Positions 1 to 36,981 of a DNA stretch of 36,981 bases are shown one piece after another (the first letter of the stretch is position 1; every line of letters begins with the position of its first letter). The stretch comes from Anaerolineae bacterium. GTDB taxonomy: Bacteria; Chloroflexota; Anaerolineae; JACIWR01. The stretch spans positions 1-36,981 of the forward strand of contig JANLFX010000011.1 of assembly GCA_024653325.1 (NCBI GenBank). The letters are read 5' to 3'. The notes under the pieces are model-generated. The model was not told the DNA's origin. It ran no database searches and worked only from the letters and a program-made list of their open reading frames with translations. Position numbers and translations under genes: made by a program.

Positions 1-95
1 TCTCTGGGCCTCAAAAGTGTAAACCTATTTCCTCCAGAAAATGAACCATCCCCCCAAAAAGCAAGAATCTCACTTGCAAGGTACTTTCCGGTCGG

Positions 96-575
96 TCAGG
101 GCAAGGAAAGTGGGGTGGTTATCGTTTGGCGCAGGTAAAGCACACGTCCGCCGGGAGCATATCTGGTCTCGACCTGACGATGGGGCACGAAGCCCAGGCG
201 GGTGTAGAGCGCGCAAGCGTCTTCATTGTCCGGCTGCACACCTATCTCCACCGCTTGCGCGCCATGCATACGGGCGGCTTCCAGCAGAGTAGTGATAAGC
301 GCCGTCCCGATCCCACAACCCCGGTAATTCTCGGCCACCACCAGGCTGCCGATCTCCGCTATCTCGCCGTGCAAGGTCAACTGGGCGTTGGCAATCGCCT
401 CACCGTTGGCCTCGGCCACTAAACGCACCAGCCGTCCACTTTCTGCCTGGCGAAGGCACCAGTTCAAATAGCTGGCTACTTCTTCCACCGATTGAGTGGG
501 AAAGCAGTGCCGCTGCAAGGCCAGCGCATCGGCTGGCCTGGCGGGACGGAAACTGTAGCCCAAGTCGTGCGACAC
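96..575 (-). CDS. GNAT family N-acetyltransferase
   Basis: A 159-residue single-domain GNAT enzyme, expected to transfer an acetyl group from acetyl-CoA to an amine; the substrate cannot be told from sequence. The acetyl-CoA pyrophosphate loop is visible as YRGCGIGTAL (about residues 84-93), preceded by the beta-4 strand IGSLVVAENY and followed by a typical NxDACALYTRLGF end (about residues 117-129). The frame stays open upstream to 701, but I choose the GTG at 573-575. It has an AGGAGG six bases upstream, and the longer version would run through a good promoter and a palindromic repeat. The gene is divergent from the DeoR-type regulator; nothing links their functions beyond the shared intergenic region. 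Confidence 0.88.
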   Translation of the reverse strand: MSHDLGYSFRPARPADALALQRHCFPTQSVEEVASYLNWCLRQAESGRLVRLVAEANGEAIANAQLTLHGEIAEIGSLVVAENYRGCGIGTALITTLLEAARMHGAQAVEIGVQPDNEDACALYTRLGFVPHRQVETRYAPGGRVLYLRQTITTPLSLP

Positions 576-612
576 GTTCGGCCTCCTGGTGGGGGTATCA
601 GAAGCGGGAGAT

Positions 613-641
613 ATATTAGCATAAAGTGTGTTGCTCGTCAA
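613..641 (-). promoter_or_regulatory. Sigma-70-type promoter for the GNAT gene
   Basis: Read on the minus strand: TTGACG (636-641), a 17-base spacer, then TAATAT (613-618). It lies 38 bases upstream of the GTG start at 575. It mirrors the divergent promoter at 719-747, which has the same spacer length and the same -10 hexamer. Confidence 0.72.
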
Positions 642-649
642 CCTCGTGC

Positions 650-674
650 GTAGGACAAGCTTAAACTTGTCTAC
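650..674. repeat. Palindromic repeat family A (copy 1)
   Basis: Family A is a 26-bp palindrome with arms gtaggacaagct and agcttgtcctac. This copy is slightly degenerate in the right arm (cttgtctac) and one base shorter. It lies between the two divergent promoters of the GNAT and DeoR-type genes. Confidence 0.8.
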
Positions 675-695
675 AATGCAGGATAAATCAAAAGC

Positions 696-735
696 GCGCA
701 AGATTGCGCAGAATCAGTTTGACAAATACGCGCAA
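696..735. promoter_or_regulatory. Candidate operator (gcgcaa sites) in front of the DeoR-type gene
   Basis: A dyad gcgcaa-ga-ttgcgc (696-709) sits just upstream of the -35 box at 719. A further cgcgcaag at 729-736 lies inside the promoter spacer, exactly 34 bases from the first cgcgcaag (695-702). Sites flanking a -35 box and about three helical turns apart would suit autorepression by the downstream DeoR-family protein. This is inference from sequence alone. Confidence 0.4.
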
Positions 736-747
736 GTGTGCTAATAT
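719..747 (+). promoter_or_regulatory. Sigma-70-type promoter for the DeoR-type regulator
   Basis: TTGACA (719-724), 17-base spacer, TAATAT (742-747): near-consensus. It lies 37 bases upstream of the chosen GTG start at 785. Confidence 0.8.
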
Positions 748-784
748 AAGCGCCAATTATTTGCCCCATGAGAGGAGTGCTGAG

Positions 785-1531
785 GTGCTGAGCGAGGAGC
801 GTAGACGGATCATCGCTCAATTGATCCGGGAGCAAGGTGCGGTACAGGTCGCTGCCTTGAGCGCTCGCTTCGGGGTCAGCGCTTCCACCATCCGCCGTGA
901 CCTGGAGACTCTGGTGCAGAGAGGTCTGGCCAGCCGGGCTTACGGGGGCGCGGTCGCCGCCCGGGATCATGGCGACGACTTGGGGCAGCGAGTAGATGAC
1001 GAGAAGGACCGCATTGGGCAGGCAGCAGCCGCGTTGGTGAATGCCGGAGAGACGGTGTTCTTAGGACCGGGTACGGCCACGATGGCCGTGGCCCGACATC
1101 TGGCCAGTCGGGGCAATTTGACGGTGATCACTAACGCCCTGGACATATCCGATTTTCTCACCAGATATTCCGCCGTGACCGTGATCGTCACCGGCGGTCA
1201 GGTGCAGCGTCCTGAAGCTGCTCTGATCGGACATGTTGGCGAGCAAACCTTGCGGGAGTTGCGGGCGGATAGGGTTATCATCGGTGTAGGAGGGGTGAGC
1301 ATCCCTGATGGCCTTACCGGAGAGTCATTGCCGGTGGTGACCATGATGCGTGCCGCATTGGAGATTGCTCCCCAGGTTGTCGTCGTCGCCGACCATAACA
1401 AGCTGGGCCGGGTGGCGACGGCCCTACTGGCGCCCATAGACCGCGCTGATGTCATCATCACCGGCCGGGACGCCGATCCGTCCGTGGTTTGGGACCTGAC
1501 TGAACTGGGAATAAAGGTCATCCAGGTGTGA
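785..1531 (+). CDS. DeoR/GlpR-family transcriptional regulator
   Basis: A 248-residue repressor of the DeoR family. The N-terminal winged helix-turn-helix is about residues 3-57 (ERRRIIAQLI, then FGVSASTIRRDL as recognition helix, then RAYGGAV). A C-terminal DeoRC sugar-phosphate-sensing domain follows (about residues 75-235, with GETVFLGPGTAT in place of the usual xDxGTT phosphate loop). The GTG start at 785 is chosen because GAGGAG lies seven bases upstream; the upstream open frame to 704 overlaps the -10 box. Family members normally repress sugar or sugar-phosphate catabolic genes and are released by a phosphorylated sugar. The gene 65 bases downstream is a sugar-type ABC ATPase, so control of sugar uptake is plausible. 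The effector is unknown. Confidence 0.92.
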   Translation: MLSEERRRIIAQLIREQGAVQVAALSARFGVSASTIRRDLETLVQRGLASRAYGGAVAARDHGDDLGQRVDDEKDRIGQAAAALVNAGETVFLGPGTATMAVARHLASRGNLTVITNALDISDFLTRYSAVTVIVTGGQVQRPEAALIGHVGEQTLRELRADRVIIGVGGVSIPDGLTGESLPVVTMMRAALEIAPQVVVVADHNKLGRVATALLAPIDRADVIITGRDADPSVVWDLTELGIKVIQV

Positions 1532-1595
1532 TTTGACTCCCGCTCACTGAGATGGGAGTGTAGCAATAAACGAAAAATTGCAAAAGGAGGGAATG

Positions 1596-2696
1596 ATGGC
1601 CAGTGTTACTTACGAGCACGTTACTAAGCGTTTCGGTGACGTAATAGCAGTCAACGACTTCGACATCAAAATCGAGGACAAGGAATTCCTTGTCCTGCTT
1701 GGCCCTTCCGGCTGTGGCAAGACCACAACTCTTCGCCTTCTGGCCGGGTTGGAGGAAATCACCGAGGGCAATATCTACATCGGTGATCGTCTGGTTAACG
1801 ACGTGCCGCCCAAGGACCGGGACATCGCCATGGTGTTTCAGAGTTACGCCCTGTACCCGCACATGAGCGTGTACGATAACATGGCTTTTGGCCTCAAGCT
1901 GCGCAAGACCCCTAAAAGTGAGATTGATCGTCGTGTGCGTGAGGCGGCCCAGATGCTGGGCATCGAGCAGTTACTGGATCGCAAGCCCAAACAGCTCTCT
2001 GGTGGGCAACGTCAGCGGGTGGCGGTAGGACGGGCCATCGTCCGCGAACCCCAGGTCTTCCTCATGGATGAGCCTCTCTCCAACCTGGATGCCAAGCTGC
2101 GGGTGCAGGCCCGCGCCGAACTAAGCAAGCTCCATCATCGGCTGGGCACTACGTTTATTTACGTCACTCACGACCAGACTGAAGCCATGACCATGGGCAC
2201 GCGCATTGCCCTGCTCAAAGACGGTATTCTCCAGCAGTTCGACACCCCCCAGCGCCTCTACGATTATCCGGTGAATGTCTTCGTCGCTGGCTTCATCGGC
2301 AGCCCCTCGATGAACTTTTTCGACGTCACCCTGACCGGCACAAAAGAAGAGATGTACATTGACGGTGGGACCTTCCGTCTGAAAGTGCCAGCCGACAAGG
2401 CCAGGGTATATGGCGATTATCTGGGCAAACGGGTGATCTTCGGCATTCGCCCCGAGGACATCTACGATCCTGAGCTCGTCGCGCCTGGCATTACCCAGGG
2501 AAGAATCAAGGCCACGGTAGAGGTCACCGAACTGATGGGCAACGAGGTGTTCCTCTACCTGGAAACGGGTGGGAAGAGTTTCATCGCCCGTGTTGATCCG
2601 CGGACCAGAGCGCGAGTGGGTATGGAGATCGAAGCGGTGCTGAATATGGATAATATCCACCTCTTCGATACGCAGACGGAGTTGGCTATACGCTGA
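1596..2696 (+). CDS. Sugar-type ABC transporter ATP-binding protein (MalK/UgpC/MsmK class)
   Basis: A 366-residue ATPase that would power import of a sugar or glycerol-phosphate. Visible motifs are Walker A GPSGCGKT (36-43), Q-loop FQSYALYPHM (81-90), signature LSGGQ (134-138), Walker B VFLMDE (154-159) and H-loop THD (His192). A C-terminal MalK-like regulatory/TOBE region follows from about residue 235 (the segment FGIRPEDI is characteristic). Of the two adjacent ATG codons I take 1596, five bases after AGGAGG. No permease or solute-binding gene lies beside it. In MalK/MsiK-type systems one such ATPase can serve several importers, and that is the likeliest reading here. The substrate is unknown. 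It probably forms a transcription unit with the DeoR-type gene. Confidence 0.92.
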   Translation: MASVTYEHVTKRFGDVIAVNDFDIKIEDKEFLVLLGPSGCGKTTTLRLLAGLEEITEGNIYIGDRLVNDVPPKDRDIAMVFQSYALYPHMSVYDNMAFGLKLRKTPKSEIDRRVREAAQMLGIEQLLDRKPKQLSGGQRQRVAVGRAIVREPQVFLMDEPLSNLDAKLRVQARAELSKLHHRLGTTFIYVTHDQTEAMTMGTRIALLKDGILQQFDTPQRLYDYPVNVFVAGFIGSPSMNFFDVTLTGTKEEMYIDGGTFRLKVPADKARVYGDYLGKRVIFGIRPEDIYDPELVAPGITQGRIKATVEVTELMGNEVFLYLETGGKSFIARVDPRTRARVGMEIEAVLNMDNIHLFDTQTELAIR

Positions 2697-2706
2697 GGCC
2701 GCAATT

Positions 2707-2785
2707 CACAATGCACAATGCACAATGCGCAATGTTTGGGTGGAGTGAAATCGTGTAATTGTGCATTCTGCAATTGTGCATTGTG
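2707..2785. repeat. Inverted word-type repeat (cacaatgcacaat)
   Basis: The left part repeats the word cacaatg three times (2707-2734). The right part carries the inverse, attgtgcattgtg (2773-2785), which matches 2707-2719 over 13 perfect bases. A T-rich run follows at 2786-2792. RNA from this spacer could fold into a long hairpin ending just before the ribosome-binding site of the next gene. It may terminate transcription or insulate the ABC ATPase from the mutase gene. Confidence 0.7.
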
Positions 2786-2806
2786 TATTTTTAAGGAGCA
2801 GAGGTG

Positions 2807-4012
2807 ATGCACGATTTTGAATTGATGCGCGAGTTGCACGTCTCCGGACAGGGCAAAATTCTCCTCCTGGTGATGGATGGTTTAGGAGGTTTGCCGCTGG
2901 AACCAGGTGGCCCCACGGAACTGGAGGCCGCGCATACCCCTAATCTGGATGCTCTGGCCAGGGAATCCATCTGCGGGCTGAGCCTGCCGGTAGGGCCGGG
3001 GATCACCCCTGGCAGCGGTCCCGGGCATCTGGCTTTGTTTGGCTATGACCCCTTCCGCTACGAGATAGGACGGGGGGTGCTGGAAGCATGCGGCATTGGT
3101 TTCCCCCTGGAAAAGGATGATCTGGCCGCGCGGGGCAATTTCTGTACGGTGGATGCGGAAGGGCGGATCGTTGACCGCCGCGCGGGGCGTATTCCCACCG
3201 AGAAATGCGTGGAGTTAGTGGCCATGCTGCGCCAGATCACCCTGCCCGGCGTGGAGGTGTTCGTCGAACCAGTACAGGATTATCGTTTTGTGCTGGTTCT
3301 CCGGGGTCCGGGTCTGGTGGCTGAACTCAGCGAGACCGATCCCCAACAACTGGGCGTGCCGCCCTTGCCGGTGAAAGCTCTTTCGCCGCCGGCGGAAGCG
3401 ACGGCGGCCCTGGTCAATGAGTGGATCGCTCAGGCCCGGCAAATCCTGGCCGATCAGCACCCGGCAAATATGGTGCTGCTACGCGGGCTATCTAAAGAAC
3501 CCGGATTGCCGCAAATGGGCGATATATATGGTTTGCGTCTGGCGGCCATCGCCACTTATCCGATGTACCGTGGGGTGGCGAAACTGGTGGGCATGGACGT
3601 TTTGCCCACCGGGGATAGTATCGAAGATGAAATCGCCACCCTTAAAGAGCACTGGGAGGAATATGACTTTTTCTACTTCCACGTGAAAAAGACCGACTCG
3701 GCCGGGGAGGATGGGGACTTCGCCCGCAAAGTGAGCATTATTGAGCATGTGGATGAGGTGTTGCCTGAGATTTTAGCTCTCAAACCAGCAGTGGTCATCG
3801 TCACGGGCGACCATTCCACGCCCGCACTGCTTAAATCCCATAGCTGGCATCCGGTGCCCACTTTGCTCTGGTCACCTTACTGCCGTGCTGATGAGGTCAC
3901 TCAATTCGGCGAACGAGCGTGTATGCGTGGTGGGCTGGGCACCTTTCCGGCTACTGATTTGTTGCCTCTGGCTATGGCCAATGCTCTGCGTCTCACCAAG
4001 TACGGAGCTTGA
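2807..4012 (+). CDS. apgM: 2,3-bisphosphoglycerate-independent phosphoglycerate mutase, archaeal type
   Basis: A 401-residue metal-dependent enzyme of the alkaline phosphatase superfamily, interconverting 3- and 2-phosphoglycerate in glycolysis and gluconeogenesis. The N-terminal metal site is LLVMDGLGG (Asp24). The phospho-acceptor serine is in ITPGSGPGHLALFGYD (Ser70). GRGVLEACGIG and LAARGNFCTVD are typical of the ApgM family. The C-terminal metal ligands are in HVKKTDSAGEDG and VTGDHSTP, and a final SHSWHPVPTLLWS matches the family end. AAGGAG (2793-2798) gives eight-base spacing to the ATG at 2807; a GTG directly before it, at 2804, would add one residue. Length is usual for the family. 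It stands alone in its transcription unit. Confidence 0.95.
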   Translation: MHDFELMRELHVSGQGKILLLVMDGLGGLPLEPGGPTELEAAHTPNLDALARESICGLSLPVGPGITPGSGPGHLALFGYDPFRYEIGRGVLEACGIGFPLEKDDLAARGNFCTVDAEGRIVDRRAGRIPTEKCVELVAMLRQITLPGVEVFVEPVQDYRFVLVLRGPGLVAELSETDPQQLGVPPLPVKALSPPAEATAALVNEWIAQARQILADQHPANMVLLRGLSKEPGLPQMGDIYGLRLAAIATYPMYRGVAKLVGMDVLPTGDSIEDEIATLKEHWEEYDFFYFHVKKTDSAGEDGDFARKVSIIEHVDEVLPEILALKPAVVIVTGDHSTPALLKSHSWHPVPTLLWSPYCRADEVTQFGERACMRGGLGTFPATDLLPLAMANALRLTKYGA

Positions 4013-4024
4013 TGCAAAAATGTG

Positions 4025-4065
4025 AAAACGTGAGGCGTGAATTCACATTTCACGCCTCACGTTTT
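4025..4065. terminator. Perfect 17-bp hairpin with A and T tails (bidirectional terminator-like)
   Basis: Arms 4025-4041 and 4049-4065 pair perfectly around a 7-base loop. The stem begins with AAAA and ends with TTTT. It lies 12 bases after the phosphoglycerate mutase stop. The word ttcacgcctcacg in the right arm recurs at 27929-27952, so this is also a member of a repeat family. Confidence 0.75.
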
Positions 4066-4133
4066 ACGCGCCACGCATCACGCTGCGATGGCCTGCAGCA
4101 AGCATCGCCTGCGTAACTCACAGAGAAGGGGCA

Positions 4134-4694
4134 ATGACCAAAAAGCAATTAGCGATCCTGGCCCTTCTGGCAATGGCCAACATGATGGTTCTGGGTTCGC
4201 TGGGAGTGTTGGCCCTGGGCGGTCACCAGCCGACGGCGGCAGAGATCATGGCTACTCTGGCTGCTCTGCCCACGGCCACGCCTACCCCATTGCCAACCCC
4301 TACTCCATTCCCCACTCTGCCGCCGGTAAGTGTGGACTGCCTGGTATGCCAGCGGGAGGCGGGCATGGCGATGCACGCTCATCGGATGGTGGGCGCCGTG
4401 CAAGTGACCAGCGATGGCCGCTTTGAACTCGTCTGGCTGTGCCGTGACCGGCCTATCAACAGTTTCGACGATGCATGGGAAGGAATCACGCAAGCTTTTC
4501 TCGTCGCCCTTCAGACCCGCGACGAGAAACGTTGTCCGTTTGACCAGGTGCGGATTGAGGTATGGGACGAACGGGCCGAACAACGCACCTTTCGTCTGGG
4601 GGTGCGGGTTTCCATAACCGATTTGTCCGCCTGGCATTCCGGTGCGATTGACGATGAGCAACTTGTCGAACGGTTAGAGATAATCTATCCGTAA
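4134..4694 (+). CDS. Membrane-anchored protein of unknown function with Thr-Pro linker
   Basis: A 186-residue protein I do not recognise. Residues 5-28 form a hydrophobic signal anchor. A low-complexity Thr-Pro linker follows (about residues 46-65), as often seen in exported Chloroflexota proteins. Then comes a folded domain that begins with CLVCQREAGMAMHAH (one CxxC plus nearby His) and contains two further Cys (in WLCRDR and RCPFDQV). These could bind a metal or form disulfides outside the cell. The start is supported by AGAAGGGG a few bases upstream. Its stop codon runs directly into a family C palindrome, which probably terminates it. Confidence 0.8.
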   Translation: MTKKQLAILALLAMANMMVLGSLGVLALGGHQPTAAEIMATLAALPTATPTPLPTPTPFPTLPPVSVDCLVCQREAGMAMHAHRMVGAVQVTSDGRFELVWLCRDRPINSFDDAWEGITQAFLVALQTRDEKRCPFDQVRIEVWDERAEQRTFRLGVRVSITDLSAWHSGAIDDEQLVERLEIIYP

Positions 4695-4729
4695 AGGTGC
4701 GATGCACCTCGAAGGTGCATCGCACCTTT
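4693..4729. terminator. Palindromic repeat family C (copy 1), terminator-like
   Basis: Perfect 17-bp stem (4693-4709 and 4713-4729, left arm aaaggtgcgatgcacct) with a three-base loop cga, ending in four T. It begins inside the TAA stop codon of the upstream gene. It separates that gene from the convergent glycosyltransferase, so it could terminate both transcripts. Confidence 0.8.
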
Positions 4730-4735
4730 TCGCAC

Positions 4736-7018
4736 CTATGGTATTACCTGTAACTCCTCCAGCATGATGTGGTCACCCAACGGTTGACCTAGGTCATCGG
4801 TCACCAGCAGGCGCTCGCCGCTTGCTCCCCAATACATTCCCACCTCGACCTGGTAACGGCCCGGTGGGGCTTGCGCCGACAGCGGAATAGCGTATTCATC
4901 CACAATGACCTCGCCAGGTAACCACAAAGTCGTCGGTCTTTTGCCCCCTACTGGTTCACTATCCCATTGCCCCCACAGAAAGTTGCCCGAGGCGGGATTG
5001 TAGGTCTCACCCAGCAAATGAGTGAATACCTTGTACCGCTGACCTACCGGCTCATCGGCCAGCCAGTACAATGTGAGATTCACCGTATCGCCAGGGTGAT
5101 AGATGGTCGCCTCTAAGTCGTAACCCAGCAGGCGGATACGCCCGCCGAGCACCAGGTTCAGCGGGTGGGAGATGGTCACCTCAGCGGGAGACAGCCCTGG
5201 CTTGCGCGTCCGACGCACTGCGGCCTTGCCAAACCGGACGCCCCACTCCTGTTCACCTTCGGCGCGGAGAGCGAAGGCGTATTCACCACTGGGCACGCGC
5301 TGAGTGATCACCAAATCCACCTGGGTGCGACCAATATCCTCCCCACCCCACCGGGCCGGATTCACCTCCACGCGCACGATTTCATGCGCCTGCCCCGTTA
5401 CATCCACCAGCCCCACTTCGGCATGCGCCGCTGCGGTTCCCTGCCAGTACAAAAAGAGGTGCACAACATCCCCGCTCTGAAAGCGGGTGATGGCCTGCTC
5501 GTACCCAACCAGCGCCAGACCGTTCTCCAGGTTAACGTGCATCGGGTGGGGGATGTCCGGCGAAGCCAATGTAAGGGCAGTGCGCTCCCGCTCTGGGGTA
5601 CGCGCGTACAGACACAGGTCTTCATTCTCAAAACGAAAACATTCAACGTGTCGCGCCCGGCTCTCCAGCCAGGCAGGGATATTCCGTTGTGGATCACTGC
5701 TCCCCGCGTAGGGTGTGACCACCAGCCAAACTCCCTCAGCGTCGTTCCAGATGGGCTGCAAGAATTCCTCTGCTGCCTGGGCGGAGTACTGAATGGGATT
5801 GGGCACACCTTTCCAGGGACCGGCCCAGTGATAGGTAAAGACCGGCCAGTCCATATCGGTGTACAACACCACGGCGTCGCCGGGATGATAGTAGGCTCGG
5901 AGGGTGGCGGCCAGCGATTTGTAGTCGTCCAGCAAGTAGCGACCGGAGAAATAATTCTCCAGCCCGAAGTGAAAGACCCAGCCTACCGCCAGAGCAGGGA
6001 TAAGGGCGATGATCCAGTGGCGGCGGCCCAGGGAGCGCAGCCCCCAGGCAAGGGCGAGGTAAAAGGTCGGAGCGAAAATCAGCAGATAACGGGGGGTGAT
6101 CTGCGGCGCGTAGAACAGAGAACGGGGTAGCGAGACCAGGTAGACGACGAGAGGTGGCAGGATCAGACAGAGAAGCAGGAGCAGCAAGCCCAATCGCGTG
6201 TACGTCTCACGCCGCGCAGTCCACACCACTGCGCCCAGGCCCAGGACGAAAACGAGGGCCACCAGCCCTGTCTGCGACAGGTACTTCTCCACATCCACCG
6301 GGATGCCCACGCTGAGCACCGTCCAGTACAGGCGCAGAAAAGCCCCGAACTCGAAAGGTTGCGTCGAGGACCAGGTACGCATCCGCTGTAACGCCAGAAT
6401 CAGCCAGGGTAGGAAGGCGAGCAGAATCGCGATCTGAGCAGTCGCCCAGTTCAACAGAAAACGTCGCCGGTCTGGCCGACGACGCAGCAACAGCAAAACG
6501 AACAGGTTCTCGATGAGCAAAATGGAAGCGGAGAGATACAAGGTATACAAAGCCGCGAGGGTGCTGACCACGTATAGCACCCAGTCACGGACCCTCCCGC
6601 GCCGCCAGATGCCGACCAGTCCCCACAGAGAAAGCGTAGCCAGCAAAGCGGCCAGGATGTACATGCGCATCTCCTGCGACCACCACAGGGCGAAACGCGC
6701 CGTGGCCAGGAGAAGGGCGGCCAAAATGCCGGTGGGACGGTCGGCCAGAGCCTGGCCCAGGCGGTAGAGGGCAGCCACGGCCAGTACCCCGTAGCCGACA
6801 GACAGAAACCGCAGGCCGAATTCGCTATCCCCACTGCCCAACCGCCAGAAATGCAGCATCCAGAAATAAAGCGGTGGATGAACGTCGCTGGCACACCACA
6901 AAGCACTGGAGACCAGATCCTGGCGCGCAGCCCAGGCGGCCAGCCCCTCGTCCCACCACACGCTTTGCGCCTCCAGGCGATGAACCCGTAAACCGAAAGC
7001 CAGGAGCAGAATGATCAT
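4736..7018 (-). CDS. GT-C family membrane glycosyltransferase (GT39/ArnT-like) with C-terminal beta domains
   Basis: A polytopic membrane protein of 760 residues. The first transmembrane segment is followed by SVWWDEG (Asp23-Glu24), the acidic motif of GT-C enzymes in the first external loop. About ten further hydrophobic segments run to near residue 365. Such enzymes use a polyprenyl-phosphate sugar donor on the outer face of the membrane. After about residue 480 there are two related beta modules (LENGLALVGYE...GDVVHLFLYW and LGGRIRLLGYD...GDTVNLTLYW), possibly for glycan binding. The frame is open to an ATG at 7075 that overlaps the patatin stop as ATGA. Those 19 extra codons would be largely a palindromic repeat, so I prefer the ATG at 7018, nine bases after GGGAGGA supplied by the repeat. 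Acceptor unknown. Confidence 0.88.
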   Translation of the reverse strand: MIILLLAFGLRVHRLEAQSVWWDEGLAAWAARQDLVSSALWCASDVHPPLYFWMLHFWRLGSGDSEFGLRFLSVGYGVLAVAALYRLGQALADRPTGILAALLLATARFALWWSQEMRMYILAALLATLSLWGLVGIWRRGRVRDWVLYVVSTLAALYTLYLSASILLIENLFVLLLLRRRPDRRRFLLNWATAQIAILLAFLPWLILALQRMRTWSSTQPFEFGAFLRLYWTVLSVGIPVDVEKYLSQTGLVALVFVLGLGAVVWTARRETYTRLGLLLLLLCLILPPLVVYLVSLPRSLFYAPQITPRYLLIFAPTFYLALAWGLRSLGRRHWIIALIPALAVGWVFHFGLENYFSGRYLLDDYKSLAATLRAYYHPGDAVVLYTDMDWPVFTYHWAGPWKGVPNPIQYSAQAAEEFLQPIWNDAEGVWLVVTPYAGSSDPQRNIPAWLESRARHVECFRFENEDLCLYARTPERERTALTLASPDIPHPMHVNLENGLALVGYEQAITRFQSGDVVHLFLYWQGTAAAHAEVGLVDVTGQAHEIVRVEVNPARWGGEDIGRTQVDLVITQRVPSGEYAFALRAEGEQEWGVRFGKAAVRRTRKPGLSPAEVTISHPLNLVLGGRIRLLGYDLEATIYHPGDTVNLTLYWLADEPVGQRYKVFTHLLGETYNPASGNFLWGQWDSEPVGGKRPTTLWLPGEVIVDEYAIPLSAQAPPGRYQVEVGMYWGASGERLLVTDDLGQPLGDHIMLEELQVIP

Positions 7019-7026
7019 CAGTGCTA

Positions 7027-7059
7027 ATCCTCCCGCAGGTTTGGAACCTGCGGGAGGAT
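7027..7059. repeat. Palindromic repeat family B (copy 1)
   Basis: Stem of 15 perfect bases, arms atcctcccgcaggtt (7027-7041) and its complement (7045-7059), with a three-base loop. It lies between the patatin stop and the preferred glycosyltransferase start. On the minus strand it places GGGAGGA at a good distance from the ATG at 7018. Confidence 0.85.
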
Positions 7060-7071
7060 AGATTCGCTCCC

Positions 7072-7998
7072 TCATGCAGCCACTCCCGCCGGTCGCACCG
7101 TGTAGGGGTCCATCTGATCGTTGATAATCATCTGGCCCATTTTGTCGCCGTACTCGGTCAGTTCATCAATCCTGGAAGGATCATCCACCTTGATGGGCTC
7201 AGCCAGGTCAACTTGAAAGCGGCGGAAGTCCATCTCCGGGAAGAACTGGCGCACCAGGCGCACTTGCAGGTCGGCGGTGTCGGAGAGAAAGGTGTCCAGC
7301 ACGGGGCCGATCCAGTTCCAGGGGAACCAGCGATCAGCCTCGCCCTGCTCAATGGAATTCCGCACCCGGCCTGTGCCCAGACTGAGTAAGGTGGTCTCCC
7401 GCGGGTCCCAGTGCAGGCAGAACTGGGCCTCGAAAGCGGCCAGGTAACAGGGATTCGTGTAAGAGCCGACACCGCCGTCCACGTAGCGACCGTCCACTAC
7501 CGGGAAGTAGGTGGGCACCGCGCAACTGCTCAGCACGGTTTTCCACACCTTCCAATCCCGGTATTCTTCTTTCCACGGCTTGACGAAACGGGTGCGGTTC
7601 TCCACCAGATCACGCACGGTGATCACCACGTCTTTCCGGGGCTCAGAGGTCCAGAATTCGCCCATGGTCATCTCGCCAACTTGCTCTTTGAGGGCGGCGA
7701 TCAGCGGGCCGTTGGGGTATTTGTAGCGACACAGTGGCCAGAGATAGTAACGCCAGGTCTTGGGAAACACTGTGGTCGCCAGCTTACAATACAGATTGTA
7801 CATCTCGGCCCCGCTCTTGCCTATGCCGATGCCCGCCGAGATAATACTGCCGGTGGACGTACCGGCTGCCAGGGAGAAAATCTCCCCGCCACTTTGACCC
7901 AGGTGCTCTTCGAGTATGGCCAGAGCACGGGTGACAATTATCCCTCTAAGCCCACCGCCGTCCACGGCGATGGCCACGTGTTTACGAAAAGGTTTCAT
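7072..7998 (-). CDS. Patatin-like phospholipase / acyl hydrolase
   Basis: A 308-residue patatin-domain protein, predicted to hydrolyse lipid acyl esters with a Ser-Asp dyad. The oxyanion loop is DGGGLRG (13-19), the nucleophile elbow GTSTG (46-50, Ser48), and the second catalytic residue is in VDGGVGSY (Asp174). There is no signal peptide, so it is probably cytoplasmic. AGGAGG lies upstream of the ATG at 7998. It is the first gene of a short minus-strand unit with the glycosyltransferase. A role in envelope lipid turnover is possible but not shown. Confidence 0.93.
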   Translation of the reverse strand: MKPFRKHVAIAVDGGGLRGIIVTRALAILEEHLGQSGGEIFSLAAGTSTGSIISAGIGIGKSGAEMYNLYCKLATTVFPKTWRYYLWPLCRYKYPNGPLIAALKEQVGEMTMGEFWTSEPRKDVVITVRDLVENRTRFVKPWKEEYRDWKVWKTVLSSCAVPTYFPVVDGRYVDGGVGSYTNPCYLAAFEAQFCLHWDPRETTLLSLGTGRVRNSIEQGEADRWFPWNWIGPVLDTFLSDTADLQVRLVRQFFPEMDFRRFQVDLAEPIKVDDPSRIDELTEYGDKMGQMIINDQMDPYTVRPAGVAA

Positions 7999-8013
7999 GG
8001 TACTCCTCCTATG

Positions 8014-8046
8014 ACCCTCCCGCGGGTTCTGAACCTGCAGGAGGGT
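8014..8046. repeat. Palindromic repeat family B (copy 2, degenerate)
   Basis: Arms 8014-8028 and 8032-8046 match family B with two non-matching positions in the stem. It lies directly upstream of the patatin ribosome-binding site and is followed at 8052-8066 by half of a family C element (cgaaggtgcgtcgca). The 76-base spacer is therefore almost entirely repeat. Confidence 0.75.
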
Positions 8047-8074
8047 TAGCTTCGAAGGTGCGTCGCATCCCCAT

Positions 8075-8905
8075 TCAGCGCCTCAGGCTGAGCGCCTCGG
8101 CCTGCCTGCCCCTAAAGATCAAATAACTATCGTATCCGGCAGCGCGCAGGGCCTCCTCCGCCGCAGCCAGGCCGGCGCTGACCCGGTCGTAGTCACGGTG
8201 GAAATCCACGCCCACTGTCACCGGGATGCCCAACTCCCTGGCCCGGCGCAGAATCCATGCGCTCGGGTACAGGGCCCCAACCGACACGCGCAATCCGGCG
8301 GTGTTCACCTCGATGGCCACGCCGGTGGCCGCGATGCGCTGCAGACAGCGTTCCACTGCCTGCCGATACCAGGGTTTATCTTCGCTGAAATAGCGCGAAT
8401 CAGGGTTGTACTTCTTCACCACGTCCAGATGAGCAATGCTATCCACCAGCCCGCTTTCGGCTAACTCGCCCACGGCATCATAATAGCACTCGATGGCGGC
8501 TTGAAATCCACCAAAGTGCTTCTGCCCCTGGCAAAACGCCTCCTCCGACCAGTCCACTATCCATCCGTCCAGCATATGTGCCCCGCCCAGCACGAAATCC
8601 AGGTCCAGACCCTCCAGCCAGTGGGCCAGGATGTCCAGGGAGGGTACATACTCGACTTCAGCACCCTTCAGAATCTCCAAGCCGTCTATCTTTTGGCGCA
8701 AAGCTTCCAACACTTCCAGATGACGCTCGAAAACCCGTCGGGAGGTCGTCCAGTCCACAGGTTCATCGGGTTTGTAGGGGAAAGGGAAGTGGTCGGTGAT
8801 GGCGATCCCGCTGAGGCCCTCGTCAACAGCGCGCTGAACCAGTTCCTCTGGACTCAGGTCGCCATCAGATGTCGTGGTGTGGGCATGCATGTTCCAGGTA
8901 ATCAT
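8075..8905 (-). CDS. PHP-domain phosphoesterase, histidinol-phosphatase-like
   Basis: A 276-residue PHP superfamily metal-dependent hydrolase. Metal-binding residues are in order: His7 and His9 (NMHAHT), Asp38-His39 (ITDHF), Glu83 (GAEVEY), His110 (GGAHML), His159 (SIAHLD), and Asp234/His236 (VGVDFH). Length and layout fit the HisK (histidinol phosphatase) group, but many environmental relatives have other phosphate ester substrates. No his genes are nearby, so I leave the substrate open. The ATG at 8905 has GGGAG seven bases upstream. It lies 12 bases after the zinc-ribbon gene and is probably co-transcribed with it. Confidence 0.88.
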   Translation of the reverse strand: MITWNMHAHTTTSDGDLSPEELVQRAVDEGLSGIAITDHFPFPYKPDEPVDWTTSRRVFERHLEVLEALRQKIDGLEILKGAEVEYVPSLDILAHWLEGLDLDFVLGGAHMLDGWIVDWSEEAFCQGQKHFGGFQAAIECYYDAVGELAESGLVDSIAHLDVVKKYNPDSRYFSEDKPWYRQAVERCLQRIAATGVAIEVNTAGLRVSVGALYPSAWILRRARELGIPVTVGVDFHRDYDRVSAGLAAAEEALRAAGYDSYLIFRGRQAEALSLRR

Positions 8906-8917
8906 GTAGTCACTCCC

Positions 8918-9643
8918 TCAAAAGTTGGTTTCGGGTTTAAGGTTTCGGGTTTCAGGTTGCAGGTTCAAGGTTGTCAGCAAGCGCAGTAGACACCGCTGGC
9001 GCAGACCTGGGCGACGGACGCCGCTGGTCCGCAGGCGCCGCTCGTCCAGGGCAAACGATTGGCAGCCGCTGAGGGGAATGTAAGAATCCGTTATGGGAGC
9101 TGGCCCCGACAGATAGTCGTAGCCGCGCGCCTTGAGGCGCTTTGCCATCTCCGGCGTGCAGAAATCCTCCACCGGCTGAGTCTGGCGGTGAACCTCACAC
9201 TTCCCGCGCGTATAATCGGTCAGGGTGCCCAGGGAATCAGCCGCGCCACCCGGTCGAAAGTGACGGCAGTGACGACAGGCGTCCAGGCGGAAATCGCAGC
9301 GGGGACAGGTCACCTCTCGCCGGGCCACATCCAGACGCCCGGCTTGGTCCACCGTCCAGGCGCGCTCGATCTCGGTCCCGCAGAGAGGACAATGCACGCT
9401 GTCCACCTGGTTCAGTCCCAGCCGCGCTGCCTCTTCGGTGAGCAGGTGCTCTTGCTCAGGGCGGGGCAGCAGGAGCGGGCGCGCGTCCCACCAGTAACGC
9501 GCTGGCGAGCGGACGGCAGTCCACGCCAGAGGCAGACTCCGGGTATGGGGCGCGCCCAGGCGTCGCGCGTCCGTGTAGGCCCAGCCGCCAACGACAGCGA
9601 GCCAGCACACCGGCAGCGCGACCAGAACCCACCACCAACTCAT
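8918..9643 (-). CDS. Membrane-anchored zinc-ribbon protein of unknown function
   Basis: A 241-residue protein I cannot name. It has one N-terminal transmembrane helix (about residues 3-22). The soluble part has CPLCG and CPRCD (a probable zinc ribbon), then CRHCRHF, and further Cys near GKCEVH, DFCTPEM and SGCQSF, so several metal sites are likely. The start ATG at 9643 is preceded by AGGTGA; a GTG at 9655 is an alternative with a poorer site. The last 16 or so residues (LNLQPETRNLKPETNF) are encoded by a word-type intergenic repeat (8928-8970), so the native C-terminus has probably been extended by repeat insertion. Confidence 0.8.
   Translation of the reverse strand: MSWWWVLVALPVCWLAVVGGWAYTDARRLGAPHTRSLPLAWTAVRSPARYWWDARPLLLPRPEQEHLLTEEAARLGLNQVDSVHCPLCGTEIERAWTVDQAGRLDVARREVTCPRCDFRLDACRHCRHFRPGGAADSLGTLTDYTRGKCEVHRQTQPVEDFCTPEMAKRLKARGYDYLSGPAPITDSYIPLSGCQSFALDERRLRTSGVRRPGLRQRCLLRLLTTLNLQPETRNLKPETNF
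8928..8970. repeat. Word-type repeat (ggtttcgggtttaaggtt ...) inside the 3' end of the zinc-ribbon gene
   Basis: Tandem variants of ggtttcgggtt, caggttgc and aggttcaaggtt. Closely related words (acaggttgc, gttcaaggttcc) recur at 24857-24938. Here the element is translated as the C-terminus of the zinc-ribbon protein. Confidence 0.65.
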
Positions 9644-9676
9644 TGCCTGTCTCACCTGCTAACCTGAGCGCTTAAT

Positions 9677-9760
9677 GCCTATCCGAAAAAATGGTTGTAG
9701 TGGCGACTTTAGGCGCTTTCAGAACGACTGAAGTCGTTACTACGAATTTTTCGGATAGGC
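9677..9760. repeat. Nested palindromic repeat family D (copy 1)
   Basis: Outer arms gcctatccgaaaaa (9677-9690) and its exact complement (9747-9760), 14 bp, enclose an inner pair, gtagtggcgactt (9697-9709) and aagtcgttactac (9731-9743), which pairs with two G-T wobbles. A further small palindrome, aacgactgaagtcgtt, lies inside (9723-9738). The inner element recurs at 14193-14250. It fills the spacer between the amidase-family gene and the zinc-ribbon gene. Confidence 0.85.
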
Positions 9761-9769
9761 GCTTACACA

Positions 9770-12178
9770 TTACCCCGAGCTGAGCACCAGGGTGGTCTCC
9801 GCCGCCGCCTCGACCTGTGCTCGCTCCCAGAGCATGGGGTGATATTCGCCCTTGCGCCACAGAGGGATCATGTCCGCGTAGTGGCGGCTACCCGGCTGCC
9901 CTGACTGGCCGTTGGTGTGTATTGCCAGCGAACGTCCCCAATCGCTCACGTCCACGATCTGGCGGTAGGAAGCGCACCATGATTTCACGGCATAGGGCTC
10001 ATCAGGGACGAAGGCCGCTTGGTGCACCGTGTCGGTGTTGCCGCCGATGGGGAACGGCCCCCGGTTGAAGATCAGATTCAGCGGCTTGACCCGGCCCAGT
10101 GGATGGGACAGAGTAGCCTGATGCAGGCGGCCCCACTGCCAGCTACTCATGTCCTCACCCAGGGCTTCCCGCAGTTCGGCAATGGCTTTGTCCAGGGCCA
10201 GCAGAAGGAATTCATCGCGGGTACGTGGCTGTTCTGTCTCAGCATCGGCGAACCAGGGCGAGGTTTCGTTCTCCAACAGGGACAGTAGGAGAACAGCGCT
10301 GCGGCCCATGTAGGCATTGACCGCCGAGAGCAAGGGGTGGAAACCGGTGCCCAGGTAGTATTGGGCCAGCTCCGGGCCTAACTTATCGGCGAAGGCCAGG
10401 CGCAGGAGCTGGAGCTGCACCGCCTCGAAAATTGTCCCGGCCACGCTGTCCGGGGTGAGGTTGAAATCCCAGGCGCGGATAAACTCCACAGCCCGCCGGG
10501 CCTGCTCGTCTTCGGGCTCCAGAGCGCTCAGATAGCGTGCCAGCTCCCGCCCTGGGAGCGAGTAAACGTCCATGTGCATGGCGGCGAAATCCTCAGCGGT
10601 GAGCCTCTCCTTAGACTCCAGCAAATCGCAGATGCGGCGGGCACGGTAACCGTTCATCCACTCCACGGTGATGAAATATGGGTAATCGTCGCCGACGACG
10701 CGGTTGTTGGCTGTAGCCACGTAATGCTGCGGCGGGTTGAAGGTGTGGGGCAGTTCTTCAAAGGGAATCCAACCCGTCCATTCGTACTCATCGGTCCAGC
10801 CGGGCACGGGCACCAGGCCCATGCCTTTAGCCCGGATGGGAACGCGCCCCGCCAGGTAATAGCCGATGTTGCCCTCCACGTCGGCGTAGACGAAGTTCTG
10901 GGCCGGCACGTCCCAATCGCGCAGCGCGGCGGTGAATTCCTGCCAGTTGGAGGCCCGTTGCAGGGCCATCACCGCCCGGAAAAGCGTGCCCGATTGCAAC
11001 GCCGTCCAGCGCAGGGCCAGGGGCAGCACATCCTTGCCCTCCTCTCGGGGCACGATGCCACTGATGATCGGTCCGTGACGAGTGATGACCACCTCCTCGA
11101 TCACCGGTTCGGCGCGGCCCTTGACCCGGATCTCCTCGCGGGCGACTTGGGCCTCGTGCCATTCACCCTGATACTCGTACTGATGCGGGTTCTCGGGGTT
11201 GATTTTCTCGATGTACAGGTCCTGCACGTCGGGAAAGCCGTTGGTCACGCCCCAGGCTATCTTCGCGTTGTGGCCGATGATCACCCCCGGCACGCCGGGG
11301 AAGGAGACGCCAGTGATCTCGAGGCCACCGCCTACCAAATGGTTCTCGTACCAGATGGAGGGCATTTGCAGGGCCAGATGGGGATCGTTAGCCAGCAATG
11401 GCTGGCCGGTAGCCGATTTCGTCCCGTCCACCACCCAGTTGTTGCTGCCCACCCCCGCCCTGGAAGTGCCCAGCCAATTCGCCGCCTGGCGGTACTGATC
11501 CAGAATCCGCGTGCTCAGTTGGCCATAATCCACCTCGGAGGGAATAACGGCGGGATTGGCCTTGGGATACATGGGCTCCAGTGCGGCGGCCCGCTCCACG
11601 CCCAGCCTGGCAATCAAACGGGCGCGGAGGATTTCGGTATCCCAGTTGATGGACAGATTCCAGGCCATCACTTTACCCCACGTCAACGTGTCCAACGGGG
11701 TCCAGGGCTCCGGCTTGAAACGCAGAATGGTGAACTCCAGAGGCAGGGGCGGTCGCGCGGCCAGGAACGCGTTCACTCCCGCAGCGTAAGCTTCCAGCGC
11801 GCTGCGGGTTTCCTCGTCCAGCGTCTCCAGATCGGCCTGGGCGGCGCGGCGGAAGCCCACCGTGCGGATGAAACGATCAGTGTCCAGGGCCACCTCGCCG
11901 AATATCTCGGCCAGCCGCCCGCTGCCGATGCGCCGGTTGAGTTCCATCTGCCACAGACGATCCTGGGCGTGGACGTATCCCTGGGCGAAAAACAGGTCAC
12001 GCAGGTGGCCGGCGTAGATGTGGGGCACACCCCATTTGTCACGGATAACCGTCACTTCACCTGCCAGACCGGGCATGGTCAGCCTGCCCTGGGTGATGGG
12101 CAATGACCGGTTCAGGAGAGTAAGCACAACCAATACCAGCACAATGATGACCAGGGTGATAGCCAGTATGATCCACAT
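9770..12178 (-). CDS. Penicillin acylase family (S45) Ntn-hydrolase, membrane-anchored
   Basis: An 802-residue precursor of the penicillin amidase family, which cleaves N-acyl bonds of beta-lactams, acyl-homoserine lactones or similar amides. Residues 1-23 are a very hydrophobic anchor, so the enzyme faces outward. The alpha-chain region has GVPHIYA and GYVHAQDRLWQMELNRR (family-typical). Autoprocessing is expected at GVGSNNWV, making Ser245 the N-terminal nucleophile of the beta chain. The oxyanion Asn is likely in HYVATANNRVVG. AAGGAGGAG precedes the ATG at 12178. Full family length and intact. No resistance or quorum-sensing genes are nearby, so the natural substrate is open. Confidence 0.94.
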   Translation of the reverse strand: MWIILAITLVIIVLVLVVLTLLNRSLPITQGRLTMPGLAGEVTVIRDKWGVPHIYAGHLRDLFFAQGYVHAQDRLWQMELNRRIGSGRLAEIFGEVALDTDRFIRTVGFRRAAQADLETLDEETRSALEAYAAGVNAFLAARPPLPLEFTILRFKPEPWTPLDTLTWGKVMAWNLSINWDTEILRARLIARLGVERAAALEPMYPKANPAVIPSEVDYGQLSTRILDQYRQAANWLGTSRAGVGSNNWVVDGTKSATGQPLLANDPHLALQMPSIWYENHLVGGGLEITGVSFPGVPGVIIGHNAKIAWGVTNGFPDVQDLYIEKINPENPHQYEYQGEWHEAQVAREEIRVKGRAEPVIEEVVITRHGPIISGIVPREEGKDVLPLALRWTALQSGTLFRAVMALQRASNWQEFTAALRDWDVPAQNFVYADVEGNIGYYLAGRVPIRAKGMGLVPVPGWTDEYEWTGWIPFEELPHTFNPPQHYVATANNRVVGDDYPYFITVEWMNGYRARRICDLLESKERLTAEDFAAMHMDVYSLPGRELARYLSALEPEDEQARRAVEFIRAWDFNLTPDSVAGTIFEAVQLQLLRLAFADKLGPELAQYYLGTGFHPLLSAVNAYMGRSAVLLLSLLENETSPWFADAETEQPRTRDEFLLLALDKAIAELREALGEDMSSWQWGRLHQATLSHPLGRVKPLNLIFNRGPFPIGGNTDTVHQAAFVPDEPYAVKSWCASYRQIVDVSDWGRSLAIHTNGQSGQPGSRHYADMIPLWRKGEYHPMLWERAQVEAAAETTLVLSSG

Positions 12179-12259
12179 AGTAGTCTCCTCCTTAAGTTAG
12201 ACAGGTATTTTGCGCATCAAGGGACTCCTCGGATTGCGCACACCGGCACAGCTCGATAT

Positions 12260-12288
12260 AGTATAGCATGAGCCGGTAGAAACTTCAA
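12260..12288 (-). promoter_or_regulatory. Sigma-70-type promoter for the S45 hydrolase gene
   Basis: Read on the minus strand: TTGAAG (12283-12288), 17-base spacer, TATACT (12260-12265). It is 81 bases upstream of the ATG at 12178. Confidence 0.65.
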
Positions 12289-12300
12289 GAGGGGCTGTGT

Positions 12301-12330
12301 TTGTAGGACAAGCTTCAGTTTGTCCTACAA
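12301..12330. repeat. Palindromic repeat family A (copy 2)
   Basis: Arms ttgtaggacaa (12301-12311) and ttgtcctacaa (12320-12330), with an 8-base centre. It lies between the divergent promoters of the S45 hydrolase and glnS, the same kind of position as copy 1. Confidence 0.85.
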
Positions 12331-12333
12331 TGG

Positions 12334-12363
12334 TTGGACAATCTGCCGGATTTGAGTTATACT
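12334..12363 (+). promoter_or_regulatory. Promoter for glnS
   Basis: TTGGAC (12334-12339), 18-base spacer, TATACT (12358-12363), 87 bases before the glnS start. The -35 box overlaps nothing coding. Confidence 0.55.
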
Positions 12364-12450
12364 AAACCGAGTGAAGGACACAACTTGTGTCCCTTCATGT
12401 GCTTCGTGGTTTTTTTCCTACTGAATCAAACTTGAGCCAGGAAAGGGATT

Positions 12451-14141
<1,691 letters not shown>

Positions 14142-14145
<4 letters not shown>

Positions 14146-14167
14146 GACAAGCTTAAGCCTGTCCTAC
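14142..14167. repeat. Palindromic repeat family A (copy 3), overlapping the glnS stop
   Basis: Arms gtaggacaagct and agcctgtcctac with one non-matching pair. The glnS TAG (14143-14145) is formed by the second to fourth bases of the repeat, so the element supplies the stop codon and a hairpin immediately after it. Confidence 0.85.
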
Positions 14168-14192
14168 TATTTGGACTCTGGCGTTTAGGGCT

Positions 14193-14250
14193 CGTAGTGA
14201 CGACTTTAGTCGTCTGCAGGCGGAAAAGAGCGACTGAAGTCGCTACTACG
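14193..14250. repeat. Palindromic repeat family D (copy 2)
   Basis: Arms cgtagtgacgactt (14193-14206) and aagtcgctactacg (14237-14250) are near-complementary. Two inner mini-hairpins, gacgac-ttta-gtcgtc (14199-14214) and gcgact-ga-agtcgc, lie between them. This is the inner part of the 9677-9760 element, here without the outer arms. Confidence 0.8.
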
Positions 14251-14349
14251 AATCTACATCTTGTGGCAATGAAACAACTGCCTACAATGTATAGCGGTGC
14301 TCAAAATTCGCCAGACTCCAGCTACTATAACAAATCCTGGAGAGAGAGC

Positions 14350-15147
14350 ATGAAAGTCTATATCAGCGCCGACATTGAGGGCATCACTGGAGCCACTCAT
14401 TGGGACGAGACAGATAAGCAGAAACCAGACTACACTTATCTCCGCGAGCAGATGACCGCCGAAGTGGCTGCCGCCTGTCAGGGAGCCCTGAGCGCCGGAG
14501 CCACCGAGATATGGGTTAAAGATGCTCATGATACAGGAAGAAACATCATCGCTTCCAGGCTTCCCGAGGAGGTCAGACTCGTTCGCGGTTGGAGTGGTCA
14601 CCCATTCATCATGGCCCAGGAGTTGGACCAGACTTTCCAGGCCGTGATCATGATCGGTTACCATTCCCGGGCTGGAGCGGATACCAGTCCTCTGGCGCAC
14701 ACCATGACCGGTAGGGTTGCCCACATCAAAATCAATGACCGATATGCCTCAGAATTCCTGTTGCACGCTTACATTGCCGCATTGGTGAATGTACCGGTGG
14801 TGTTTGTCTCTGGCGATGAAGGGCTTTGCAAAGAAGTGAAATCGCTCAATCCCAACATACACACCAATGCCGTGATGCAAGGCGTGGGCAATTCCACGGT
14901 CAGTATCCATCCTGAGCTGGCCGTGAAAAGAACACGGGAGGGGGTGCAAAAAGCTCTCCAGGGTGACCTATCCAGGTGCCGGATTCCATTACCCGATCAT
15001 TTCCGGGTGGAGATCAGGTACAAAGAACACATGGAGGCCTACCGATGTGCTTTCTTCCCTGGCGCCAGCCTAAAGGAGCCGTACACCGTGCAATTCGAAT
15101 CGGCTGACTACTTTGAAGTCTTAGGGCTGTTCTTATTCACAGTATGA
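14350..15147 (+). CDS. DppA-like M55 family D-aminopeptidase
   Basis: A 265-residue zinc peptidase of family M55, whose best known member, Bacillus DppA, removes N-terminal D-amino acids from short peptides. The five metal or active-site positions known for DppA line up: Asp8 and Glu10 (SADIEG), His60 (KDAHDTGRN), His105 (IGYHSRAG) and Glu135 (YASEFLLHA). The ATG at 14350 follows GGAGAGAGAG. The open frame continues upstream to 14197, but that part is a palindromic repeat. A role in recycling D-amino-acid peptides from cell wall is plausible. No dipeptide permease genes are present. A family C hairpin follows its stop. Confidence 0.93.
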   Translation: MKVYISADIEGITGATHWDETDKQKPDYTYLREQMTAEVAAACQGALSAGATEIWVKDAHDTGRNIIASRLPEEVRLVRGWSGHPFIMAQELDQTFQAVIMIGYHSRAGADTSPLAHTMTGRVAHIKINDRYASEFLLHAYIAALVNVPVVFVSGDEGLCKEVKSLNPNIHTNAVMQGVGNSTVSIHPELAVKRTREGVQKALQGDLSRCRIPLPDHFRVEIRYKEHMEAYRCAFFPGASLKEPYTVQFESADYFEVLGLFLFTV

Positions 15148-15150
15148 GAA

Positions 15151-15183
15151 AGGTGCGACGCACTTTCGAAGTGCGTCGCACCT
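15151..15183. repeat. Palindromic repeat family C (copy 2)
   Basis: Perfect 15-bp stem, left arm aggtgcgacgcactt (15151-15165), right arm 15169-15183, loop tcg. It starts three bases after the DppA-like stop and ends eight bases before the ribosome-binding site of the next gene. Confidence 0.88.
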
Positions 15184-15203
15184 AAATTCTAAGGAGAATG
15201 ACC

Positions 15204-16436
15204 ATGGTTCACAAAAACTACCCCGGCAAGGGCAAGGTGGCCGTGCTGCGCACCCGGCCCGAGACCGTATTGGACGACTATCAGCGGCTGATGGAATTAG
15301 CCGGCTATCAGGAAGCGCTGCCCAAAGACAAAGATACCATCCTCAAAATCAATATCTCCTGGCAAACCTGGTATCCGGCCTGTTCCACTACGCCCTGGCA
15401 ATTAGAAGGCGTGATCAGGACTTTGCAGAGAGCAGGCTACGGCAACCTGATCGGGGCGCAGAACCGCACCGTCGTGGTAGATGCCTACGTGGGCGAGCGC
15501 AACAACAAACACAAATACGTGGTGGACAAGTACGGCGTGCGCAACGTCCACCTCTACGAACCCGAGGTCGAATGGGTGGTCTACGAGCCGAAAGCTCCCA
15601 TGTTGGTGCTGGATCGCGTCTACCCGGAGGGCATCAAGATACCCAAGATGTTCATCGGGCGGAATATTATCCAGTTACCTACCGTAAAGACACATGTATT
15701 CACAGTCATCACCGGGGCGATGAAAAACGCCTTCGGCGGGCTGCTTTCCGAGAAACGGCACTGGACGCACGCGGTGATTGACGAGACACTGGTGGATTTG
15801 CTGACCATCCAGCAGGAGATCCATCCTGGACTTTTCGCCGTGATGGACGGCACCTTCGCCGGCGATGGCCCCGGCCCGCGGGCAATGCGCTGGCATGAGA
15901 AAAACGTGATCCTGGCCAGCGCCGACCAAGTAGCCATTGATGCTATCTCCGCCAGACTGCAGGGCTTCGATCCCATGTCCCTCAAGTTTATCCGCCTGGC
16001 CCACGAATTGGGTCTGGGCGTAGGCGATCCCCGGGACATCGAGGTAGTGGGCGACGTGGACGTGATGGAAGAGAACTGGCATTTTGTCTGGGAGGACACC
16101 TTCGCCAGCCGCGGCCAGAAGATGATCTACCACGGGCCATTGAAACCCTTCGAGCATCTGCTGTTACGCACCCCCCTGGTGCCGTGGAGCTACTTCGCCA
16201 GCAATTTCTATCACAATGTGTACTGGTATCCTTTCGTGGGGCGCAAGCGGGTGGCGGCTGCCCTGGAGACCAAGTGGGGACAGTTGTTCCAGGCCTACGG
16301 AGCCGACGCAGGGCTGGGGGGCGCGGTACTGCCCGGCCTCGAGCGCAAGACGGTGGCCATTGGCCTGTTGGGCCTGGCCGGTATACTGAGCGTGCTCGGG
16401 GCGGGCCTGTGGCTATGGAAACGCAACACCAGGTAG
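15204..16436 (+). CDS. DUF362 domain protein with C-terminal membrane helix
   Basis: A 410-residue protein matching the DUF362 family in its segments: a KINISWQ-like strand early on, VIRTLQRAGYGNL, the stretch IIQLPTVKTHVFTVITGAMKN (close to the family core LPxxKTHxxxxxTxAxKN), and ADQVAIDAISARLQGFDP. The function of DUF362 is not established. Some members carry ferredoxin-type clusters, but this one shows no CxxCxxC set. Residues about 385-405 form a transmembrane helix, so the bulk is probably tethered. The ATG at 15204 lies seven bases after AAGGAG; the ATG at 15198 is too close to it. It may be co-transcribed with the DppA-like and PHP genes. Confidence 0.85.
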   Translation: MVHKNYPGKGKVAVLRTRPETVLDDYQRLMELAGYQEALPKDKDTILKINISWQTWYPACSTTPWQLEGVIRTLQRAGYGNLIGAQNRTVVVDAYVGERNNKHKYVVDKYGVRNVHLYEPEVEWVVYEPKAPMLVLDRVYPEGIKIPKMFIGRNIIQLPTVKTHVFTVITGAMKNAFGGLLSEKRHWTHAVIDETLVDLLTIQQEIHPGLFAVMDGTFAGDGPGPRAMRWHEKNVILASADQVAIDAISARLQGFDPMSLKFIRLAHELGLGVGDPRDIEVVGDVDVMEENWHFVWEDTFASRGQKMIYHGPLKPFEHLLLRTPLVPWSYFASNFYHNVYWYPFVGRKRVAAALETKWGQLFQAYGADAGLGGAVLPGLERKTVAIGLLGLAGILSVLGAGLWLWKRNTR

Positions 16437-16455
16437 GACGGGTTGTCAACCCGTC
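16437..16455. repeat. Palindromic repeat family E (copy 1)
   Basis: Arms gacgggtt (16437-16444) and aacccgtc (16448-16455), loop gtc. It starts immediately after the TAG of the DUF362 gene and ends 16 bases before the PHP gene start. A related, degenerate copy is at 30398-30418. Confidence 0.75.
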
Positions 16456-16471
16456 TCACGGATTTCCGTCA

Positions 16472-17311
16472 ATGATAAAAATAGACTGCCACATCCATAC
16501 CTGCTATTCGCCCGATTCGCTTAACTCACCCCAGGCGGTTATCGCCGCCTGCTGCCGCCGTGGTTTGGACAAAATCGTCGTCGCCGATCACAACACCATT
16601 GCCGGGGCGCTGGCCTTGCGCGAACTGGCTCCCGATCTGGTCATCGTCGGCGAAGAAATCAAAACCACCAATGGTGAGCTCATTGCCCTCTTTGTCGAGG
16701 AAGAGGTTCCTGCCTGGTTGCCGCTGGAAGAGGCCATCGCGCGCCTCCGCGCGCAAGGGGCTATCATCGGCGTTTCCCACCCGCTGGAGAGCTTGCGGCG
16801 GGAGGCGATGGGCCGGGAAGCATTGATGACCATCATTGGCCGCGTGGACTTTCTGGAGGGATTCAATGCCCGCTGCATCCTGCCCGGCGATAACCGCCGC
16901 GCTCTGGCCCTGGCCCGCGAGCACGGCCTGCCGGTTACCGCTGGCAGCGATGCCCATAGCCCGATGGAGATTGGCGCGGCCTATGTGGAGATGCCACCTT
17001 TCACCAACAAAGAGGATTTTCTGTCCAGCCTGAGGCAGGCGCGCATCGGCGGGCATTTGAGTTGCCCGCTGGTGCATTTCATCTCCACGTGGGCCAAAAT
17101 GCGGGGAAAAATCCCAATGACCAAGTTCTATCTCGATGTGGCGAACACACGTCTGCAGCCATCCATGGGCAGCAGCATGAGATTGAGGGGGGACAACAAA
17201 AGTCATCCGTTCTGGCACTTCGGTCGGGGCCAATGTGGAGAAGACCGATGGGGCAGAATCCAGGAAAGACTTCATCTACAAAATGAGCATCGCCCGGAAG
17301 GAAGCTCATGA
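16472..17311 (+). CDS. PHP-domain metal-dependent phosphoesterase (3' end probably altered)
   Basis: A 279-residue PHP protein. Metal-binding residues are His7 and His9 (DCHIHT), Asp39-His40 (VADHN), Glu61/62 (GEEI), His103 (SHPLE) and Asp160/His162 (GSDAH). This resembles the short PHP proteins related to RNase AM/TrpH, which degrade nucleotides or short RNA, but the substrate is not determined. The conserved fold ends near residue 210 (VHFISTWAKM). The final 65 or so residues have no PHP character, and the last part overlaps, in another frame, the remains of a different gene (17202-17351). The original stop was probably lost. The upstream in-frame extension into the DUF362 gene is rejected. 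No strong ribosome-binding site is visible, so it may be translationally coupled. Confidence 0.85.
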   Translation: MIKIDCHIHTCYSPDSLNSPQAVIAACCRRGLDKIVVADHNTIAGALALRELAPDLVIVGEEIKTTNGELIALFVEEEVPAWLPLEEAIARLRAQGAIIGVSHPLESLRREAMGREALMTIIGRVDFLEGFNARCILPGDNRRALALAREHGLPVTAGSDAHSPMEIGAAYVEMPPFTNKEDFLSSLRQARIGGHLSCPLVHFISTWAKMRGKIPMTKFYLDVANTRLQPSMGSSMRLRGDNKSHPFWHFGRGQCGEDRWGRIQERLHLQNEHRPEGSS

Positions 17312-17351
17312 GACACGATATTGGCCGAGAGTCATTCAGGCCAGCCTTCTT
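17202..17351 (+). pseudogene. Remnant of a four-helix-bundle protein gene (23S rRNA intervening-sequence type)
   Basis: In the frame one base different from the PHP gene, about 50 codons read IRSGTSVGAN, then DFIYKMSIARKEAHETRYW. This is the conserved middle and C-terminal part of the four-helix-bundle family named after proteins encoded in 23S rRNA intervening sequences. An in-frame TGA at 17184-17186 lies upstream and the N-terminal helix (expected to end in a LSKQLLRSGTS-like run) is absent. After RVIQASLL the reading becomes unrelated repeat sequence. It is therefore a truncated fossil, joined to the 3' end of the PHP gene. Family recognition is from memory of the motif, without a search. 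Confidence 0.7.
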
Positions 17352-17400
17352 CACGATCTTTGCACTTCTATAGTCTTGAGCTATCCCCGAGCAGTTTTTC

Positions 17401-17467
17401 ACTGCCGAGACGCAGAGGACGCTGAGGATTTTCTACAATCTCTGCGCCCCCGGCGTCTCTGCGGTGT
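17401..17467. repeat. Word-type inverted repeat (gacgcagagg / ctctgcg)
   Basis: The words ccgagacgcagagg and gacgctgagg on the left face ctctgcgcc and ggcgtctctgcgg on the right, giving an imperfect inverted repeat of about 67 bases. It lies in the 200-base non-coding gap between the gene remnant and the convergent membrane protein gene. Confidence 0.6.
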
Positions 17468-17515
17468 GTATGTTCTGATCAACAGAGGTGAAGTGAAAGA
17501 TAGTGGCCGAGCGAA

Positions 17516-17548
17516 AGAGCCCCGTTTTCTTGAAGAAAACGAGGCTCT
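17516..17548 (-). terminator. Rho-independent-like terminator of the 17552-18100 gene
   Basis: A 15-bp stem with one mismatch (agagcc / ggctct at the base, gttttct / agaaaac near the tip), three-base loop. It starts three bases after the minus-strand stop codon. On the minus strand it is followed by a short T run (TTT). Confidence 0.65.
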
Positions 17549-17551
17549 GAT

Positions 17552-18100
17552 TTACGGTAACTTCTGGATCAGCTCGTCGTAGGGGGCTATCATTTTCTGA
17601 AAGTGGACTACTACCTTATTCAGCTCGGTTTCCCGCAGCGGAATCTCCACCGGTACGTCCATTACCACCGGCACGGTCTGCTCGACCGGCACTTCCATCG
17701 TGAGGTGCACAGGAAGCCGCATCCCCTTGGGCAGGTTGAGGGACACGGTGGCGTTGAGCTGTCCGCCTCCTCCCGGAAAGCTGATGCTCGTGTATGCAGT
17801 CAGCGGGACGGATTCATTAAGCGTCACCACCGTGTCTCGCTCGATGGGCAGGACAAACGCGATGGGGATGCTGTCTTCGATATGAATGGTGCGGGTGATG
17901 GTCGCGCTGCCCAGCAGATCAATCCCGGTGTTCAGGTCATTGACCAGTTTCACGGCCACGTCATTTTTGAGGGCCGGTGCGAAGCGGATCAGGGTGATGG
18001 CCAAGGCCAAAACCACGATGACCAACACCAGGTTGACCACGAACGAGAAGAACAGGGCGAACTTCTCTAAAGCTAGCCAGAATGCTTCTACGCGTTTCAT
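17552..18100 (-). CDS. Single-pass membrane protein of unknown function
   Basis: A 182-residue protein not recognised. A transmembrane helix spans about residues 14-38 (FALFFSFVVNLVLVIVVLALAITL). The remaining 140 residues are predicted to be outside the membrane and rich in beta strands with repeated Val-Pro motifs (VPVEQTVPVVMDVPVEIPL). The second of two in-frame ATGs (18100) is preferred because GGGGGGA is about eight bases upstream; the first, at 18106, is too close. It ends at a good terminator. No neighbour indicates a function. Confidence 0.78.
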   Translation of the reverse strand: MKRVEAFWLALEKFALFFSFVVNLVLVIVVLALAITLIRFAPALKNDVAVKLVNDLNTGIDLLGSATITRTIHIEDSIPIAFVLPIERDTVVTLNESVPLTAYTSISFPGGGGQLNATVSLNLPKGMRLPVHLTMEVPVEQTVPVVMDVPVEIPLRETELNKVVVHFQKMIAPYDELIQKLP

Positions 18101-18156
18101 GGGCATTTCCCCCCTTTTTAGTGCTACAAACCGTATTAGCGTTGGGGCTGACTACA

Positions 18157-18182
18157 GTAGGCCAAGCTTAAGCTTATCCTAC
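18157..18182. repeat. Palindromic repeat family A (copy 4)
   Basis: Arms gtaggccaagct and agcttatcctac, two non-matching pairs in the outer stem. It lies between the stop codon of the gene at 18192 and the start region of the gene at 18100. Confidence 0.82.
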
Positions 18183-18191
18183 ACTATCCAG

Positions 18192-18527
18192 TCAACGCCA
18201 GAAACGGAGGATCACGCGCCAGGCCAGTCGCCGCAGCCAGTTGCCCACCAGCCCGCCGATAACGATGCACAGGATAAGCCCGCCGAAGAACAGGCATGGG
18301 AACACCGGTCCCGGTAAATTGCTGACTGTGCTGCTCAGGCCGGCCTTGTTCACCAGCCAGGCGATCCCCACCCATAATCCGACACAGGCTACCATGGTGA
18401 TCAGAATCACCAGACTGACGATACGCCCGATGCAACTACGCTCCAATGTGCGGTCTATCTGCTCGGCGGCCGTCAGTCTTCCGAACCACCGTGCAGTTCC
18501 TGCCGCACCGATTCGTCGTCGTGGCAT
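18192..18527 (-). CDS. Small membrane protein with two transmembrane helices
   Basis: A 111-residue protein of unknown function. A basic N-terminus (PRRRIGAAGTARWFGRL) is followed by two hydrophobic segments at about residues 36-60 and 73-94, and it ends with an Arg- and Trp-rich tail (RRLAWRVILRFWR). The ATG at 18527 is chosen because AAGGAG is eight bases upstream; the GTG at 18536 overlaps that site. It has an exact consensus promoter upstream, which supports it being a real expressed gene despite lack of recognisable family. Confidence 0.75.
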   Translation of the reverse strand: MPRRRIGAAGTARWFGRLTAAEQIDRTLERSCIGRIVSLVILITMVACVGLWVGIAWLVNKAGLSSTVSNLPGPVFPCLFFGGLILCIVIGGLVGNWLRRLAWRVILRFWR

Positions 18528-18592
18528 ACTCTGCACTCCTTGAATCTTTGCTCCGTGTTATTGATGGCCGGACTTGACGAAAATGCAAATTT

Positions 18593-18621
18593 ATTATAAG
18601 TGAAAAGCGACAATATGTCAA
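18593..18621 (-). promoter_or_regulatory. Consensus sigma-70-type promoter
   Basis: Read on the minus strand: TTGACA (18616-18621), 17-base spacer, TATAAT (18593-18598), both hexamers exact. It drives the small membrane protein gene that starts at 18527. It is the best promoter match in the window. Confidence 0.88.
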
Positions 18622-18640
18622 CTTATGTCATCACAAAACA

Positions 18641-18675
18641 AATCCTTCCGCAGGTTTTCAACCTGCGGAAGGATT
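18641..18675. terminator. Palindromic repeat family B (copy 3), terminator-like, after nfnB
   Basis: Perfect 16-bp stem, left arm aatccttccgcaggtt (18641-18656), right arm 18660-18675, loop ttc. It starts five bases after the nfnB stop on the minus strand and so probably ends the nfnAB transcript, although no long T run follows. Confidence 0.72.
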
Positions 18676-18680
18676 ACCAG

Positions 18681-20144
18681 CTATTCGCCCCGTAGAAAAC
18701 GGTCAATATCGGCGGCGGCGCGCTTGCCTGCGCCCATGGCACTGATCACCGTCGCCGCGCCGGTGACGATGTCTCCTCCGGCCCACACCCGCGCTTTGGT
18801 GGTCCTGCCGGTAATCTCATCGGCCACCACTGTGCCGTGCTTGGTGCGTTCCAGACCGCCAGATGCGGTGAAGACCATCGGGTTAGGCCGGGTGCCCAGG
18901 GCCATGATCACCGTGTCCACATCCATATCGAATTCTGAACCCGGGATGGGCACTGGCTGGCGGCGACCACTGGCGTCCGGTTCACCCAACTCCATACGAA
19001 TGCAGCGCATCCCGGATACCCAGCCATCCTTCCCATAAATTTCCACCGGATTGGTGAGTAGATCAAAGATCACGCCCTCTTCCTGGGCATTCTCCACCTC
19101 CTCGGCGCGGGCGGGCATCTCGGCGCGCGAACGGCGGTACACAATATGTACCTCTGGCAATTCGCTGCCCTCCTCCAAAGCGCGGATCGTGCCCAGGCGC
19201 AGGGCACAGCGGGCAGCGTCCATAGCCACGTTTCCGGCCCCGACGACGGCCACCTTCTTGCCTACCTTGACCGGCGTATCCCATTCGGGGAACAGGTAGC
19301 CTTTCATCAGGTTAACGCGGGTGAGAAACTCGTTGGCGGAATACACGCCGTTATAATTTTCGCCGGGGATGTTCATGAACATAGGCAGGCCAGCTCCGGT
19401 GCCCAGGAACACGGCATCGTATCCTTGTTCGTTCAACAGTTCGTCCAACAGTTCGTCCAGAGTAAACAATTTACCAATCACGGCGTTCAGGCGCAGTTCT
19501 ACCCCCAGGCTCTTTACATAGTTTACCTCAGCGAGGACAATTTTCTTAGGCAGACGGAACTCCGGGATCCCGTACATTAGCACTCCGCCGGGAGCGTGCA
19601 GCGCTTCGAAGATAGTTACCTGGTGGCCCATGCGAGCCAGGTCGGCGGCGCAGGTGAGCCCGGCTGGTCCTGCGCCGACTACGGCAACCTTCTTGCCAGT
19701 AGGCGGCGGAAGCTCCGGCGGGATTACCCCCTGTCCTAGCTCCCAATCGGCGACGTAGCGCTCCAACCGGCCAATGGCCACCGGCTTGCCCTTCTTGGCC
19801 AGCACACAATTGATCTCACATTGAGTCTCCTGGGGGCATACCCGGCCGCAGATGGCTGGCAAGTTGTTCTTGCTTTTCAGAGCCTGCACCGCGCCGGGCA
19901 TATCCCCACTGCGCAGCGCCAGGATGAACTCTGGGATGCGCACCTCCACCGGGCATCCCTCGATGCAAGTGGGCTTCTTGCATTGCAGGCAGCGTTCTGC
20001 CTCCTCACGGGCTTGCTCCGCGCTATAACCCAGAGCCACTTCAAAGAAGTTCTTGCGGCGCTCCATCGCTTCCTGACGTGGCATTTCGTGACGAGGGATG
20101 GCCATGCGTTCTTTTGTTGTCAATTCTTTGATCGGCTCAGACAT
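18681..20144 (-). CDS. nfnB: NADH-dependent ferredoxin:NADP+ oxidoreductase, large subunit (GltD/NfnB-like)
   Basis: A 487-residue flavoprotein, formerly often called glutamate synthase small subunit. Two sets of cysteines for [4Fe-4S] clusters are present: Cys52, 55, 60, 64 (CLQCKKPTCIEGC) and Cys99, 103, 109, 113 (CGRVCPQETQCEINC). A FAD-binding GAGPAG is at 157-162 and an NAD(P)-binding GAGNVA at 302-307. The C-terminal FAD contact is VWAGGDIVTGAATVISAMGAG-like. With the adjacent nfnA it would couple NADH and reduced ferredoxin oxidation to NADP+ reduction by flavin-based electron bifurcation. Start follows AAGGAG. No glutamate synthase large subunit is nearby, supporting Nfn rather than GOGAT. 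Confidence 0.9.
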   Translation of the reverse strand: MSEPIKELTTKERMAIPRHEMPRQEAMERRKNFFEVALGYSAEQAREEAERCLQCKKPTCIEGCPVEVRIPEFILALRSGDMPGAVQALKSKNNLPAICGRVCPQETQCEINCVLAKKGKPVAIGRLERYVADWELGQGVIPPELPPPTGKKVAVVGAGPAGLTCAADLARMGHQVTIFEALHAPGGVLMYGIPEFRLPKKIVLAEVNYVKSLGVELRLNAVIGKLFTLDELLDELLNEQGYDAVFLGTGAGLPMFMNIPGENYNGVYSANEFLTRVNLMKGYLFPEWDTPVKVGKKVAVVGAGNVAMDAARCALRLGTIRALEEGSELPEVHIVYRRSRAEMPARAEEVENAQEEGVIFDLLTNPVEIYGKDGWVSGMRCIRMELGEPDASGRRQPVPIPGSEFDMDVDTVIMALGTRPNPMVFTASGGLERTKHGTVVADEITGRTTKARVWAGGDIVTGAATVISAMGAGKRAAADIDRFLRGE

Positions 20145-20169
20145 CTCTATCTCCTTGAATGATTAGGGT

Positions 20170-20190
20170 GGTGCGACGCACTGGCGCACC
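20170..20190. repeat. Palindromic repeat family C (partial copy)
   Basis: The sequence ggtgcgacgcac (20170-20181) matches the left arm of family C, followed by a shortened right arm gcgcacc (20184-20190). It fills most of the gap between nfnA and nfnB and abuts the nfnA stop. Confidence 0.65.
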
Positions 20191-21033
20191 TTATCTGGCG
20201 CAGGTCTGGTGCTCGGCTAGAAATTTCTCTTTGGCCAATTTCTCTTCGGGCAGATAGATGCGCTGCCTTGCCAGGAGCAGATCCCAATCCACCTGATGCC
20301 CATCGAATTCTGGGCCATCCACGCAGACGAATTTGGTTTTACCTCCGACTTCTACCCGGCAAGCGCCGCACATCCCTGTGGCATCCACCATGATGGAGTT
20401 CAGGCTGACGATGGTCGGTACCCCGAAGGGCTTGGTGGTCAGGCTACAGAACTTCATCATAATTGCCGGACCTATGGCCCAGACGCGGGCTACGTTATCC
20501 CGTTGTTCGAGCAATTCTTTGAGAGGCTCTGTTACCAGGGCCTTACGTTTGTAAGAGCCATCGTCGGTGCAGACAATAAGCTCATCGCTCACCGTGCCCA
20601 TCTTGTCTTCCCAAAAGAGCAGATCTTTGGTGCGTGCACCGATGATGGAGATAACGTGATTGCCCGCTGCCCGCAATTCACGGGCGATGGGATAAACTGG
20701 GGCGATCCCCACCCCACCCCCCACACAAATCACCGTGCCATAGTGCTCGATCTCGGTGGGCCGCCCCAATGGACCGGTCAGGCTGGCCAACGCGTCTCCC
20801 GGCCGCAGAGTGCCCAGGTGCATGGTGGATTTGCCCACCTCCTGGAACACCATGGTGAGAGTTCCTTGCGCGCGGTCGAAATCGGCGATGGTTAAGGGAA
20901 TGCGTTCCCCTTCATCCACGACGCGGATGACGATGAACTGGCCGGCCTGGGCCTTACGGGCCACATCTGGAGCGGAGACCACGATCAGCTTTGTAACGTC
21001 GGAGAAAATCTCTTTCTCCAGAATCTCGTACAC
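20191..21033 (-). CDS. nfnA: NADH-dependent ferredoxin:NADP+ oxidoreductase, small subunit (NfnA; sulfide dehydrogenase SudB-like)
   Basis: A 280-residue ferredoxin-NADP reductase family subunit. Residues 1-95 form the FAD-binding barrel (RIPLTIADFD). Next is the NAD(H)-binding domain with CVGGGVGIAPVYPIA (103-117). A C-terminal [2Fe-2S] site follows with Cys222, Cys225 and Cys237 (MCGACRVEV, FVCVDGPEFD). Only three Cys are near; Asp217 is a candidate fourth ligand, as an Asp ligand is known for this family. The start is GTG with AAGGAGG six bases upstream. Gene order (small subunit first, 46-base gap) and sizes match known Nfn pairs. Confidence 0.9.
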   Translation of the reverse strand: MYEILEKEIFSDVTKLIVVSAPDVARKAQAGQFIVIRVVDEGERIPLTIADFDRAQGTLTMVFQEVGKSTMHLGTLRPGDALASLTGPLGRPTEIEHYGTVICVGGGVGIAPVYPIARELRAAGNHVISIIGARTKDLLFWEDKMGTVSDELIVCTDDGSYKRKALVTEPLKELLEQRDNVARVWAIGPAIMMKFCSLTTKPFGVPTIVSLNSIMVDATGMCGACRVEVGGKTKFVCVDGPEFDGHQVDWDLLLARQRIYLPEEKLAKEKFLAEHQTCAR

Positions 21034-21076
21034 GCTTTGCCTCCTTCGTTAATATTTTCACAATCGGGTAACGGTT

Positions 21077-21099
21077 AAAAAGCGACACTGGCGTGTCGC
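21077..21099 (-). terminator. Rho-independent terminator of the small membrane protein operon
   Basis: On the minus strand, a 7-bp stem gcgacac/gtgtcgc (21082-21099) with four-base loop, followed by TTTTT (21077-21081). It lies between the 21154 stop and the nfnA gene, separating the two units. Confidence 0.7.
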
Positions 21100-21153
21100 G
21101 TTATGGCTTTTGCTTGGGCCACATTGCTGTATAAATTGGCGAGATAACTATGG

Positions 21154-21366
21154 CTACCCTGGCCGGCCCAGGTTGGCTATCTGACGCAGGACCCCCAATA
21201 TGCCCAGGCCCACCTGTAAACCGGTACGCGGGGTGATCTCAGTGCTGCTCTCATCCAGGTTTACGCCCGCGGACTCTGCCTCGCGGACGTAGAGCCAGGC
21301 GGCTAGCAGGCCCAGCAGTGCCCCGGCTACGCCGCCAAAAATGAAAATCCTGGTTCTGGTGCTCAT
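21154..21366 (-). CDS. Small single-pass membrane protein
   Basis: A 70-residue protein with an N-terminal transmembrane helix (about residues 6-27, FIFGGVAGALLGLLAAWLYV) and a C-terminal hydrophobic stretch (GLQVGLGILGVLRQIANL). No known family recognised. Its ATG overlaps the stop of the upstream gene as ATGA, with AGGAGG five bases before it, so translation of the two is coupled. A real terminator follows the stop, which supports the gene. Confidence 0.78.
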   Translation of the reverse strand: MSTRTRIFIFGGVAGALLGLLAAWLYVREAESAGVNLDESSTEITPRTGLQVGLGILGVLRQIANLGRPG

Positions 21367-21659
21367 TCCAACCTCCTGCTCAACAGAGCCGCGCCTTTGC
21401 GCACCGCGCTGCGGACTCCGGCGCTGGCGGCCACGCCACCGATTACCGGCCTGGCGATGGCCTCCGCTGCCCGTCTGCTTACCGCTGCTGTTTGAGTGGT
21501 TTTCTCTTGGGCCATCAGTAGTGGTCGGCGGATGTTGACGCGCAGCCAGCGTAGGCCGCGAATAGCGTATATCAACGCGATCAACAACACCACCAGGACG
21601 GCAAAGGCCTCGCTGATGAGCAACATGGCCGCCAAATTGCCGAAGAAGTGAATATCCAT
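21363..21659 (-). CDS. Small membrane protein with basic C-terminal half
   Basis: A 98-residue protein. A long hydrophobic segment spans about residues 8-33 (NLAAMLLISEAFAVLVVLLIALIYAI), followed by a basic, Ala-rich cytoplasmic tail (KTTQTAAVSRRAAEAIARPV) likely to be helical. Function unknown. Strong AAGGAG eight bases before the ATG and a promoter upstream. It forms a two-gene unit with the 70-residue protein. Confidence 0.78.
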   Translation of the reverse strand: MDIHFFGNLAAMLLISEAFAVLVVLLIALIYAIRGLRWLRVNIRRPLLMAQEKTTQTAAVSRRAAEAIARPVIGGVAASAGVRSAVRKGAALLSRRLE

Positions 21660-21688
21660 TGTTCGTTCTCCTTCCGATTCACGCGTTT

Positions 21689-21716
21689 ATTATATACACT
21701 TTTGCGCATCTGGCAA
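21689..21716 (-). promoter_or_regulatory. Promoter of the small membrane protein operon
   Basis: Read on the minus strand: TTGCCA (21711-21716), 16-base spacer, exact TATAAT (21689-21694), 30 bases before the ATG at 21659. Confidence 0.7.
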
Positions 21717-21724
21717 GAGGATAG

Positions 21725-21752
21725 TGTAGGACAAGCTTGAGCTTGTCCTACA
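21725..21752. repeat. Palindromic repeat family A (copy 5, perfect)
   Basis: Perfect 13-bp stem, arms tgtaggacaagct (21725-21737) and agcttgtcctaca (21740-21752), two-base centre. It lies between the divergent promoters of the small membrane protein operon and the CoA-transferase gene, as copies 1 and 2 do at other divergent pairs. Confidence 0.9.
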
Positions 21753-21759
21753 TCAAGGG

Positions 21760-21788
21760 TTGATTTTCGGCTGGATTTGTGTTAAACT
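21760..21788 (+). promoter_or_regulatory. Possible promoter of the CoA-transferase gene
   Basis: TTGATT (21760-21765), 17-base spacer, TAAACT (21783-21788), 37 bases before the ATG. The -10 box is weaker than others here, but the same TAAACT is found in front of the GH57 gene. Confidence 0.45.
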
Positions 21789-21825
21789 GGAAACGTGTTT
21801 GAAAACCTGCCGATAGGAGCCGTCT

Positions 21826-23019
21826 ATGAAAGCCGTGCTGGATAACATCAGGGTTGTTGATCTGACCCAGGCTCTGGCCGGGCCGTATTGTACGATGATG
21901 TTGGGCGATCTGGGCGCGGACGTGATCAAGGTCGAGCGTCCTCCAGACGGCGATCAAAGCCGCGGATGGGGGCCGCCTTTCCTGGGAAGTGAAAGCGCAT
22001 ATTTTCTCTCGGCCAACCGCAACAAGCGCGGGATGACGCTAGACCTCAAAAAACCGGCTGCGATGGAAGTGATGCATCGCTTGATCGAGCGCGCCGACGT
22101 TTTCGTCACCAATCTGCCCCGCGAAGCCTCACGGCGCGAGAATGGCGTGGACTGGGAAAAGTTACACGCGCTCAATCCCCGTCTGATATACTGTTCGATC
22201 ACCGGTTATGGCATGACCGGTCCTTACGCTGAACGCGGTGGTTATGATGTCATTGCCCAAGGTGAATCGGGCCTGATGAGCCTGACCGGCGAGGTAGAGG
22301 GCGATCCCATCCGCTATCCCATCCCCATCGCCGACGTCACCACTGGTATCTACAGTGCTTTTGCGATCGTGGCTGCACTCCTGGCCCGTGAACGTACTGG
22401 CGAGGGCCAGTTTCTGGATATGGCCCTGCTCGATTCGCAAATTTCCTGGCTGACTATCGTGGCTGGCAATTATTTCGCTACCGGTCAGCGTCCCCCACGC
22501 CTGGGCAACGCCCATCCCACTATTGTTCCATATCAACCTTTTCGCGCCCGGGACAAGCACTTCATCGTCGGGGTGGGAAGTGAACGATTGTGGCACAAGT
22601 TCTGCGCAGTGCTGGGCATGACCGACACACTGGCCAACGATCCCCGCTTTGCCACCAACAGCGACCGGCTGACCCATCGCCAGGAGCTCATCGCCCTGTT
22701 GGAAGAGATTTTCATCCGCGAGGATGCGGACTTCTGGGTAGCACGGTTTGAGGAGGCGGATATTCCCTGTGGGCCGATAAATTTCGTGGACGAGGCCCTG
22801 GCGCATCCTCAGGCCCTGCATCGTGGAGTGATTGTCGAACTGGAACACCCGCTCATCGGCATGGTGCGCTCGCTGGGCAATCCTATGCACTTTTCCCACA
22901 CCCCGATCACCTACCGGTTGCCGCCTCCGATGTTAGGACAGCATACGGACGAGATTCTGCAAGAATTGGGCTATGACGAGGCAGGGGTAAGAAAACTAAA
23001 GGAGTCAGGGACGGTTTAG
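21826..23019 (+). CDS. CaiB/BaiF family (class III) CoA-transferase
   Basis: A 397-residue enzyme that moves CoA between carboxylic acids, of the formyl-CoA/carnitine-CoA transferase family. Start of fold: RVVDLTQALAGPYCTMMLGDLGADVIKVE (9-37). Further family markers are RNKRGMTLDLK, SITGYGMTGPY (124-134) and YDVIAQGESGLMSLTG (140-154). The catalytic Asp is in PIADVTTGIYSAF (Asp170), and RERTGEGQFLDMALLDS follows. Length is standard. The start follows AGGAGC. Substrate acids are unknown. Its TAG overlaps the stop of the convergent GH57 gene by three bases, with no terminator between them. Confidence 0.94.
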   Translation: MKAVLDNIRVVDLTQALAGPYCTMMLGDLGADVIKVERPPDGDQSRGWGPPFLGSESAYFLSANRNKRGMTLDLKKPAAMEVMHRLIERADVFVTNLPREASRRENGVDWEKLHALNPRLIYCSITGYGMTGPYAERGGYDVIAQGESGLMSLTGEVEGDPIRYPIPIADVTTGIYSAFAIVAALLARERTGEGQFLDMALLDSQISWLTIVAGNYFATGQRPPRLGNAHPTIVPYQPFRARDKHFIVGVGSERLWHKFCAVLGMTDTLANDPRFATNSDRLTHRQELIALLEEIFIREDADFWVARFEEADIPCGPINFVDEALAHPQALHRGVIVELEHPLIGMVRSLGNPMHFSHTPITYRLPPPMLGQHTDEILQELGYDEAGVRKLKESGTV

Positions 23020-24413
23020 GGTGTGGGGTGGGCCTTGATAATCTGGTCATAGATGTCCGCGCCGTTCTCGTAGGTGATCCAACTCTCCGCCTGGGCCAGG
23101 TCACGACGGAAGCCGTCCTCCAGGGAGACCCCTGTAGCCTCTTCGACCAGCCTGACCGCCCGCGCGGCGTTGGCGATCACGTAGCGCGGTTCCAGGCGGC
23201 TCAGGTCCTCGAAGAACCAGGCGCAACTGGTGTACATCGCCTGGCGAAAACGCTGCGCCTCAAGCATGGTCAGCAGGCGGCGCGATGCTTCCGTGGTCAG
23301 AGGTTTGGCCGCGTGCTCGCGGAGCAACGCCTCGCCGCTCACCTCGCCCAGCATCACGTGGATGTAGGCATTGCGCAGCGCCCACGGGTCGCTCACCAGC
23401 CCTTTAGTCTCGCTCAGGTATAGAGCGTCAATTCCCCCAGCCAGTCGGTCCAGGGCGGTGCGCAGTTGGCCCTTCCACTTGCTCATCCCCGGCGTGCACG
23501 AACATCCCTTGTTCCAGCGGTCTACCCCGTGACTGCAGCTCCATGAGCTGTCCTCCACGATCTTCACCTGACCAGAAGGGGAGTGCTCTTGCAAGTGGCG
23601 AGCCAGATAGGTCACCTGGCAGCCAGCTCGCTGGGCCTCGGTAGATAGCAAATCGTGGAGAAAGTGCTCCCGGCCGGGCTGGTGATGTCCAAAGGTCTCG
23701 CCATCGGTGGCGATAAGATACAGACGGCTGGCATTATTCTTGTTGATGAGACACCAGCGGATGAAATTGGCTGCGTTCCGGGTCATGTCCTGATCGAAGG
23801 CGACGCGGTTGGATAGTTCCTCGTCGCGCAGGAACAGGGCAATCCGCCGGTTCAGGGGCAGGCTTACCTCGTAATAGCGGATGCTATCGGCCCACCCGCC
23901 ATCGGGCAGATGTACCTGATGGGGACAGAGAATAGTGAACGTGATGCCCTGCTCGGCCAGCACTTCCAGCGTCTCGGTGTCCACCGCCATCTCGGGCAGC
24001 CACATACCCTGCGGATCTCGACCAAAGCGGTGTCGGAAATCGGCAATGCCCCACCCTACCTGGGTCTCCTTGTCTCGGCGAGTAGCCAGGGGTAGGATGG
24101 TATGGTTGTACGGTTGGGCGATGGCATTGCCCACCCCATAGCGGGCCACGTTCTTGCGATCCGCCTCCACGATGTGCTGGTAAGTGACCGGATCGTATTC
24201 CTCCAGCCAGGCTGCCAGGGTGGGGCCCAGGTTGAAGCTGATCAGTTCGAAATTGCTCAGCTCAGCATTGGGCCGGTAACACTCGGCGTTGACTTTCTGA
24301 TTGAAGTTTTCATACGGTTCGGCACCGGTTTCAGGTGCGATTACACCACTGAATGGGTCCTCGCGGGGCGGCTGATAAAAGTGAGCATGAATACAGAGTT
24401 CTTTGTGGTTCAA
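23016..24413 (-). CDS. Glycoside hydrolase family 57 protein (GH57/DUF3536 type), short
   Basis: A 465-residue GH57-type protein, expected to act on alpha-glucans (amylase, branching or transferase). It opens with HAHFYQPPREDP, typical of the GH57 group that carries a DUF3536 domain. The catalytic nucleophile is likely Glu141 (MWLPEMAVD) and the acid/base Asp237 (ATDGETFGHH). SSWSCSHGVDRW and RQAMYTSCAWFFEDL are DUF3536-type motifs. From memory, DUF3536 proteins are often about 800 residues, so this one may lack the C-terminal part. It ends at the convergent CoA-transferase stop. The only sensible start is TTG at 24413 with a weak AAGGAT. Confidence 0.87.
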   Translation of the reverse strand: MNHKELCIHAHFYQPPREDPFSGVIAPETGAEPYENFNQKVNAECYRPNAELSNFELISFNLGPTLAAWLEEYDPVTYQHIVEADRKNVARYGVGNAIAQPYNHTILPLATRRDKETQVGWGIADFRHRFGRDPQGMWLPEMAVDTETLEVLAEQGITFTILCPHQVHLPDGGWADSIRYYEVSLPLNRRIALFLRDEELSNRVAFDQDMTRNAANFIRWCLINKNNASRLYLIATDGETFGHHQPGREHFLHDLLSTEAQRAGCQVTYLARHLQEHSPSGQVKIVEDSSWSCSHGVDRWNKGCSCTPGMSKWKGQLRTALDRLAGGIDALYLSETKGLVSDPWALRNAYIHVMLGEVSGEALLREHAAKPLTTEASRRLLTMLEAQRFRQAMYTSCAWFFEDLSRLEPRYVIANAARAVRLVEEATGVSLEDGFRRDLAQAESWITYENGADIYDQIIKAHPTP

Positions 24414-24439
24414 CGTTGATCCTTTGCTAACCCCCGGTG

Positions 24440-24456
24440 GTCTGGTCGAACCAGAC
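24440..24456. repeat. Small palindrome in the 5' leader of the GH57 gene
   Basis: Perfect 7-bp stem gtctggt / accagac with loop cga. It lies 27 bases upstream of the TTG start and downstream of the promoter at 24477-24505, so it is in the transcribed leader. Confidence 0.55.
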
Positions 24457-24476
24457 GGGCATTGTCGTGGTGTGAT

Positions 24477-24505
24477 AGTTTAGCATCACTTGGCGGCCCT
24501 GTCAA
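24477..24505 (-). promoter_or_regulatory. Promoter of the GH57 gene
   Basis: Read on the minus strand: exact TTGACA (24500-24505), 17-base spacer, TAAACT (24477-24482), 64 bases before the TTG start. Confidence 0.65.
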
Positions 24506-24512
24506 ACGGCGC

Positions 24513-24538
24513 GTAGGACAGGCTTAAGCTTGTCCTAC
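24513..24538. repeat. Palindromic repeat family A (copy 6)
   Basis: Arms gtaggacaggct and agcttgtcctac with one non-matching pair. Located between the divergent GH57 and Trm112-recF units. Confidence 0.85.
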
Positions 24539-24540
24539 AG

Positions 24541-24810
24541 GGGTGTATTTCACTTTGGGGGCGAGTTGCTGCTGTGCCCTGGCCGCGGAGACCTCTCCCA
24601 TCCCCCAGAATATGGTAGGCGCGGTTTCTTACCGCGCAACCCCGGTCACGACAGTGGGCCTGCGCGGTGCTGGGGGCCGTCGGCCGCGCTATGGAAAGCG
24701 CTACCCCAACTTCGCTCAGGGCGCAACCCTTCGCCGGGCTCAGGACGTAGCAGCGGTCGGCCGCTACGGGACAAACCTGCCCCGAAACTGAAACGCACCC
24801 CGTCCTACAG
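24541..24810. repeat. Intergenic mosaic of palindromes (no gene)
   Basis: A GC-rich, 270-base stretch with open frames on both strands but no ribosome-binding sites and no recognisable protein. It is built of small palindromes, for example gcgcggt-ttctt-accgcgc (24619-24637) and agcgg-tcgg-ccgct (24752-24765, within gtag...ctac). It ends in cgtcctacag, resembling the right arm of family A. I read it as accumulated repeat elements. Confidence 0.6.
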
Positions 24811-24817
24811 TGCATTC

Positions 24818-24846
24818 TTGAGCTTCTGCGCCAGTTGTGCTATACT
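24818..24846 (+). promoter_or_regulatory. Promoter of the Trm112-like/recF unit
   Basis: TTGAGC (24818-24823), 17-base spacer, TATACT (24841-24846), 115 bases before the ATG at 24961. The leader contains the word-type repeat at 24857-24938. Confidence 0.6.
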
Positions 24847-24856
24847 AATTTAAAAT

Positions 24857-24938
24857 TGCGGGTTACAGGTTGCAAGTCGCAAGTTCAAGGTTCCGGGCTG
24901 GTCGTGGCGGCAACCTGGAACTTTGAACTTTGAACTCA
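24857..24938. repeat. Word-type inverted repeat in the leader of the Trm112-like gene
   Basis: Left part has caggttgc and gttcaaggttcc; right part has gcaacctg and ggaactttgaac, giving an imperfect long hairpin. The same words occur at 8928-8970. It ends 22 bases before the ATG of the Trm112-like gene. Confidence 0.7.
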
Positions 24939-24960
24939 GAACAATTTAGGGAGGAAACCG

Positions 24961-25173
24961 ATGGTCAGTCAAGATTTGTTGGACATCCTGCGCTGTCCCG
25001 CCTGCGTGCGCAATGGCCCCGATGCGGGACTGCTGGACCTGGTAAAGGGATCCTGGCTGGTCTGCCGGGATTGCCAGCGTAAATATCCCATCCGCGATGA
25101 CATCCCGGTAATGCTCATCGAGGAGGGAGATAAATACGCGCACGTGCCAGTAGATGAGCTGGGCACTCCGTAG
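24961..25173 (+). CDS. Trm112/YcaR-like zinc-binding protein
   Basis: A 70-residue protein of the Trm112p family. Motifs are LLDILRCPAC (residues 6-15), then LVCRDCQRKYPIRDDIPVMLIEE (33-55), with Cys12, Cys15, Cys35 and Cys38 as probable zinc ligands. In other organisms such proteins activate methyltransferases or are of unknown role. AGGGAGGAAA precedes the ATG. The recF gene starts 23 bases downstream, suggesting co-transcription. Confidence 0.9.
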   Translation: MVSQDLLDILRCPACVRNGPDAGLLDLVKGSWLVCRDCQRKYPIRDDIPVMLIEEGDKYAHVPVDELGTP

Positions 25174-25196
25174 CTTTATTTTTAAGGAAAGTTGTT

Positions 25197-26405
25197 GTGC
25201 ACCTCGCGCACCTCTCGCTGACAAATTTCCGCAATTATGTCCGGCTGGAGCTCAGTCTCCCACCATCCATCGTCGTCCTGCAGGGGGCGAACGGTCAGGG
25301 AAAGACTAACCTCCTAGAGGCTGTTTATTATCTGGCCACCTCGCGTTCGCCTCAGACCACGGCTGACCGGGAGTTGATCAACTGGCTGGCCGACGACGAA
25401 CCCCTGCCTTACGCTCGCCTGGTAGCCGATGTGCAGCGTGGCAATGCGAATCATCGCATTGAGATTACCCTGGTCAAGCAGCTCAACACTGGCCCTAACG
25501 GCTTTCGCTTGCAAAAACAAGTGCGTGTGAACGGGGTTAACAAACGAACCCTGGACCTGCTGGGGCAGATGCCGGTGGTGCTTTTTCGTCCGCAGGACAT
25601 TGAGCTGGTGGCCGGTTCGCCCAGTGCGCGACGGCATTATCTGGATGTCACTCTTTGTCAGATTGATCCTCGCTACGCGCGCGCCCTTCTGCAGTACAAC
25701 CGTGTCCTGGCGCAACGCAACGCTCTTCTGCGTGAACTGCGGGAGCGAGGCGGTGACCGGGATCAGCTTTTGTTCTGGGATCAGAAGTTAAGCGAGGATG
25801 GAGCTTATCTGTTGCTCAGGCGGCAGGCCCTGGTCGCTGACGTGTTGGCCCGGGCCCAGCCACTGCATTTAACTCTGACCGATGGTCGGGATCGGTTAAA
25901 TTTGCGCTACGTGCCCAGCTTCGATATGAACCCCTCCCAGGCAGATTACCAGTTACCTCTGGCTTTCGCTGAGCTGGAAATGTCACCCGGTGGCTCTGTC
26001 CAGGACATCGCCGGGGCATTTGTCAGCCGGCTGCGAGAGGTGCGTCGTGAGGAAATCGCCCGTGGGATGACTGTGATCGGTCCACATCGTGATGATCTGA
26101 TGATCACCGCGAACGATGTGGACTTGCGTACCTATGGCTCGCGCGGACAACAGCGCACGGCGGTGCTATCTCTCAAGCTGGCCGAAGTGCAGGTGATTCA
26201 AGAAGCTGTGGGAGAACCTCCCTTATTGCTCCTCGACGAGGTAATGTCCGAGTTGGATAAAGAACGACGGCGTTGTCTGATGGACACGATCGAGAAAGCA
26301 AATCAAGCCTTGCTGACCACTACCGAATGGCAGGTCTTCACCCCCGAGTTTCTGGCCAAAACGCTGAGGCTCACCGTGTGTGAGGGGCGCATTGAGCCAG
26401 TATAG
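25197..26405 (+). CDS. recF: DNA replication and repair protein RecF
   Basis: A 402-residue SMC-like ATPase that, with RecO and RecR, loads RecA at single-strand gaps. Walker A is GANGQGKT (30-37), preceded by the family start LTNFRNY. The ABC-type signature is SRGQQRTAVLSLKLAEV, and Walker B is LLLLDEVMSELD. The start is GTG at 25197 after AAGGAAAG. It is not in the classical dnaA-dnaN-recF-gyrB setting. It converges with rsmG with only two bases between the stop codons. Confidence 0.95.
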   Translation: MHLAHLSLTNFRNYVRLELSLPPSIVVLQGANGQGKTNLLEAVYYLATSRSPQTTADRELINWLADDEPLPYARLVADVQRGNANHRIEITLVKQLNTGPNGFRLQKQVRVNGVNKRTLDLLGQMPVVLFRPQDIELVAGSPSARRHYLDVTLCQIDPRYARALLQYNRVLAQRNALLRELRERGGDRDQLLFWDQKLSEDGAYLLLRRQALVADVLARAQPLHLTLTDGRDRLNLRYVPSFDMNPSQADYQLPLAFAELEMSPGGSVQDIAGAFVSRLREVRREEIARGMTVIGPHRDDLMITANDVDLRTYGSRGQQRTAVLSLKLAEVQVIQEAVGEPPLLLLDEVMSELDKERRRCLMDTIEKANQALLTTTEWQVFTPEFLAKTLRLTVCEGRIEPV

Positions 26406-26407
26406 AA

Positions 26408-27163
26408 TCACAAGGGGCGCTTGGTGGGCATACCCGGCCGGCGGGGGTACTTCTCCGGCGTGCGGGCGGTCTTTTCCAGCACCACCAGGTGGCGGGTTTC
26501 GGCCAGGCCGGGTAATTCTACCGGGATAATCCGCCGCAGCTCACCCCCCAGGATAGCCAGTGCTGCCTGGGCGGAAGCGACTTCGGCCTGGGCTTCTATT
26601 CCCTTCTGGGCAATGCATAGCCCTCCCAGGCGACACAGTGGCAGCAGGTACTCTGCCAGCGCCGGCAATTCGGCTACAGCGCGGGCCAGAACCAGGTCGT
26701 AGCGCTCCCGGTGGCCGGGCATCTGTCCCAATTCCTCGGCCCTGCCTTTGATCACCATCACCTCTTCCAAACCCAGTCGCTCTACCATGTGCTCCAAAAA
26801 CGTCACTTTCTTGCCCGTGGCCTCCAATAGGGTGAGGTGCAGGCGGGGGAAAACTATTTTCAGCGGCAGGCCGGGAAACCCGGCCCCGCTGCCTACGTCA
26901 ATGCAGGTGAGAGGACGAGCCAGCCGCAAAGCGGGTCCCGCCAGCGTGACCGGCAACAGATAATCCGTTCCGACCAAAGCCCGTACGCAACTCAACGAGT
27001 CAAGGAAATGTCGGACCTGCACCTGTTCGTAGTCGGTGATGGCCGTTAAGTTGAACCTGGCGTTCCAGGCTACCAGCTCTCCGTAGTAGACCTGGAACAT
27101 GCGCAGGTGCTCGCCAGTTAGGCTCAGGCCCAATTGGCGGGCCCCTTCCAATAGTAATTTCAT
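26408..27163 (-). CDS. rsmG: 16S rRNA (guanine-527-N7) methyltransferase RsmG
   Basis: A 251-residue SAM-dependent methyltransferase that modifies G527 of 16S rRNA. The SAM-binding loop is DVGSGAGFPGLPL (89-101). N-terminal FNLTAITDYEQVQVRHFLDSL (38-58) is the RsmG hallmark, and RYDLVLARAVAELPALAEYLLPL follows. Residues 66-84 carry a short insertion between the hallmark and the SAM loop. The ATG at 27163 lies eight bases after the amidase stop, whose TGA is part of the AGGTGA ribosome-binding site, so the two are coupled. The upstream in-frame extension to 27400 overlaps the amidase and is rejected. Confidence 0.94.
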   Translation of the reverse strand: MKLLLEGARQLGLSLTGEHLRMFQVYYGELVAWNARFNLTAITDYEQVQVRHFLDSLSCVRALVGTDYLLPVTLAGPALRLARPLTCIDVGSGAGFPGLPLKIVFPRLHLTLLEATGKKVTFLEHMVERLGLEEVMVIKGRAEELGQMPGHRERYDLVLARAVAELPALAEYLLPLCRLGGLCIAQKGIEAQAEVASAQAALAILGGELRRIIPVELPGLAETRHLVVLEKTARTPEKYPRRPGMPTKRPL

Positions 27164-27171
27164 GGGGACTG

Positions 27172-27933
27172 TCACCTGGTTTCCAGAAAGCAGATAATTC
27201 CCCTGGCAATTCCCTCTGCGGCCAGATCCGGATGCTCGGTGAGCAGCGTCCGGTCGGCGTCCATGAATCCCGTCTCGATAATCGCTGCCGGTGTCTGGGG
27301 AGCGATCTCGTAAAAAGCGTGGTATTCTTGCATGTCGTAGGTGATACTGTCCTTGTGATAGTACAGACCAGTAGCCCGTTCGTACTCCCTTCGCAGGCAC
27401 TCCACCAGGCGGTCTTCTTCTTCAGGCAAGGTGCTTTGCAGCACGCGGGCCACTTTGAAGCCCGACGCTTCGGGGATGTTGCAAGAGTCAGTATGGATGG
27501 AGATCAGCGCATCTGCCTGATAGCCCTCCAGTTTAGGCGAGAACTCAGCCAGCACTTCCACGTCGTACCCCGCCTCTATGAGGAGGGCGGCTGTCCGGCG
27601 GGCGATGTCCAGGTTGATCTCCACTTCGGTCAGGCCGTCCGGGCAGACGGCACCTGAGTCGTTTTGCCAGTGCCCGGCCACGATCCCCACCCGGCGAGAG
27701 GGCAACCCGGTGATCGGCGGGAGTGTGGGATACACGGTAGGCCCAGCCGAACCAGTCCCTCTCTGCGGTGGGGAAGAGCCGAATGCGGCGCGCGCGGTCA
27801 CAAACAGGATGGCCACGCCGATGAGCACCAGCAAGGCCAGTAGCCCCCGCTGAGCTTTCTCCAGTACGCCGATGCGCAATGGGTTTTCAAATTTTTCCTC
27901 TGGCAGCTTTCGGCCGCCCGCATCACGCTTCAC
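27172..27933 (-). CDS. N-acetylmuramoyl-L-alanine amidase (Amidase_3), membrane-anchored
   Basis: A 253-residue zinc amidase that cuts the bond between MurNAc and the first L-Ala of peptidoglycan stem peptides. A transmembrane anchor lies at about residues 30-46, followed by a Pro-rich linker. Catalytic and zinc residues are His88 (VAGHWQND), Glu103 (LTEVEINLDIA), His147 (SIHTDS) and Glu220 (AIIETGF). The GTG at 27933 lies within a repeat of the word gcgtgaggcgtg, so the first ten or so residues are uncertain; no better start is visible. It follows the Clp-type gene by 10 bases and probably belongs to the same transcript, together with rsmG. Confidence 0.88.
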   Translation of the reverse strand: MKRDAGGRKLPEEKFENPLRIGVLEKAQRGLLALLVLIGVAILFVTARAAFGSSPPQRGTGSAGPTVYPTLPPITGLPSRRVGIVAGHWQNDSGAVCPDGLTEVEINLDIARRTAALLIEAGYDVEVLAEFSPKLEGYQADALISIHTDSCNIPEASGFKVARVLQSTLPEEEDRLVECLRREYERATGLYYHKDSITYDMQEYHAFYEIAPQTPAAIIETGFMDADRTLLTEHPDLAAEGIARGIICFLETR

Positions 27934-27952
27934 GCCTCACGCCTCACGTTTC
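27919..27952. repeat. Word-type repeat (cacgcctcacg) at the Clp-type/amidase junction
   Basis: Tandem variants of cacgcctcacg and catcacgctt, the same words as at 4049-4082. The repeat contains the likely amidase start codon and reaches the stop of the upstream Clp-type gene. Confidence 0.6.
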
Positions 27953-30163
27953 AAAGCTCAGATTATTATCTTTCACTCCCACTCGCACCACCGTTCCCGG
28001 TTGCGGGTCCGCTTTCAACAGGTAATCGGCCAGCGGCTCGCGGATGTGACGCTGCAGGATACGCCGCAGGGGACGCGCTCCCCATTCGGGATGATCGTTC
28101 TGCGCCAGCAGCCACGTCCTCGCTTCCTCGCTCACTTCCAGACGGAGCCCTCGCCCTGCTGCCAACTCCGCTTCTTTCTTGAGCATCAGACCCAGGATGG
28201 CCCGCAGTTGTTCCGTGGAAAGCGGGTGGAAAATCACAATCTCATCCAGACGGTTGAGGAACTCAGGACGGAAGTGGTTTTTCACCTCGGACATGGCCAA
28301 ATCACGGCCAGCCTCACCCAGCGATGGATCGGCCAGGTACTCTGCCCCCAGGTTGCTGGTCAGAATGATGACTGTCTCGCTGAACGAAGCCGTCCGCCCC
28401 TGCCCATCGGTCAGGCGGCCCTCTTCCATGACTTGTAGCAGGACGTCCAACACGCGAGGATGGGCTTTTTCCGCCTCGTCGAACAGCACTACTGTGTACG
28501 GGGACTGCCGCACGCGGTCGGTGAGCTGGCCGCCACTCTCGTATCCTACATATCCCGGCGGGGCACCGATCAGCCGGTTCACCGCATCGTCCTTCTGATA
28601 CTCGCTCATGTCCAGGGCAATCAACGCTTCCTCGCTGCCGAACAGAAAATCGGCCAGAGCTTTGGTCAGCTCTGTTTTGCCCACACCCGTTGGTCCCAGG
28701 AAGAGGAAACAGCCAATGGGTCGCTTGGGGTCTTTGAGGCCCACCCGCGCCGTTTTCACCGCCCGGCTGACGGCCAGCACTGCCTCTTCCTGACCGATGA
28801 TCCGTTGATGCAGGTACTCCACCATCCGCGCGTAACGGGTACGCTCGTCACTGCCCAGCTTACTTACCGGCACGCCCGAGATCAAACTGACAGCCAGAGT
28901 CACGTCGTCGGTGTCGAGAACAGCATCGGCAGCCAGGTCAGGACGGAAGGCGAGCTGCGATTGCGCAGCCATGCGTACCAGCGCACAGGTGCGATGCATG
29001 AGATGGACGGCTGCGCCGGGCAATGGGGCGGACGCTAGATAACGTTGGGCTAGCGTGGCCGCGGTGTGCAGGCTCTCATCGGTAATCTGCAGTTGATAAT
29101 CTGCTTCCAGTTGCCCCTTGACAGTCTCCAAAATAGCGACAGTTTCATCCAGGTTGGCCGGAGGGACCCGCAGAACGTGACTGTGCTCTGCCACTACCGC
29201 ATCGCCTCGCAGCCGGGCCTCATAATCGGCCTCAGTAGCTGTGCCCACAATAGTCGCCTGATCGCTCAGGAAGGCTTTTTGTAGCGTTTTGCTCGCCTGG
29301 GGGAAATCGGCGTACACCGGCCCGCCGAAGAAGCGGTGGATGTTGGGAATGAACAGCACACCGCCTCGCGCCTGCCGTAGACCCGCCTGCACTGCGGCGG
29401 TGGCGTTGTCTAACAATGCTGGTTCGGCTATCTCCACTACCGACTGCATACCGGCAGGACCTTTGCCCTCGGCGATGAGCAGGGCCAGACTATGCACCAA
29501 TGAGCGCTTGCCCACCCCTGCCGGCCCAACCAGGATGACGTGCCGGTCCGTAGTCAGCGTCAGCAGACTGATCAAATCGCGCAGCAGATCTTCGCGGTAG
29601 TATACCGGCGTCGCCTGTCCCTGGCGGGCCAGAGCTACCCGGTCGTGGGTAGTAGTCCGGCGGGCCAGGGCCTGATCGGACAGGAGATCGGTCATCGCCT
29701 GCTGGGTCACCCCAAAGCGCCGTAATAATCCCGCCGTGGACACCCCGCTCTGCGACATGGCTCCCAATACATGCTCCGTGCCTACCCACACCTCGTCCAT
29801 GGCCTGAGCGATAGCTTTCCCTTCGTCGAGGATGATGACCATCTCGTCGGACATTGGCACCTCTCGGCCATCGCCAGTCCTGAAATAAAAATCGGCATCG
29901 CGGCCTTCGCGAGCCAGCGTCTGAGATTCTGCTTCTTTCTCCAGGTCTGCCAGCTTGAAACCCCGCGTTTCAGCGAAACGGGCCAATACCCGACCAGCAG
30001 CACACTCCGGCCAGCGGACCAGGGTCAGGAGCAAAATCTCCGGAGTGAGCATTCGCTTTCTCATGGTACTCATCAATTCGGCGGCAGCATTGAGGGCCCG
30101 GTTTAATTCCTCAGACAGGATGTTTGGATTCAACGTGCCCATGTCCATCAACTCCCAATTCAT
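27944..30163 (-). CDS. Clp/HSP100-type AAA+ protein with degenerate first ATPase domain
   Basis: A 739-residue ClpB/ClpC relative. Residues 10-165 are a Clp N-terminal region. NBD1 (about 190-385) has Walker A GPAGVGKR (213-220), with Arg220 instead of Thr/Ser. Walker B reads FIPNIH (271-276) instead of FIDEIH, and the usual arginine-finger segment (RRFQ) reads EHSHV (327-331). NBD2 (about 450-735) is intact: GPTGVGKT (490-497), LFDEAEKAHP (560-569), sensor 1 LTSNLG, and sensor 2 GARPLRRILQR. The long coiled-coil M-domain of ClpB is absent; the linker is short. It probably unfolds proteins through NBD2 only, with NBD1 structural. Whether it binds ClpP is not clear. GAGGAGGGG precedes the ATG. 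First gene of the unit with the amidase and rsmG. Confidence 0.9.
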   Translation of the reverse strand: MNWELMDMGTLNPNILSEELNRALNAAAELMSTMRKRMLTPEILLLTLVRWPECAAGRVLARFAETRGFKLADLEKEAESQTLAREGRDADFYFRTGDGREVPMSDEMVIILDEGKAIAQAMDEVWVGTEHVLGAMSQSGVSTAGLLRRFGVTQQAMTDLLSDQALARRTTTHDRVALARQGQATPVYYREDLLRDLISLLTLTTDRHVILVGPAGVGKRSLVHSLALLIAEGKGPAGMQSVVEIAEPALLDNATAAVQAGLRQARGGVLFIPNIHRFFGGPVYADFPQASKTLQKAFLSDQATIVGTATEADYEARLRGDAVVAEHSHVLRVPPANLDETVAILETVKGQLEADYQLQITDESLHTAATLAQRYLASAPLPGAAVHLMHRTCALVRMAAQSQLAFRPDLAADAVLDTDDVTLAVSLISGVPVSKLGSDERTRYARMVEYLHQRIIGQEEAVLAVSRAVKTARVGLKDPKRPIGCFLFLGPTGVGKTELTKALADFLFGSEEALIALDMSEYQKDDAVNRLIGAPPGYVGYESGGQLTDRVRQSPYTVVLFDEAEKAHPRVLDVLLQVMEEGRLTDGQGRTASFSETVIILTSNLGAEYLADPSLGEAGRDLAMSEVKNHFRPEFLNRLDEIVIFHPLSTEQLRAILGLMLKKEAELAAGRGLRLEVSEEARTWLLAQNDHPEWGARPLRRILQRHIREPLADYLLKADPQPGTVVRVGVKDNNLSFET

Positions 30164-30426
30164 TCTGTCCCCTCCTCATCGCCGCTTCGCGGCGCGGGAA
30201 CCTGCCCCGAACGAAGCGAGGGGGGAAGGAGATAGGGGGGTGGGGTGGGCGGCGAAGCTGCCCGCCCCAAACCCCTCTTCTTTATCCCCCTTCTCTCCCC
30301 ACAGCGGGAAGAGAAGGGTAAAAACTCGTTCATTCAGTCGTTAACCGTTTCCCAAGTTTAATACGAAATGCTTTCTGGGGCAAATCAGAAAGGAGCGGGA
30401 TAAGTTGTCAACCTGTCCTACCTTAA
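30164..30426. repeat. Intergenic mosaic between the Clp-type gene and the mraZ promoter
   Basis: No gene seen. It contains gccgc-ttc-gcggc (30180-30192), a G-rich stretch facing a C-rich one (ggtgggcggc / gcccgcccc near 30240-30270) and, at 30398-30418, a degenerate family E palindrome (ggataagtt / aacctgtcc). The reverse strand should carry the Clp-type promoter, but I could not choose one. Confidence 0.55.
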
Positions 30427-30453
30427 AATTTTACCGAAACCCCCGTTTGGGGG

Positions 30454-30483
30454 TAGACAAAAGCAGGTAAAGTGGTGTATAAT
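30454..30483 (+). promoter_or_regulatory. Promoter of the division/cell-wall cluster
   Basis: TAGACA (30454-30459), 18-base spacer, exact TATAAT (30478-30483). A 6-bp hairpin accccc-gttt-gggggt (30439-30454) abuts the -35 box. The start of mraZ is 101 bases downstream of the -10 box. Confidence 0.68.
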
Positions 30484-30493
30484 AATATCTAAG

Positions 30494-30530
30494 TGGGAAA
30501 TTGTGGGGATTGGTGGTGACATCAGTGGGA
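30494..30530 (+). promoter_or_regulatory. Probable MraZ operator (TGGGN repeats)
   Basis: TGGGA (30494-30498), TGGGG (30504-30508) and TGGTG (30514-30518) are spaced by exactly five bases, a 10-bp period, directly downstream of the -10 box. A fourth TGGGA is at 30526-30530. MraZ of Escherichia coli is known to bind TGGGN repeats separated by five bases in front of its own gene, so this looks like the autoregulatory site. Confidence 0.75.
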
Positions 30531-30583
30531 GTGAGGGATTTTTGGGCCTGATTTTTTAACTCAAAAGTGGGGATGTAGAACAC

Positions 30584-31006
30584 ATGTTCGCAGGCGAATT
30601 TGAACACACCGTTGATGCCAAAGGCAGATTGACGATCCCCGTGAAATTTCGTGAGGCCCTGGCCGAGGGGCTCTACCTCATTCGTGGCCTAGATGGTTGT
30701 CTCTTCGCTTACCCACCTGAAGCCTGGCAGAAGATTGCCGAGCAGATAGCGAGCCGCCCCCTGACTGAGAGCAACGCCCGCAGTTTCAGCCGCATGTTTT
30801 ACTCCAGCACAGAATGCCGCCTGGATGGACAAGGCCGCATTTTGATCCCCGCTCATTTGCGCGAGTATGCCGCTATTGAGAACGAGGCTGTTATTATTGG
30901 GATGGACTCTCGTTTGGAAATTTGGGGCAAGGAACGCTGGCGGGAGTTCACGGCCAAAATGGTCGAAGATGTGTTTGCCCAGCAGTTGTCTGGGCTGGGC
31001 ATTTAG
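30584..31006 (+). CDS. mraZ: Transcriptional regulator MraZ
   Basis: A 140-residue protein with two SpoVT/AbrB-like domains: DAKGRLTIPVKFR (residues 11-23) in the first and DGQGRILIPAHLREYA (80-95) in the second. MraZ forms rings and represses its own dcw operon. The protein starts with MFAGEFEHTVD, the usual family start. The operator repeats lie directly upstream. Its own ribosome-binding site is weak (GGGGA 11 bases upstream). Confidence 0.96.
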   Translation: MFAGEFEHTVDAKGRLTIPVKFREALAEGLYLIRGLDGCLFAYPPEAWQKIAEQIASRPLTESNARSFSRMFYSSTECRLDGQGRILIPAHLREYAAIENEAVIIGMDSRLEIWGKERWREFTAKMVEDVFAQQLSGLGI

Positions 31007-31018
31007 CAGGGGTTTGAG

Positions 31019-31957
31019 ATGGGCATTAGTCCATCCCACACCCCCGTTCTTTACCAGGAGGTCCTTGCCGGGTTACAGATACGGCCTGGTGGACGTTACA
31101 TAGATGCCACAGTGGGAGCCGGAGGACACGCTCAAGGTATTCTGGAGGCCTCGGCTCCTGATGGCCGATTGTTAGGCATTGATGCCGATCCAACAGCCAT
31201 TACACTATCCAGGGAAAAGCTGGTTGCTTACGGGGGGAGAGTCACCCTGGTGCATGGCAACTTTGCTGAGTTAGAGGCTATCGCTCGGCAGGAGGGATTC
31301 TGCCCTGCCGATGGGATACTCCTCGACCTGGGGCTTTCTTCAATGCAATTGGAAGCCGCTCAGCGCGGCTTTTCTTTTGCGATTGATGGCCCGTTGGATA
31401 TGCGCTTCGATCCCACCAGGCCGACCACTGCTGCTGACCTGGTCAATGGGCTGGGGGTGGGGGAACTAGCCGATATACTGTATCGCTATGGCGAGGAGCC
31501 CCGGGCCCGCGCCATTGCCGCGGCCATCGTCGCCCACCGGCCATTGCACAGCACACGAGAACTGGCCACCATAGTGGAGCAGGTGGTTGGCAAGCATGGA
31601 CGCATTCATCCGGCCACCCGTACCTTTCAAGCTTTGCGTATCGTGGTGAACGGCGAACTCGATGCTTTGGAAGCAGTTTTGCCCCAGGCAGTGCGGGTGC
31701 TCGCCCCTGGCGGCATGCTGGCGGTAATCGCTTTTCACTCATTGGAGGATCGCCTGGTCAAACAGTTCTTTCGCCAAGAATCCAGGGATTGTCTGTGTCC
31801 GCCGGAGCAACTGGTCTGCACCTGTGGTCACCGGGCGACGTTGAAAGTGGTGACGCCCAGGCCTATCCGTCCGCAGGCGGAAGAGGTGAAGGCCAACCCG
31901 CGCAGTCGTAGCGCGCGCTTGCGTATTGCGAGGCGGTTGTCGGTTGCTGGCTGTTAG
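31019..31957 (+). CDS. rsmH: 16S rRNA (cytosine-1402-N4) methyltransferase RsmH
   Basis: A 312-residue SAM-dependent enzyme (formerly MraW). It opens with HTPVLYQEVLAGL. The SAM loop is DATVGAGGHAQGIL, GILLDLGLSSMQLE is the family signature, and FHSLEDRLVKQFF lies near the C-terminus. It starts 12 bases after mraZ with AGGGG upstream. The last few residues (RRLSVAGC) coincide with a run of gttgctgg-like words at 31935-31970, so the exact native end may be slightly altered. Confidence 0.96.
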   Translation: MGISPSHTPVLYQEVLAGLQIRPGGRYIDATVGAGGHAQGILEASAPDGRLLGIDADPTAITLSREKLVAYGGRVTLVHGNFAELEAIARQEGFCPADGILLDLGLSSMQLEAAQRGFSFAIDGPLDMRFDPTRPTTAADLVNGLGVGELADILYRYGEEPRARAIAAAIVAHRPLHSTRELATIVEQVVGKHGRIHPATRTFQALRIVVNGELDALEAVLPQAVRVLAPGGMLAVIAFHSLEDRLVKQFFRQESRDCLCPPEQLVCTCGHRATLKVVTPRPIRPQAEEVKANPRSRSARLRIARRLSVAGC

Positions 31958-32048
31958 TTGCTGGAAACCGGTGCTCGGTTGGAGATAGTGAGCGGCTAGC
32001 ATTTTACGTAATACGCAACACGTTCAGTTTCCCCAGTGAATCAGCAAT

Positions 32049-32537
32049 GTGAAAGGCCTGGATATTGACATGGCAGGTGCTCACGAGTCACCGGAACACT
32101 GTCAGAAAACGAGCAAGCGGCGGATCGAGGCCCGAACGGCGCTTATCGTCGGTTTGATGTTGGCCGCGCTTAGCCTGATAGGCTGGCTCTATCTAACCCA
32201 GACCAGCCATCTGGCAGTCACCGGTTATTATATCCAGGAGATAGAGCAGCGCAAAGCGCGTTTGCAGGAGGAGAACGCTCAGCTTGAGGCGGAAATCGCG
32301 GCATTGGAATCGGCCTCGCGATTGATGGCCCGGGCCAAGGAATTGGGTTTCCAGCCCCCGGAGCGGGTGACCTACGTGGTGGTAGCCAATTATCCGGTGA
32401 ACGAAGAGGTGTCTGGCGCAACCGATGATCAGAAGGCGGCCGTAGTGGACTCCGCCGTGGATACATCCCCGGCGCTGGTTCGTTGGTGGAGAGGTCTGGT
32501 CGCTCAGTTTGACGCCTGGTTGCGGGCTCAGCCGTGA
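32049..32537 (+). CDS. FtsL-like septum protein
   Basis: A 162-residue single-pass protein in the ftsL position of the cluster. Basic cytoplasmic N-terminus, one transmembrane helix (about residues 31-49, ALIVGLMLAALSLIGWLYL), then a coiled coil (QEIEQRKARLQEENAQLEAEIAALESA, about 63-89) and a Cys-free tail. Sequence identity in this family is low, so the assignment rests on topology and position. FtsL scaffolds FtsI and FtsW at the division site with FtsB. The start is uncertain: GTG at 32049 or ATG at 32070, neither with a strong ribosome-binding site. Confidence 0.75.
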   Translation: MKGLDIDMAGAHESPEHCQKTSKRRIEARTALIVGLMLAALSLIGWLYLTQTSHLAVTGYYIQEIEQRKARLQEENAQLEAEIAALESASRLMARAKELGFQPPERVTYVVVANYPVNEEVSGATDDQKAAVVDSAVDTSPALVRWWRGLVAQFDAWLRAQP

Positions 32538-32553
32538 CGTTGGATGGGAAGCG

Positions 32554-34266
32554 ATGTCCGTTGAGGTAGAGGAAAAGCACCGCTGGCGATTGTTTCTTCT
32601 CTCCGCGGTGATGATCGGGTTCGTCCTGGTATTGATCGGGCAACTGGTCCGCTGGCAGATTGTGGAACGCGAGCGTTTTCTGGCAATGGCTGCCGCCGAG
32701 CATCAGGGGGCTCGCATAGTGGCCCCCCGGCGAGGAACCATTGTGGATCGCAATGGGCGTCCGCTGGCGATGAATGTGGTGGCGTATGATGTTTCCGCAG
32801 CGCCCAATTTGATCGCTGATCCATACCAGGCCGCCGATCGGTTGTGGCCAGTGCTGAACCGGCCTCGGGATGAGCTTATCAGTCTGCTCAGTCAGGATGT
32901 GCCTTACGTGCCGTTGGCGCGGAGTGTGCCCATGTCAGTGGGCGCGACCATTGGCGGATGGGGGTTAAGCGGAATTACCGTAGAGCCCTCGCCGCACCGT
33001 TTCTATCCTGAAGGTAGCCTGGCCGCCCACGCTCTCGGTTTTGTCAACGCGGCCGGACAGGGATTCTACGGCGTAGAGGGTTTCTACAACGATCTGTTGG
33101 AAGGTGAGGAGGGGGTGCTGCACGGCGAGCATGATCCGTGGGGTGAGATCATCCCCATCGGCGAGAGCCAATGGCAACCACCGCGTGAAGGGCGCAGTCT
33201 GGTACTGACTCTGGACCGTAATATACAGTTCATGGTCGAGCAGGAACTGGCTGCGGCGATAGAGCGGTATCAGGCGCAAAGTGGGACTGTGATCGTGATG
33301 GATCCGAACACGGGCGCGATCCTGGCCATGGCCAGCTACCCGACTTATAATCCTAACACTTATTACCAGGTCGAGGACGAGCGCCTGTTCACCGATCCGG
33401 CGGTTGGTGATCACTACGAACCAGGATCGGTGTTTAAGGTCATCACTATGGCTGCTGCCCTGGATGCGGGCATTATCACCCCCGATACCCCTTTCTATGA
33501 CAGCGGTTCCATTGAGGTTGGCGGGCGGGTGATCCAGAACTGGGACAGGAGTGGACGGGGTAACGTGACCATGACCGACGTGCTGGTTTTTTCCCTGAAT
33601 ACCGGGGCGGCGCACGTGAGCACTTCTCTGGGCGCGGAACGTTTCTACGCTTACGTGCGGCGCTTCGGATTCGGGCTGAAGACAGAGGTCGAATTGGCTG
33701 GTGAGGTGCCCGGCGTGGTGCGCGTACCTGGAGATCCCGAATGGCACGAGTCGGACCTGGGGACGAACGCCTTCGGGCAGGGTCTGGCGGTGACTCCTTT
33801 GCAGATGATCACTGCCGTCTCGGCGGTGGCCAATCACGGTCTGTTACCCCGGCCTTATATAGTGGCTCAGATAATTGACCAGGAGCAGGTGATCAGTACC
33901 AGGCCGTATTTGCAGCAGGCTATCTCGCCTGAAGTGGCGAAGGAATTGACCGAGATGATGGTCGCGGTCGTGGAGCGTTCGGCCAAGCTGGCGGCAGTGC
34001 CCGGTTATCGCATCGCGGGCAAGACCGGCACGGCGCAAATGCCCATTCCGGGCGGGTACGATCCCAACTCGACCATTGCTTCGTTTGTGGGCTTTGCTCC
34101 GGCTGACGAACCGCGATTCATTGTGTTGGTCAAAATTGTGAAACCGACGGTGTCACCCTGGGGTACGGAGGTGGCCGCGCCGGTGTTCAAGCGCATCGCC
34201 GAGCAGCTTTTCCTGATGATGAACATTCCGCCGGACAACGTACGTCAGCAGGCGATGGTCGAGTGA
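32554..34266 (+). CDS. ftsI: Peptidoglycan transpeptidase FtsI (class B penicillin-binding protein)
   Basis: A 570-residue class B PBP for septal cross-linking. A transmembrane anchor lies at about residues 11-31, then the PBP dimer domain (APRRGTIVDRNGRPLA at 57-72). The transpeptidase has SVFK (Ser292, Lys295), SLN (346-348) and KTG (489-491). No PASTA domains are present. The ATG at 32554 follows GGGAAG, and the upstream extension overlaps ftsL. The gene ends directly at a family B palindrome; murE, usual at this place, is absent. Confidence 0.95.
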   Translation: MSVEVEEKHRWRLFLLSAVMIGFVLVLIGQLVRWQIVERERFLAMAAAEHQGARIVAPRRGTIVDRNGRPLAMNVVAYDVSAAPNLIADPYQAADRLWPVLNRPRDELISLLSQDVPYVPLARSVPMSVGATIGGWGLSGITVEPSPHRFYPEGSLAAHALGFVNAAGQGFYGVEGFYNDLLEGEEGVLHGEHDPWGEIIPIGESQWQPPREGRSLVLTLDRNIQFMVEQELAAAIERYQAQSGTVIVMDPNTGAILAMASYPTYNPNTYYQVEDERLFTDPAVGDHYEPGSVFKVITMAAALDAGIITPDTPFYDSGSIEVGGRVIQNWDRSGRGNVTMTDVLVFSLNTGAAHVSTSLGAERFYAYVRRFGFGLKTEVELAGEVPGVVRVPGDPEWHESDLGTNAFGQGLAVTPLQMITAVSAVANHGLLPRPYIVAQIIDQEQVISTRPYLQQAISPEVAKELTEMMVAVVERSAKLAAVPGYRIAGKTGTAQMPIPGGYDPNSTIASFVGFAPADEPRFIVLVKIVKPTVSPWGTEVAAPVFKRIAEQLFLMMNIPPDNVRQQAMVE

Positions 34267-34300
34267 ATCCTCCCGCAGGTTCTAAACCTGCGGGAGGATT
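34266..34300. repeat. Palindromic repeat family B (copy 4, perfect) at the ftsI stop
   Basis: Perfect 16-bp stem, left arm aatcctcccgcaggtt (34266-34281), right arm 34285-34300, loop cta. Its first base is the last base of the ftsI TGA. It fills the gap to murF, where murE would normally be. As a strong hairpin in mid-operon, it could attenuate or process the mRNA. Confidence 0.88.
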
Positions 34301-34321
34301 CCCGCCCGATCTGGAGATGCG

Positions 34322-35761
34322 ATGTTAACTCTGGCAGATGCAATTGAAGCCCTCAGCGGGCAGAGGATAATCGAGACCGAACAGCCACTGAGCAGTGTGG
34401 TGATAGATTCCCGTTTGGTGACGCCGGGCGGGATGTTCGTCGCCCTGCGCGGCGAGCGGCAGGACGGGCACGATTTCGTAGCCGATGCTTTCAGTCGCGG
34501 GGCGGTGGCGGCTATCGTCGAGAGGGAACTGCCTATCGAGTGCCATGTGTTGGATACCAGGCGCTTGCCTTTGTCATGGCCAGCGGGGGGAGTGAGTCTA
34601 CCGCTCTGCCTGCGGGTAGAGGATAGTCTGACCGCGTTGCAGCGTTTCGCTGCTTTTTGGCGGGCCAAATTCGACGTGCGCGTCATCGGTGTGACGGGCA
34701 GTGTGGGCAAGACCATGACCAAGGAGATGGCCTATGCGGTGCTCAAGCGCCGCTTCCGCACGCTGAAAAGCGAGGGCAATTACAACAACGAGATTGGTTT
34801 GCCTCTCACCCTGCTGCAGCTCACTCCTGAACACGAGCGCGTGGTGCTGGAGATGGGCATGTACGATGTGGGGGAGATTGCCTTGCTGGCGGAAATCGCC
34901 CGCCCGGTGGTAGGGGTGGTGACCAACGTGGGGCCAGTGCATCTGGAGCGGTTGGGTACCATTGAGCGCATTGCCCAGGCCAAGGCCGAACTGGTACAGG
35001 CCCTGCCCGCCGATGGGGTGGCGATCCTCAATGGCGATGATCCCCTGGTGCGGCCCATGGCCGGGATGACGGCGGCTCGCCCTTTCTTTTACGGGCTAAG
35101 CCCGGACTGCGATCTGTGGGCCAGCGAGGTACAGAGCCGGGGCTTGGAAGGGGTGCATTTCCAGTTACATTATCGGGGTGAGACTATTCACGCCAGGGTG
35201 CCACTGCTGGGCCGGCACAGTGTGCATACGGCATTGCGGGCCGTAGCCGTTGGCCTGGTAGAGGGTGAGTCCTGGGAGGAGATTATCGGCGGACTGCTGG
35301 ACACTGTTCAATTGCGGCTGGTGGTTGTGCCGGGGATCAATGGCTGCACGCTGCTGGATGACACTTACAATTCCAGTCCGGCCTCGGCCATCGCCGCGCT
35401 AAATTTGTTGGATGAGTTGGAAGGCCGGAAGATTGCCGTCTTGGGCGATATGCTGGAGCTGGGCAGCTATGAAGAAGAGGGACATCGCAAGGTCGGGCGG
35501 CGGGCAGTAGACGTGGCGGCCATCCTGGTCGCCGTGGGCCCGCGGGGACGGATCATTGGTGAGGAGGCGCTGGCTTGCGGGATGCCCGCCGAACGGGTGT
35601 ACTTTGCCGCAGATAACGCGCAGGCCAGCGACTGGCTGCGCGAGGTCGTCGCGCCAGGTGATGTGATCCTGGTCAAAGGCTCGCGCGGGATGCGGATGGA
35701 GGAGATTGTGACCGCTTTGAGTGCGCCGGTGGACGAGCGAGGGAAGGGGGCGGGTGAATAA
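34322..35761 (+). CDS. murF: UDP-N-acetylmuramoyl-tripeptide--D-alanyl-D-alanine ligase
   Basis: A 479-residue Mur ligase, which adds D-Ala-D-Ala to the UDP-MurNAc-tripeptide in the cytoplasm. The N-terminal domain has VVIDSRLVTPGGMFVALRGERQDGHDF (26-52), the MurF/MurE-type UDP-binding start. The ATP loop is GVTGSVGKTMTKE (123-135). Central EGNYNNEIGLPLTLL is MurF-specific, and LDDTYNSSPAS then LGDMLELG in the last domain confirm MurF rather than MurE. GGAG is five bases before the ATG. The stop overlaps mraY by one base. Confidence 0.95.
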   Translation: MLTLADAIEALSGQRIIETEQPLSSVVIDSRLVTPGGMFVALRGERQDGHDFVADAFSRGAVAAIVERELPIECHVLDTRRLPLSWPAGGVSLPLCLRVEDSLTALQRFAAFWRAKFDVRVIGVTGSVGKTMTKEMAYAVLKRRFRTLKSEGNYNNEIGLPLTLLQLTPEHERVVLEMGMYDVGEIALLAEIARPVVGVVTNVGPVHLERLGTIERIAQAKAELVQALPADGVAILNGDDPLVRPMAGMTAARPFFYGLSPDCDLWASEVQSRGLEGVHFQLHYRGETIHARVPLLGRHSVHTALRAVAVGLVEGESWEEIIGGLLDTVQLRLVVVPGINGCTLLDDTYNSSPASAIAALNLLDELEGRKIAVLGDMLELGSYEEEGHRKVGRRAVDVAAILVAVGPRGRIIGEEALACGMPAERVYFAADNAQASDWLREVVAPGDVILVKGSRGMRMEEIVTALSAPVDERGKGAGE

Positions 35762-36810
35762 TGGCCACTGCCCCTATGCCTTTTGCTCTCACCCTGGGCG
35801 CGGTCTCGTTTCTCCTGGCCGTGATCTGGGGCCCGCCGTTGATTCAATTGCTGCGTCGCTGGCGCATCGGCAAACAGATTCGCATTGAAGGCCCCAGCAC
35901 CCATCAGTACAAACTGGGCACGCCGACCATGGGCGGGGTGATGATCCTGGTGCCGGTGTTCGTGATCACCGTGGCCCTTAACTTCGCCAACTTCTTGAGC
36001 GGGTTCGAGGCCGGGCGCGCCTTTCTGGCCTATTTCGGCTTCGAGCACGGCAGTACGCTGATCGGCAAATCTATCCTGGTGCCATTGCTGGTGCTCATTG
36101 GATTCGGCATCCTGGGCGCGATAGACGACATCGCCGGGGTGCGTGGCTGGTGGGGTGGTAATGGCCTGCCAATGCCTTACAAATTCGCCGGGCAAACGTT
36201 GCTGGCTTTTGGCACGGCATTGGGCCTGCACTATGCATTGAAATTGAGTGTGGTGGGCCTGCCGGGCGTGCGCGAGTGGGTGGACATCGGCTGGTGGTAC
36301 GTGCCGGCGGCCACTTTCGTCATCGTCGCCATGTCCAACGCCGTCAACTTTTCCGATGGACTGGACGGGCTGGCCGGGTCGCTTTCGGTGCTGGCCTTCG
36401 CCGCCTACGGGATTATTGCCTATTTGCAGCAACAGAACCCGCTGTTGTCCTTCTGTTTCACGGTGGTAGGCGCGCTGCTGGCTTTTCTGTGGTTCAACGC
36501 TCATCCGGCCGATTTGTTCATGGGCGACACCGGCTCGCTGGCCCTGGGGGCCACGCTGGCGGTGGTGGCCCTGATGAGCGGCCAGTGGCTGCTGTTGCCC
36601 GTGATCGGGGCGGTGTTCGTCGCCGAGGTTGGCTCGGTGACTTTGCAGATAGCCTATTTCAAACTGACCAGGGGGAAGCGGCTGTTCAAGATGGCCCCCC
36701 TGCATCACCATTTTGAGCTGTTGGGCTGGTCGGAGACGCAGGTCACCCAGCGGTTCTGGCTGGTGGGCATTCTGGTGGCCATGCTGGGTATCGCTCTGGC
36801 GCTGCTGTAG
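35761..36810 (+). CDS. mraY: Phospho-N-acetylmuramoyl-pentapeptide-transferase
   Basis: A 349-residue integral membrane enzyme that makes lipid I from UDP-MurNAc-pentapeptide and undecaprenyl phosphate. Family motifs are HQYKLGTPTMGGVMIL (about 55-70), GAIDDIAGV with the catalytic Asp pair, NFSDGLDGLAGS, FMGDTGSLALG, and PLHHHFELLGWSE near the end. About ten transmembrane segments. Its ATG overlaps the murF stop. A 57-base segment of its 3' end is repeated in direct orientation at the right edge of the window. Confidence 0.96.
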   Translation: MATAPMPFALTLGAVSFLLAVIWGPPLIQLLRRWRIGKQIRIEGPSTHQYKLGTPTMGGVMILVPVFVITVALNFANFLSGFEAGRAFLAYFGFEHGSTLIGKSILVPLLVLIGFGILGAIDDIAGVRGWWGGNGLPMPYKFAGQTLLAFGTALGLHYALKLSVVGLPGVREWVDIGWWYVPAATFVIVAMSNAVNFSDGLDGLAGSLSVLAFAAYGIIAYLQQQNPLLSFCFTVVGALLAFLWFNAHPADLFMGDTGSLALGATLAVVALMSGQWLLLPVIGAVFVAEVGSVTLQIAYFKLTRGKRLFKMAPLHHHFELLGWSETQVTQRFWLVGILVAMLGIALALL

Positions 36811-36816
36811 TACGTT

Positions 36817-36915
36817 ACCCTCCCGCAGGTTAGGGCGTTGATTTGTCACGAAATTGGTCTCTGCAAGTTGGATTTTGATGGTCTGATCGTACATCCCCGC
36901 AACCTGCGGGAGGGT
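36817..36915. repeat. Palindromic repeat family B (copy 5), interrupted
   Basis: Arms accctcccgcaggtt (36817-36831) and its exact complement (36901-36915) are 15 bp, but separated by 69 bases instead of three. The inserted segment matches nothing else in the window and has no gene-like features. Confidence 0.75.
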
Positions 36916-36924
36916 GAGAAAGCA

Positions 36925-36981
36925 CTGGTCGGAGACGCAGGTCACCCAGCGGTTCTGGCTGGTGGGCATTCTGGTGGCCAT
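36925..36981 (+). repeat. 57-bp direct repeat of the mraY 3' end, cut by the window edge
   Basis: Bases 36925-36981 are identical to 36726-36782 inside mraY, a period of 199 bases. The match runs to the very last base of the window. It is either a real tandem duplication or an artefact of assembly at a contig end. Confidence 0.9.

Follow-up and report, generated by a model that had tools for sequence, protein, structure and literature searches.

The locus and its features

We analyzed a window of 36,981 nucleotides from an Anaerolineae bacterium, in which a gene for a PHP-family metallohydrolase is now read from 16472 to 17311 on the plus strand (279 amino acids plus TGA). The frame (16472-17308) matches PF02811 (E 2.1e-7) and PF13263 (E 1.4e-16), and the match of the protein to the NCBIfam CehA/McbA model falls under that model's cut-off. 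Residues 1-211 (16472-17104) form a conserved body: 190 of the 211 residues are identical in a sister genome (G001), with dN of 0.056 and dS of 0.68, giving a dN/dS of about 0.08 that averages over the periods before and after the break described below. The body of the enzyme looks intact and functional.

The remainder of the PHP protein has a different origin. The DNA match to the sister genome stops at 17103, and the PHP protein of that genome ends seven residues past the point at which homology ends. We found PHP homologues at E ≤ 1e-10 in 45 of 60 relatives; most of their matches extend no farther than residue 210-218, and stop codons interrupt the few that reach 226-257. Since the homologue matches and the sister-genome DNA match both end at about residue 211, residues 212-279 (17105-17308, plus strand) are foreign; this tail occurs in no homologue among these 60 relatives. 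A preliminary description of this DNA had placed the loss of PHP character at about residue 210, which agrees with our comparison, and had proposed a nonsense tail of 65 residues; the tail is indeed foreign, and its length is about 68. That description had named homologues bearing the same tail as evidence against itself, and none came to light.

The last part of the tail is read, in another frame, from the relic of an S23/IVP four-helix-bundle gene (17193-17351, plus strand). The relic comprises 53 stop-free codons from the middle of the protein, translated as TTKVIRSGTSVGANVEKTDGAESRKDFIYKMSIARKEAHETRYWPRVIQASLL, and 17193-17308 overlaps approximately the last 39 PHP codons. Two TGA stops (17178-17180 and 17184-17186) lie just upstream in the relic's frame, which, translated from 17001, gives stop-D-stop-GGTTKVIRSGTSVGANVEKTDGAESRKDFIYKMSIARKEAHETRYWPRVIQASLL. 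The family assignment is secure: 17193-17387 matches PF05635 with 42.1 bits (E 1.1e-10; curated cut-off 33.8), and 17193-17351 reaches 48.9 bits with TIGR02436, "four helix bundle protein" (E 6.3e-13; cut-off 24), so that both curated cut-offs are passed. PDB entry 2rld also matches (E 2.4e-12), and the closest intact relatives in the Chloroflexota are 57-72% identical over 46-51 residues. Moreover, a profile of intact relatives matches with 85.6 bits over 52 ungapped residues (positions 38-89 of 122). This profile was made from 28 relatives of 90-180 amino acids, from the 29 that were translated out of 80, with one of 83 amino acids (L172) excluded. Chance is excluded as the source of the match. 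These results bear out the preliminary description in its reading of a four-helix-bundle fossil in a frame other than that of PHP, which the PHP frame reads through; the family search that it had proposed as a test gave significant matches.

Unlike intact S23 proteins, the relic consists of the middle only. It has no start, no N-terminal helix and no C-terminal part, and a search of the three forward frames of 17061-17560, run at maximum sensitivity, revealed no further pieces of the family. As the relic matches only profile positions 38-89 (52 of 122) and no other pieces are present, both ends are missing, not the N-terminus alone. The preliminary description was right that the N-terminal helix is gone and that a stop lies just upstream (the stops at 17178 and 17184; the profile match begins at position 38); it missed the loss of the C-terminal third, the repeat element that follows and the reason why PHP lacks its stop. 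A frame without start, N-terminus or C-terminus is dead.

In a six-frame scan of its own genome (G000), PF05635 is matched at seven places, six of them above the cut-off; the relic is among the seven (17178-17339, with two TGA inside). The other six places read differently, and a DNA search of the genome yielded no second copy that could have served as donor. The stretch between the PHP body and the relic (17105-17192, plus strand), which contains the two TGA stops in the relic's frame, has no family match and no notable second copy in the genome, and 17117-17192 shows no 7-bp periodicity (autocorrelation at lag 7 of 0.19).

The right edge of the relic, 17351, is the last base before a MITE-like element (17352-17505, plus strand) of 154 bp with imperfect terminal inverted repeats and an inner palindrome (17400-17466) of two 27-nt arms that are 78% complementary. 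Four full-length copies are present in the genome, including that of the window; those on contigs C9, C160 and C176 are 85-91% identical to it. C41 and C173 carry lone left ends, and C128 carries a right part, in which 35 bases match within a composite repeat. The C160 copy is a true insert: it sits upstream of a gene in an intergenic gap that is about 150 bp shorter in the sister genome, and it stands between 5-bp ATCTC repeats; inspection of the three remaining full copies by eye revealed no such duplication. The sister genome has no full-length copies and has matches of the core type only. Across the phylum, 7 of 400 genomes, the own genome included, have a match at E ≤ 1e-10 (two candidates scored per genome); outside the own genome, the matches listed are confined to the core (about positions 42-124 of 153), and none is a full-length copy.

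Like bacterial MITEs, the element is short and non-coding, has terminal inverted repeats and several dispersed copies in one genome, and has a 5-bp flanking repeat at one copy. It differs in that a search of its own genome yielded no transposase sharing its ends, and we leave its family unassigned. A pattern search of that genome for an autonomous partner with these ends gave short copies and the two lone left ends, which are near contig ends. The element might be a unit of the PF13366 (GxxExxY) type that was emptied; sequence around 5 of 30 PF13366 loci matches its core, over 28-40 bases only. As a separate observation, copies of a GACGCAGAG-type palindrome lie near five PDDEXK_3 (GxxExxY, PF13366) genes (L242, L244, L245, L254, L265), and a palindrome of this type is also the core of the window's element. 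At one of the five (L265, C111:85445-85883 in the own genome), such palindromes lie to either side of the gene and are oppositely oriented.

Beyond the element, a terminator-like inverted repeat (17516-17548; 16 bp, 94% complementary) lies between convergent genes and is followed on the minus strand by an ORF of 184 amino acids with a hydrophobic N-terminus (17552-18106), which has no Pfam match and, at the search used, no DNA match in the sister genome. The contig of the sister genome on which the ancestral neighbor of this ORF was sought begins inside the next gene cluster.

A conserved overlapping gene pair and its break

The sister genome reveals what stood beside the PHP gene. There the 3' end of PHP reads ATGGACATAATT; PHP terminates at the TAA, the next gene begins at the ATG, and the two genes overlap such that the TAA falls inside ATG GAC ATA ATT, the start of a PrsW-family protease gene (PF13367, E 3.6e-36). 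At 19 of 29 relative loci, PrsW follows PHP on the same strand, directly adjacent at 17 of them and 1.1-1.3 kb away at L061 and L065; the other 10 have no PrsW downstream, some owing to the end of the contig. Thus, the pair is conserved in the class.

In the window, PrsW does not follow PHP. The PrsW gene of the same genome, 87% identical to that of the sister genome, is found on C128. There the right part of the MITE-like element stops about 10 bases short of the ATG of PrsW, oriented as it should be had a single copy once separated PHP and PrsW. The element family therefore adjoins both halves of the split pair. The pair was therefore broken at the overlap in the lineage of the window, and the PHP gene thereby lost its stop, which had lain inside the PrsW start.

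We think it very likely that the locus is the scar of a rearrangement in which the PHP-PrsW pair was broken and PHP was fused to DNA of an S23 relic, with recombination between copies of the element as the probable cause. We infer the following order of events. In the ancestor, PHP and PrsW overlapped, the stop of the former lying inside the start of the latter. The pair then split at the overlap, and PHP, its stop gone, was joined to foreign DNA: about 90 bp of unassigned sequence, followed by the middle of an S23/IVP gene that lacks its N-terminal part and whose C-terminal part is interrupted by the 154-bp element. PHP translation now runs on for 68 residues to a chance TGA, and PrsW survives elsewhere beside the right-hand part of the same element family. 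Since that part lies beside PrsW in the expected orientation, homologous recombination between copies of the element probably separated the two genes. The preliminary description had suggested that a deletion or recombination joined two genes, and the overlap in the sister genome, the conservation of the pair and the position of the genome's own PrsW beside a part of the element all support it. A simple intermediate of the form PHP, S23 gene, element, PrsW would require another deletion, because an S23 C-terminus is absent beside the element on C128 and the gap between repeat and PrsW start is too small to hold one.

Another explanation concerns only the step involving the element and leaves both the relic and the broken pair as they are. 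An illegitimate deletion or translocation might have made the break without the element, which then inserted later into a dead S23 relic, its part on C128 being coincidental. The junction of PHP and relic lies about 250 bp upstream of the element in unique sequence, the core of the element is found elsewhere in the phylum, and the C128 copy is partial in a repeat-rich genome, all of which suit this alternative. However, the element has few sites in the genome, and yet two of them adjoin the two halves of one split pair with the expected orientation and end. We consider the alternative plausible, though somewhat less likely than not.

The genome is in 211 contigs, and an assembly error could therefore lie behind the join on the right side of the element, in which case everything to the right of 17505 would be wrongly joined and the real downstream neighbor of the relic would lie elsewhere. 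A 154-bp repeat with four full copies could give rise to such a chimera, and the right flank indeed has no S23 C-terminus. Nevertheless, the other copies differ by 9-15%, enough for reads to separate them, and neither the PHP tail nor the relic depends on the right flank; the join of PHP and relic, in unique sequence, is less open to this objection. Thus, we regard a chimeric contig as unlikely. That the frame is alive, either as a short four-helix fragment of 115 amino acids that begins with the GTG at 17235 or as a functionally novel fusion tail of PHP, is very improbable: no stop interrupts the frame between 17187 and 17579, but the 52 profile positions left of 122 are too few for a four-helix bundle, the frame runs on through the element, and the tail is not found in relatives.

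Repeat arms around intact S23 genes

S23-family genes are common and their function is unknown. Intact genes of the family (L099-L178, L211-L238, L001 and L069-L072) often have imperfect arrays of units of about 7 bp within about 200 bp; the units are reverse-complementary across the gene, and their sequence varies by locus.

We measured this arrangement at 80 S23 loci from named genomes; all were collected through similarity to a single query and do not count as independent samples. Up to 200 bp from the gene, 155 flanks contained 45 tandem arrays, compared to 5 in 153 flanks at 200-400 bp and 1-8 in 144-151 flanks farther out. At the 75 loci with sufficient flanks, at least five 9-mers were common to the two sides of the gene in inverted orientation in 45 cases and in direct orientation in 7; the control 1 kb farther out gave none of 67 in either orientation. 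A second set of PF05635 loci from relatives (30, with two dropped for short flanks) behaved similarly, with inverted sharing at 19/28 and direct sharing at 1/28, compared to 1/26 and 2/26 in the outer control and 0/25 for PHP genes (27, two dropped). The flanks of this set also displayed a period of 7 (0.331, compared to 0.273 outside). When scored by ungapped alignment (score of at least 16), 22 of the 28 loci had inverted and 4 had direct matches (PHP, 0/25). At comparison loci of PF13366 (30, with three dropped for short flanks), the sharing was mixed, being inverted at 11 and direct at 11 of 27. At L110, chosen for its clearest arms and thus an example rather than a sample, folding predicts a long terminal stem, formed by the arms, that encloses the ORF (z of -4.4). 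The arm pattern around intact S23 genes is well supported, and we found no description of heptamer arms around genes of this family in the literature that we searched.

The relic itself has no such complementary arms: its best ungapped inverted score is 7.0, compared to a median of 20 at the 28 intact loci. The arm pattern therefore concerns the possible past of the relic, not its present state.

The plan of an ORF between complementary arms recalls the intervening sequence of the Coxiella 23S rRNA gene, which has a 28-bp terminal stem (PMC4990558). Intact solo S23 genes, which were found by protein match, have this plan in common with it; they differ in that their arms are arrays of units of about 7 bp. 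The relic differs further from the 23S rRNA intervening sequence, as it is without arms and has protein genes, not an rRNA gene, as neighbors; no Rfam family reached the gathering score in the window. We tentatively propose, giving the idea nearly even chances, that a hairpin unit carries the stand-alone S23/IVP genes of diverse bacterial phyla as its cargo, an "orphan" intervening sequence outside rRNA, and that the relic is a putative dead, armless copy cut by the element and the rearrangement.

In the sister genome, two near-identical S23 genes (L071 and L072, C301:93-320 and 1911-2138) are separated by about 1.8 kb, and both have GCAAATC-type arrays in their vicinity, which suggests a recent duplication. 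S23 genes with in-frame stops occur elsewhere, at C126:29638-29898 in the own genome (L002) and at C69:5724-5975 in the sister genome (L073), and decay of the family is not rare in the genus.

Meaning of the locus and of the arms

The locus combines a genuine pseudogene relic with a broken, formerly overlapping gene pair; it is ordinary in kind, and its details are well resolved. It illustrates clearly that gene order becomes fragile where genes overlap in translation: when the junction is broken, a run-on protein results. Annotators should not take the PHP tail for a domain. The arm pattern of the S23 family, if it holds, outweighs the locus itself in importance. If true, the self-complementary heptamer arms would tie solo S23 genes to the intervening sequences of 23S rRNA, and the suspected mobility of these genes would become testable.
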